DNA from: a bacterium
GTDB taxonomy: Bacteria > Verrucomicrobiota > Verrucomicrobiia > Opitutales > Opitutaceae
DNA length: 37,629 nucleotides
NCBI GenBank assembly: GCA_021782105.1
Contig: JAJXVO010000006.1
Coordinates: 1 to 37,629, forward strand
Direction of reading: 5' to 3'
In this document: positions 1 through 37,629 of the stretch, piece after piece
How the letters are laid out: each line of letters starts with the position of its first letter
How positions within the stretch are numbered: position 1 is the stretch's first letter
The notes under the pieces: generated by a model
The model's input: the letters and a program-made list of their open reading frames with translations, nothing else
Told to the model about the DNA's origin: nothing
The model's database searches: none
Translations under genes and position numbers: made by a program

Positions 1-323
1 TCGTCGATGAGGGCGAGGAGTTCGCCGGCCTTGACGTCCTGGCCCTCGCGGAAGCGCACGCTGATCAGCTGACCGTCGACGCGGGGCTTGATGGTGACGG
101 TATTGAAGGCCGAAACGGTGCCGATGGCGTCGAGGAAAATGGGCGTATCGCGTTGGGCTACGGTGCCGGCGATCACGGACACGGCGGGGGCTGCGCCTCC
201 CCGCTGCGACTCTGCGCCGGGTCCGCGGACGTCCGGGGCTGTGCGCCGGACGTGGACGATCCAGACGAGGACAAGCAGGGCCGGGACGCCGAGATAAAGG
301 GACAGGCGGATACGTTTGTTCAT
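1..323 (-). CDS. RND efflux periplasmic adaptor (membrane fusion protein), N-terminal part
   Basis: This is the first 107 codons of a periplasmic adaptor of the HlyD/MdtA/AcrA type, cut by the window edge. It opens with a basic N-terminus and one hydrophobic segment (about residues 7-24) that anchors it in the inner membrane. A low-complexity Gly/Ala/Pro linker follows, then the first half of the barrel-sandwich (lipoyl-like) domain: the stretch reading [20 protein letters not shown], then [16 protein letters not shown], is the classic RND-adaptor signature. Such adaptors link an RND pump to a TolC-type channel. The pump gene should lie further along this strand, outside the window. A TetR gene ends 39 bp upstream on the same strand, so the two are probably cotranscribed and autoregulated. 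The family call is secure; the substrate is unknown. Confidence 0.88.
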
Positions 324-362
324 GGACGGAAGGAGGAGAGGGCGGAGGAGGAACTAAGAAAG

Positions 363-983
363 TTACGACGGGGCGCCAGTGTGGATTGAGGATAAACCGC
401 CGAACAGTCCGGCAACGAACTCGGGGACCTGGGGGCGAACGTCGCCGAAGGGCTGGTTTGCGAGCATCCACGGCAGCACGAAGGGGGCGCTGGCGAGGTG
501 GACGAGCGTGGCGGCGCGGTCGAGGTCTGCCGACAAGGGACGGGCTTCGCTGAGGGTGGACAGGATGCGCGTCCTGGACTGCTCGAGCAGGGACAGGCGG
601 CTGGCGGGAGCCTCGCGGGAGACGATGAGCCCGAGCTCGAAGAGAAGCGGTTCCTCGACGATCTGGCGGCGGGTCTGATCGATGAGAGTGAGAAAGAGGG
701 CGGAGAGACGGGCGACGGGATTGGGAAGGGCGGCGGCGATGGCGTCATCGCAGGCGCGGAAGAGTGCGTTGCGCCCGTCCTCGACGACGGCGGTGGCGAT
801 GGCGAGTTTACCCGGATAGAAGCGGTAGAGATTGGCTGGGGACATCGAGCAGTCGTCGGCGATTTCGCGCATGGAGGTCTTCGCATAACCGAAGTGGGCA
901 AAGCGGGACCGGGCGGAGTTGACGATGCCGGGAGACTGTCGCAGCGGAGCGCTTGGGGCGTGAATCCTGAATGCTTCGTTCAT
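363..983 (-). CDS. TetR/AcrR-family transcriptional regulator
   Basis: A 206-residue TetR-family repressor. The N-terminal helix-turn-helix spans about residues 20-65: it starts with IVNSARSRFAHFGYAKTSMREIAD, and the recognition helix lies in the MSPANLYRFYPGKLAI region. The remaining 140 residues are the variable all-helical ligand-binding domain with its dimer interface. The gene lies directly upstream of the RND adaptor gene on the same strand. By analogy with AcrR and MexR-type loci it probably represses that efflux operon and itself. The 221 bp upstream separate it from the sugar-nucleotide operon and must hold the promoter; an AT-rich CATAAATAAT stretch sits immediately before the start codon. 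I could not find a convincing operator palindrome there. Confidence 0.9.
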   Translation of the reverse strand: MNEAFRIHAPSAPLRQSPGIVNSARSRFAHFGYAKTSMREIADDCSMSPANLYRFYPGKLAIATAVVEDGRNALFRACDDAIAAALPNPVARLSALFLTLIDQTRRQIVEEPLLFELGLIVSREAPASRLSLLEQSRTRILSTLSEARPLSADLDRAATLVHLASAPFVLPWMLANQPFGDVRPQVPEFVAGLFGGLSSIHTGAPS

Positions 984-1138
984 TATTTATGGCACGGGAG
1001 ACGGCGGGGCGCTCGGTTCGGTTTCAGAAGAGGCCGGTGACGAGACCGTGCGCGGAGCGGACAGGGGACACAAGACGCTGAAGCGCCGGTTCGCGACGTC
1101 CGGTGACGTTCATTCGTTAGAGATGCGACGAGAGCAAT

Positions 1139-1161
1139 GTCAGGCGTAATGGGAGCCTGAC
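1139..1161. repeat. 7-bp inverted repeat, possible weak terminator hairpin
   Basis: GTCAGGC and GCCTGAC form a perfect 7-bp inverted repeat separated by 9 nt. It lies about 45 bp beyond the stop codon of the 1103-residue sugar kinase/pyrophosphorylase gene. There is no T-run on either side, so it may only be an RNA 3'-end stabiliser or a Rho-associated hairpin. The rest of the 984-1204 spacer shows nothing recognisable. Confidence 0.3.
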
Positions 1162-1204
1162 GCGGTAGGGCGGAACGGAGCCTGGCTGTGTGCCGCCCGA
1201 TGGG

Positions 1205-4200
1205 CTAAGCGAAGGCGCACAGCGACTCGACGTGGGCTGCGGAACCGTCGCGGAGCCAGCCGTCGAGTTGGGATTGTTCCTTGAGCTGCTGACCGCGGGG
1301 GCGAGGGACGGCGAAGTATTGCACGGGAAGGTCGGGCAGGGAGGTCATGTCGCCCCAGAGTTTTTCAAACTGGGCGACGGGAAGAATATCCTCCTGGCCG
1401 TTGCCCCAGCGCCTCTTGACGTCCTTGAGCGTGACGTAGGTGGGGATGCGGGCTGCGAGGGCGCGGACGCCGCCTGCGACGCGTGCCTGGTCGGCCAGGG
1501 AGGCGCGATCGACGCCGAACAGGGCGAGCAGCCGGTCGATGCTGATCCAGATCGTGGCTGTATTGTAATAACTGAGACAGAACTCGTCTTCCTCGCGGGC
1601 GAGGGCGAGGCCCTCGACCAGGCGGAGCTGGCCGGCGACGCGGGCGAGGCCGCCGCCGCGGTCCTCGATGCGGCGGCGGATGACCTCTACGGAGAGGGCG
1701 GCGTCGCTGCGGATGTGGCGTCCGAGCAGATCGGCGTCGAGGCTGGCGCCCAGGGTGTCGATATTGTGAAGCAGGAGGTGGTCGAGTGAGGGCTGAGCGC
1801 GGAGGAGGGCTTCGAGCGTTCCGTTGAGCAGAAGGTTGGCGACCTCGTACCAATGCCCGACGGGGTGCAGGCATTGAAGGGGCAAGTTGTCGGTGTAATC
1901 GCTGGCCTGGCCGGTGGACTGGGCCCACTCGAGGAGCGCCTTTTGGAGGCTGAGGCGCATCTTTTCCTTCTGCAGATCGAGGCGCTGGTGCGGCATTTCC
2001 TCGAAGGCGAAGCGAAGGTCGCGGGCCATGGGCACGAGCCGGAGTCCGATCGAGCGACCCGGCGAGAGGATGACGCGGCCGGGGTAGCCGAAATTCCGAT
2101 GGCCTTCCAGGAAGGCCGCGGTGGCGTCGTGGGTGAGGTGACTGGTGGTGAAGATATGGGTGACGGGCGTGCCGGCGGCGCGGGAGGCGGCGAGGCTTTT
2201 GGCGAGGTGGGTCTCGACGAAACTGCGGTGGCGGCCGGCGAGGCGGGCGAAGGGGTGCAGGGCCTTGACGGTGCCGGCGCCCTGGGTCCAGCGGCTGCCG
2301 GCCCCGGCGGCGAGGGTGACGACGGCGGCGCGGCCGGAGCGCAGGGCGGCGAGTCCGATTTGAGCGGCCTCGGGGTCGGGTTGATAGGCGGCCACGACAT
2401 CGCCGGGACGCACATCTTCCACGGCGGTGCTGGAGGGGAGACGGTTATGGGCGAGCCCGATGCGGCCTGCGAGCAGGTCCTGGCGTATCCGCTCGTGTTG
2501 GACGGAATCGAAGCCGTTTTTTTCGAGGAGCTCGGCCAGGGTCGCGCGGGAGGCGTCTCCGTCGGCGGCGGGTGGGGGGAAGATTCGCTGGACGAGCGCG
2601 GAGGCGAGGGGGCGGGACTGATTGAAGAGCTGTCGCGCGGAAAAGCGGTCCATCTCGGAGCGCACTGCGCGGGGGAGTTGGCGGGGGTCGTGGCGGAGCC
2701 AGCGGGGCACCATGAAAAGGTAGTATTCGGGCGACAGAAGCGCGTCGGAGCCGGTCAGCAGGGCGGCCTGGGAGCCGCGTTCATTGATCTCGAAGTCGTA
2801 GACGACGGGATCCATGGCGAAGGGCAGCGCGTGTTCGAGGGATGCCTTGGTGCGGCGCATGATCGCGAGGATCGTGTCGGCGGCCTCGGTTCGGCGGCTG
2901 GGATCGACCCAGAAACCCATGCCTCCTCCGGACATGCCGCCGAGCATGATGAAGCCGCGGTAGTCGGAACCCAGGGCCGTGCTGATTTCGGCGATGAGGC
3001 GTTCGGTGTAGGCGTTGCTGGCCCAGGGGATGATCTGCTGGAGGGGACCGAGAAAATTGCGCGTCGTGAGCTGGGCGACGCGGGCGACGTCGCCGGCCTT
3101 CAGGGCGGAGACGATGTCGGCGAGAATCTGCTGGGCCTCCTGACGGGCGTGCCATTCGCGCTGGAGCTTCAGGAGATATTTTTCGGTGACCATCTCGAGG
3201 ATGGGGCCGACGTTCTGGCTCATGCCGACGTGGACGAGGATGAGGGATGCCTGCAACTGGCGGCGGGTGTCGGGCGAACTATCGGCGGGGCCGAACAGGG
3301 TGTGCCGTGGAAGGAGGCGGCCGCGGCTGATGCCAAACTCGCTGTCTCCGGCGCGGGCGAGTTCGCCCTGGATTAGCTTGATGCCGGGCCAGACGCCGCC
3401 GCTGTCCTGCCAACCTCCTCCGGAGCCGCCGAGCCACTCTCCGAGGATGGCGCGGCTGGCGATGGTGCGGCGTTCGTCCTCGTCGAGACCGCCGGTGAGG
3501 GCGGCGACCTGGCCGGTGGCGCGCATGCAGAGGGCGACGAGGCAACCGAGGAGATTGGTGGAGACGGCGAGCCGGGAGCCTTTCGGAATGTCGCGCACCT
3601 GGCTCGCGATCTCGAGCCCCTGACCGGGGCCCACGAGGCGGGACAGGACCTCGGTCAGGTCGTGGCCGGAGCCCTCCATGCCCGGGGGCACGATGCCGGC
3701 GGCGATGACGGCGGCCTTGAGCAGGCCGAGGTAGTCCTTGGCGAAATCGAAGACCTCGTCGATGGTGCGCACGTCGGCGGTGGCGCCGAGGTCGATGCTG
3801 GTGAGCCGGAGCACGGGGTCGCCGATGACGCGGAGGAAACCACAGACGGGCGGCTTGGGCTCGCGGTCGCGTCCGTGGACGCCGAGGTCGACGGACAGAT
3901 TGAGGACCTTGGCGCCCTCGGGGTAATCCATCCCGAGGAAAAAGATGTCGCTCCAGGCTGCGTGGGAGAGATCGAGGCGCACGGCGGTCTCCTCTCGGAG
4001 CACGGGCATGAGTCCGTCGGGGCCCGGGGTCGTCATTTCGCGGCGGATACGCAGCGGATAATCGAGCGGGTGTCCGGTGCGAAACATCCACTGGTTACCG
4101 CGCACCTGGCGGACCGTGCGCTGGACCTGATGGGCGAGGGTCTTGAAGGCGAGGCCGGAATAGGCGGCGGCGAGCGCGCTGCTGAGAGGGTCGGAGGAGC

Positions 4201-4516
4201 CGTGGCGCTGCTGGTGGGCGAGGTAGACCGAGATGGCCTCCTCGTAGCGGCGGTCCATGGCGAGCCGGTGGCCTTCGAAGGGAATTGAGCCCTCGGCGTC
4301 GGACGGGAAGTGGCGAGGCAGGAAATAGCGGTGGAGGGCGGCGAGGCAGAACACGGCTCGGACGCGGTGATAGAAATTCCCGGGGCCGTGGCGGTAGGCT
4401 TCGAGATCCGAGGCGAGGCGTTCGAGGCCGGCGCGATCTGCCTGGAGACAGAGGGATTCGAAGCCTGCGTTGTCGGCCGAAGTGCCTTCGACGAGGGCGG
4501 TGAGAGTCGTATCCAC
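1205..4516 (-). CDS. Bifunctional GHMP-family sugar kinase / UDPGP-type sugar-1-phosphate nucleotidyltransferase
   Basis: A 1103-residue fusion with two recognisable catalytic halves. The N-terminal half resembles the GHMP kinases of the L-fucokinase/Fkp group. Its motifs are VRLDLSHAAWSD (about 179-190), AKVLNLSVDL (202-211), the ATP loop IPKGSRLAVSTNLLG (310-324, where fucokinases usually have GSGLGTSS), GGGWQDSGGVWPGIKL (366-381) and the glycine-rich GGMSGGGMGF (526-535). PVVYDFEINERG (about 570) also occurs in fucokinases. The C-terminal half resembles UDP-sugar pyrophosphorylases (UDPGP family): VVTLAAGAGSRW (732-743), HPVGHWYEVANLLLNGT (884-900), HNIDTLGASLD (917-927) and YYNTATIWIS (about 985). 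Together they would phosphorylate a free sugar and activate the sugar-1-phosphate with a nucleotide. This is the reverse domain order to Bacteroides Fkp. The start is GTG, 20 bp after the GalU-like gene. The substrate is unknown. Confidence 0.8.
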   Translation of the reverse strand: MDTTLTALVEGTSADNAGFESLCLQADRAGLERLASDLEAYRHGPGNFYHRVRAVFCLAALHRYFLPRHFPSDAEGSIPFEGHRLAMDRRYEEAISVYLAHQQRHGSSDPLSSALAAAYSGLAFKTLAHQVQRTVRQVRGNQWMFRTGHPLDYPLRIRREMTTPGPDGLMPVLREETAVRLDLSHAAWSDIFFLGMDYPEGAKVLNLSVDLGVHGRDREPKPPVCGFLRVIGDPVLRLTSIDLGATADVRTIDEVFDFAKDYLGLLKAAVIAAGIVPPGMEGSGHDLTEVLSRLVGPGQGLEIASQVRDIPKGSRLAVSTNLLGCLVALCMRATGQVAALTGGLDEDERRTIASRAILGEWLGGSGGGWQDSGGVWPGIKLIQGELARAGDSEFGISRGRLLPRHTLFGPADSSPDTRRQLQASLILVHVGMSQNVGPILEMVTEKYLLKLQREWHARQEAQQILADIVSALKAGDVARVAQLTTRNFLGPLQQIIPWASNAYTERLIAEISTALGSDYRGFIMLGGMSGGGMGFWVDPSRRTEAADTILAIMRRTKASLEHALPFAMDPVVYDFEINERGSQAALLTGSDALLSPEYYLFMVPRWLRHDPRQLPRAVRSEMDRFSARQLFNQSRPLASALVQRIFPPPAADGDASRATLAELLEKNGFDSVQHERIRQDLLAGRIGLAHNRLPSSTAVEDVRPGDVVAAYQPDPEAAQIGLAALRSGRAAVVTLAAGAGSRWTQGAGTVKALHPFARLAGRHRSFVETHLAKSLAASRAAGTPVTHIFTTSHLTHDATAAFLEGHRNFGYPGRVILSPGRSIGLRLVPMARDLRFAFEEMPHQRLDLQKEKMRLSLQKALLEWAQSTGQASDYTDNLPLQCLHPVGHWYEVANLLLNGTLEALLRAQPSLDHLLLHNIDTLGASLDADLLGRHIRSDAALSVEVIRRRIEDRGGGLARVAGQLRLVEGLALAREEDEFCLSYYNTATIWISIDRLLALFGVDRASLADQARVAGGVRALAARIPTYVTLKDVKRRWGNGQEDILPVAQFEKLWGDMTSLPDLPVQYFAVPRPRGQQLKEQSQLDGWLRDGSAAHVESLCAFA

Positions 4517-4536
4517 GGGAGCGCTTGGTTCCGGCT

Positions 4537-5394
4537 TCAGCGGCGGGCGCTGGAATCGGCGGCGAGTTCCTCGGCGAGCACGGCGAGGACCTCCTCGCGC
4601 GCGGCTCCGTTCAAGCCGAGGGCGATCTGGGCGCGCAGCAGGCCGAAGGGGGCTTCAAGATCGGCGCGGCGACCCGCGATTTCGAGTGCGAGGTATTTCT
4701 CCCGCTGGGCGAGACGGGCGAGGGAGGGGGACAGGCCGATGCGGCCGTCTCCGGCATCGAGCAGGGCGTTTTCGAGCAGCTCGAAGATCACGGGGTTGAG
4801 CAGGTGCATGCCGAAGAAACAGAGATAATGGCCTCTGCGCAGGCCAGGCACGACGCACTGTTGCTCGGCGACGGTGGGCGTGGGTTTTTCGATGACGTTC
4901 TCGATTTGATAGAGGCCCTTGCCTCCGGGGAGGAGGGAGCCTGCGACGGTGCCGTAGAAAGGCAGGAGACTCTCGTGGGTGGACTGCACGGCGGACAGGC
5001 AGCAGCGCTCCTCGGCGCCGACCTCGAGGAGCTGGCGGGTGCAGCTGGTCTGGGCGCGGCTCACGTAGAGGTGATCGCAGACCTGCAGGAGGAACGGTTC
5101 ACCGTCCACGAAATCGCGGCCGCAGAGCACAGCGTGGCCGTAGCCGAGGGGAACGGGTTGTTCGACGAAGACCAGGTGATTCTCGAAAGCCTCGAGCACG
5201 GACTGGTAGGCGGGGCGGTCGCCTGGGGCGAGCACAAGCCCGACCTTTTCGATGCCGGCGTCGAGCAGCTCGGTGAGAATGATTGCGAGTGCGGGCTTGG
5301 ACGTGCCGTCGCGGTCGGTGAGCGACTGGAGGGGCAGGCGGCGCTGGCGTGGACCGGCCGCCGTGATCAGAGCTTTTCGGATTTTGGAGGCCAT
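4537..5394 (-). CDS. GalU-like sugar-1-phosphate nucleotidyltransferase
   Basis: A 285-residue nucleotidyltransferase related to UTP-glucose-1-phosphate uridylyltransferase (GalU). The core reads KALITAAG, LLDAGIEKVGLVLAPGD, VPLGYGHAVLCGRDFV, PFLLQVCDHLYVS, ENVIEKPTP and YLCFFGMHLLNPVIFELL, which matches the order of the GalU Rossmann-like fold, metal Asp and sugar-binding elements. The canonical nucleotide loop GxGTRxxPxxK is replaced by GPRQRRLPLQ, with a Lys about 12 residues further on (GTSKPAL), so it belongs to a divergent subgroup. The ATG at 5394 was chosen because it places MASKIRKALITAAG at the position where GalU proteins begin; an upstream in-frame ATG at 5529 would overlap the divergent GntR gene. 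It is the first gene of a two-gene operon with the kinase/pyrophosphorylase fusion. Confidence 0.82.
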   Translation of the reverse strand: MASKIRKALITAAGPRQRRLPLQSLTDRDGTSKPALAIILTELLDAGIEKVGLVLAPGDRPAYQSVLEAFENHLVFVEQPVPLGYGHAVLCGRDFVDGEPFLLQVCDHLYVSRAQTSCTRQLLEVGAEERCCLSAVQSTHESLLPFYGTVAGSLLPGGKGLYQIENVIEKPTPTVAEQQCVVPGLRRGHYLCFFGMHLLNPVIFELLENALLDAGDGRIGLSPSLARLAQREKYLALEIAGRRADLEAPFGLLRAQIALGLNGAAREEVLAVLAEELAADSSARR

Positions 5395-5491
5395 GCGAAC
5401 GGGGGCGACCAAGGTGCCTCGCCTCAAGCCGCGTCTGCAAGCCGTTTTCGGGCGGATGGAAAGTCGAATTCGGCCACGTTTGAATTTCGAA

Positions 5492-5519
5492 TTGACGAAC
5501 CGTATTACTGAAGTAATAC
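5492..5519 (+). promoter_or_regulatory. Promoter with perfect palindromic operator for the GntR/ABC operon
   Basis: TTGACG (5492-5497) is a good -35 element. Sixteen bases later TAATAC (5514-5519) can act as -10. The -10 lies inside an 18-bp perfect inverted repeat, GTATTACT-GA-AGTAATAC (5502-5519). An AT-rich dyad overlapping the -10 just before a YtrA-type GntR gene is the usual autoregulatory arrangement, so I infer this is the operator of that repressor. The divergent GalU-like gene starts about 110 bp away on the other strand and could also be affected. Confidence 0.7.
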
Positions 5520-5540
5520 ACAGTGACACACAAGCCAGCC

Positions 5541-5936
5541 ATGCCTCCGGTTCTTGTCATCGATCACCACAACGGCGTGCCCGCGTACCGGCAGCTGATG
5601 GATCAGATCAAGTTCCAGATTGCGGCGGGGGTATTGAAGCCTGGGGAGGAGATGGAGTCGACGCGTGCGCTGTCGGCTTCGTTGTCGCTGAATCCGATGA
5701 CGATCAGCAAGGCGTATGGTCTGCTCGAGCGGGAGGGCGTGCTCGAGCGGCGGCGCGGCCAGACGCTCACGGTACGGGCGGCGGAGGGCGGCCAGGCGGC
5801 GGCGGCGCGCGCGGAGGTCCTGCGCAAGGCGCTCGAGGCGGCGGCGACGACGGCGAGGCAGCTCGGCGTGAGCGACGGGGAGGCCCTGCGACTTTTCAAG
5901 GAAACCCTCAATGCACACCAGCATGAACACGACTGA
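5541..5936 (+). CDS. GntR-family regulator, YtrA subfamily
   Basis: A 131-residue regulator (ATG at 5541) with the short architecture of the YtrA subfamily: an N-terminal winged helix-turn-helix followed by only about 50 residues of helical dimerisation tail, with no large effector domain. HHNGVPAYRQLMDQIKFQI opens the winged helix, STRALSASLSLNPMTISKAYGLLEREG is the recognition region, and VLERRRGQTLTV is the wing. An upstream GTG at 5523 is in frame but lies 4 bp from the predicted -10, so ATG 5541 is preferred. YtrA-type repressors normally control the ABC transporter genes that follow them, as here. The gene overlaps the ATPase gene by 26 bp. Confidence 0.9.
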   Translation: MPPVLVIDHHNGVPAYRQLMDQIKFQIAAGVLKPGEEMESTRALSASLSLNPMTISKAYGLLEREGVLERRRGQTLTVRAAEGGQAAAARAEVLRKALEAAATTARQLGVSDGEALRLFKETLNAHQHEHD

Positions 5937-6837
5937 CACCCTGACCGAGGTGCGCCCGGTGGTGGCGCGCAATGTGACCAAACGTTATGGCCGGCACACG
6001 GCCCTGAAAGGCCTGACACTCGACCTGCCCGAGGGGCGGGTGGTGGGCCTGCTCGGGCGCAACGGGGCGGGGAAATCGACCCTGCTCAACCTGGCCAGCG
6101 GACTGATCCTGCCCAGCGAAGGCACGATCGAGACGCTGGGTGTTCCGACGGTGGATCTCGACACCCCGCAGCTCACGCGTCTGGGCGTGGTGCAGCAGGA
6201 GGGGCGGTGCATCGAGTGGATGACCGTTCGGCAGCACCTGGATTTCAACGCCTCGTTTTACCCGGGGTGGGATCGCGATCTGGAGCGGCGGTTGACCGAG
6301 GCGCTGGAGGTCGATCCGAAGCGCCGGATTGCTGAGCTGAGTCCCGGAGATCGTCAGAAGGTGGGAATCCTCCTGGGCGTGTGCCACCGCCCCTCGCTGC
6401 TCCTGCTCGACGAGCCCGCGGGGGCGCTGGATCCGATCGTGCGCATGCAGCTGCTGGACGTGCTGCTCGAGCGGCTCCGGGACGACGGGTGCACGATGGT
6501 GATCTCCTCGCACCTGCTCAGCGACGTGGAGAAGATCGTCGACTGGGTGATCGCGCTTGATGCGGGCGAACTTGTGGAGAATGCGGCCTATGACGAGCTG
6601 CAGGAGAGTTTCGCCGAGTGGACCGTGCTGCCCCGGCGGGGCGAGCTTCCGGGGCAATTCGACGAGCCCTATGTCCTGAGCCGGGAGGGCAACTGGCGTC
6701 AGGCGGTGATGCGGGTGCGCACCGCGGAGCCCGACGCCGCCGCGCGCTTCGCTGAGCGGCACGACGTCGAGGTGCGGTCGCGCCCGCTGAACCTGGAGGA
6801 GATGTTTCCGCTGATCACCCGCAAGAGGACGACGTGA
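5911..6837 (+). CDS. ABC transporter ATP-binding protein (YtrB-like)
   Basis: A 308-residue ABC ATPase with all the expected motifs: Walker A GRNGAGKST (about 49-57), Q-loop in VVQQEG, a signature variant LSPGDRQKV (143-151), Walker B LLLLDEP (163-169), the D-loop GALD, and a switch His in VISSHLL. The 90-residue C-terminal extension is typical of drug- or peptide-export ATPases that pair with separate membrane subunits. ATG 5911 is preferred over ATG 5923 because AAGGAA lies 7 nt before it. The gene overlaps the repressor gene upstream, and its stop overlaps the GTG of the next gene (GTGA), so translation is probably coupled. It should drive the large membrane proteins encoded downstream. 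The substrate is unknown; YtrA/YtrB-type systems often respond to cell-envelope antibiotics. Confidence 0.93.
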   Translation: MHTSMNTTDTLTEVRPVVARNVTKRYGRHTALKGLTLDLPEGRVVGLLGRNGAGKSTLLNLASGLILPSEGTIETLGVPTVDLDTPQLTRLGVVQQEGRCIEWMTVRQHLDFNASFYPGWDRDLERRLTEALEVDPKRRIAELSPGDRQKVGILLGVCHRPSLLLLDEPAGALDPIVRMQLLDVLLERLRDDGCTMVISSHLLSDVEKIVDWVIALDAGELVENAAYDELQESFAEWTVLPRRGELPGQFDEPYVLSREGNWRQAVMRVRTAEPDAAARFAERHDVEVRSRPLNLEEMFPLITRKRTT

Positions 6838-8330
6838 ATCTCCGAACCTATTTCAAGATCCTGCGCCCCACGGACGTCGCCGCTTTTGCGGGCGTCGAGG
6901 TCCTTTTGGGCTGGGTACTCCTACACGCGGCATTTCCGTCGCATCCGGAAGTGATACGGCTGCTGATGTGCCTGGTGGTCGCGCCGTTGGTCGTCGGTCG
7001 GGGTCTGCTCTGGCCGCTCGAATACGTCCTACATCAGGGAGGGTGTGCGTGGATGCCCGGCGTCGATCGTGCGTTCTTGCGAGTCCATGCCGTGGCATTT
7101 GTGAGCGCGGCGGTGCTGCTGACGGGCGTCTGTGCGTGGGGACTGCCCGGGCATTCGGTCGCCCTTTCGGCGGGGATGGTCGTCACGCTGCTGGCCTTGC
7201 CTCTGTATTTCGAGCGTGGGTCCTCGCGGTGGTTCGATTCGTGGCGCATGGGAGCGGTGGCCTTGAATGCGGTTGCGGCGGCCTGCGTGCTCGATCTGGA
7301 CCGCGAGACGCAGACGGTCGTTGGTCTGGCGATCTTTTCCGTTTCGATCGTCGTCGCCGTTCGGGGCTTCCGCCACTGCTTCGACCGCAGGCGTGTCCTC
7401 GCGCGGGGACGGCGACCGTACGTGCACTACCAGATGCTGGTCATGGCGGCGCTGGAACTGAGGCGGGCGGCGGGCGTCCTGGTGCGGCGGAGAAAGGGCG
7501 CGTCGTCAGCATCGCAATCGTGGCCGCAGGAGCCCGTGGACGACTCGCTTTGGTTGTGGCTGAAGACGCTGTTCTGTATCCGTTTCGGGAATACCAAACG
7601 CGCGGTGAAAGGCTTCCTGGCGAGCGCGCTGATTTTCGGACCGGTGTTCGTGCTGGTCGGTGGTGGCCTGCCGCTGTTGAATCCGCAGGGGAGCCACGAG
7701 GGACTGAGGCGCGGGTTTGAGGCTCTGCGGACCGGGGGGCTCGCCATCCATCTTGGAGACTCGATCCGAGGAACGCTCGAACAGATGTACCTGGTGCTTG
7801 GTTTCGTGGTGGCCCAGATGAGCAGCACCGCACTTCCCCGCCTCCGCCTGCCGGTTTCTCGTCGTCGCTATGCCGACTACGCCTGCATGTTCTCGTTGTC
7901 GATCTGCGCGGTGTTGCTGGCGGCGTTCTTTCTCTCGGCCAGTGCGACGCTCCTTGGCGTCGATGCGTTGGTCGAGGGCTCGCCCCACCTGGCGGTCCTG
8001 TATCCCTTCGCGCTCATCACGCTGCTGATACTCTCCGCGCTGCCGATCGCGTTGGCCCTTGGGGCGGGAATTCGGCTCGCCCTGGCGAACCTCACAAGCC
8101 GGCTGGCCTATTACGTTCCGCTTGTCTCGATCGGGATCGCGATGTCTGTGGCTGCGCTGATGGCTACCCTGCCGCTCCAGTTCGAGAAACAGGACGGTCT
8201 GGCATTTCTCGTGGCCTGGGCGGTGTTCGGTGGAGGAATTGGAGCCTGGGCGTATCGCGCGGTTCTGCGCAGGGATTTCCGGGTGGCCGACCTCACTGTC
8301 ATCGAAACGAGATCGGGACGCATGATTTGA
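6834..8330 (+). CDS. Large polytopic membrane protein, putative ABC permease subunit (copy 1)
   Basis: A 498-residue integral membrane protein with roughly twelve hydrophobic segments: six in residues 14-175, a polar cytoplasmic loop of about 70 residues rich in Arg and Lys (about 180-255), then about six more. The GTG start overlaps the ATPase stop by 4 nt, so it is almost certainly the membrane partner of that ATPase. It begins MNLRTYFKILRP, almost the same as the next gene product, and both carry an RGF...FDRR.V.AR motif after the sixth segment, so the two are paralogues. I do not recognise a named family; the size and layout recall ABC-2-type permeases fused or expanded to twelve helices. 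Assignment as a permease rests mainly on context. Confidence 0.75.
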   Translation: MNLRTYFKILRPTDVAAFAGVEVLLGWVLLHAAFPSHPEVIRLLMCLVVAPLVVGRGLLWPLEYVLHQGGCAWMPGVDRAFLRVHAVAFVSAAVLLTGVCAWGLPGHSVALSAGMVVTLLALPLYFERGSSRWFDSWRMGAVALNAVAAACVLDLDRETQTVVGLAIFSVSIVVAVRGFRHCFDRRRVLARGRRPYVHYQMLVMAALELRRAAGVLVRRRKGASSASQSWPQEPVDDSLWLWLKTLFCIRFGNTKRAVKGFLASALIFGPVFVLVGGGLPLLNPQGSHEGLRRGFEALRTGGLAIHLGDSIRGTLEQMYLVLGFVVAQMSSTALPRLRLPVSRRRYADYACMFSLSICAVLLAAFFLSASATLLGVDALVEGSPHLAVLYPFALITLLILSALPIALALGAGIRLALANLTSRLAYYVPLVSIGIAMSVAALMATLPLQFEKQDGLAFLVAWAVFGGGIGAWAYRAVLRRDFRVADLTVIETRSGRMI

Positions 8331-8351
8331 CATGAGAACGCACCCGCAGCC

Positions 8352-9845
8352 ATGAACGCTCGAACCTACCTGAGAATCCTGCGGCCATTTCGGACCTTGC
8401 TGTTCGTGGGCCTCTACGGTTGGTGCGCCTGCCTGGAGGTCGCCGGCCTCCTGCATGACCGAATGCCAATTGTCTGGTTTGTAACCTTGGTGGCCGTGGG
8501 GCCCTTGGTGGTCGGTGCCTTCTTGCTGGGGCCCTTGCACGAGGTGATGCACACGACGGTCGCTGGCGTCGTGCCGGGGCTGCACCGTGCGGCCGCCCAG
8601 TGGCATGTCTCTGCGCTCGCGGTGGCGCTGGCCGGGCTGGTATTCGCGGCGCGTGCGGCGAGTCCGGCCATTTCATGGCAGGCGGACGCGGGTCTGACCG
8701 CCGCGTGCCTGTCGCTTCCCTTGCTCAACCGACGGAGGGATCTGTTTCCCGGGTTCAGGGCGGGAACGCTCGTGACGATCCTGCTCGGGATTCTACTGGG
8801 ATTATTGGGAACGAGGCTTTATTGGCTCTGCCTCCGGGAATCGTGGCCTGTCTTTCTCGTGGGCGTGACGGTGGCCTTTGTCTGTTTGCGGCGCGGCTTT
8901 GATCGTCGCGAAGTTCGTGCGCGGGCGCGTGGAGAGAGACCGGTGATCTGCCCCCAATCGTCGATATTCATGGGCAGAGCCGTCGCGCGGACGCGGCAGC
9001 GCGAGTGGATGCGTCGCTCATGGACCTCCATGCCCGTCTCGAAGAGACGGTGGAACTACAGTTCCTCGGACCGATCGCTTCGGCGCTGGCTGGCGACCGT
9101 GCATTACGTATGGTTTCCGAGCCGACTCCGGTCTGTGATTACGAATATATGCACCGTTGCACTTCCTCCGCTGGCCGTGATGACATTCACTTTTTGTGCG
9201 GCAGTGGATGCCAATAGCGGGCACCTCGCGGGCCTGGGAGTACAGCTGGGCAACACCTGTGTGCAGGGTTTTGGCAGTGGAAGGCCGGTGAATGTATTTT
9301 TAGGAATACCGGTGGCATATGGAGCCCTGGCGATGACGGTCCTGACAATCATCATGTCGCTCCGGCGTGCGCTGCCCTTTCCGCTGGGGCGCGTCAGGAT
9401 GGCGTCCGTCCTGGCAACTTACACCCAAGTGTATGGCTTGGCGCTGCTCATTGTCGGCACCTCGTTCACAACGGTCCTGACTTTGGCTTTGCTTCACCTG
9501 TTGGGTGAGCCGGTTCGCTGGCTCGATTTGACCCTGCCGGTTGCCTGCCTGATCGCATTGGTTCCGACATTCCTGTTCTCATTGGCCATTGAGGCCATGG
9601 CGCGGGGACGGGCCGGCATCGTGATTTGGAGTGTCATTGCACTTCTCTGCCCATTCCTGGTCGTGACTGGCGCCTCCTTCTTTGTCGGCCCGCTGCTTTC
9701 ATTTCCAGGAGTGACCGCATGCATGACAACGACGCTTGCGTGTTGGGCGTTCCACCGCTGGGTTGTGCGCCGTTCGTACCTCACGTCGGACCTCGACGGC
9801 TCGACCTCGAGTGCCAAGGAGCTTTTCTGGGGCAGTCGCGACTGA
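8352..9845 (+). CDS. Large polytopic membrane protein, putative ABC permease subunit (copy 2)
   Basis: A 497-residue membrane protein starting 21 bp after copy 1 and nearly equal to it in length. It shares the N-terminal MNARTYLRILRP, the cytoplasmic motif RRGFDRREVRARARG after the first membrane block, the central basic loop and the second helical block. Outside these anchors identity looks low, which suggests an old tandem duplication and a heterodimeric transporter. Copy 2 has a longer basic linker with repeated Arg-Trp pairs (about residues 215-255). No strong ribosome-binding site is visible, and coupling to the upstream gene is likely. Function as a permease is inferred from its position after an ABC ATPase. 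Confidence 0.73.
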   Translation: MNARTYLRILRPFRTLLFVGLYGWCACLEVAGLLHDRMPIVWFVTLVAVGPLVVGAFLLGPLHEVMHTTVAGVVPGLHRAAAQWHVSALAVALAGLVFAARAASPAISWQADAGLTAACLSLPLLNRRRDLFPGFRAGTLVTILLGILLGLLGTRLYWLCLRESWPVFLVGVTVAFVCLRRGFDRREVRARARGERPVICPQSSIFMGRAVARTRQREWMRRSWTSMPVSKRRWNYSSSDRSLRRWLATVHYVWFPSRLRSVITNICTVALPPLAVMTFTFCAAVDANSGHLAGLGVQLGNTCVQGFGSGRPVNVFLGIPVAYGALAMTVLTIIMSLRRALPFPLGRVRMASVLATYTQVYGLALLIVGTSFTTVLTLALLHLLGEPVRWLDLTLPVACLIALVPTFLFSLAIEAMARGRAGIVIWSVIALLCPFLVVTGASFFVGPLLSFPGVTACMTTTLACWAFHRWVVRRSYLTSDLDGSTSSAKELFWGSRD

Positions 9846-9880
9846 GCGCTCCCCACCTCTCAACCCCTAACCCAACATCC

Positions 9881-10498
9881 ATGAAGACTCGTCTCGTTGT
9901 TTCCCTTCTCGCTTTTGCCACCGTTGGGTTTGCCGCCACCCCGGCAACCCCTTCGGCGTCGCCCGCCACGCCGTCGCCCTCGATTTCTCCTGCCAGCGAG
10001 GCCTCGATCAAAGAGCTGCTCGAAGTCACCCGAGCCCGCAACCTGATCGACTCAGTGGACAGCCAGGTCGACGGAATGATCAAGTCGTCCATGGCCCAGG
10101 CCCTGCGCGAGCATCCGGCGACCCCGGAGGCGGAGAAGATCCTCAACGGGATGGAACAAAAAATCATGGCCCTGCTGAACAAGGAGCTCAGCTGGAGCAT
10201 CCTGGAGCCGATGTACGTTCGGATTTATCAGCAATCGTTCACGCAGCACGAGGTCGATGACCTTCTGGCGTTCTACAAGACGCCGACGGGTGGGGCGCTG
10301 GTGAACAAGATGCCGCGTGTGATGCAGCTCTCGCTGGCTGAAGTTCAACAGCGCATGCGGGTGTTCATGCCGCAGGCGCAGGCGATATCGCAGCAGACGA
10401 TGGCGGAGTTGAAGGCGCTCGAGGCCAAGCAGGCGCCGGCCGCGGCCAAGGCTCCCGAGGCAGTTCCGGCGGCGCCGAAAGCAGCCGCGAAGCCCTGA
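9881..10498 (+). CDS. DUF2059-domain secreted protein
   Basis: A 205-residue exported protein. It starts with a clear signal peptide (MKTRLVVSLLAFATVGFAA, cleavage near residue 19), followed by a Pro/Ser/Ala-rich spacer and then a DUF2059 domain (about 45-175). Recognisable pieces are IKELLEVTRARNLIDSVD, the helical middle, and MYVRIYQQSFTQHEVDDLLA followed by FYKTPTGGALVNKMP, the most conserved part of the family. The C-terminus is an Ala/Pro/Lys-rich tail. The molecular role of DUF2059 proteins is not established. It follows the membrane-protein pair by 35 bp on the same strand and may be the last gene of that operon. The ATG at 9881 is chosen because it opens the signal peptide. Confidence 0.85.
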   Translation: MKTRLVVSLLAFATVGFAATPATPSASPATPSPSISPASEASIKELLEVTRARNLIDSVDSQVDGMIKSSMAQALREHPATPEAEKILNGMEQKIMALLNKELSWSILEPMYVRIYQQSFTQHEVDDLLAFYKTPTGGALVNKMPRVMQLSLAEVQQRMRVFMPQAQAISQQTMAELKALEAKQAPAAAKAPEAVPAAPKAAAKP

Positions 10499-10526
10499 GT
10501 TGAATCAGGTAATCCCGGCCATGGTT

Positions 10527-10546
10527 GCCGCCCGGAGTGGGGCGGC
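10527..10546. terminator. GC-rich hairpin between convergent genes
   Basis: GCCGCCC and GGGCGGC form a 7-bp stem with a 6-nt loop, in the 77-bp space between the ends of the DUF2059 gene and the convergent sensor-kinase gene. There is no U-tract, so it is only a candidate terminator or 3'-end stabiliser. Confidence 0.35.
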
Positions 10547-10575
10547 GGCCGGGGCGAGGGGTGCGGCGCGAGGGC

Positions 10576-11640
10576 TCAGGCGCGCTTGAGTTCGAAGAAC
10601 AGATCGGCGCCTGAACCGGGTTTCCCAGTGATCTGGAGTGTGGAGCCGTGGACATTGAGCAGGGCCTCGCTGATACGCAAACCGAGCCCGAGCTTCTTTT
10701 TCTGGGCATCGCTCAGATCGCTGTTCCTGAGTCGGAGAAGGGGGAGATAGACGTCGGGGTCGAGACCGCAACCGTTGTCCTTGACGTGGATCTCGCAGGT
10801 GGCGCCCTTGGATACGGCGGACACGACGACGCGGCCCTTGGGTGGGGTGGCCTTGATGGCGTTGGCGACGAGATTATTGAGCACCTGGGCGAGACGGTGG
10901 GAATCGCCGAGCACGGAGATATCGGTCGGCACGAGCTCCAGGGCGATCTGGCGTTGGAGGGCGGCGACGCCGAGGGTGTCGTGGACCTCGAGCCAGAGGA
11001 AGGGAATCGGGATGGGTTTGGAGGAGATCTTTGCGTCGCGGATATCGTCGAGGAAGGCTTCGAGGAGGCGACGCACCTGGCGCAGCTGACTGTCGGTGGT
11101 GCGCTTGATATTGTCGATCAGGGGCCGGCTCTCGATGCCGATGGAGGGGTCGGTCAGCAGGAGTTCGGATGTGAGGCTGATGCCGGTGAGCGGCCCGCGG
11201 AAATCCTGGGCGATGCTGGAGGTGACCCGTTCCTTGAGGCTGGTGAGGCGTTCGAGCGCGGCGAGCTGCCGGGACGCGGCCTGCATGAGCTGATCGGCTT
11301 CGTCGGAGGCTGGCGAGGAAGCGTTGGGCGGGGGCAGGGATTGGTTTGCGGCGGCCAGGGCGGCGAGCGTTGCGCGGACCGGGGCGAGGAGTGCGTGCAT
11401 GCACCAGGCGGCGAGGCCGACGGCTAAGATCGCACCGGCAATGGTCCAGAGAGCTTCGTGTAGAAAACTCGGATGGCCGCCCGACAGGGCGAAACCGAGA
11501 AGGGCGGCGGCAGGGGGCAGGACGATTCCCAGGACGGCGACAGCGACGAATTTTCCGGTGTAGGAGGAAGGGAAGGGCCAGCGACTGCTCCAACGGTGGA
11601 TCGGGAGGTCGTGATCGGATTTCATGCGAAGAGAGCTCAC
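10576..11640 (-). CDS. Sensor histidine kinase homologue lacking the phospho-accepting His
   Basis: A 354-residue membrane protein (GTG start at 11640; ATG 11625 is an alternative). Two hydrophobic segments near the N-terminus (about 30-52 and 63-88) are followed by a HAMP-like or linker helix, a dimerisation region and an ATPase domain. The ATP-binding boxes are intact: N-box LNNLVANAIKAT (254-265), G1 DNGCGL (288-293), G2 GLGLRI (318-323). The H-box, normally SHELRTPL, reads AQDFRGPL here: the catalytic His is Gln145 (codon at 11206-11208). It therefore cannot autophosphorylate by the usual route. No response-regulator gene is adjacent. It may be a pseudokinase, act as a sensory partner of another kinase, or be a degenerate copy. 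Confidence 0.82.
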   Translation of the reverse strand: MSSLRMKSDHDLPIHRWSSRWPFPSSYTGKFVAVAVLGIVLPPAAALLGFALSGGHPSFLHEALWTIAGAILAVGLAAWCMHALLAPVRATLAALAAANQSLPPPNASSPASDEADQLMQAASRQLAALERLTSLKERVTSSIAQDFRGPLTGISLTSELLLTDPSIGIESRPLIDNIKRTTDSQLRQVRRLLEAFLDDIRDAKISSKPIPIPFLWLEVHDTLGVAALQRQIALELVPTDISVLGDSHRLAQVLNNLVANAIKATPPKGRVVVSAVSKGATCEIHVKDNGCGLDPDVYLPLLRLRNSDLSDAQKKKLGLGLRISEALLNVHGSTLQITGKPGSGADLFFELKRA

Positions 11641-11886
11641 TCGGCTTAGGGACTAGGATCGGCGCCGTCGGCGAGGACTTGAGGAGAATTCCCTAGGCTT
11701 GCGTCTCAGGGAGCAAACGGGTGCGAGGCGCGCTGGATTACGGGACGATGATGCTGGAAGTCCTTCTCGCAAGCGGTAACTGCGCAATGCTAGGATACTC
11801 CTTGTCGACGGGCCTTCGCGCGTCTAGAGCCCTAGGTCTGAGTCTGTTATTCTGCGGTACGGGATGGCGCGCTCAGTCTCTCATTC

Positions 11887-13122
11887 ATGAATAAACGTCG
11901 TGTCGTAGTCACAGGACTGGGTGTTGTCGCCTGCAATGGCATAGGTGTCGACGAGTTTTGGCGTGCAAACCTGGCAGGTCGGTCGGGAATCACCCTCATC
12001 GATGCCTTTGAGACGGATGATTTTCCATCAAAGGTCGGGGGCCAGGTGCGCGGTTTGGAACCGGCAAAGTACATGCCGCCCGAGACGGCGCGCCGGGTGG
12101 ATCGTTTTGTGCACCTGGGGCTGGTGAGTGCGGAGTTCGCGCTACAGGACAGCGGGCTGAAGCTCGAGGAGGAGGACCGGGACCGCATTGGCGTGATCAT
12201 CGGTTCGGGGTTTGGAGGCGCCTTTTTTCATGAGGAACAGCTGATTCAAGGCTTCGACAAGGGGGCGCATCGGCTCAATCCGCTTGCGGTTCCGCGCATC
12301 ACGCCCAACGCGGTGGCGAGCCAGATGGGCATTCGCTATGGGCTGCGAGGGCCGAACATGGTCATTTCCACGGCCTGCGCGTCGTCGGCCCATGCGATTG
12401 GCGAGGCGTTCAGGAAGATCCAGTATGGCGAGATCGACACCTGCCTGACGGGCGGAGCCGAGGCGCCGATGACGCGATTCAATTTTGGCGCGTACTGCGC
12501 ACTGCGGGTACTTTCGAAGACGATCGACGATCCTACGCGGGCGTCGCGGCCTTTTGACCTGACCCGTGAGGGCTTCGTGATGGCCGAGGGCGGGGCGGTG
12601 CTGATCCTCGAGGAGCGTGAGCGGGCGATTCGCCGCGGGGCGCGCCTGCTGGCGGAGGTCGTCGGCTATGCGAGCAATTCCGGCGCGCACCACATGGTGA
12701 TGCCGGACCCGGAGGGCGGCGACGCGGCGCGCGTGATGGCGGCGGCGATCAAGGACGCGGGCCTGACGCGGGTGGACTACATCAACGCGCATGCCACCTC
12801 GACGCAGGCGAACGACGCGGCGGAGACACGGGCGATCAAGGCGGTTTTTGGCGATGAGGCGTACCGGATCCCGGTGTCCTCGACCAAATCGATGATCGGG
12901 CATTCGCTCGGGGCCGCGGGGGCGATCGAGGCGGTGGTGAGCGTGAAGGCGCTGATGCACCAGATCGTCCCGCCGACGATCAACCTGCGCACACCGGACC
13001 CGGTCTGCGACCTCGACTATGTCCCCGACGAGAGTCGCGCGATGAAGGTCAGGACGGTATTGTCGAATTCCTTTGGTTTCGGAAACTGCAATGCGTCCCT
13101 CGTTTTTTCGGAAGCCACTTAA
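11887..13122 (+). CDS. Beta-ketoacyl-ACP synthase II family protein (FabF-like)
   Basis: A 411-residue thiolase-fold condensing enzyme that elongates an ACP-bound acyl chain with malonyl-ACP. The catalytic triad is complete: Cys164 in STACASSAHAIG, His302 in NAHATST and His339 in KSMIGHSLGAAG, with Lys334 also present, matching E. coli FabF spacing. Length is that of FabF. The gene is followed after 5 bp by an ACP gene. It could be the housekeeping fabF. The FabF-then-ACP order, and the position opposite an aminotransferase/phosphatase/hydrolase operon, also fit a dedicated secondary-lipid locus. The 246 bp upstream, shared with the divergent kinase gene, hold a TATTCT that could be a -10, but no matching -35 is clear. 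Confidence 0.92.
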   Translation: MNKRRVVVTGLGVVACNGIGVDEFWRANLAGRSGITLIDAFETDDFPSKVGGQVRGLEPAKYMPPETARRVDRFVHLGLVSAEFALQDSGLKLEEEDRDRIGVIIGSGFGGAFFHEEQLIQGFDKGAHRLNPLAVPRITPNAVASQMGIRYGLRGPNMVISTACASSAHAIGEAFRKIQYGEIDTCLTGGAEAPMTRFNFGAYCALRVLSKTIDDPTRASRPFDLTREGFVMAEGGAVLILEERERAIRRGARLLAEVVGYASNSGAHHMVMPDPEGGDAARVMAAAIKDAGLTRVDYINAHATSTQANDAAETRAIKAVFGDEAYRIPVSSTKSMIGHSLGAAGAIEAVVSVKALMHQIVPPTINLRTPDPVCDLDYVPDESRAMKVRTVLSNSFGFGNCNASLVFSEAT

Positions 13123-13127
13123 GAATC

Positions 13128-13382
13128 ATGACACCCCAGGAAATTGAGAAGAAGGTTGTCGACATTCTCTCGAAGAAGTTCGGCACCGAGCCATCCAAGA
13201 TCTCGCCTGAAACGCGACTCGCCGAAGACCTCGGCGTGGACTCGTTTGGGGCCGTCGAACTGATGTTCGAACTTGAGGAGGCATTCAACCTGAAGATCGC
13301 GGACAGCGATATTGAGCACATCAAGTGCGTGAAGGACATCGTCGACTATCTGGTGAACTGGACGGCGAAGAAGAGCGAGTAG
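13128..13382 (+). CDS. Acyl carrier protein
   Basis: An 84-residue acidic four-helix acyl carrier protein. The phosphopantetheine attachment site is Ser39 in GVDSFGAVEL; housekeeping ACPs usually have DSLDTVEL here, so helix II is somewhat divergent. The remainder (FELEEAFNLKIADSD, then VKDIVDYL) is standard. It starts 5 bp after the ketoacyl synthase stop and will be cotranscribed and probably translationally coupled. It is a carrier for the condensing enzyme. Whether it is the main cellular ACP or a specialised one cannot be told from this window. Confidence 0.93.
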   Translation: MTPQEIEKKVVDILSKKFGTEPSKISPETRLAEDLGVDSFGAVELMFELEEAFNLKIADSDIEHIKCVKDIVDYLVNWTAKKSE

Positions 13383-13383
13383 A

Positions 13384-13575
13384 CGGAAGCCAGAGGCCAG
13401 AGGACAGTGAAGTCCAGAGGACTGAAGGCGAAAGGCTGCGAGTCGACGACGGAAGCCGGATGGTGGATCGCTGACAGCAAATCCCATAGGCGCCAGGACG
13501 CAACGTCCTGACCTCAGACTTCCGACGCTCGACCTTTGCCTTCTGGTCCTGGCATCTGGCTTCTGGCCTCTGCCA
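13384..13575. repeat. Intergenic array of CCAGAGG-type heptamers in inverted orientation
   Basis: The spacer between the convergent ACP and aminotransferase genes holds CCAGAGG CCAGAGG ... CCAGAGG on the left. The complementary forms (CTGGCATCTGG, CTTCTGG, CCTCTG) lie on the right. GAAGGCGAAAGG and CGACGACGGAAG on the left are echoed as the reverse complement of GAAGGCAAAGG and CGAGCGTCGGAAG on the right. In the middle, CAGGACG-caa-CGTCCTG (13494-13510) is a perfect 7-bp hairpin. The whole spacer is an imperfect long inverted repeat, like REP/ERIC-type intergenic repeats, and could serve as a bidirectional terminator. Confidence 0.6.
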
Positions 13576-13580
13576 GTCGC

Positions 13581-14990
13581 CTATTCCGTCTCGGCGATGC
13601 CGCGTTTGAGGGCTTGTTCGAACAGATCGAGGGCCTTGTCGATCTCCTCCTCGGTGATGTAGAGGGAGGGGGCGATCGTGAAGACGTTCTTGTAGTAGCC
13701 GCCGACGTCGAGGATGAGACCCATGCGTTTGCCGCCGGCGTCGAGCGACCCGCTCAGGCCGATGTTCATGATCGCGTCGGTGAGCTCGCGGTTGGGCGTG
13801 AAGCTGTCGCGCTTGCACATCTCGATGCGCAGGGCGAGGCCGAGGCCGTCGACGTCGCCGATTTGCGGATACCGTTTTTTGAGATCGCGGAGGCGGTTGA
13901 GGAAATAGGCTCCGCGGGCCATGACGCGCTGCTCGAAGCCCTCCTCCTCCATGAGCTTCATCGTCTCCAGGGCTGCGGCGGTGCCGAGGGAGTTGGAGGA
14001 GAAGGTGGAGTGGGTGGAGCCTGGGGGGAAGACCTTGGGGTTGATGAGCTCCTCTCGCGCCCAGATGGCGGAGATGGGGTTCATGCCGTTGGTCAGGGCC
14101 TTGCCGAAGACGGCGATATCGGGTGAGACGCCGAAGTGCTGGAGGGCGAAGAATTTTCCGGTGCGGTAGAATCCCATCTGGATCTCGTCGTCGACGAGGA
14201 GGATCCCGTGTGCGTCGAGGATCTTCTTGAGGCCGGGGAAGTAGCCCTCGGGGGGGACGACGTAGCCGCCGGTGCCCTGGATGGCCTCGATGAAGAAGGC
14301 GCCGAACTCGGCCTTGCCGGTCTTGTTGACGACCCCGTAGTACTCGGTCTCGAAGAGGCGCTCGAACTGCTTCAGACAGTACAGCTCGCAGGTCTCGCGA
14401 TTCTTGCCGTAGGGGCAGCGGAAGCAGTACGGGTAGGGGATGAAATTGGCGCGGTCGCCGAAGTGGCCGAAGCGCTCGCGGTAGCGGTAGCTCGAGGTGA
14501 TGGCGGTGGCACCGAGGGTGCGACCGTGGTAACCGCCCATGAAGGCGAAGGCCAGATTCTTGCCCGTGTGATTGCGGACGACCTTCCATGCGTCTTCGAC
14601 GGCGCTGGCGCCGCCGACGTTGAAATGGATGCGTCCCTTCTGTCCGAAGACCTCCTCGGCCTTCAGGGCGAGCTTGGTGGCGAGTTGGATCTTCTCCTTG
14701 TGCAGGTACTGGCAGGCGAGCTGCGGGAGGGTGTCGATCTGCCGTTTCAGGGCCTCGTTGATGCGGGGGTTGCCGTAGCCGAAGTTGACGGCCGAATACC
14801 ACATCTGGAGATCGAGGTATTGGGTATCCTTCTCGTCGTAGAGATAGATGGCCTCGGCCCGGGTGAACATCGTCAGCTCCTTGGCGTAGTGGACGGTGTC
14901 GCCCCAGGAGCAGAATTTGGCCTCGAGTTCGAGGAGAGTCTTGGTGTCGGTGGCGTCGGCAGGCGACGAGTCAGCCTTTTTGGCGGTCAT
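13581..14990 (-). CDS. Class III PLP-dependent aminotransferase
   Basis: A 469-residue fold-type-I aminotransferase of the class III (acetylornithine/4-aminobutyrate/omega-amino acid) family. HFNVGGASAVEDAWK is the phosphate-binding cup, GGYHGRTLGA the conserved His loop, VDDEIQMGFYRTGK (266-279) the PLP-pyridine Asp region and VFGKALTNG (294-302) carries the Schiff-base Lys297. A Cys-rich insert (YPYCFRCPYG, then CELYC) also occurs in archaeal-type GabT relatives. The amino donor and acceptor cannot be read from sequence. The start codon overlaps the stop of the HAD phosphatase gene (ATGA), so it is the last gene of a coupled three-gene operon. It faces the KS/ACP pair, which suggests amination of an acyl or polyol intermediate, but this is inference. 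Confidence 0.9.
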   Translation of the reverse strand: MTAKKADSSPADATDTKTLLELEAKFCSWGDTVHYAKELTMFTRAEAIYLYDEKDTQYLDLQMWYSAVNFGYGNPRINEALKRQIDTLPQLACQYLHKEKIQLATKLALKAEEVFGQKGRIHFNVGGASAVEDAWKVVRNHTGKNLAFAFMGGYHGRTLGATAITSSYRYRERFGHFGDRANFIPYPYCFRCPYGKNRETCELYCLKQFERLFETEYYGVVNKTGKAEFGAFFIEAIQGTGGYVVPPEGYFPGLKKILDAHGILLVDDEIQMGFYRTGKFFALQHFGVSPDIAVFGKALTNGMNPISAIWAREELINPKVFPPGSTHSTFSSNSLGTAAALETMKLMEEEGFEQRVMARGAYFLNRLRDLKKRYPQIGDVDGLGLALRIEMCKRDSFTPNRELTDAIMNIGLSGSLDAGGKRMGLILDVGGYYKNVFTIAPSLYITEEEIDKALDLFEQALKRGIAETE

Positions 14991-15646
14991 GGGATGAGGG
15001 ACTTGAGATGATTGAGAACCATTTCGAGGGAGTCGAACGGAATACAGTCGGGCCGAAGGGGGGAATAATGCCGCAGCAGACTATCTTTTGCGAACAGGAC
15101 TTCGCAAAAGCCGGCCGGGCAGATGTCGGAGCGGCCGTCGCCGACGTAGACCTTGCGGGTGCCTGGGGGGCGATTCCGCTGCATGAGATGGGAGGTCTTG
15201 CAGTTGCCGCAGCGCGTGCAGATGGAGGCGAAATAGGGGAAGGAGATGAGCGGACGGTCGCCGTCGAAGGTGATCTCGTTGGCGAAGATCGGCAGGGGGC
15301 CCAGACCGTTGGCGGTGAGGATGCGCCGGATGATCCAGTCGCAGCTATCGCTGAGGATGACTGGTTCGATTTCCTTGGAGCGGAGGAAGTCGAGCAGGTC
15401 GGGCAGGGCGGGGTCGACCTTGATGCGGCTGAGATAATCGGAGAGAGCGGCCTCGGTCACGCGGACGCGGGCGAACTGGAGTTCCAGACATTCGCGGGAG
15501 CCGATGCGGCCGGCGTCCCAGTCGGCCTCGATGCGCTGCCATTCGTCGTCGACGGAGAAGTCGCGAATGATTGCGTCGAGGACGTCGTAGCGAGTGAGTG
15601 TGTTGTCGAAATCGAAGTAGACCTCGAAGAGGGAAGGCGTGGTCAT
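14987..15646 (-). CDS. HAD-family phosphatase (MtnX/SerB-like, subclass IB)
   Basis: A 219-residue haloacid-dehalogenase phosphatase. Motif I is DFDNTLT (12-18) with nucleophile Asp12 and acid/base Asp14. Motif II is the Ser of VILSDSCDWII. Motif IV is VYVGDGRSDICPA with the Mg-binding Asp pair. A helical cap between motifs I and II marks subclass IB, as in phosphoserine phosphatase and MtnX. A Cys pair (ICTRCGNCK) sits in the region preceding motif IV. ATGA overlaps join it both to the hydrolase upstream and to the aminotransferase downstream, so the three proteins are made together and probably work on one pathway. The substrate is unknown; phosphoserine phosphatase activity is a possible alternative given the neighbouring aminotransferase. 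Confidence 0.86.
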   Translation of the reverse strand: MTTPSLFEVYFDFDNTLTRYDVLDAIIRDFSVDDEWQRIEADWDAGRIGSRECLELQFARVRVTEAALSDYLSRIKVDPALPDLLDFLRSKEIEPVILSDSCDWIIRRILTANGLGPLPIFANEITFDGDRPLISFPYFASICTRCGNCKTSHLMQRNRPPGTRKVYVGDGRSDICPAGFCEVLFAKDSLLRHYSPLRPDCIPFDSLEMVLNHLKSLIP

Positions 15647-16509
15647 AGGGACTCGAGGAACTGCTGCATCTCGCGGGCGACTTTTTCGCGCTCCTGATCG
15701 GCCGTGATCACGTGATAGGAGTCCTCGAGGATGACGAGTTTCTTGATGGGCGAAGAGATACGGTCGTGGATCAGCTGGGAATTGCGGATGCTGGCGGTGT
15801 CGTCCTCTCGTGGGTGCACGAGGAGCATGGGTGCCCGGATTCTGCCGAGCATTGGGATGACTCGGCTGGCGACGCGCTTGAGCTCGTGGAAGAGAGAGAC
15901 AGGGAAGAAGGGATAGCCGAACTTGCCTACGCCCTCGAGATTGTGCAGCCGGGCCTTGCTGTAGTAGCGGTGGACCATGGCGCGCATGCGCTCGTTCTTG
16001 ATCCCGTAGGGGGAGCTCTCCTTGAAATACAGGGTGTACTTCAGCGGGGTATAATAAGTGAGAGGGAGGAGGCGGTTGTACCACGGCACGTTCCAGCCGT
16101 CGAAGAATAGGGTGGGGGCCAGACAGATTCCGCCGGCGATCTGATCCTCGAACTCCTCCGCCAGCAGCAGCACGAACAGGGCGCTCATGGAGAGACCGGC
16201 GACGAAGACCTTGTCGCCCGATTTCAGAGAGTCCACCACGACGGAACGGAGGGAATCATAGAGCTCTTCCCAGGTCGTGTGCTTGAGCACGTGCAGGGGT
16301 TCTCCGTGGTTCGCGAGGCGGGGGCACAGGATGCTGTAGCCCAACTTATTAAAGAAAAACGCAAGATACCGCATCTCGTTCGGCGTGCCTGTGAGGCCGT
16401 GCACGAGAATCAGCGTGCGTCCATTGGTGCCGGGCAGCGTGAGGCTTTCGTCCGGTTCGGGCGGTCGCTTGGCGGGTTTTTTGAGATCCAGGGAAAAGAC
16501 TAACGACAT
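15643..16509 (-). CDS. Alpha/beta hydrolase, carboxylesterase (Est30-like)
   Basis: A 288-residue serine hydrolase of the carboxylesterase/monoacylglycerol-lipase type. The oxyanion HG is in LILVHGLTGTPNEMRYLA. The nucleophile elbow is GLSMS (105-109, nucleophile Ser107, where the last Gly of GxSxG is Ser). The acid is in LLVHPREDDTAS and the catalytic His in LEDSYHVITAD. The domain between 115 and 210 is a lid rich in aromatic residues (WNVPWYNRLLPLTYYTP). ATG 16509 is used because an AAGG lies about 10 nt before it and the preceding in-frame residues are not protein-like. It is the first gene of the operon with the HAD phosphatase and aminotransferase. It would hydrolyse an ester or thioester. 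Confidence 0.88.
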   Translation of the reverse strand: MSLVFSLDLKKPAKRPPEPDESLTLPGTNGRTLILVHGLTGTPNEMRYLAFFFNKLGYSILCPRLANHGEPLHVLKHTTWEELYDSLRSVVVDSLKSGDKVFVAGLSMSALFVLLLAEEFEDQIAGGICLAPTLFFDGWNVPWYNRLLPLTYYTPLKYTLYFKESSPYGIKNERMRAMVHRYYSKARLHNLEGVGKFGYPFFPVSLFHELKRVASRVIPMLGRIRAPMLLVHPREDDTASIRNSQLIHDRISSPIKKLVILEDSYHVITADQEREKVAREMQQFLESL

Positions 16510-16771
16510 GATAAGGTGACCTTGCGGGCGGCGCGTGGACCCTAGTCGGCACTCATGATGCGATTCGACAAGGGCAAACGTTGAGTCGGAAACCACTGAA
16601 CGCCTTTCGCTTCGGCTGCAATAGATCGCCAAGATTCAAAATAGAAGATGTTAAAATTGGGTGATATACGTAAATTCATGACAAAATTTAATCTTAACAA
16701 ATCCGGTCAATTTTGGACAGAGCAGCGGCCCGTATCGCGGTTCGAGTCGGGTGGCGGGCGACGGGTGGGGT
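16510..16771. promoter_or_regulatory. AT-rich intergenic region upstream of the hydrolase operon
   Basis: No gene is seen in this 262-bp spacer. Positions 16625-16715 are strikingly AT-rich against the surrounding GC-rich DNA. On the minus strand they contain TTGACC near the RuvB end followed by several A/T-rich hexamers, but no pair has good promoter spacing. It most likely holds the promoter of the hydrolase-HAD-aminotransferase operon. Confidence 0.4.
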
Positions 16772-17839
16772 CTAGAAGAGGGCGTCCTGATTACCGTTGG
16801 AAGGCTTCAGACCGATGGCTTCGTAACCTTTTGGGGTGAGGGCGCGGCCCTGGGGGGTGCGCTGGACGTAGCCTTCCTGGATCAGGAAAGGTTCATGGAC
16901 TTCCTCGAGGGTTTCGGCTTCCTCGCCGACTGCGATGGCGATGGTGCCGATGCCGACGGGGCCGCCGCCGTAGTTTTCGGCCATGACGCGGAGCATGCGT
17001 TTATCCATCTCGTCGAGGCCGCGGGCGTCGATTTCGAGGAGTTCGAGGGCGTGGGCGGCGACGGACTGGGTGATTTTGCCCTGGGCGCGTTCCTGGGCGA
17101 AGTCGCGGACGAACAGAATGAGATTATTGGCGATGCGGGGGGTGCCTCGGGAGCGTGCGGCGATTTCGCGTGCGCCGGCGATGTCGATCTCGACCTTCAG
17201 GAGGGCGCAGCTGCGCGTGACGATGCCGCAGAGCGTGGGGGTATTGTAATAATCGAGACGGGTCTGGAGTGTGAAACGGGAGCGCAGTGGAGCGGTGAGC
17301 AGGCCGGCGCGGGTGGTGGCTCCGACCAGGGTGAATCGGGGGAGGGAGAGGCGCACGCTGCGGGCGTTGGGACCCTGATCGATCATGATATCGATCCGGA
17401 AGTCCTCCATGGCCGAGTAGAGGTATTCCTCTACGGTCTTGGACAGGCGGTGGATCTCGTCGATGAAGAGCAGGTCGCCCTCCTCGAGATTGGTGAGCAA
17501 GCCGGCGAGATCGCCGGCTTTTTCGATGACGGGGCCGGAGGTGACGCGTACGTTCCTGCCGAGTTCGGCGCCGAGGATGAAGGCGAGGGTGGTTTTGCCG
17601 AGGCCCGGGGGGCCGGAGAGCAGGACGTGGTTGAGCGGATCGCCGCGTCGGCGGGCGGCGCCGACCATGACTTGCAGGCGCTCGACGGTCTTGGGCTGTC
17701 CGGCGAAGTCGGCGAAGCTCAGCGGACGCAGCACCGACTCGGATTGGGAGAGCGGTGTGGACAGCGAGGCGGCGATGAAGCCAAGGCCGGTGGGGGCGGA
17801 GGCGGGAGGGGTGGAGGGCTCGTTCTTGGAGGGGGGCAC
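16772..17839 (-). CDS. ruvB: Holliday junction branch migration DNA helicase RuvB
   Basis: A 355-residue AAA+ motor that drives branch migration of Holliday junctions with RuvA. LRPLSFADFAGQPKTVERL is the RuvB N-terminal signature. Walker A is GPPGLGKTT, Walker B LLFIDEIHRL, sensor 1 GATTRAGLL and the Arg finger region APLRSRF. The C-terminal winged helix ends with EPFLIQEGYVQRTPQGRALT, the most conserved tail of the family. The first 35 residues are a Pro/Ser-rich extension. The gene follows the MurA-family gene by 48 bp on the same strand and is probably cotranscribed. ruvA and ruvC are not adjacent, unlike many proteobacteria. Confidence 0.98.
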   Translation of the reverse strand: MPPSKNEPSTPPASAPTGLGFIAASLSTPLSQSESVLRPLSFADFAGQPKTVERLQVMVGAARRRGDPLNHVLLSGPPGLGKTTLAFILGAELGRNVRVTSGPVIEKAGDLAGLLTNLEEGDLLFIDEIHRLSKTVEEYLYSAMEDFRIDIMIDQGPNARSVRLSLPRFTLVGATTRAGLLTAPLRSRFTLQTRLDYYNTPTLCGIVTRSCALLKVEIDIAGAREIAARSRGTPRIANNLILFVRDFAQERAQGKITQSVAAHALELLEIDARGLDEMDKRMLRVMAENYGGGPVGIGTIAIAVGEEAETLEEVHEPFLIQEGYVQRTPQGRALTPKGYEAIGLKPSNGNQDALF

Positions 17840-17887
17840 GGCGAAAGGGAGGAGGGAGGGGCTGCGGCTTGAGGGGATGGTGAGCGC

Positions 17888-19177
17888 TCAGATCCACTCG
17901 AGTTCGGCGCCCAGGGAACGCAGATTCTCGACGAAGCGCGGGTGGGCGCGGCGGATGATTTCGGCGTTGCGGACGACGCTCTTTCCCGGAATGGACGCGG
18001 CGACCATCGTGAGGGCGACGGCGGCGCGGATGACATAGGGTGAATCGACGACGGCGGGACGGAGCGGGCGGTTTCCGAGCACGAAGATCCGGTGGGGGTC
18101 GGCGATGACGGCGTGTGCGCCGAATTTCGCCAGCTCGGGGATCCAGGAAAAGCCGTTTTCGTAGACCTTGTTCCAGAAATGCATCGTGCCTTCGCAGCGG
18201 GTGGCGAGGGCGATCATGAGGGGAAGCAGGTCCACGGAAAAATAGGGCCACGGGGCGGCTTCGATCTTGGGCAGAAGATTGGCTGTATAGGGAGTCTCCA
18301 TACGGCGTTCCTGATTTGCGCCGACGATGGCGGTGAGGCCGTCGTGGCGGATCCGGACTCCGAGCTTGGCGAAGGCGCGCGTGATCAGATCGAAATGCTG
18401 GGGCAGGGAGCGTTCGACGCGGACCTCGCCGCCGGTGATGGCGCCGAGGGCGAGGAAAGTGACCACCTCGTGGTAATCGGTGCCGATGCGGAAGGTGGCG
18501 CCGTGCAGGCGTTCGACGCCCTCGATGCGAAGCTGACTGGTGCCGATGCCCTCGATCTGAGCGCCCATGGCGGCGAGCAGGGCGCACAGATCCTGGACGT
18601 GCGGTTCGGAGGCGGCGTTGATCAGCGTGGAGGAGCCGCGGGCTATGGAGGCGGCCATGGCGAAATTTCCGGTGACGGTCACCGACATATAGTCGAGCCA
18701 ATGGCGGGCGCCGCGGAAGCCGTCGGGCAGTGCGATCTCGAGCGGTTGGGCGTCATGGATCTCGGCGCCGAGGGCTGCGAGCACCTCCAGGTGGGGGTCG
18801 ATCTCGCGCACGCCCAGCGAGCAGCCCTTGGCGTTTGCGGCGATGACGATGCGCTTCACTCGGTGCAGGAGGGCGGGGTAGAGCAGCACGGTGGACCGCA
18901 TGTCCTGGGGCAGCTCGTGGTTGGCGAGTTCCGGCCGGAAACCACGGTGATCGATGTGCATGGTGCCCGCGGCCTTGTCCCAGGCAATGGAGGAACCCTG
19001 TTGGCGGAAGAAGGCGACGAGCTTCTCGAGATCGGTGATCTCCGGGACGTTCTCGAGGGTGACCGGCTCGTCGGTCAGCAGGGTGGCGCAGAGGACGGGC
19101 AGGGCGGAATTCTTATTGCCCGAGGGCACGACGGTGCCCGCGAGCGGCTTGCCGCCATGGACGATGAGATCGGACAT
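17888..19177 (-). CDS. murA: UDP-N-acetylglucosamine 1-carboxyvinyltransferase (MurA family)
   Basis: A 429-residue EPSP-synthase-fold enzyme. MurA transfers enolpyruvate from PEP to UDP-GlcNAc, the first committed step of peptidoglycan synthesis. Active-site residues are recognisable: Lys22 and Asn23 in PSGNKNSALP, Cys119 and Arg124 in AKGCSLGVREIDPH (Cys115 and Arg120 in E. coli), Asp316 in PYFSVDLLPLM (Asp305), and Arg384 in YVIRAAVAL (Arg397). The loop around the Cys is divergent (AKGCSLG rather than PGGCAIG), and several conserved glycines are changed. It could be a MurA-like paralogue rather than the only MurA. The Cys predicts fosfomycin sensitivity. It lies between an intrinsic terminator upstream and ruvB downstream. 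Confidence 0.88.
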   Translation of the reverse strand: MSDLIVHGGKPLAGTVVPSGNKNSALPVLCATLLTDEPVTLENVPEITDLEKLVAFFRQQGSSIAWDKAAGTMHIDHRGFRPELANHELPQDMRSTVLLYPALLHRVKRIVIAANAKGCSLGVREIDPHLEVLAALGAEIHDAQPLEIALPDGFRGARHWLDYMSVTVTGNFAMAASIARGSSTLINAASEPHVQDLCALLAAMGAQIEGIGTSQLRIEGVERLHGATFRIGTDYHEVVTFLALGAITGGEVRVERSLPQHFDLITRAFAKLGVRIRHDGLTAIVGANQERRMETPYTANLLPKIEAAPWPYFSVDLLPLMIALATRCEGTMHFWNKVYENGFSWIPELAKFGAHAVIADPHRIFVLGNRPLRPAVVDSPYVIRAAVALTMVAASIPGKSVVRNAEIIRRAHPRFVENLRSLGAELEWI

Positions 19178-19224
19178 GCTCGCAGAATCGGCGAGCGTGG
19201 GGGCGGAATCCAGACGGAAACGAC

Positions 19225-19253
19225 AAAAAAAGGCACCCGTGTGAACGGGTGCC
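19225..19253 (-). terminator. Intrinsic terminator of the Arg-rich protein gene
   Basis: On the minus strand, GGCACCCGT and ACGGGTGCC pair perfectly (9 bp; plus-strand arms 19232-19240 and 19245-19253, loop of 4 nt) and are followed directly by a run of seven T. It sits 20 bp after the stop of the disordered Arg-rich protein gene and 48 bp before the MurA-family start, so it separates the two transcription units. Confidence 0.9.
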
Positions 19254-19273
19254 TCGTGTGGAAGGAGGGGGGC

Positions 19274-20386
19274 TCAGGCCTGCGGGGGACGGGGGTCGCC
19301 GCCGCGGTAATCGCCGCGACCCTGGTCGCCGTGATGACGACCGCGACCGCCGCGACGGCGGCGACGGCGCTGGCCGCCATCGCCTCCGCGACCGTAGTCG
19401 GAGTAGGAATTGCCGCCTTCGCGCTGGCCCTGCTGCTGAGCGCCGCCGGGACCTCCGCGGCGTTCGCCGCCTTCTCCGCGACCGCGACCGCCGCGATTGC
19501 GGTTGTTGCGGTTCCTGGAGAGATCGCCGTCACGGCGGGGTTCGGGCTGGGGAGCGGGTTCCTCGGGTTTGGCGAAGAGGCTCTTGAGCCAGGCGAACAG
19601 ACCGCCCTTCTTGGGGGCGGGCTCTTCCTTGGGAAGCGGACCTCGCTGTTCGATGCGCGGCTGGTCGCGCCGGGGACCGCGGTCCTGGCCGCGGTCCTGG
19701 CGTCGATCCTGACTGCGGATCTGATTGCGATCTTCGCCGCGAGCATCACTGCGATCTTCGCCGCGAACCTCGCTGCGAACCTCGTCACGATTCTCGTCAC
19801 GGTCTTCGCGGCGGGGCCGGCGGTCGCCGGACTCGCGAGTGCGGAAAGACGGACGATTCTCCCAGCTTTGGGCGGGACGCTTGGTCTCGGCGGGCGGGAG
19901 GATATTGAGCGTGGCTTCGGAGGGCTCCTCTGCGGTGCTCGGTTCGGGTGTCGGGTTTGCGTCGCGAGGCTGCTCGACTTTGGGGGCGGGAGCCGGCGCG
20001 GGCGTGGGGATGGAGCTGACCGCGGGGGCCGGCTCCACTTCGGGTTTTGCTTCGACGACCGGAGCCGGAGCCGCGGGAGCGGCGGGCTGGGCGGGCGCGA
20101 AGGGATTCACGAAGCTCGTCTCGTTTTTGACGACTTCGATGGAGGTCGGCGTGTACTCTGCATTCTGGGCGACGGCGGAAGCCGGCGCGCTCGACTGACG
20201 TTTGCCGCGGGCCAGACCTGAACCGCGGGTGCTGCCGAAAGCCCCGGCATTGGGCGTGGATGACTCAGTCGCGGGCGCGGGTACGGAAGCCTCTGTAGGG
20301 GCTGCGGGCGCGGCGGACGTGGCTGGCGTGGGCGCAGGCTCGGAGTGAGCCGCGCCGGGTGCGCCAGACTGTTCTGTATCTGACAT
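19274..20386 (-). CDS. Intrinsically disordered Arg-rich protein with Asp-Arg repeats and RGG tail
   Basis: A 370-residue protein with no recognised domain. Residues 1-170 are Ala/Pro/Glu-rich. Residues 183-240 are a charged block of degenerate DR, GEDR and QDR repeats. GGLFAWLKSLFAKP (261-274) is a short amphipathic or hydrophobic helix. Residues 285-370 are Arg/Gly-rich with RGG-like and polyarginine stretches ending in DPRPPQA. The charge pattern suggests RNA binding, and the small helix between disordered arms recalls membrane- or partner-docking segments of RNA degradosome scaffolds; this is inference. ATG 20386 is preceded by AAGG. A strong terminator follows, so it is a monocistronic unit. 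The repeat block also shows 12- and 24-bp DNA repeats. The long antisense open frame over it is an effect of base composition. Confidence 0.72.
   Translation of the reverse strand: MSDTEQSGAPGAAHSEPAPTPATSAAPAAPTEASVPAPATESSTPNAGAFGSTRGSGLARGKRQSSAPASAVAQNAEYTPTSIEVVKNETSFVNPFAPAQPAAPAAPAPVVEAKPEVEPAPAVSSIPTPAPAPAPKVEQPRDANPTPEPSTAEEPSEATLNILPPAETKRPAQSWENRPSFRTRESGDRRPRREDRDENRDEVRSEVRGEDRSDARGEDRNQIRSQDRRQDRGQDRGPRRDQPRIEQRGPLPKEEPAPKKGGLFAWLKSLFAKPEEPAPQPEPRRDGDLSRNRNNRNRGGRGRGEGGERRGGPGGAQQQGQREGGNSYSDYGRGGDGGQRRRRRRGGRGRHHGDQGRGDYRGGDPRPPQA
19675..19812. repeat. Short tandem repeats (12/24 bp) encoding the Asp-Arg block
   Basis: On the plus strand GCGGTCCTGGCC and GCGGTCCTGGCG lie in tandem near 19680-19701. 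GCGATCTTCGCCGCGA recurs at a 24-bp step (about 19727 and 19751), followed by CGTCACGATTCTCGTCACGGTC. These are in-frame multiples of 3 and code for the GEDR/QDR repeats of the Arg-rich protein, so the number of repeats can change without breaking the frame. Confidence 0.65.
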
Positions 20387-20856
20387 GTTTGTATTACCTT
20401 ATGGGTTGAGGCGCGCTCACCGGTGAATCAGGGAGCAGCAGCCGTTGTGTGAAATGCGGCGGAGTGCACAGGGATGGACGCTCTACGCCAGCATTCTCCT
20501 AGGAGTAGCGAAGGGGCCGGAGCTGCGGCAACTGCAAATTACCTGGGAGACTACGAAGATGGGGTAGGAATATCGGGATTCGGCAGGTTTCCTGCTTGCG
20601 CACGGAGCCGTTGAGCATGTTTGCGCAGGGGGTGGGCGAACGGCCAGACTTGGCGATGCGATTGAACACACGAAAACGAATCCAACCAAGTGGAGAGAAC
20701 CAAGCTGCGATGGGACAAAAAACTCGAAATCGACCCGCCGCTCAGGTGGACGCATGGAATTTCCCGGCCAACTTCGGGGCAACGGCCTGGTCCTTTGCAG
20801 GTCCTTGTTGAATTCAGCGGTCGAATCGACATGACCGTTGACTGCTGCGTTTCAGG
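20387..20856. other. 470-bp intergenic region, no gene seen
   Basis: This spacer between the divergent Arg-rich protein gene and DUF2127 gene holds no convincing coding frame; the open frames on the minus strand have no family-like sequence or start signals. GGTAATACA just before 20386 on the minus strand could be part of the promoter of the Arg-rich gene. I see no hairpin with a T-run and no tRNA. Confidence 0.5.
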
Positions 20857-21324
20857 ATGAATTTTTCAAAAGGAGCCCGCGCGATCGCTGTGCTGGAGGC
20901 CTCGAAGGGCGTGCTGGTCCTCGGGGCGGGCTTTGGCTTGGTGAGGCTTGGACATCGGAGCCTGGCGGCCGCAGCGGGCCAATGGATGGGCTTGATGCAC
21001 ATCGACCCGATGGGGAAATACTCGCAGATCTTCCTGAGGGCGATGTCGGATCTGTCGCCGCTCAAAATCCGGGTGCTCGCGACAGTGGCGTTTGGATACG
21101 CGTGTATCCGTTTTGCGGAGGCGATCGGTTTGTGGAACGAGAAGCGGTGGGCGGAGTGGATAGCGGTGCTGGGAGGTGCGGTCTACCTGCCGTTCGAAGG
21201 GTATGCGATCTACAGCCATCCGGGCCCGTGGCGTGCGCTGGTGTTTGCGTTCAACCTGGGGATTGTGTACTTCATGGCGTCGGCCTTGGGGGCGTCTTCA
21301 AAGACGAAAACCCGGCAACCCTAA
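20857..21324 (+). CDS. DUF2127 family membrane protein
   Basis: A 155-residue inner-membrane protein with four hydrophobic segments (about 8-30, 68-88, 98-116 and 124-143). Family signs are the N-terminal ARAIAVLEASKGVLVL, the GHRSLAAAAGQ turn and the second half FGYACIRFAEAIGLWNEKRWAEW followed by LPFEGYAIY. The role of DUF2127 proteins is not known. The gene stands alone: 470 bp of spacer precede it and the next gene converges on it. No strong Shine-Dalgarno sequence is seen. The overlapping frame on the same strand (20838 start) is a shadow. Confidence 0.86.
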   Translation: MNFSKGARAIAVLEASKGVLVLGAGFGLVRLGHRSLAAAAGQWMGLMHIDPMGKYSQIFLRAMSDLSPLKIRVLATVAFGYACIRFAEAIGLWNEKRWAEWIAVLGGAVYLPFEGYAIYSHPGPWRALVFAFNLGIVYFMASALGASSKTKTRQP

Positions 21325-21477
21325 TGATAAGGCGGCCGGGGTTTGGGGATCCGCTATGAGGGAGACAGTCGGTGCGGATCAAAGGGCTCTCGGTTTGATT
21401 GTGTTAGGCCCTTTGTCGGACAAGTGGCATTATGGAATGTTTTGAGAGGTTTGCAAACCAATGATCGTGAATGACAG

Positions 21478-22059
21478 TCAGAGTCTTTTCGCGATCGTGG
21501 CGACCTGCCTGCCCAGCAGCTCGGCGGTCGTCGCGTCGCCGGAATCGAGCACGGGGGGCGTGCCGGGAGCGCCGGTGTTTTGAGCCATGACGCCGGTGTG
21601 GGAGCCGAGGCGGTTGACCCCATCGGTGCGGCCAACTGCGGCTGAGTTGATATTGGGCTGCGGGATCCAGAGCATGCCGTGTTGGTTGGCGAACACATTC
21701 AGATAAAGCAGGGTGGAGAGCTTGTCGCCGCTCGGGCTGCCGGAGGAGGTGAAGCCAGCGGCGAGTTTGCCCGACCAGCCGCGCTTGTACCAGGTCTCGC
21801 CAGTGGCGTCGGCGAAGGCCTTGAATTGAGCCGATGCGCCGCCCATGTAGGTGGGGGTTCCGAAGACGATGGCATCGGCGGAGGCGAGCTTGGCGAGCGT
21901 GGCGTCGTCCTTCCACCGCCCCTGCTGGATTTGCTCGCCGGAGATGCGGAGCAGATCGACCTGGGTATCGGGGACAGACCGCGCGCCCTTCGCGACGGAG
22001 TCGGCGACGAGCGCCGTGTGACCGCTGCCTGAGTAGTAAACGATGACGATGGATTTCAT
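21478..22059 (-). CDS. Flavodoxin-fold NAD(P)H:quinone oxidoreductase (WrbA-like)
   Basis: A 193-residue FMN-binding flavodoxin-fold protein of the WrbA/NADPH-dependent FMN reductase group, soluble in the cytoplasm. VIVYYSGSGHTALVADSVAKGA (residues 4-25) is the FMN phosphate loop and first helix. AIVFGTPTYMGGASAQFKAF is the second FMN loop typical of WrbA. AGFTSSGSPSGDKLSTLLYL is the third. Such enzymes reduce quinones by two electrons and protect from redox-cycling compounds. The gene lies 50 bp downstream of a TetR gene on the same strand, and the gap contains a TetR-type dyad. Induction by quinones or other electrophiles through that repressor is a reasonable inference. Confidence 0.88.
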   Translation of the reverse strand: MKSIVIVYYSGSGHTALVADSVAKGARSVPDTQVDLLRISGEQIQQGRWKDDATLAKLASADAIVFGTPTYMGGASAQFKAFADATGETWYKRGWSGKLAAGFTSSGSPSGDKLSTLLYLNVFANQHGMLWIPQPNINSAAVGRTDGVNRLGSHTGVMAQNTGAPGTPPVLDSGDATTAELLGRQVATIAKRL

Positions 22060-22077
22060 GGAGTGTTTTCTATTTTA

Positions 22078-22091
22078 ACCGACTGGTTGGT
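22078..22091 (-). promoter_or_regulatory. Putative TetR operator upstream of the flavodoxin gene
   Basis: ACCGACTGGTTGGT is a 14-bp imperfect palindrome (5 of 7 base pairs symmetric). It resembles the ACC-N-ACNNGT-N-GGT boxes bound by several TetR regulators of quinone and electrophile response. It lies 19 bp before the flavodoxin ATG and 19 bp after the TetR stop, directly beside a TAAAAT that could be the -10 on the minus strand. The match to known boxes is from memory and should be tested. Confidence 0.5.
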
Positions 22092-22109
22092 AGTTTACTG
22101 GACCAAAAA

Positions 22110-22721
22110 TCACGCTGCGCGGTCGATCGAAGCGATGCCGAGCAGGCGCATCACACCCGATTCCATATCCTGAATGGGGCGAAGGGTGTTGCCGATTCGG
22201 CCCAGGGACATCGAGCCTTCGCAAAACGAAAGAATTTGGCGGGCTAGGAGTTCCGAATCACATGCCGGAATATCGCCGGAGGCGATGGCGTCGCGGAGGG
22301 TGGTGGTGAAGTAGCGGGCCATCGTGCCGAGATGGTCGTCGATCTTAGCGCGGATCTCGGGCTCCTGGGTGCCAATCTCGGTGCCGAGGGAGTAGAGCGG
22401 GCATCCCAGCACGAAATGTGCCTGTTCAAAATGTTGCAACTGGCTCGCGAAGGTGCCTTTGAGATAGGTCCGAAAGCGCTCGATCGGTGGGAGCGACGAG
22501 GAGAAGGATTCGTCGAGGAAGTGTCGAAATCCCTGCCACTGATGGTCGAGGGCCGCGATCACGAGTGCCTGCTTGGACGGGAAGTGATGGTAAAAGCTGC
22601 CTTTCTTGATTTGGCAGTGTTCGCAGATCGCGTCGACGCTCGTCCCGTAATAGCTCTGTCGCCAGACCAGCTCGGAGGCTGTCTGGATCAGGCGTTCGCG
22701 GGAGTCGGTGTGGCGCGGCAT
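22110..22721 (-). CDS. TetR/AcrR-family transcriptional regulator
   Basis: A 203-residue TetR-type repressor. The helix-turn-helix is at about residues 6-55: ERLIQTASELVWRQSYYGTS, then the recognition helix in IKKGSFYHHFPSKQALV. The C-terminal domain contains FVLGCPLYSLGTEIG, a pattern seen in TetR members close to LmrA/AcuR/NemR that often sit beside flavin oxidoreductases. It precedes the WrbA-like gene on the same strand with a 50-bp gap holding a likely operator, so the downstream gene is its probable target. Upstream, at 22754-22772, GATTA and TAATC form a small dyad that may serve autoregulation, but the support is weak. Confidence 0.92.
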   Translation of the reverse strand: MPRHTDSRERLIQTASELVWRQSYYGTSVDAICEHCQIKKGSFYHHFPSKQALVIAALDHQWQGFRHFLDESFSSSLPPIERFRTYLKGTFASQLQHFEQAHFVLGCPLYSLGTEIGTQEPEIRAKIDDHLGTMARYFTTTLRDAIASGDIPACDSELLARQILSFCEGSMSLGRIGNTLRPIQDMESGVMRLLGIASIDRAA

Positions 22722-23058
22722 GGGTACGGTCGAGGACGGTGCCGAAAGCTACCGATTAGTCAAATATTAATCCGAAAGAGGTGAGTGGAGACGAAAAGCA
22801 GGCAATGAACTTAAAAAAAGCAGTTAGCAGAAGGAAACGAGGATAACGAGGTAGGCCGATCCAATCTACTATACGAAATCACCGAGCGAAAATCGATCCA
22901 CCCAAACGGTGAACAAACCAACGCTCTCAATTCTGTGGTAAGCTGCTTTTTCTTCGTTCCCTGCTATTCCATCCGGCCGCCGAATTTAGGAGTGCGGCAG
23001 GGTGAAGGTGGCGGACAGGGTGGGCGCAACCGAGGCAAGGGCTGTTGGTCTGTCGACC
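22722..23058. other. Intergenic region, no gene seen
   Basis: This stretch between the TetR gene start and the next terminator is relatively AT-rich around 22750-22930. It contains no coding frame with recognisable features. It should hold the TetR promoter on the minus strand. Confidence 0.45.
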
Positions 23059-23100
23059 CAACGCAAAAGCCCCGGTCGCAAGACCGGGGCTTTTGCGTTG
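23059..23100. terminator. Perfect 19-bp hairpin, bidirectional intrinsic terminator
   Basis: CAACGCAAAAGCCCCGGTC and its exact complement pair over 19 bp with a GCAA tetraloop (a GNRA loop). The A4 and T4 tracts within the stem give U-tracts on both strands. It lies 60 bp beyond the stop of the 71-residue small-protein gene on the minus strand and is the longest perfect stem I noticed in the window. Confidence 0.85.
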
Positions 23101-23159
23101 GTTTCGGAAGCGGAGCCTTCGGGAATTCCGTTTCCGGGATGAGGCGAGCGCCTTGCGGC

Positions 23160-23375
23160 TCAGGCCTTGGCGTTCAGGGCCCGCCCCTGCGAACTCGTGT
23201 CACGAGGGCTGGGGGTTTGGGCGGCCTGAGGGGCCTTCTGGGCGTTGAGACGAGCCAGGAGCTGTGCTGCCTGCTGGTCTCCATTGCGCGCCTCGATCTG
23301 CGTTTGCGCGCGGGTTTCGCGGGCTTCCTCGGCTGCGCTTGACGGGCCGGAGGAACCAATCGATCCGATTTTCAT
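23160..23375 (-). CDS. Small conserved protein, paralogue of the one at 33521-33727
   Basis: A 71-residue hydrophilic protein rich in Ala, Gln and Glu, with no signal peptide or membrane segment and no family I recognise. The middle (SSAAEEARETRAQTQIEA, then NGDQQAAQLLARLNAQ) should form one or two amphipathic helices; the C-terminus is a Pro/Ser-rich tail ending LNAKA. Aligned without gaps over the first 46 residues it has 27 identities with the 68-residue product encoded at 33521-33727, and both end in N(A/V)KA. ATG 23375 has a good AAGGA ribosome-binding site 6 nt upstream. A very strong terminator follows. The existence of a second copy argues that it is a real gene. Confidence 0.8.
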   Translation of the reverse strand: MKIGSIGSSGPSSAAEEARETRAQTQIEARNGDQQAAQLLARLNAQKAPQAAQTPSPRDTSSQGRALNAKA

Positions 23376-23578
23376 TTACCATCCTTGGTTGAGGGTTGTC
23401 GTTGATGGACAATCGTATCATCGCACCGGACGCGGATAACTTGAGGTATTTTAAGTCGATATAGTGTAGCTTGATACGACGCTGGCGCCCTTTGCGTAAG
23501 AGCCTTCTTGGACGGGAAGCTGAATCGGTAATCCTGCAGTAATGATCCGCCGGAGACAGTCGGGGCAGCTCCGGGAGC

Positions 23579-23938
23579 TCAGTCGCTGCCGACGTCGAGA
23601 ACCTTTCCATTTCCCGCGTCGATCTCGACCTCCATGACGACTTTCGCGGGTGTCACGATATCGAAGGAATACATGAGGTTGCCGTCCTCAGCCTCGAGTT
23701 CGCCCTTGATGACGGCTCCCTTGACGGCCCGGCTGGCCGTGGCGAGCGCCTGTCCGAAGGAAATTCTGGCGAGGGAAGGCAGGACGGTGCGATCGACGGC
23801 ATGGGTGACGCGGACGGAGGCGAGTGTCGGCGAAGTGTCCCGGTCGGGCTTGTCGGCGGCGAGGACGGTGACGAGACCGGCGGCGAGCAGGGAAACGGTG
23901 ACGGCGAGCAGACGGGAGGGAGGGAGGATGGATTTCAT
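23579..23938 (-). CDS. Secreted PepSY-like domain protein
   Basis: A 119-residue exported protein. MKSILPPSRLLAVTVSLLAAG and the following residues form a signal peptide (cleavage near AADKP, about residue 29). The rest is one small alpha+beta domain: ARISFGQALATASRAVKGAVIKGELEAEDGNLMYSFDIV, then KVVMEVEIDAGNGKVLDVGSD, the order and motif of PepSY domains (xxAxxxA..G.v...eLe..dg...y.v.v......ev.vDa.tG.vl). PepSY domains occur in peptidase inhibitors and in periplasmic regulators. It follows the outer-membrane factor gene by 100 bp on the same strand and may be the last gene of the export operon. Confidence 0.82.
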   Translation of the reverse strand: MKSILPPSRLLAVTVSLLAAGLVTVLAADKPDRDTSPTLASVRVTHAVDRTVLPSLARISFGQALATASRAVKGAVIKGELEAEDGNLMYSFDIVTPAKVVMEVEIDAGNGKVLDVGSD

Positions 23939-24038
23939 GGATTGGGCACGGTACGTCCGCGTGATTGGGGCGTGGCCGTGAGACGCAACCCTACCACCCC
24001 ATGCATTAGGGGCCGATGACGCGGGCGCCGCGGAGTAC

Positions 24039-25490
24039 TCAACGGCCGGACGACGCCGTCGGGGCGTTGACCGTGCGTGCGGAGTCGTCGCTCCAGCCGC
24101 CGCCGAGCGCGCGGAAGAGGCCGACCCAGGCCTGGCGCACGAGCGCCTCCTGGGAGTCCAAAGCCAGGCGGGTGCGGGCCTCGGAGATTTCTGCATCCGC
24201 AATATCGATACGGTTGGCGAGGCCGGCCTGGGCGCGGCGGCGGGTGTAGGCGGCCAGCTTTGCGGCTTCTGCGGCGGCGGATTTCAGGCTGTCGCGCCGT
24301 GCCCTGGCTGTCTTGAGATCGGAGAGTGCGTCCTCCACCTGTGCGACGGCCTCGCTTACGGTGCGCTGGTAGCGGGCAAAGGCCTCGTCGACCTGCGCGC
24401 CGGCCCTGGCCTCGCGGGCCTTGACCCGCGAGCGATCGAATAGATCCCATTGGAGGGTGGGGCCGAGGCCCCAGCCGAAGGCAAAGAAACTCAGTTGACC
24501 GTTGAACGTGAGGCGTGGGAACAGGTCGGCGCGGGACGCCTGGTCGATCGCGTGGGCGGCGACGAGTTCGCGTTCGGCCTGGCGGATGTCGGCGCGGTGA
24601 CGCAGTAGTGCTGCGGGGCTGGCGTGGGCGGGGGACTCGGGCTCCGCGTCCAGGCGGGCGGGTTGGGCGAGTGCGGTGCGCAGGGTCTCGGTGGGTTCGG
24701 CCGCGAGCACGCTCAGGCGGTGCAGGGTGTGGGCGGAGCGCTGCTCGAGGTCTGCCAGGTCTGCATCCTGTGAATCGAGGCGCAGGGTGGCCTCTGCCAG
24801 ATCGGTGCGATTGGCCTCGCCTGCGGAAATCCGCCTTTGGATCCAGGGGAGTTTGGAGGATTGGAGTTCGCGGGCGCGACGGGCCTGGGCGAGGGCGGAC
24901 TGGTCTCCACGGAACTGAAAATAGGCGCTTGCGAGTTCGGAGGCGACGGCGAGGGAGGCGTTGTCGCGTGCGGCGCTTGCGGCTTGCACGTCGGCGTGAG
25001 CGGCGGCCGCGAGATTGCGGACGCGGCCGAAGAGATCGGCGTCCCAGGAGGCCTCGAAGCCGGTGATGGCGTACTGGCTGACGAGCGGGTCCTTGTTGCG
25101 GTCGTTGGGAGGAAGGTGCTGGCGCTGGTATTGCGCGACGGCGTTGACCGAGGGTTTCGGGCCGGCGCGGGCAGCGGTCTCTTCGGCTTGCGCCTGGCGC
25201 AGGCGGGCGTCGGCGATCTTCAGAGTCTCATTGGCTTCGAGGGCGTGGGAGATGAGGTGGTCGAGCGTGGGATCGTTGAAGGAGGTCCACCACGCGGGGG
25301 TGAGCGGTGCGGAGGCCGGCCGGGCTGGGCCGGGGAGGCGGCCGTCGAACGTGGAGGGGAGGGAGACGGCGGAGCGCTGCGATGAGGTCGGCGATGACGG
25401 CGTGGCGCAGCCGCCGAGCAGCGCGACGCACGCGAGACCGCACAGGAGGGCACGGGGAGAGGGACGGTCTTGTGGCGGCCGGGATCTCAT
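24039..25490 (-). CDS. Outer-membrane efflux lipoprotein, TolC/NodT family
   Basis: A 483-residue outer-membrane channel of the NodT/OprM type. The lipoprotein signal LLCGLACVALLGGCATPS puts the acylated Cys in a clear lipobox (LGGC). The two TolC-type repeats follow, each beginning with a hydrophobic or aromatic strand pattern (WWTSFNDPTLDHLISHALEANETLKIADARL is the classic N-terminal NodT block) and long coiled helices; GWGLGPTLQWDLFDRSRVKAREARAGAQ is the second-repeat signature. The ATG at 25490 overlaps the adaptor stop (ATGA), so it is the exit duct of the ABC exporter encoded just upstream. An N-terminally extended frame is possible but lacks a sensible sequence. Confidence 0.93.
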   Translation of the reverse strand: MRSRPPQDRPSPRALLCGLACVALLGGCATPSSPTSSQRSAVSLPSTFDGRLPGPARPASAPLTPAWWTSFNDPTLDHLISHALEANETLKIADARLRQAQAEETAARAGPKPSVNAVAQYQRQHLPPNDRNKDPLVSQYAITGFEASWDADLFGRVRNLAAAAHADVQAASAARDNASLAVASELASAYFQFRGDQSALAQARRARELQSSKLPWIQRRISAGEANRTDLAEATLRLDSQDADLADLEQRSAHTLHRLSVLAAEPTETLRTALAQPARLDAEPESPAHASPAALLRHRADIRQAERELVAAHAIDQASRADLFPRLTFNGQLSFFAFGWGLGPTLQWDLFDRSRVKAREARAGAQVDEAFARYQRTVSEAVAQVEDALSDLKTARARRDSLKSAAAEAAKLAAYTRRRAQAGLANRIDIADAEISEARTRLALDSQEALVRQAWVGLFRALGGGWSDDSARTVNAPTASSGR

Positions 25491-26413
25491 TTGGCTGCGG
25501 CGGAAGATTTGAGAAAGCGGACGACGACGCGTTGACCGATCATCAGATCGGGAGCGGGGCCCTCGATAACGAGCAGACAATCGACGACACGCAGATCCTG
25601 GCGTTCGGCGGGATCGTCGGTGGCGGGGCGCCGGGGGCCGAAGACGAGTCCGACGGACTGCACGCGGGCGGTGGCCACGCTGGTGTTGGAGGAATCGGGG
25701 ACGATGTGGGCGGACTCGCCGGGCGTGACGAGGTGGGAGGACTGCTCGTCGAGTTGGGCGCGGACGGTGAGTGGGCCATCGGGGGCGAGCCAGAAGAGGG
25801 GGGAGGGGGACTGGGTGCTGACTCCTTCGCCGGCCTTGACGAGGCAGCGCAGGATGCGGCCGGCGGCGGGAGCGAGAATAGTGCGGGCGTCGATCTCGTG
25901 CCGGGCGATAGCGAGGCGGGCCTGCGCGGTGTCGCAGGCGCGTTGGGCCTGCCCGAACTCGGCCTTTATGAGGGCTTCGCGTTCCCGGGCCTGGTCGAGA
26001 TCGGCAGCGTTTGCGAGCTGCTCGGAGACCAGCGGAGCGAGGCGCGCGATCTCATGCTGCGCGGCGGCTTCGCGCAGGGCGAGGGGGGCGAGGGCGGCCT
26101 GTACCTGGGAGAGCTCGGATTGGGCGAGGGAGAGATTTAGGCGCGCATCGGCGTCGCTGAGCCTTGCGAGGGGCTGGCCCTGGGTGACGTGCTGGCCCTC
26201 CGAGACGAGCAGGGTTTGGACGATTCCGTCGCGTGCGGTTGCGACCTGGACGATGCCGCCCGAGGGCTCGACGCGACCGCGTGCGAGGGCTGTCCAGGGG
26301 GACTGGAGTTGCGGGGAGGTGGCGTCCGAGGTGTCGGCTGCGTGCGCGGGAGCTGCGGAGCAGGCGAGCAATGACGCGAGGAGGAGCATGGAGAGGGAGT
26401 GAGACACGTTCAT
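25487..26413 (-). CDS. ABC exporter periplasmic adaptor (DevB/HlyD-like)
   Basis: A 308-residue periplasmic adaptor with a signal peptide or anchor (LSMLLLASLLACSAAPAHAA). VEPSGGIVQVATARDGIVQTLLVSEGQHVTQGQPLARL is the first half of the lipoyl-like domain. A helical hairpin (about 100-175, with many Ala, Gln and Glu) and the second half (ILAPAAGRILRCLVKAGEGV) follow, then a beta-barrel region. The order permease, ATPase, adaptor, outer-membrane channel matches DevBCA-TolC exporters. Its start overlaps the ATPase stop by one nucleotide (TGATG), and its stop overlaps the channel start. Confidence 0.9.
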   Translation of the reverse strand: MNVSHSLSMLLLASLLACSAAPAHAADTSDATSPQLQSPWTALARGRVEPSGGIVQVATARDGIVQTLLVSEGQHVTQGQPLARLSDADARLNLSLAQSELSQVQAALAPLALREAAAQHEIARLAPLVSEQLANAADLDQAREREALIKAEFGQAQRACDTAQARLAIARHEIDARTILAPAAGRILRCLVKAGEGVSTQSPSPLFWLAPDGPLTVRAQLDEQSSHLVTPGESAHIVPDSSNTSVATARVQSVGLVFGPRRPATDDPAERQDLRVVDCLLVIEGPAPDLMIGQRVVVRFLKSSAAAK

Positions 26414-27117
26414 CAGGCGGATCGTCGTTTGTCGTCGAGGATGAGGCCGTCGCGCAAGTGGAGGACGCGGTCGGCGTGGCGGAGGAGGTGTTCGTCGTGG
26501 GTGACGCACACGATGGTGGACTGGTGCCGGTGCGCGAGGCGTTTGAAGAGAACGACGATGCGTTCGGCGTTATGGGAGTCGAGCGCGCTGGTGGGCTCGT
26601 CGGCGAAGAGCAGTTCGGGTGCCTTGGCGATGGCGCGGGCGACGGCGACGCGCTGTTTTTCGCCGCCGGACAATTCCAGCGGGCGCAGGTGGAGCTTCTC
26701 GGTGAGGCCGACCTCCTCGAGCGCGTAGAGGGCGGCCTGCTTGAGGTCGGTGCCGGGGCGGGCTCCGTATTGCAGGGGCAGCACGACCTGCTCGAAGGAG
26801 GTGAGCGAGGAGAAGAGATTGAAACCCTGGAAGACGAACCCCGTGTGCCTGAGCCTGTAACGTTCGCGCTCGCGCTCGGGGAGCGTCTCGATTTCCTGGC
26901 CCAGGCTTATGACGGAGCCTCGTTCGGGCGAGAGCAGGCCGCTGAGCAGGGCGAGGAGCGTGGTTTTCCCGGAGCCGGAGGGCCCTGCGATCATGGTCAG
27001 CTCGCCGGGGAAGATTTCCAGGGAGATCCCGCGTATCACTTCCTGGCGTACATGGCCGGACACGAACCCCCGGTGGAGGGCATGGGCGACGAGGGAAGGT
27101 GCATTGTCGAGGGTCAT
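26413..27117 (-). CDS. ABC exporter ATPase (DevA/LolD/MacB-type)
   Basis: A 234-residue ABC ATPase. Walker A GPSGSGKTT (45-53), Q-loop in FVFQGFNLF, signature LSGGEKQRV, Walker B LLFADEP, D-loop SALD and switch His in VTHDE are all intact. The Gly-Glu-Lys-Gln signature and FVFQGFNL are typical of the MacB/LolD/DevA branch, which uses FtsX-type permeases to push substrates into the periplasm or across a TolC channel. Start and stop codons overlap the permease stop and the adaptor start (TGATG in both cases), so synthesis is coupled. The upstream in-frame extension to 27228 overlaps the permease gene and is not used. Confidence 0.94.
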   Translation of the reverse strand: MTLDNAPSLVAHALHRGFVSGHVRQEVIRGISLEIFPGELTMIAGPSGSGKTTLLALLSGLLSPERGSVISLGQEIETLPERERERYRLRHTGFVFQGFNLFSSLTSFEQVVLPLQYGARPGTDLKQAALYALEEVGLTEKLHLRPLELSGGEKQRVAVARAIAKAPELLFADEPTSALDSHNAERIVVLFKRLAHRHQSTIVCVTHDEHLLRHADRVLHLRDGLILDDKRRSA

Positions 27118-28250
27118 CAGCGGAGCAGTTCGGAGGGCTCGGCCGTGTAGAGCACGCGCAGGGCGATGAAGCCCGAGGCGAAGGCGACGGCGAACGTGAA
27201 GACGATCGTGATGGCGATCGTCCACCATGGAAAATCGAGGCTCACGCTGGAGCGGTCGGCGATGACGGCGAGTGCGGCGGCGACGACGGCGGTCACGACC
27301 AGGCCGAGGCCGCCGATCCAGGCGGCGAGTTCGAGGACGATCTTCCGCAGCGAGGCGACGGAGACGCCCATCGCGCGGAGCGTCGCGTATTCCTTGAGGG
27401 AGGCGAGGATGATGCCGCGAAGGGTCTGGCTGGTGATGACGACGCCGACGACGACGCCGATCAGGGCGGAGAAGAGCACGCCGACGCCCATGCCGGTTTC
27501 GAACAGCCAGTAGAGTTGCGAGTGTCGTGAAAGGTCTTGGCTGGTCCAGGCGTCGAAGGTGCGGTTGGGGGAGGACGGCTGCACAGCGTCGCGGACCTGT
27601 TGTGCGAGCGCGGGGTCGTGCAGTTTGGCGGCGACAAAGGTGGTCATGGCGGGAACCTCGATCCCGTTTCCGGAGAAGCGTCGGGCGCTCTCGATTGAAG
27701 TGAACAGGTAGACGCCGCCGACGCCGCGGAAGTGGCGCGTGAAGCCGACGACGGGGGCGCGAACGCCATTGATTTCGAGGACGGTGCCAATCTTGGCGCT
27801 GAGCTTGTCGGCATCGGCCATGTCGACGACGACGCCTCCGGGCAGGTGGAGCGCCTCCGCCAGGGCGGGGCGGAATGCGGCGGGCATGACGAAGGAGTGG
27901 GGACGCAGGTCATAGCCGATGACGGTGGTGGGGATCATGGCGCCTCCGGGGATGCGGACCGAGGCGTTGAGCATCTCGACCTCCTCGGTGGCGGCGACCG
28001 CGGGCAGCGCCTTGAGAGCGAGGGCGCTGCGGGCGGGGATGTCGGTGCCCTGGTCGAAGCTGGCGAGCCTGGGGCAGGTGAGCCAGATTTGGGCGGCCGA
28101 GCGGTCGATGACTGAGGTCACGATTCCGAACAGCCCCAGGAGGAGCGCCATCTGGATCAGAAGCAGGAGGCTGGCGAAGGCCACGGCGAGGATGGCGGGA
28201 ACATATCGGTGAAATTCGTGCCGGAGGCTTGATCGGGCGAGGGACAACAT
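27117..28250 (-). CDS. ABC exporter permease (DevC-like, FtsX fold)
   Basis: A 377-residue FtsX-type permease. One transmembrane segment (about 18-45) is followed by a periplasmic domain of about 200 residues, then three C-terminal transmembrane segments (about 255-280, 305-330, 340-368). AILAVAFASLLLLIQMALLLGLFG at the first helix and the phrase LKEYATLRAMGVSVASLRKI before the third membrane segment are DevC/MacB hallmarks. Length matches DevC (about 385) rather than MacB (about 650), whose ATPase is fused. ATG 28250 follows the CobW gene by 16 bp. It forms the inner-membrane core of the exporter with the ATPase and adaptor encoded next. Confidence 0.9.
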   Translation of the reverse strand: MLSLARSSLRHEFHRYVPAILAVAFASLLLLIQMALLLGLFGIVTSVIDRSAAQIWLTCPRLASFDQGTDIPARSALALKALPAVAATEEVEMLNASVRIPGGAMIPTTVIGYDLRPHSFVMPAAFRPALAEALHLPGGVVVDMADADKLSAKIGTVLEINGVRAPVVGFTRHFRGVGGVYLFTSIESARRFSGNGIEVPAMTTFVAAKLHDPALAQQVRDAVQPSSPNRTFDAWTSQDLSRHSQLYWLFETGMGVGVLFSALIGVVVGVVITSQTLRGIILASLKEYATLRAMGVSVASLRKIVLELAAWIGGLGLVVTAVVAAALAVIADRSSVSLDFPWWTIAITIVFTFAVAFASGFIALRVLYTAEPSELLR

Positions 28251-28266
28251 GAGCGGGAGAGGGGCG

Positions 28267-29475
28267 TCAGGTTGATGGCGAAAGGTCGCGGTTTCCAGAG
28301 CGGAGTGGGAGGGGGGCTGGGAGGAGGCAGGCCTCGAGCGCGGAGCGCAGCCGCGGCTCGTCGTAGCCGGAGCCGATGAGCACGAGTTCCTGGCGCCGGT
28401 CGCCATGGGGCTCGACCCAGAGACGCCGGATGGGCTCGGGTCGTTCCTCAGGGCGGGCTTTTCCGTTTTCGATCAGGGCGGCCCACCACCAGCTCAGCCA
28501 GTCGATGCGTGTGGTGCTGCCGGTCAGCGAAAGAAAGGCCGTCTCGTCGGGCCGTTCGGCGATCCAGAGCAGGCCCTTGGCGCGCAGGATGCCGGGGAGA
28601 CCGTCGCGGAGCAGGGCATCGAGGCGTGCCTGGGCGAAGGGCTGGCGCGCGTGAAAGAGGAAACTGCGGAGGCCGTAGCGCGCCGTGTAGTCGGGTTCGA
28701 CCCTGGCGGCCGAGGGGCGGGCGGGGCGGGGCGCCGCCGGGGCGGGGGCCGCCGCCGTGTTGAGTTCGGAAATCCAGCGGGCGGCCGCGAGGGTGCGCTC
28801 GCGGGCGAAGAGGGATCGTCCGAGTATCCATTCCCTGGGCACCTGTCCCAGCTCGGTCCTGAGGATCTCCGCCCCGGCATTGAGGCCGCGCAGGCCGGTT
28901 TCGAGCTCGTCGAGCTCGCGCGGCGCGGCGAGGTCGCTCTTGTTGAGGACGATCAAATCGGCGCATTCGACCTGTTCGAACAGCAGCTCGACGAGATCCC
29001 GCGGGCCGGAGGCGGCCTGCCTGGGACCGGAGTGTCCGCGCCAGCGCCGGCCGAAATCGGCTGCGTCGACCACGGTGACGAGTGCGTCCAGCCGGGTGAA
29101 GTCGTCGACGCTGCGTCCGAACAGGTTCTTGTTCACGAAGAGTCCCGCGATCGCGCGTGGCTCGGCCACGCCGGTGGTCTCGACGAGGATGCGGTGGTAG
29201 GAGCCTTCGGCGGCGAGGCGGCAGACGGTCTCGGCGAGATCGTCGCGGATGGAACAGCAGATGCAGCCCTGGCCGAGTTCGTAGACCTGGGCGCCGTCGC
29301 CGAGCGCCTCGCCCTTGAGCAGGCGGGCATCCATGTTGATGGAGCCGACATCGTTGACCACGAGGGCCCAGCGTTCGCCCTCGGTTTGCCGGAGCAGATG
29401 CCGTAGCACGGTCGTCTTGCCCGCACCCAGGAAGCCGGAGAGCACGGTGACGGCGGGTTTTGACTCAGGGGACAT
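28267..29475 (-). CDS. CobW/ZNG1-family GTP-binding metallochaperone
   Basis: A 402-residue G3E-family GTPase. Walker A is GFLGAGKTT (14-22), the metal-binding CxCC is GCICCS (Cys71, Cys73, Cys74), Walker B lies in VDAAD, and the base-recognition motif is NKSD. The CobW C-terminal domain follows after an Ala/Pro-rich linker (about 265-295). That linker replaces the His-rich loop seen in some zinc-responsive members. These proteins deliver zinc or cobalt to client enzymes in a GTP-dependent way. It is the first gene of a five-gene operon with a DevC-DevA-DevB-TolC exporter. It is divergent from a gene for a CusF-like secreted protein, which points to metal handling. I could not find a Zur-box-like palindrome upstream. 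Confidence 0.93.
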   Translation of the reverse strand: MSPESKPAVTVLSGFLGAGKTTVLRHLLRQTEGERWALVVNDVGSINMDARLLKGEALGDGAQVYELGQGCICCSIRDDLAETVCRLAAEGSYHRILVETTGVAEPRAIAGLFVNKNLFGRSVDDFTRLDALVTVVDAADFGRRWRGHSGPRQAASGPRDLVELLFEQVECADLIVLNKSDLAAPRELDELETGLRGLNAGAEILRTELGQVPREWILGRSLFARERTLAAARWISELNTAAAPAPAAPRPARPSAARVEPDYTARYGLRSFLFHARQPFAQARLDALLRDGLPGILRAKGLLWIAERPDETAFLSLTGSTTRIDWLSWWWAALIENGKARPEERPEPIRRLWVEPHGDRRQELVLIGSGYDEPRLRSALEACLLPAPLPLRSGNRDLSPST

Positions 29476-29604
29476 CGGCACGAGGGCACTCGGGAGGCTG
29501 AGAGGAGGCGAGGGAAAAGCGTGGTTGGGGGCAGTGCGGCGCAGGGTTGGGGGGAGGCGCCCGCCGCGCTTGCCACGGTGGGTGGGCATTGGAAGAGTCC
29601 GGGC

Positions 29605-31122
29605 ATGTCGCGCCCCTTTTGGATACTCGCCCTGTTCGCCCTGTCGGTATCGGCCGTGATCGCACAAGAGCGGCACTATGATCTGCGCCTCATGGTGGAC
29701 GTCAAACCGGTGGCGACGCCCGTGGGGACCTTGGTTGAAGGGCCGGAGTTGGCGCGGTCGCCGGAGGGGGCGGTGGGGATGCTTTGGGTGGAGCGTGGAA
29801 AGGGGGGGGAGGCGCTGCGTGTGGCGGAATTTGACCGAGCGGGTGGCCGGTGGATGACGCCCGGGACGGTGGCCGTATCACGGACCCTTGCGTCGGAGAC
29901 GGCGGGCGGCGGACCGCGCCTTGCGATCGGGTCGCGCGGGAGAATGGCGGTGGTGTGGACGGAGGAGGTGAGCGGCGCCGCGGGTGGCGGGCAGCGGGCG
30001 ATGCTGGCTACGTCGTCTGATGGAGGCCGCAGTTGGACGGCGCCGTGTGCGATTTCAGCTGGATCGGAAGGGTCTGCGTGGCCCTCGGTGGCGGCGAAGC
30101 CGGGCGGCGGATGGACGCTGGCGTGGATCGGCCGCGGACCTGGGGGCGCCGCGGGCGGGGACCTGTGTTTTGAAGCGGACGAGGCAGCGGCGGGCGCGGT
30201 GCCGTCGGTGCTGGTTGCGCCGGTGAGCCTGGCGTCGCCGGCCTTGGCCGGGTTTGAGGACGGATCGAGCCTGGTCGTCTATCGCGGGCTGACGAAGGAG
30301 GGGGCCGGCGATCCCATAGCGGTGCGCGTGGAAGAGGCGGGTGGGAGGCGTTTGACACAGGTGGGGCGGGCGCGATGGATGGCGGCGGCGCCGGGCGTGC
30401 CGGCGGTGATGCTCTCGCGGAGCGGGCCGCTCGCTGCGGCCTCGTGGTACACGGCGCCGGACGGCGAGCCTCGTATCCTGAATTCGATGACGCCGGACGG
30501 CGGGCTGCGTTGGACGGAGGCCCAGCGCTGCGACCTTGGGAGGGCGGTGGGGCCGGTGGCTGTGGCGATCCTGGGCGACGGCTCGCAGCTGGTGCTTTGG
30601 ACAGAGAATCCGGGCAGCGACATCAGCATGCCCGGCGGGACGTACCTGCGGCGTTACGCCGGGAGCGGGGCCTCGTCGATGCCGGCGCTGATCGAGCCGC
30701 TTCCGGCGCGGGGAGTGCCCGGCCCCGTGCGCCTGGCCGTGCTTCGGGAGGGGGAGGGTAGGCGCGCGGAACTGCTCGCGACGATCGTCCGGCGGGGGAC
30801 GGGCGGGCGGCTGAGCCTGCGCTGCCTCGTGCTCCGCCTGCCGGCGGCCGCGCAGCTCGCGCTGCTCGACAGCGACTGCAAGTGCGGGCCGGGAAGCCTG
30901 CCCGGCTATCCGATCCGCGGACGTATTCTGACGGTGGATGCGAATCGTGCCGCGCTGACGATCCATCACACTGCGGTGCCCGGACTATTCCGCCCCGGTG
31001 ACCTTCCGGTGCGCGTCGATCCCGCGATGATGCGCAGCCTCTCGCCCGGCCGGGAGTTTTTGGGCCGGATCGAGAAGAAGGAAGGGCAGTGGTGGCTGTC
31101 GGAAGTCCGGTTGTTCGAATGA
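29605..31122 (+). CDS. Secreted BNR beta-propeller protein with CusF-like C-terminal domain
   Basis: A 505-residue exported protein (signal peptide MSRPFWILALFALSVSAVIA). Residues 25-425 are a repeat-built beta-propeller of the sialidase-like type: SSDGGRSWTAP is a clear BNR/Asp-box, and TPDGGLRWTEA is a second degenerate one. The active-site Arg triad of true sialidases is not recognised, so enzyme activity is doubtful. A Cys-Lys-Cys pair (DSDCKCGPG) precedes a 72-residue C-terminal domain (434-505) that resembles periplasmic copper chaperone CusF: GRILTVDANRAALTIHHTAV then LSPGREFLGRI. The His is kept, but the Met-x-Met pair of CusF is missing. The gene is divergent from the CobW-exporter operon (129 bp between starts). 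Confidence 0.72.
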   Translation: MSRPFWILALFALSVSAVIAQERHYDLRLMVDVKPVATPVGTLVEGPELARSPEGAVGMLWVERGKGGEALRVAEFDRAGGRWMTPGTVAVSRTLASETAGGGPRLAIGSRGRMAVVWTEEVSGAAGGGQRAMLATSSDGGRSWTAPCAISAGSEGSAWPSVAAKPGGGWTLAWIGRGPGGAAGGDLCFEADEAAAGAVPSVLVAPVSLASPALAGFEDGSSLVVYRGLTKEGAGDPIAVRVEEAGGRRLTQVGRARWMAAAPGVPAVMLSRSGPLAAASWYTAPDGEPRILNSMTPDGGLRWTEAQRCDLGRAVGPVAVAILGDGSQLVLWTENPGSDISMPGGTYLRRYAGSGASSMPALIEPLPARGVPGPVRLAVLREGEGRRAELLATIVRRGTGGRLSLRCLVLRLPAAAQLALLDSDCKCGPGSLPGYPIRGRILTVDANRAALTIHHTAVPGLFRPGDLPVRVDPAMMRSLSPGREFLGRIEKKEGQWWLSEVRLFE

Positions 31123-31230
31123 GCGCGGCAGGACGGTCTGCGCTTCGGGACACTTAAGCCTTCTCCCGCTGGCGCCGGCGCATATAGTCGCCTGCGGCCC
31201 GGCGAGAGTCCGGGACACGGCCCTCCCACC

Positions 31231-32481
31231 ATGCCCGAGTCGCCCATTCCGGTTTTGATTGTGGATGACGACCCCTCCGTTGGGGCCTGGCTGCAGCTGC
31301 TTGTGCGTCGCATGGGCGACAGCCTGCGGTGTTCGGCGACGTGGGTGACGACGGGGGCGGTGATGCTGGAGGAGCTGGAGCGGCGGCGTTACGAACTGGT
31401 GCTTTTGGACTACCATCTACAGGACACGGACGGGCTGGTTCTGCTTGGCCGCATCCAGGAGATGCCGAAGGACCGGCGTCCGGCGGTCATCATGCTGACC
31501 GGGGGAGGAAACGAGCAGATCGCGGTGGAGGCGATGAAACGCGGGGCTCGCGACTATCTGATCAAGGCGTCGCTCGACCAGGCGACGATCCGGCGGGCGA
31601 TGACGGCGGCGCTGGAGACGCGACGTCTGGAGGCGGAGCTGGCCCGATCGAACGAGGAGCTGCGCCAGAAGAACGCGCAGATGGAGGCGGAGCTCGCGGT
31701 GGCGCGCGACGTTCAGGAGGCGCTGCTGCCCTCGCAGTATCCGGTGGTGCCAAAGAACGCGGCTCCGGGACAGAGCACGCTGCAGTTTGCGCATCGCTGG
31801 ATCCCGAGCAGTGCGATGGCGGGGGACTTTTTCGAGGTTTTCCCGGTGGCGCACACGGCGGCGGGGGTTTTCCTGTGCGACGTCATGGGCCACGGCGTTC
31901 GTGCCTCTTTGGTGACGGCGCTTATCCGCGGGCTGTTGGAGGAGACGATCGTGTGGGCGGCGGAGCCGGGGCGGATGATGGAGGAGCTGAATCGGGCCCT
32001 GAGGGCGATCCTACAGCGCAGCGACACGGTCCTGTTTGCGACTGCGTTCTATTTGGTGATCGACGCCACGCGCAAGGAACTGAGGTACGCGAACGCGGCG
32101 CATCCGAATCCGATCCTGATCCGCCGGACCGCGGGGGTGGTGGAGTACCTGGCCTCGGCGGGCGGACCCGATCCTGCGATCGCGCTGCTGCCTGATGCCG
32201 ACTATGCCTCGCACTCGCTCATGTTGGCCCCGGGCGACAGCGTGCTTCTGTTCACGGATGGCCTATACGAGGCGGAAACCTCGAAGGGGGAGGCGTTCGG
32301 TGCGGACCGGCTTCTGGCCTCGGTGCGCTCGAGGATGGCGGAGGGAAAGGAGGCGCTCATGGACGGGGTGCTCGGGGATTTGCGCGCGTTCCTGGGCGTT
32401 GAAAAAGGGGCGGCGTTGGAGGACGACGTCTGCATGGTCATGGTGGAGCTGGCGGCGGCGCAGAATTCGGCGGGCGCCTGA
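31231..32481 (+). CDS. Response regulator with SpoIIE/RsbU-type PP2C phosphatase domain
   Basis: A 416-residue two-domain signalling protein. Residues 1-125 are a receiver: acidic pair Asp12/Asp13, phospho-acceptor Asp60 in LVLLDYHL, Thr90 in IMLTGGG and Lys112 in YLIKAS. A coiled linker (126-165) follows. Residues 166-408 are a PP2C-like SpoIIE phosphatase with AMAGDFFEVF (Asp199), LCDVMGHGVRASL (Asp217), LLFTDGLYEA and EDDVCMVMV, all the metal ligands. Such proteins dephosphorylate an STAS anti-sigma antagonist when the receiver is phosphorylated, releasing a sigma factor. No STAS or RsbW-type kinase gene is adjacent. ATG 31231 is close to the receiver fold start. Confidence 0.95.
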   Translation: MPESPIPVLIVDDDPSVGAWLQLLVRRMGDSLRCSATWVTTGAVMLEELERRRYELVLLDYHLQDTDGLVLLGRIQEMPKDRRPAVIMLTGGGNEQIAVEAMKRGARDYLIKASLDQATIRRAMTAALETRRLEAELARSNEELRQKNAQMEAELAVARDVQEALLPSQYPVVPKNAAPGQSTLQFAHRWIPSSAMAGDFFEVFPVAHTAAGVFLCDVMGHGVRASLVTALIRGLLEETIVWAAEPGRMMEELNRALRAILQRSDTVLFATAFYLVIDATRKELRYANAAHPNPILIRRTAGVVEYLASAGGPDPAIALLPDADYASHSLMLAPGDSVLLFTDGLYEAETSKGEAFGADRLLASVRSRMAEGKEALMDGVLGDLRAFLGVEKGAALEDDVCMVMVELAAAQNSAGA

Positions 32482-32535
32482 AGGTGGGCCGCGTCCTTGC
32501 GCTTTAGGGGATTCGCTGCTTTGTGGTGCCTCAGC

Positions 32536-33342
32536 ATGAGCAACATCGCATTCATCGGCGCCGGACGCATGGCCTCGGCCATGGTTGGCGGACTAATCTC
32601 GAGCGGCGCGGCGCGTCCCTCCGACCTTGCGTGCATTGGCGGCAACGACGACACGGCCAAGCATCTCGCCGAGGCGACCGGCATACGACTGGCCGGGTCG
32701 CTGCCGGACTTGCTGGCGAAAGCCGAGGCGGTGGTGCTTGCGTGCAAGCCGCAGCAACTGAGCGGGCTCGATGCGAGCCTGGTGGCGCTGACGGGCGGAA
32801 AGCTGGTGCTTTCGATCCTGGCGGGAAAGCGCATCGAACGCATCGCACAAACCTTCCCGGGTGCGCGCAACGTCGTCCGAGCGATGCCCAATACCCCGGG
32901 CCAGATCGGTGCGGGAATCACGGGGTGGTGCTCCCTCAGGCCCTTGAGCGACGGCGACCGTTCGATCGTGACGGCGATCCTCGGCTCTCTGGGGAAGACC
33001 GTCGAGTTGCAGGAATCGCTGCTCGACGCGGTGACGGCGTTGAGCGGGAGCGGCCCGGCGTATGTCTTTGAATTTGCGGCGGCACTGCGTGAGGCGGGAG
33101 TCGCGGCGGGGCTCACGCGCGAGGCGGCCTATTCGCTTGCGGTGGAGACGATCCTGGGATCGGCAAAACTGATGGCGCGCAGCACGGCGGAGGCCGAGGA
33201 GCTGCGCAACCAGGTGACCTCGCCGAACGGCACGACCTATGCCGGGCTCAAGCGCATGGAGGCGCGCGGTTTCAGGGATACGATCCTCGAGACCGTCATC
33301 GCCGCCCGCGACCGCTCGATCGAGCTCTCCCGGGAGGGGTGA
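32536..33342 (+). CDS. proC: Pyrroline-5-carboxylate reductase
   Basis: A 268-residue reductase that converts L-pyrroline-5-carboxylate to proline with NAD(P)H, the final step of proline synthesis in the cytoplasm. The Rossmann motif is IAFIGAGRMASAMVGGL, the middle is VVRAMPNTPGQIGAGITGW, and the family signature is ALSGSGPAYVFEF. The C-terminal TSPNGTTYAGLKRMEARGFRD is the dimer and active-site helix. All are standard and the length is normal. ATG 32536 lies 54 bp after the phosphatase stop; upstream in-frame residues are not conserved-like. Probably cotranscribed with the preceding gene, although no functional link is obvious. Confidence 0.97.
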   Translation: MSNIAFIGAGRMASAMVGGLISSGAARPSDLACIGGNDDTAKHLAEATGIRLAGSLPDLLAKAEAVVLACKPQQLSGLDASLVALTGGKLVLSILAGKRIERIAQTFPGARNVVRAMPNTPGQIGAGITGWCSLRPLSDGDRSIVTAILGSLGKTVELQESLLDAVTALSGSGPAYVFEFAAALREAGVAAGLTREAAYSLAVETILGSAKLMARSTAEAEELRNQVTSPNGTTYAGLKRMEARGFRDTILETVIAARDRSIELSREG

Positions 33343-33520
33343 GCGGCAGCTGGGAAGGTGTCACCAAGAACGCACTACGCGGTTTGCCCGCAGCCGGGCG
33401 TTTTGACCGCGTCGTTTGCCCCACTGCTCCGGCAAGCCTCAAGTTCGGGGAATGCCGGTCGATGTTGGTTTGTCCAGCAGAACCACGAACAGAAACGGAC
33501 AAGGACAAAACAACATTCAA

Positions 33521-33727
33521 ATGAGCATTCAAAGCATATCAGGAACGGCGTTCTCGAGCGCAGCTCAGGAGGCCAAGGAGACGGTTGCACAAACGAAGGC
33601 GGAGGCCGCCAAAGGCGACCAGCAGGCAGTGCAAAAACTGGCGAAGGAACAGGCTCAGACCGCCCAGTCGGCTCCGGCAAACGGACCGAAAACCGGCACG
33701 AGTCGTTACTTCAACGTCAAAGCCTAA
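33521..33727 (+). CDS. Small conserved protein, paralogue of the one at 23160-23375
   Basis: A 68-residue hydrophilic protein (Ala/Gln/Glu/Lys-rich), the second copy of an unnamed family. It has the core SSAAQEAKETVAQTKAEA, then KGDQQAVQKLAKEQAQ, and ends FNVKA. Of the first 46 positions 27 are identical to the other copy. Helical propensity is high in residues 12-50; the tail is Gly/Pro/Thr-rich. ATG 33521 matches the start of the paralogue. An AAGGA lies about 16 nt upstream, farther than usual. It has a 178-bp leader after proC and two hairpins directly after the stop, so it looks like a separately expressed small gene. No function can be inferred beyond possible partner binding by a coiled coil. 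Confidence 0.8.
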   Translation: MSIQSISGTAFSSAAQEAKETVAQTKAEAAKGDQQAVQKLAKEQAQTAQSAPANGPKTGTSRYFNVKA

Positions 33728-33730
33728 GTC

Positions 33731-33752
33731 GTCGGTCCGGCCACGGACCGAC
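33731..33752. terminator. Perfect 9-bp hairpin after the small gene
   Basis: GTCGGTCCG and CGGACCGAC pair over 9 bp with a GCCA loop, 4 bp after the stop codon of the 68-residue gene. No strong T-run follows (GATGGTACTTT), so termination may be partial or the hairpin may protect the 3' end. Confidence 0.55.
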
Positions 33753-33766
33753 CGATGGTACTTTGA

Positions 33767-33792
33767 GGGTGTGCTGCCCAAAGGGCACACCC
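33767..33792. terminator. Second hairpin between the small gene and the receptor gene
   Basis: GGGTGTG and CACACCC pair over 7 bp, with CCC-aaa-GGG extending the structure in the loop. It lies between the convergent ends of the small gene and the TonB-dependent receptor gene (stop at 33839). On the minus strand a CAAAG follows rather than a U-tract. It is a candidate terminator for either gene. Confidence 0.5.
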
Positions 33793-33838
33793 GGATGATG
33801 GCGCAGAGGGGGGCTTCGGCGAGGGGAGAGGGAGGCGT

Positions 33839-36280
33839 TCAGAGCGAGAAGTCGAAGTCGGATCCCTTCGCATTTTTCGACGATCTGCCGAAGGAGTAGA
33901 CGAAACCCGCATACACGGCCCGCGACGCACGACGGCGGAGCAGATTGTCGTAAAGGGCGGGTGTATCGATCACCGTCCGTTCCCTCCTGGTGTTGAACAG
34001 GTCCGAGATCGTGACGATGAACGAGAGGCCCGTTCCGGGAAATTGGTGCCTGAGTCCGAGGTTCATGTAGTGCGAAGCAAGGCGATAACCCTGAGCGGTG
34101 AGGCGTTTGCCGGCGTAGTGGGCGTCCACCTGGACATTGTCCCGCTTCGTCGGCTTCCAATCCAGGTTGAGCTTGGCCATCCAGGCGATCGTCGAGCGCC
34201 TTTCGCTGAAGCCGAGGTTGCTTGCGTCGATCTGACTATAATACGCGTTCGAGCTGAAGTTCAGGTCGACGGCCTGGCTGAGCGGTCGGGCGGCGCCGAA
34301 CTCAAGTCCCCCGGATTGGTTGGAGGACAGGTTCTCCTGGGTGGTCAGCAGGGTCACTGCGTCGACGTACCGCGTGACGGTGGTGAACGCGTTGTAGGTG
34401 TCCCGGTAGTACACAGTCGCCACGTAGCTCGTGCTGTCCCGGTTGTAGCTGTAGCCCGCCTCGAGCGAGTGCGTTTCCTCGGGCATGAGCTTCGGGTTGC
34501 CGGCACGGAGGTTGTAGGGGTCCTGGTATTCGGGGAATGGATTCAGATCGTCGCTCTCGGGGCGTCGGACGCGGTGGCTGTAGTTGAGCTGCAGCTGGGA
34601 CGTGTCGGAGAGCTGGTAGGAGAGGTGCAGGGTGGGGTGGAGGCGAAAATATTCGGTGCGGTCGGTCGCGCCGGTGGAGAGCTGGTCGGTGTGGACGAGG
34701 GTGCGCTCCACCCGAGCCCCCGCGAGGAATCCGAAGCGGCCGATCGGGCGCCCGAAGGTGGCGTAGATTGCGTCGATCCAGTCCTTGTAGATGAAGTGGT
34801 TGGTCTGGAGCGGGTCGACGACCCAGGCGGCCGAGGCGGGGTCGAAGGTGGTCGCCCGGAAATCGGTGTCGTAGGTGTTCGCGTCGCCGGAGTATCCGGC
34901 GGCGAACTTTGCCCCGCCGGCGAAGGGGTGGGTGTAGTCGACGGTGGCGTTCGTGCCGGAGTCCGTCGGGTGCATGCGGGTAGTGTCGAATTCGTCGGGC
35001 GTCGCGGGCGTGCGGTAGACGTTCTGGTAGCGGTTGTTCTCGAGCTCCTGATGCCATTCGTATCTGAAACCCACGTCGAGTTCGGTGCCCGGCGTCGCAA
35101 AAGTGTGTTCCTCGCGCGTGGTGAGCTCGACGGTCTTGTGCCATTCCGGGTCGGTCCGGAACCGGTTGTAGTCCAGCGAAACGGGGCCCCCCACGGTCTG
35201 CGCGAGGTTGCTCACGGTCGAAGTCCGGTAGAACGAGAGGTAATCATAGCTTGTGGTGGCGTGGAGCTTGTCGAGGGGCGTGAGATTCACGTCGCCGCCC
35301 AACTCGACCAGCCTGGAAAGCGGACGCATGTGCTCGGAGCTGGTCTGGTTGGTCGAAATCGGCGTGTTGGTGGAGGAGTCCGTGTGCCTGCGCGTCTCCT
35401 GACTCGTGCGATAGCGGTCATCCTGGCGCACGTTGACGGTGCCGAAAACGTTGTAGAAACCCGGATTGTAATTGAGCGATAGGCCGCCGTTTGCCCGCCG
35501 CGCGCTGCCCACGAAGGCCCGGCCGTAGCCCGAGAGGCCAGGGGCGTGACTGTGCTTCATGACCAGATTGATGATACCGGCGGTCCCGTCGGGTTGGTAG
35601 TTGGCGGCGGGATTGGTGATGACTTCCACGCGTTCGATCGAATCGGCGGAAAGTTGCTCCAGGAACATCGCGCGGTTGGCGGCGGACAGCATGGCCGAGG
35701 GCCGGCCGTTGATCAGGATCTGCACGTTGCTGTTTCCGCGCAGGCTGACCTTGCCGTCCAAATCGACCTCAACCGACGGGATGTTTTCCAGGATGCTGCT
35801 CGCGGATCCGGCTGCGCTCTGGAGGTTGCTGCCGACGTCGTACACTTTGCGGTCGATGGATTCGTAGAAGCGGGCCCTGGTCGAGGAGACGGTCATCTTG
35901 GCCAGCTCAACGGAGCCGCCTGTGGCGATGAACTGGTTTCCAAGGTCGATCTTGTCGTGGTCCTGGGAGAGGGAGAAATTCGTGATTTTGCGGGCATTGT
36001 CCGCCGCGAAGTCGAGCGAGTAGGCGCCGTCCGGCAGCCCTGCGAAATGGAACTGCCCACGGGCATCCGTCCTGTCGCGCGCGACGACATGCCGTCCCGG
36101 TTCGCGAAAAACGGTCAGGTTGGCCGAGGCGACGGGCCTGCCGGACGCGATGTCGATCAGGGCGCCTGTGACCGAGCCGGTGCCAGGCGTCATGGCGGCG
36201 GCGATACTGCCGCACACGACGGCGAAGATGAGCGTGTGAAGGAAGCGGCGGCACCGGCTTAGAAAGCGGGTTGAGTTCAC
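33839..36280 (-). CDS. TonB-dependent outer-membrane receptor with carboxypeptidase-like N-terminal domain
   Basis: An 813-residue receptor (GTG start). Residues 1-29 form a signal peptide (FLHTLIFAVVCGSIAAA). Residues 35-115 are a carboxypeptidase-regulatory-like (CarbopepD_reg) domain: GSVTGALIDIASGRPVASANLTV, then TDARGQFHFAGLPDGAYSL. Residues 120-235 are the plug: SILENIPSVEVDLDGKVSLRGNSNVQILINGRPS, then ERVEVITNPAANYQPDGTAGIINLV. The rest is the beta-barrel of the outer membrane protein beta-barrel family, with aromatic strand ends and RRPESDDLNPF, PYNLRAGNPKLMPE in the usual positions. It imports an unknown ligand powered by TonB. No regulator, lipoprotein partner or glycoside hydrolase is adjacent. 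The barrel type occurs in Bacteroidota and Verrucomicrobiota. Confidence 0.95.
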   Translation of the reverse strand: MNSTRFLSRCRRFLHTLIFAVVCGSIAAAMTPGTGSVTGALIDIASGRPVASANLTVFREPGRHVVARDRTDARGQFHFAGLPDGAYSLDFAADNARKITNFSLSQDHDKIDLGNQFIATGGSVELAKMTVSSTRARFYESIDRKVYDVGSNLQSAAGSASSILENIPSVEVDLDGKVSLRGNSNVQILINGRPSAMLSAANRAMFLEQLSADSIERVEVITNPAANYQPDGTAGIINLVMKHSHAPGLSGYGRAFVGSARRANGGLSLNYNPGFYNVFGTVNVRQDDRYRTSQETRRHTDSSTNTPISTNQTSSEHMRPLSRLVELGGDVNLTPLDKLHATTSYDYLSFYRTSTVSNLAQTVGGPVSLDYNRFRTDPEWHKTVELTTREEHTFATPGTELDVGFRYEWHQELENNRYQNVYRTPATPDEFDTTRMHPTDSGTNATVDYTHPFAGGAKFAAGYSGDANTYDTDFRATTFDPASAAWVVDPLQTNHFIYKDWIDAIYATFGRPIGRFGFLAGARVERTLVHTDQLSTGATDRTEYFRLHPTLHLSYQLSDTSQLQLNYSHRVRRPESDDLNPFPEYQDPYNLRAGNPKLMPEETHSLEAGYSYNRDSTSYVATVYYRDTYNAFTTVTRYVDAVTLLTTQENLSSNQSGGLEFGAARPLSQAVDLNFSSNAYYSQIDASNLGFSERRSTIAWMAKLNLDWKPTKRDNVQVDAHYAGKRLTAQGYRLASHYMNLGLRHQFPGTGLSFIVTISDLFNTRRERTVIDTPALYDNLLRRRASRAVYAGFVYSFGRSSKNAKGSDFDFSL

Positions 36281-36469
36281 AATATGAGAGGAGCGCCTTA
36301 GGCCGGCAGCTGCCGGGTGGCGATGGAGTCAACGATGAAGGGAGCAGGATAGGCCAAAGTGGAGAGAGCACCCGCGGATCCTGGCTCAGGTCAAGTTGGG
36401 ACAGGGATCCATGAGGATAGAAAATGCCCTTGGAAATTCCGCAGTTGGGAACGTCGTTGCGCAGGAAGC

Positions 36470-37171
36470 TCATTGCTCTGAGGCCTGGGCGGTCGGTTCG
36501 GAGCCCCATGGGCCGTGTGCGCCGCCACGGCGGAGTCCGTTGAAGGCGGCGCCGACTGCGTTGAGGAGACGCGATTTTGCGAGGTCCATCCAGTGCTTCA
36601 AATGAGGGCTGTTGGTGGCTGAATCCCGCGTCCTCCCGAAATCAACGGATTCGGAAATCCGGATGATCGCCAGTCGCTCTTCGCGGGTGTGCGAAGGCGC
36701 CGTCCGAGCGCGAACGTGGGCTTCGCGAACAAGGCCAAGAGTATTCGCCGCGTGCCGGTAGGTTTGTTGGCCGTTTCGGACGACGGGATCGGCGGCGGCG
36801 GCGAAATCGCAGGCTGGCAGGTCCATCTTCATAGCCTCGAGGAACAACGTGAACCCGCTTCCAGGCCGCGCCCAAGGCACCTCGACAGCCTGCTTCGATG
36901 GCCCTTGGGGTCCGCCTCCTCCGACCCGCGGCAATGGCGCCTTCACTTCGCACGCATATTGGAAAAAGTTCACGTGCCGCCAAACCCGTTCCTCCGTATC
37001 TTCGCACTCCAGCATCTCTCCGGTCTCCGGATGCGAAAACTTCGCGTTCTTTTCAAATCCGAGACGGATCGTCACCAAGCGCGCCTCCTTGTCGAGGTGC
37101 ACGGATTCCAGTCGCCACTGCGTCCCGCGTAATCCCAACGCAAGTTCGATGATCTGGTTCACTCCTTCCAT
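36470..37171 (-). pseudogene. ISL3-family transposase remnant
   Basis: A 233-codon open frame whose first 115 residues are the ISL3-family transposase N-terminus: LRLGFE-type strand, HPETGE, DTEERVWRHVNFFQYACEVKAPLPRV, then VEVPWARPGSGFTLFLEAM. Full-length ISL3 transposases have 400-550 residues with a DDE core. Here the sequence after residue 115 matches only fragments (REAHVRA, ERLAI near residue 170; LKHWMDLAKSRLL near 195), so the catalytic core is lost by internal deletions. It ends in a non-IS-like tail. The zinc-finger Cys pairs of some ISL3 members are absent, which can be normal for the HPETG-type branch. No terminal inverted repeats are seen. Confidence 0.65.
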
Positions 37172-37571
37172 TGATTTCTCAGCTCGTCACTTTCAGGGAT
37201 GCACGTGGTTTCTCCAGCCCGCCCCCGGTTTCGCTTCGCGCTCGGTGACTCGGGCAGCGGAGAATTTCTCCGGCGTCCGTCCGATGCAAATGGGCTTCCG
37301 CCCCGATCGTGTCGGCCGTTTTCCCGGCGGTCCTGCTCCTGTCCGTGGTGTAGTCGCTTTCCATCCACGGTATTCTACCGACCCAGGATTACACGAAGGT
37401 TACTGTTGGAGGAAATTCACGATAATTGTGCGATGCGTGAAAGAAGGCCGTGTTGGGGAGCATCGGCCGGTATTGGCTAGCGACGCGTGGAGCGATCCGT
37501 GAACCGCCGCCGGCGGAGCGGGCGCGAGGCGGGTTCGGATCGTCGCGGCGCGGGGTGCGGCGAAGCCCCGA
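37172..37571. other. Intergenic region upstream of the transposase remnant, no gene seen
   Basis: The 400 bp between the transposase remnant and the next gene carry no frame with recognisable sequence on either strand. They may include the left flank of the former insertion sequence, but I could not identify an inverted repeat or target-site duplication. Confidence 0.4.
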
Positions 37572-37629
37572 TCAAAGGCCCGTAACCTTGCCCTCGATGT
37601 GCTGGCCCTTGGCGTCGAGGACCTCGATG
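37572..37629 (-). CDS. C-terminal end of an unidentified gene
   Basis: The last 18 codons and TGA stop of a minus-strand gene whose body lies beyond the window. The tail reads IEVLDAKGQHIEGKVTGL, with a beta-hairpin-like DAKG turn. It is too short to assign to a family. Confidence 0.4.
   Translation of the reverse strand, partial: IEVLDAKGQHIEGKVTGL

Follow-up and report, generated by a model that had tools for sequence, protein, structure and literature searches.

The gene at 10576..11640 on the minus strand of the window (the whole stretch of DNA analysed, 37,629 nucleotides) encodes a histidine-kinase homologue in which glutamine replaces the phospho-accepting histidine. We consider the likeliest reading, at about even confidence, to be a lineage-specific pseudo-histidine kinase, which would work like DivL, by changing conformation in response to ATP or a signal and by binding other proteins. 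Its features are as follows, with residues numbered from the GTG at 11640.

10576..11640 (-), orphan two-helix membrane histidine-kinase homologue, 354 aa from GTG at 11640
11392..11562 (-), two hydrophobic helices, approximately residues 27-55 and 58-83, with a very short loop (hydropathy, alignment)
11206..11208 (-), Gln145 codon CAG, replacing the phospho-accepting His
11194..11196 (-), Gly149 codon GGG at H+4, Ser in three relatives and usually Thr/Asn in HisKA
11059..11235 (-), HisKA (DHp), residues 136-194, Pfam PF00512, 33.4 bits
10585..10908 (-), HATPase_c (CA), residues 245-352, Pfam PF02518, 63.9 bits
10849..10887 (-), N box QVLNNLVANAIKA, with N255, N256, N260 and K263 invariant in 4/4 family members
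10765..10785 (-), G1 box VKDNGCG, with D288, G290 and G292 invariant across family members
10678..10692 (-), G2 box LGLGL, with G318-L321 invariant across family members

The first-pass annotation had placed a Gln codon at the phospho-acceptor position, and the letters bear this out: plus-strand 11206-11208 reads CTG, which is CAG (Gln) on the minus strand, where the gene lies. The H box reads SIAQDFRGPLTGI, and the context of Gln145 is VTSSIAQDFRGPLTGIS. In the HisKA family, Gln is unable to accept a phosphoryl group in the usual way. The annotation's description of intact N, G1, and G2 boxes and no premature stop also held in the alignment and the open frame. There is neither a stop nor a frameshift in the gene, and its GC by codon position (0.66/0.47/0.80) is the same as that of neighbouring genes. 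The ATG at 11625, giving 349 aa, is probably the better start, based on the length and N-terminus of the relatives, including the length of the nearest one. Both domains pass their Pfam cut-offs (26.9 bits for HisKA, 26.4 bits for HATPase_c), and the HATPase_c score falls within the range of the His-bearing relatives (66.1, 60.3, and 83.0). The N box can also be read as QVLNNLVANAIKATP, G1 as KDNGCGL, and G2 as KLGLGLR, all intact. The F box is unrecognisable and the ATP lid short, both features being common to the two nearest His-bearing relatives. The protein thus has both domains and the three boxes of a HisKA-type kinase and lacks the phospho-accepting His. Hydropathy and alignment indicate no extracytoplasmic sensor domain, and a Pfam scan found no PAS domain. 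Single-sequence structure prediction gave a poor model (mean pLDDT 42), which we set aside. A promoter and terminator scan returned nothing beyond chance level.

Relatives were sought in 57 related genomes, then in 252 genomes of the same family, 372 of the order, and 384 of the class; these sets overlap. Three full-length relatives were found among well over 600 genomes searched. G022 (37% identity) and G057 (35%), from one other genus, are the only ones in the 252 family genomes, and a profile search of the 372 order genomes added G329 (29%); the 384 class genomes yielded no further full-length relative. All three resemble the window protein in length, two-helix N-terminus, and DHp and CA layout. 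They differ from it in carrying His, with Ser at H+4, in 3/3 cases (AHDFRSPL, AHDFRSPL, and SHDLRSPL), and their gene neighbours differ from genome to genome. Since His is present in all three, Gln145 is, by this comparison, a derived, lineage-specific change and not a family trait, and a subfamily with conserved Gln was ruled out. The first-pass annotation had proposed checking Gln among orthologues, with His there marking a strain-level mutation or sequencing error. Conservation across the family did fail, yet at just 29-37% identity this points to a lineage-level change and demonstrates no strain mutation. By the usual marks of a pseudo-histidine kinase, the fold is kept and the phospho-acceptor is absent, while the non-His residue is not conserved among orthologues.

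Loss of the His among kinases is rare but real. The genome has 63 HisKA matches, and two of the 62 that were read lack the His: the window protein, with Gln, and a hybrid kinase, with Cys. An alignment of 104 kinase domains, drawn from the window genome and others, shows His in 99, a gap at that column in three, and another residue in two. Both non-His kinases (2/101 aligned with a residue, ~ 2%) belong to the window genome, though replacing His is no general habit of that genome. A scan of genome contigs found one unrelated kinase, with a normal His. The Cys kinase is a 592 aa PAS-HisKA-HATPase-REC hybrid on contig C54 (L071:1467-3245, plus strand), with H box FLANMSCELRTPL and codon TGC; all its domains score well above the Pfam cut-offs, and the Cys, in a hybrid kinase that is canonical in all other respects, is no less odd than Gln145. 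These counts also bear on whether CAG is a misreading of CAC in sequencing or assembly, which we judge very unlikely. A single transversion would suffice, and the assembly is in 431 contigs, 91% complete and 4% contaminated. Against this, consensus errors at a given codon (assumed at ~ 1 in a few thousand) are far rarer than His-less kinases, and the adjacent change at H+4 could not come from one misread base.

A serious rival, which we hold to be a real though less favoured possibility, is recent loss of function. Here the His codon would have gone lately in an accessory orphan kinase no longer needed, and the remainder of the gene would look intact merely because little time has elapsed. Retention of His in all relatives fits this explanation, as does the patchy distribution of the gene, which is present in 3/252 family genomes and 0/3 same-genus genomes. 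The three same-genus genomes are 83, 81, and 68% complete, and the chance of missing the gene in all of them is ~ 1% if losses are independent. Evolutionary rates were compared in a tree of 42 kinase cores, in which the four family members form one clade (support 88; inner three 99). The branch to the window protein (1.29) is no longer than those to its His-bearing sisters (0.79 plus 0.46 to 0.81). Tajima-type counts of unique changes in the window protein versus G022, with G329 as outgroup, were balanced in DHp (12 v 9) and CA (14 v 17). The membrane part was mildly faster on the window-protein branch (26 v 13, chi2 4.33, one of several tests), which also favours recent loss. From these sequence comparisons, constraint on the kinase core was normal along most of the branch, and the lack of acceleration relative to the His-bearing sisters argues against old, long-standing decay while being silent on recent loss. 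The open frame, normal codon-position GC, and intact CA boxes speak against recent loss, as does the second change at H+4, where GGG lies two base changes from AGC, though Gly also occupies that position in 2/99 His-bearing kinases. The annotation had read the intact ATPase domain without His as selection for a non-canonical role in place of decay. The intact domain stands, whereas selection is weakly supported given His in every relative, and the unaccelerated core weighs only against old decay.

The two altered positions suggest what the protein might still do. Work on CrdS and HK853-type kinases assigns the kinase reaction to the acidic residue beside the His and the phosphatase reaction to Thr/Asn at H+4 (PMC3510030). 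The acidic residue is retained in the window protein as D146. With Gln at H and Gly at H+4, both output reactions are probably weak or absent, which would leave signalling by binding. A role as a dedicated phosphatase for an unlinked response regulator is extremely unlikely in our estimation. A HisKA kinase with His changed to Ala can keep most of its phosphatase activity, as CrdS H371A does, whereas CrdS N375A lost that activity (PMC3510030), and the Thr/Asn required at H+4 is Gly149 here, which also sets the protein outside the HisKA phosphatases. On the pseudokinase reading, an orphan two-helix membrane histidine kinase of a small, patchy family would have lost its phospho-accepting His, now Gln, together with the H+4 residue used in phosphatase chemistry, while retaining the dimerisation helices and the ATP-binding pocket. 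It would not autophosphorylate at the usual site and, judging from its motifs, would still bind ATP. Its output would be the binding of a response regulator or another kinase, switched in DivL fashion by a membrane signal or ATP. A more specific version, which we offer tentatively and think rather unlikely, is a recently neofunctionalised sensor pseudokinase that has lost both catalytic DHp positions, retains a functioning ATP switch, and sends its signal through protein binding alone.

Several observations count against the pseudokinase reading. With His in 3/3 relatives, Gln may be a recent arrival and the gene may be heading for loss. ATP binding is predicted from motifs, and even DivL binds an ATP analogue weakly (PMC4211667). 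There is also neither a partner, an operon context, nor conserved neighbours. The adjoining genes are a DUF2059 gene and a FabF/ACP pair, and also an ABC transporter with two membrane proteins. No response regulator lies next to the kinase gene, as the annotation had said, and just one receiver domain was seen in the whole window, ~ 20 kb off, in a response regulator whose output is a SpoIIE-type phosphatase (31231-32481, plus strand). The neighbours scanned at the G022 and G057 loci, which differ from those in the window, included no kinase or receiver gene; the G329 flanks were read as ORFs only. A partner encoded nearby was thus rejected for the window and these two loci, and the kinase family is orphan wherever seen.

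We also weighed a mixed dimer, in which the protein would use its intact CA domain to phosphorylate a partner kinase in trans on the partner's His and so serve as donor or modulator, and regard this as improbable. Intact CA boxes without the His are the expected make-up for such a subunit, and ChrS-HrrS and RetS-GacS offer precedents (PMC9491836, PMC12189002). However, the genome holds no second family member: the next match, a generic kinase, scores 119 bits against 561 for the first, and the best pairwise match within the genome is 29%, although with ~ 9% of the genome missing a partner could be unseen. No paralogous partner was found, making a family-specific or close-paralogue heterodimer unlikely. 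Of the roles the annotation had named, the sensory pseudokinase therefore remains, while the phosphatase-like role and the close-paralogue heterodimer are disfavoured.

The closest known system for the pseudokinase reading is DivL of Caulobacter crescentus (PDB 4q20), a sensor of DivK~P that has neither kinase nor phosphatase activity (PMC4211667). DivL is the second-best PDB match by sequence. Both proteins have HisKA and HATPase_c with the His replaced (Tyr550 in DivL, Gln145 here), and no kinase activity is expected of either. DivL is alphaproteobacterial, larger, and PAS-sensing, with Thr at H+4 (YELRTPL) and a conserved non-His residue; in contrast, the window protein has Gln in one genome only, two membrane helices, and no CckA/DivK context that we found. 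It is not a DivL orthologue, having two membrane helices, no PAS in the Pfam scan, and Gln instead of Tyr. With architecture, residue, and context all different, the resemblance is a lead and not membership. ChrS_CA-fs of Corynebacterium glutamicum is likewise a membrane histidine kinase turned pseudokinase by a lineage-specific mutation, laboratory-evolved in that case, and signals through another kinase (PMC9491836), as the window protein may. In ChrS_CA-fs, however, the CA domain is broken and the His kept, the reverse of the window protein, and it has a paralogous partner, HrrS, whereas none of the window protein's family was found in its genome. RetS of Pseudomonas aeruginosa (6dk7, among the solved-structure matches) acts by binding another kinase (PMC12189002), which is similar to the proposed mode. 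Unlike the window protein, it is a hybrid kinase that carries receiver domains, and it inhibits GacS.

Taken alone, the protein would be one further case of the already known pseudo-histidine kinases. If the neofunctionalised version is true, one lineage within a small family of otherwise active orphan kinases would provide a natural before-and-after pair for the change from kinase to pseudokinase. Should Gln be real and kept by selection, the active relatives and the inactive member could be used to study that step.

Other genes were observed around the kinase homologue. Tandem membrane proteins of ~ 498 aa (6834-8330 and 8352-9845, plus strand), with no Pfam match, lie behind an ABC ATPase (5911-6837). 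At 11887-13382 (plus strand) there is a FabF-like ketosynthase and, after it, a small ORF whose sequence, with DSFGAVEL, resembles that of an acyl carrier protein. Beside this pair, on the opposite strand, lie an aminotransferase III, a HAD-type phosphatase, and an alpha/beta hydrolase. Because the genome carries another FabF, 49% identical, the region may be a secondary biosynthetic set.

Follow-up and report, generated by a model that had tools for sequence, protein, structure and literature searches.

The gene described here raises the question of what a disordered protein does that has diverged rapidly and is yet held at one locus in Opitutales. The window, meaning the whole stretch of 37,629 nucleotides that was analysed, corresponds to contig C64 in a draft genome of 4.0 Mb from the Opitutaceae (Verrucomicrobiota). 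An earlier note, made from the sequence alone, had read the gene as coding for a scaffold of RNA granules or degradosomes with expandable Asp-Arg repeats. Its description is right, the reading frame lying at the stated position, on the minus strand, with an ATG start and a length of 370 aa, and its guess at function was a reasonable one; its emphasis on the repeats was misplaced, and the SLiMs of the N-terminal half went unmentioned. To that description we add these conserved N-half motifs, a covarying leader RNA, a terminator belonging to the gene itself and the shortness of RNase E/G in the order. The gene and its two neighbors are as follows.

19274..20386, minus strand: open reading frame of the disordered protein, 370 aa, ATG start (69 aligned orthologues, plus profile matches in genomes of the family)
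17888..19177, minus strand: murA-family gene (PRK09369 subfamily), next downstream, a positional landmark (domain searches and relatives' loci)
16772..17839, minus strand: ruvB, second gene downstream, a positional landmark (domain searches and relatives' loci)

Extreme composition and fast divergence might suggest that this low-complexity frame is spurious or drifts neutrally within GC-rich DNA, perhaps as the antisense of a 709-aa plus-strand ORF (18092-20221, plus strand) that overlaps the gene and part of murA. The GC1/GC2/GC3-type figures of the gene, 0.76/0.63/0.72, lean the same way, GC3 being no higher than GC1, unlike in murA and ruvB. Nevertheless, this reading is already contradicted and can be regarded as extremely improbable. 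Eighteen residues are invariant in 69 sequences (M1, F50, G55, G57, L58, R60, G61, K62, P80, N94, P95, F96, I162, L163, W175, G262, W266 and K268), and the leader, start and terminator are conserved. Moreover, residues invariant in 27 orthologues use most of the available synonymous codons, so that constraint acts on the protein. No competing conserved frame crosses the gene in these 27 orthologues; the antisense frame is open across it in just one of them, and the 709-aa ORF was rejected as a gene and attributed to GC-rich composition.

No folded domain is recognizable, as the earlier note had expected. The Pfam search of the protein returned no family at E<=1, the single NCBIfam match scored 13.9 bits, far below the cut-off of 150, and a PDB profile search gave eight chains at E<=10 (best 0.2), with the displayed alignments lying in low-complexity stretches. 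An AlphaFold2 model based on 69 aligned sequences has a mean pLDDT of 49.0, a pTM of 0.18 and no residue above 90. Its sole structured element is a helix at residues 263-271 (pLDDT of the block about 80), and block 91-100, which holds the NPF motif, has a pLDDT of 77. The Ala/Pro arm and the RGG/poly-Arg tail of the original description are plain in the composition. Ala/Pro arms (13 A and 9 P in residues 1-48, 23 A and 24 P in residues 64-174) surround FG..RGSGLaRGKR; there follow Y.PT.IEV...EY.NPF, LxILPP..KRpaqsW and RPxFRPERR, then an Arg/Asp/Glu block, KKsGGffgWLKgLFgg and two Arg/Gly blocks, with 23 R and 27 G in tail residues 274-370.

20198..20239, minus strand: motif FG..RGSGLARGKR (aa 50-63), the most conserved SLiM (F50, G55, G57, L58, R60, G61 and K62 invariant in 69)
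20099..20155, minus strand: motif Y.PTSIEV...NPF (aa 78-96) (P80, N94, P95 and F96 invariant in 69; pLDDT 77 at 91-100)
19859..19909, minus strand: motif LNILPPaE.KRPAQSW (aa 160-176) (I162, L163 and W175 invariant in 69)
19277..19528, minus strand: Arg/Gly-rich tail (aa 287-370) with two Arg-rich blocks (composition, and conserved blocks in orthologues)

In 27 orthologues, the spacer from RGSGL to ILPP measures 111 +/- 9 aa and that from the helix to the C-terminal end 111 +/- 12 aa. Judged by sequence comparison, the conserved parts of the protein are the short motifs, the helix GGFFGWLKGLF and the Arg/Gly blocks, and not the Asp-Arg repeats. The SLiMs of the N-terminal half are likely to be partner sites.

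The repeats themselves are as first described, a block coded by 12- and 24-bp in-frame units, although their copy number is low in the window's gene.

19655..19831, minus strand: Asp/Glu-Arg repeat block, approximately aa 186-244, a probable variable linker (TRF, composition and orthologue alignment)
19726..19778, minus strand: 24-bp in-frame tandem repeat, 2.2 copies (TRF score 85, the highest in the window)
19677..19701, minus strand: 12-bp in-frame tandem repeat, 2.1 copies (TRF score 50)

When the codon order of the block was shuffled, none of 200 versions reached a TRF score of 85, while 8 of 200 protein-preserving synonymous codon swaps did (mean 59); repetition of the protein thus explains most of the repetition in the DNA. 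Nine of the 27 orthologues carry a tandem array within the block from ILPP to the helix, with differing units, and 44 of the 45 arrays counted in all 27 have a period divisible by 3. The suggestion that repeat number can vary without loss of frame therefore stands for comparisons between species, and not for comparisons within strains. The spacer from ILPP to the helix varies as well (97 +/- 17 aa, range 66-143, in 27 orthologues). Being the least conserved and most length-variable segment, the Asp-Arg repeats were rejected as the functional core, and the block reads as a flexible linker of variable length.

The short hydrophobic helix, to which a docking role had been assigned, occurs once in the genome as a DNA pattern.

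19568..19612, minus strand: amphipathic helix KKGGLFAWLKSLFAK (aa 259-273), membrane-targeting-like (H263-271 in the AlphaFold2 model; pattern in 27/27 orthologues)

Its 11-mer hydrophobic moments range from 0.56 to 0.66 in 27 orthologues, compared with 0.62 for the corresponding 11-mer of Escherichia coli RNase E. In 26 of the 27 the moment is exceptional against shuffled sequences (P <0.05), the window copy, at 0.068, being not significant alone. In other families the sequence of the helix has changed and its amphipathicity is retained. The short helix of the earlier note is supported; as for docking, amphipathicity that is kept across families without kept sequence would fit membrane targeting at least as well.

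The spread of the gene depends on how it is sought. The single protein as a query found matches in 29 of 57 genomes, its own genome counted, and a profile of 27 orthologues matched 129 of 150 sampled genomes of the family at E<=0.001 (122 at E<=2e-25 and seven weakly). In an order-wide sample the same profile matched 12 of 132 genomes, 10 of them in Opitutaceae. Orthologues lie nearly always directly upstream of murA-ruvB. Among 79 named loci (ORF present in 78, flank short in 8), murA directly follows the gene in 67 of the 70 with enough flank, and ruvB comes after it in 56 of 59.

Profiles fail outside this core group, and the wider family was sought by inspecting the region upstream of ruvB. 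Six weakly matching Opitutaceae (G016, G031, G034, G121, G139 and G156) have a disordered gene beside murA or ruvB that combines a similar helix and an Arg-rich tail with a different motif set, such as YGTRK.RPGA, DDLPVRATAP and EFRPSRDG; it lies 1155 nt from ruvB in G034 and is cut off by the contig end in G031. A further 14 Opitutaceae loci, without a profile match, were examined. Four of these have no room for the gene, and of the other 10, six have such a gene adjoining ruvB, one (G084) has it 3.8 kb upstream of ruvB (L204 1235-2257, minus-strand coordinates) and three (G146, G011 and G021) lack it. In other families of Opitutales, each represented by one genome, a gene of the same design stands just upstream of murA-ruvB in 11 of 16, many of these genes beginning MPEFE, and families f3, f6, f9, f16 and f17 have no such gene at this position. 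A class-wide set of 20 loci from outside the order, 19 of them usable (one was too short), contains none with a convincing adjacent disordered ORF; the overlapping ORF at L225 reads as an out-of-frame artefact, and the candidate at L214 lies 902 nt away and is not adjacent. Our own composition criterion for disordered ORFs is not specific by itself, as it also passes three others among the 64 ORFs of the window. That the divergent genes are homologous we infer from where they lie and how they are laid out; it does not rest on alignment. The protein belongs to a fast-diverging disordered family held at one locus in Opitutales, and it illustrates that a disordered protein can diverge widely and still keep its genomic position and the order of its parts.

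In the core group the gene is preceded by a structured leader.

20412..20497, minus strand: 5' leader RNA with two hairpins, diverged from the leader conserved in relatives (matched by covariance model R2 with 21.1 bits and E 0.009 in a search of 0.89 Mb)

A folding test that is model-free, and independent of any fit to a covariance model, gave a mean z of -3.25 for 73 leaders, with 84% below -2, compared with -0.14 and 7% for 71 control stretches located 500-600 nt upstream. A MAFFT alignment of 60 leaders yielded no RNAalifold pair, and model R1, which was sequence-only, was set aside. The covariance model R2, seeded from 11 leaders chosen for one common geometry, matches the leader in 75 of 79 named loci, the 11 seeds included. 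In an alignment fitted to this model (74 distinct rows, with four off-locus rows and the window among the sequences), 24 of 27 pairs have both partners changed, the share of paired cells is 92.1% versus 79.8% after shuffling, and the covariation score is 0.319 versus 0.140, a value of 0.319 being reached in none of 500 shuffles. Controls in which the pairing was slid collapse to 30-53% of cells paired. The window leader is a weak match to R2, folds weakly by itself (z -1.42) and appears to be a worn or divergent copy.

Rfam 15 detects no family in the window at gathering scores; at E<=1, L094 has only sub-threshold minus-strand matches and L119 none. An earlier description of the two-hairpin leader was not found in the open-licence literature. 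R2 matches 13 of 34 relatives at E<=0.01, some only or additionally at other places, and it does not find the element with the divergent gene types. The leaders of divergent members, at 24 loci, have no common element (mean z -1.02, seven below -2). The best R2 match in the window's own genome (G000:C80) falls within another ORF, at its 3' end, and seems a chance match rather than a second leader copy, and further extra matches occur in G004, G002 and G009. In the window (20412-20497, minus strand) and in leaders L077-L155, an A/C-rich stretch follows the leader, with no clear Shine-Dalgarno sequence before the ATG.

The following features bound the probable transcription unit.

19230..19255, minus strand: intrinsic terminator between the gene and murA (terminator scan; present in relatives' gaps)
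20502..20531, minus strand: putative promoter, TTGCCG ... TACTCC (from column spacing in 64 leaders)
20528..20540, minus strand: AATTTGCAGTTGC, a conserved element lying upstream of the leader, read as DNA of a promoter or operator (seen in a position profile over 64 leaders)

Of 71 relatives, 68 have a terminator in the gap that leads to murA, compared with 1 of 71 shuffled gaps. Because it separates the two genes, the disordered protein is probably expressed from its own transcription unit. An operon with murA is unlikely, both for this reason and because loci with ruvB but without murA keep the gene. The conserved, covarying leader together with the terminator before murA indicates that the gene is probably regulated separately. 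In 64 leaders, TTGCCC- and GAnnnT-like columns stand about 17 nt apart just before the leader; a sigma-70 consensus scan of the window called no site at 20502..20531. The element AATTTGCAGTTGC is kept in most of the 64. Its GTTGCCC and a downstream GGGCGAC form a dyad overlapping the putative -35 and -10, which may be an operator or a third hairpin.

The features assembled above invite comparison with the non-catalytic half of RNase E. The RNase E/G of the window's own genome is coded by another gene (PF10150 match in G000:C347) and ends directly after the catalytic part, and in the order as a whole (132 genomes, 128 with a match) no open frame for RNase E/G exceeds 651 aa. RNase E/G of Opitutales is, in this sample, the catalytic core only. 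At L194 (888-2732) the enzyme has an N-terminal extension before the catalytic part, without a C-terminal extension. A 2011 review lists RNase E/G proteins of Chlamydiae/Verrucomicrobia at 510-554 aa with no predicted degradosome, and infers that bacteria with short RNase E/G appear to be without scaffold regions (PMC3071783). That RNase E in Opitutales lacks the degradosome-scaffold half fits the guess of a scaffold made for this gene; nevertheless, shortness is weak evidence for one, because short RNase E/G is common to many phyla.

One account of RNase E distinguishes an MTS, Arg-rich sites and AEPV-rich segments, and names the family of the PNPase site as Pfam12111 (PMC4435900). According to another (PMC11964227), the number of REER repeats differs between species, and these repeats take part with AR1 and AR4 in RNA binding and in the formation of foci. 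In the E. coli RNase E sequence, as inspected by us, an Ala/Pro linker is followed by GLLSRFFGALKALFSGGEETKP and then by an Arg-rich stretch. The Opitutales protein resembles the C-terminal half of RNase E from E. coli and Pseudomonas in its disorder, its Ala/Pro(/Glu/Val)-rich segments and its fast divergence with conserved SLiM islands. By analogy, its short amphipathic helix of apparent membrane type and its Arg-rich stretches would correspond as well, and Arg-Glu repeats of species-dependent number are found in both. Unlike that half, it is coded by its own gene at another locus, has its own SLiMs and shows no detected homology: the best BLASTP match to E. coli RNase E (residues 1-789) has E 0.072 and falls in an Ala/Pro low-complexity stretch, and the alignment of the helix has E 86. 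The order of parts also differs, since the helix of RNase E directly follows the catalytic domain, and Pfam finds no catalytic RNase E/G domain (PF10150) in the disordered protein. No site for PNPase, enolase or RhlB/RhlE was recognized in it; there is no Pfam match and so none to Pfam12111. The missing match says little, because such partner sites are clade-specific. The degradosome-scaffold design first proposed keeps its disorder, its RNA-binding-like Arg/Gly composition and its RNase E-like layout, and loses the repeats as its key part.

We tentatively propose, with rather less than even confidence, that the gene product is a disordered hub that acts like the non-catalytic C-terminal half of RNase E as a separate polypeptide. 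The amphipathic helix (aa 259-273) would sit on the inner membrane, and the Arg/Gly tail and the Arg-Glu/Asp block would bind RNA. The N-half SLiMs (RGSGLaRGKR, Y.PT...NPF and LxILPP..W) would dock partners, among which the short RNase E/G and further enzymes of RNA decay are plausible, and the repeat block would serve as a linker of variable length. Expression would proceed from the gene's own transcription unit, where the two-hairpin leader may serve control after transcription; autoregulation is plausible, through the protein itself or through RNase E. This role for the leader is modelled on E. coli rne, for which feedback regulation via the 5' UTR has been described (PMC10989929). As in E. 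coli and Synechocystis, where RNase E is controlled through its 5' UTR, a structured or regulated leader precedes a component of RNA decay, here a proposed one. The leader described here differs from those in having two hairpins and no Rfam match or known ligand, and its autoregulation is suggested by analogy. We infer membrane binding, RNA binding, partners and autoregulation; phase separation into RNA-dependent condensates, to which composition would point, and membership in a degradosome are hypothetical. The non-significant moment of the window's own helix copy, the weak match of its leader and the position of the best R2 match inside another gene count against the proposal.

Membrane-associated hubs of RNA decay outside the RNase E scaffold are the idea shared with the RNase Y/RNase J degradosomes of Bacillus and Helicobacter. 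In those systems the nuclease itself bears the membrane or partner sites, whereas the scaffold proposed here is free of nuclease. A fuller version of the proposal is that in Opitutales the scaffold half of RNase E is provided in trans by a separately encoded, membrane-anchored RNA-binding protein that recruits the nuclease, controls its own production through an undescribed leader and has diverged almost beyond recognition with its locus and part order kept. By analogy this may be so, although it is rather unlikely to hold in every part. In either form, a conserved candidate scaffold across the whole order makes the degradosome question testable for bacteria with short RNase E/G.

Alternatively, the protein could be a membrane-associated RNA chaperone or ribosome-associated factor outside RNA decay that serves translation, cold adaptation or RNA folding. 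The Arg/Gly tail, the helix and the structured leader are compatible with any RNA-binding protein that regulates its own mRNA, and nothing points to a nuclease partner. However, at least three strongly conserved SLiMs in the N-terminal half suggest a hub with several partners rather than a simple chaperone, and the likeness to the C-terminal half of RNase E is specific in its parts list, so that we consider a chaperone unlikely. Arg/Gly tails are able to bind DNA as well as RNA, and a nucleoid-to-membrane tether can be imagined with the Arg-rich tail on DNA, the helix on the membrane and the link to ruvB indicating DNA work; ruvB does stay beside the gene even where murA is absent (L069, L070 and L076). 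It is nevertheless improbable, since the terminator conserved before murA-ruvB in Opitutaceae (68/71) means that these genes do not clearly form one operon, and RGG-type tails are more typical of RNA binding.

The neighborhood also admits a partner or regulator of MurA at the membrane, with the conserved N-terminal motifs docking MurA. It would account for murA following directly in 67 of the 70 loci whose flank is long enough, and for a motif set that shifts with the murA copy, as in G016 and G031, where murA is 35-37% identical and the motifs differ. Yet loci without murA keep the disordered gene beside ruvB (L069, L070, L076, L202 and L205), the gene has its own terminator before murA, and a partner of MurA alone would have no need of an Arg/Gly tail. 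We therefore find this alternative quite improbable. More generally, a partner specific to MurA or RuvB is weakened by the terminator before murA and by the ruvB loci that keep the gene without murA. The RNase E-like hub remains the reading that we prefer.

The murA gene at this locus may have a history of its own. Comparison of the window copy (17888-19177) with loci L067, L071, L072, L073 and L179-L192 gave about 66-81% identity in named core loci; in part of the Opitutaceae and in most of the other families it was only some 32-37%. The pattern looks, from these sequences, as if another murA copy had been swapped in at a fixed position. A 60% identical murA copy occurs without the disordered gene in G038. 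Finally, two loci of divergent members with the YGTRK motif set (L202 and L205) have in common a different hairpin just before the start codon, with arms like TCAGTCGA ... CCGACTGA.
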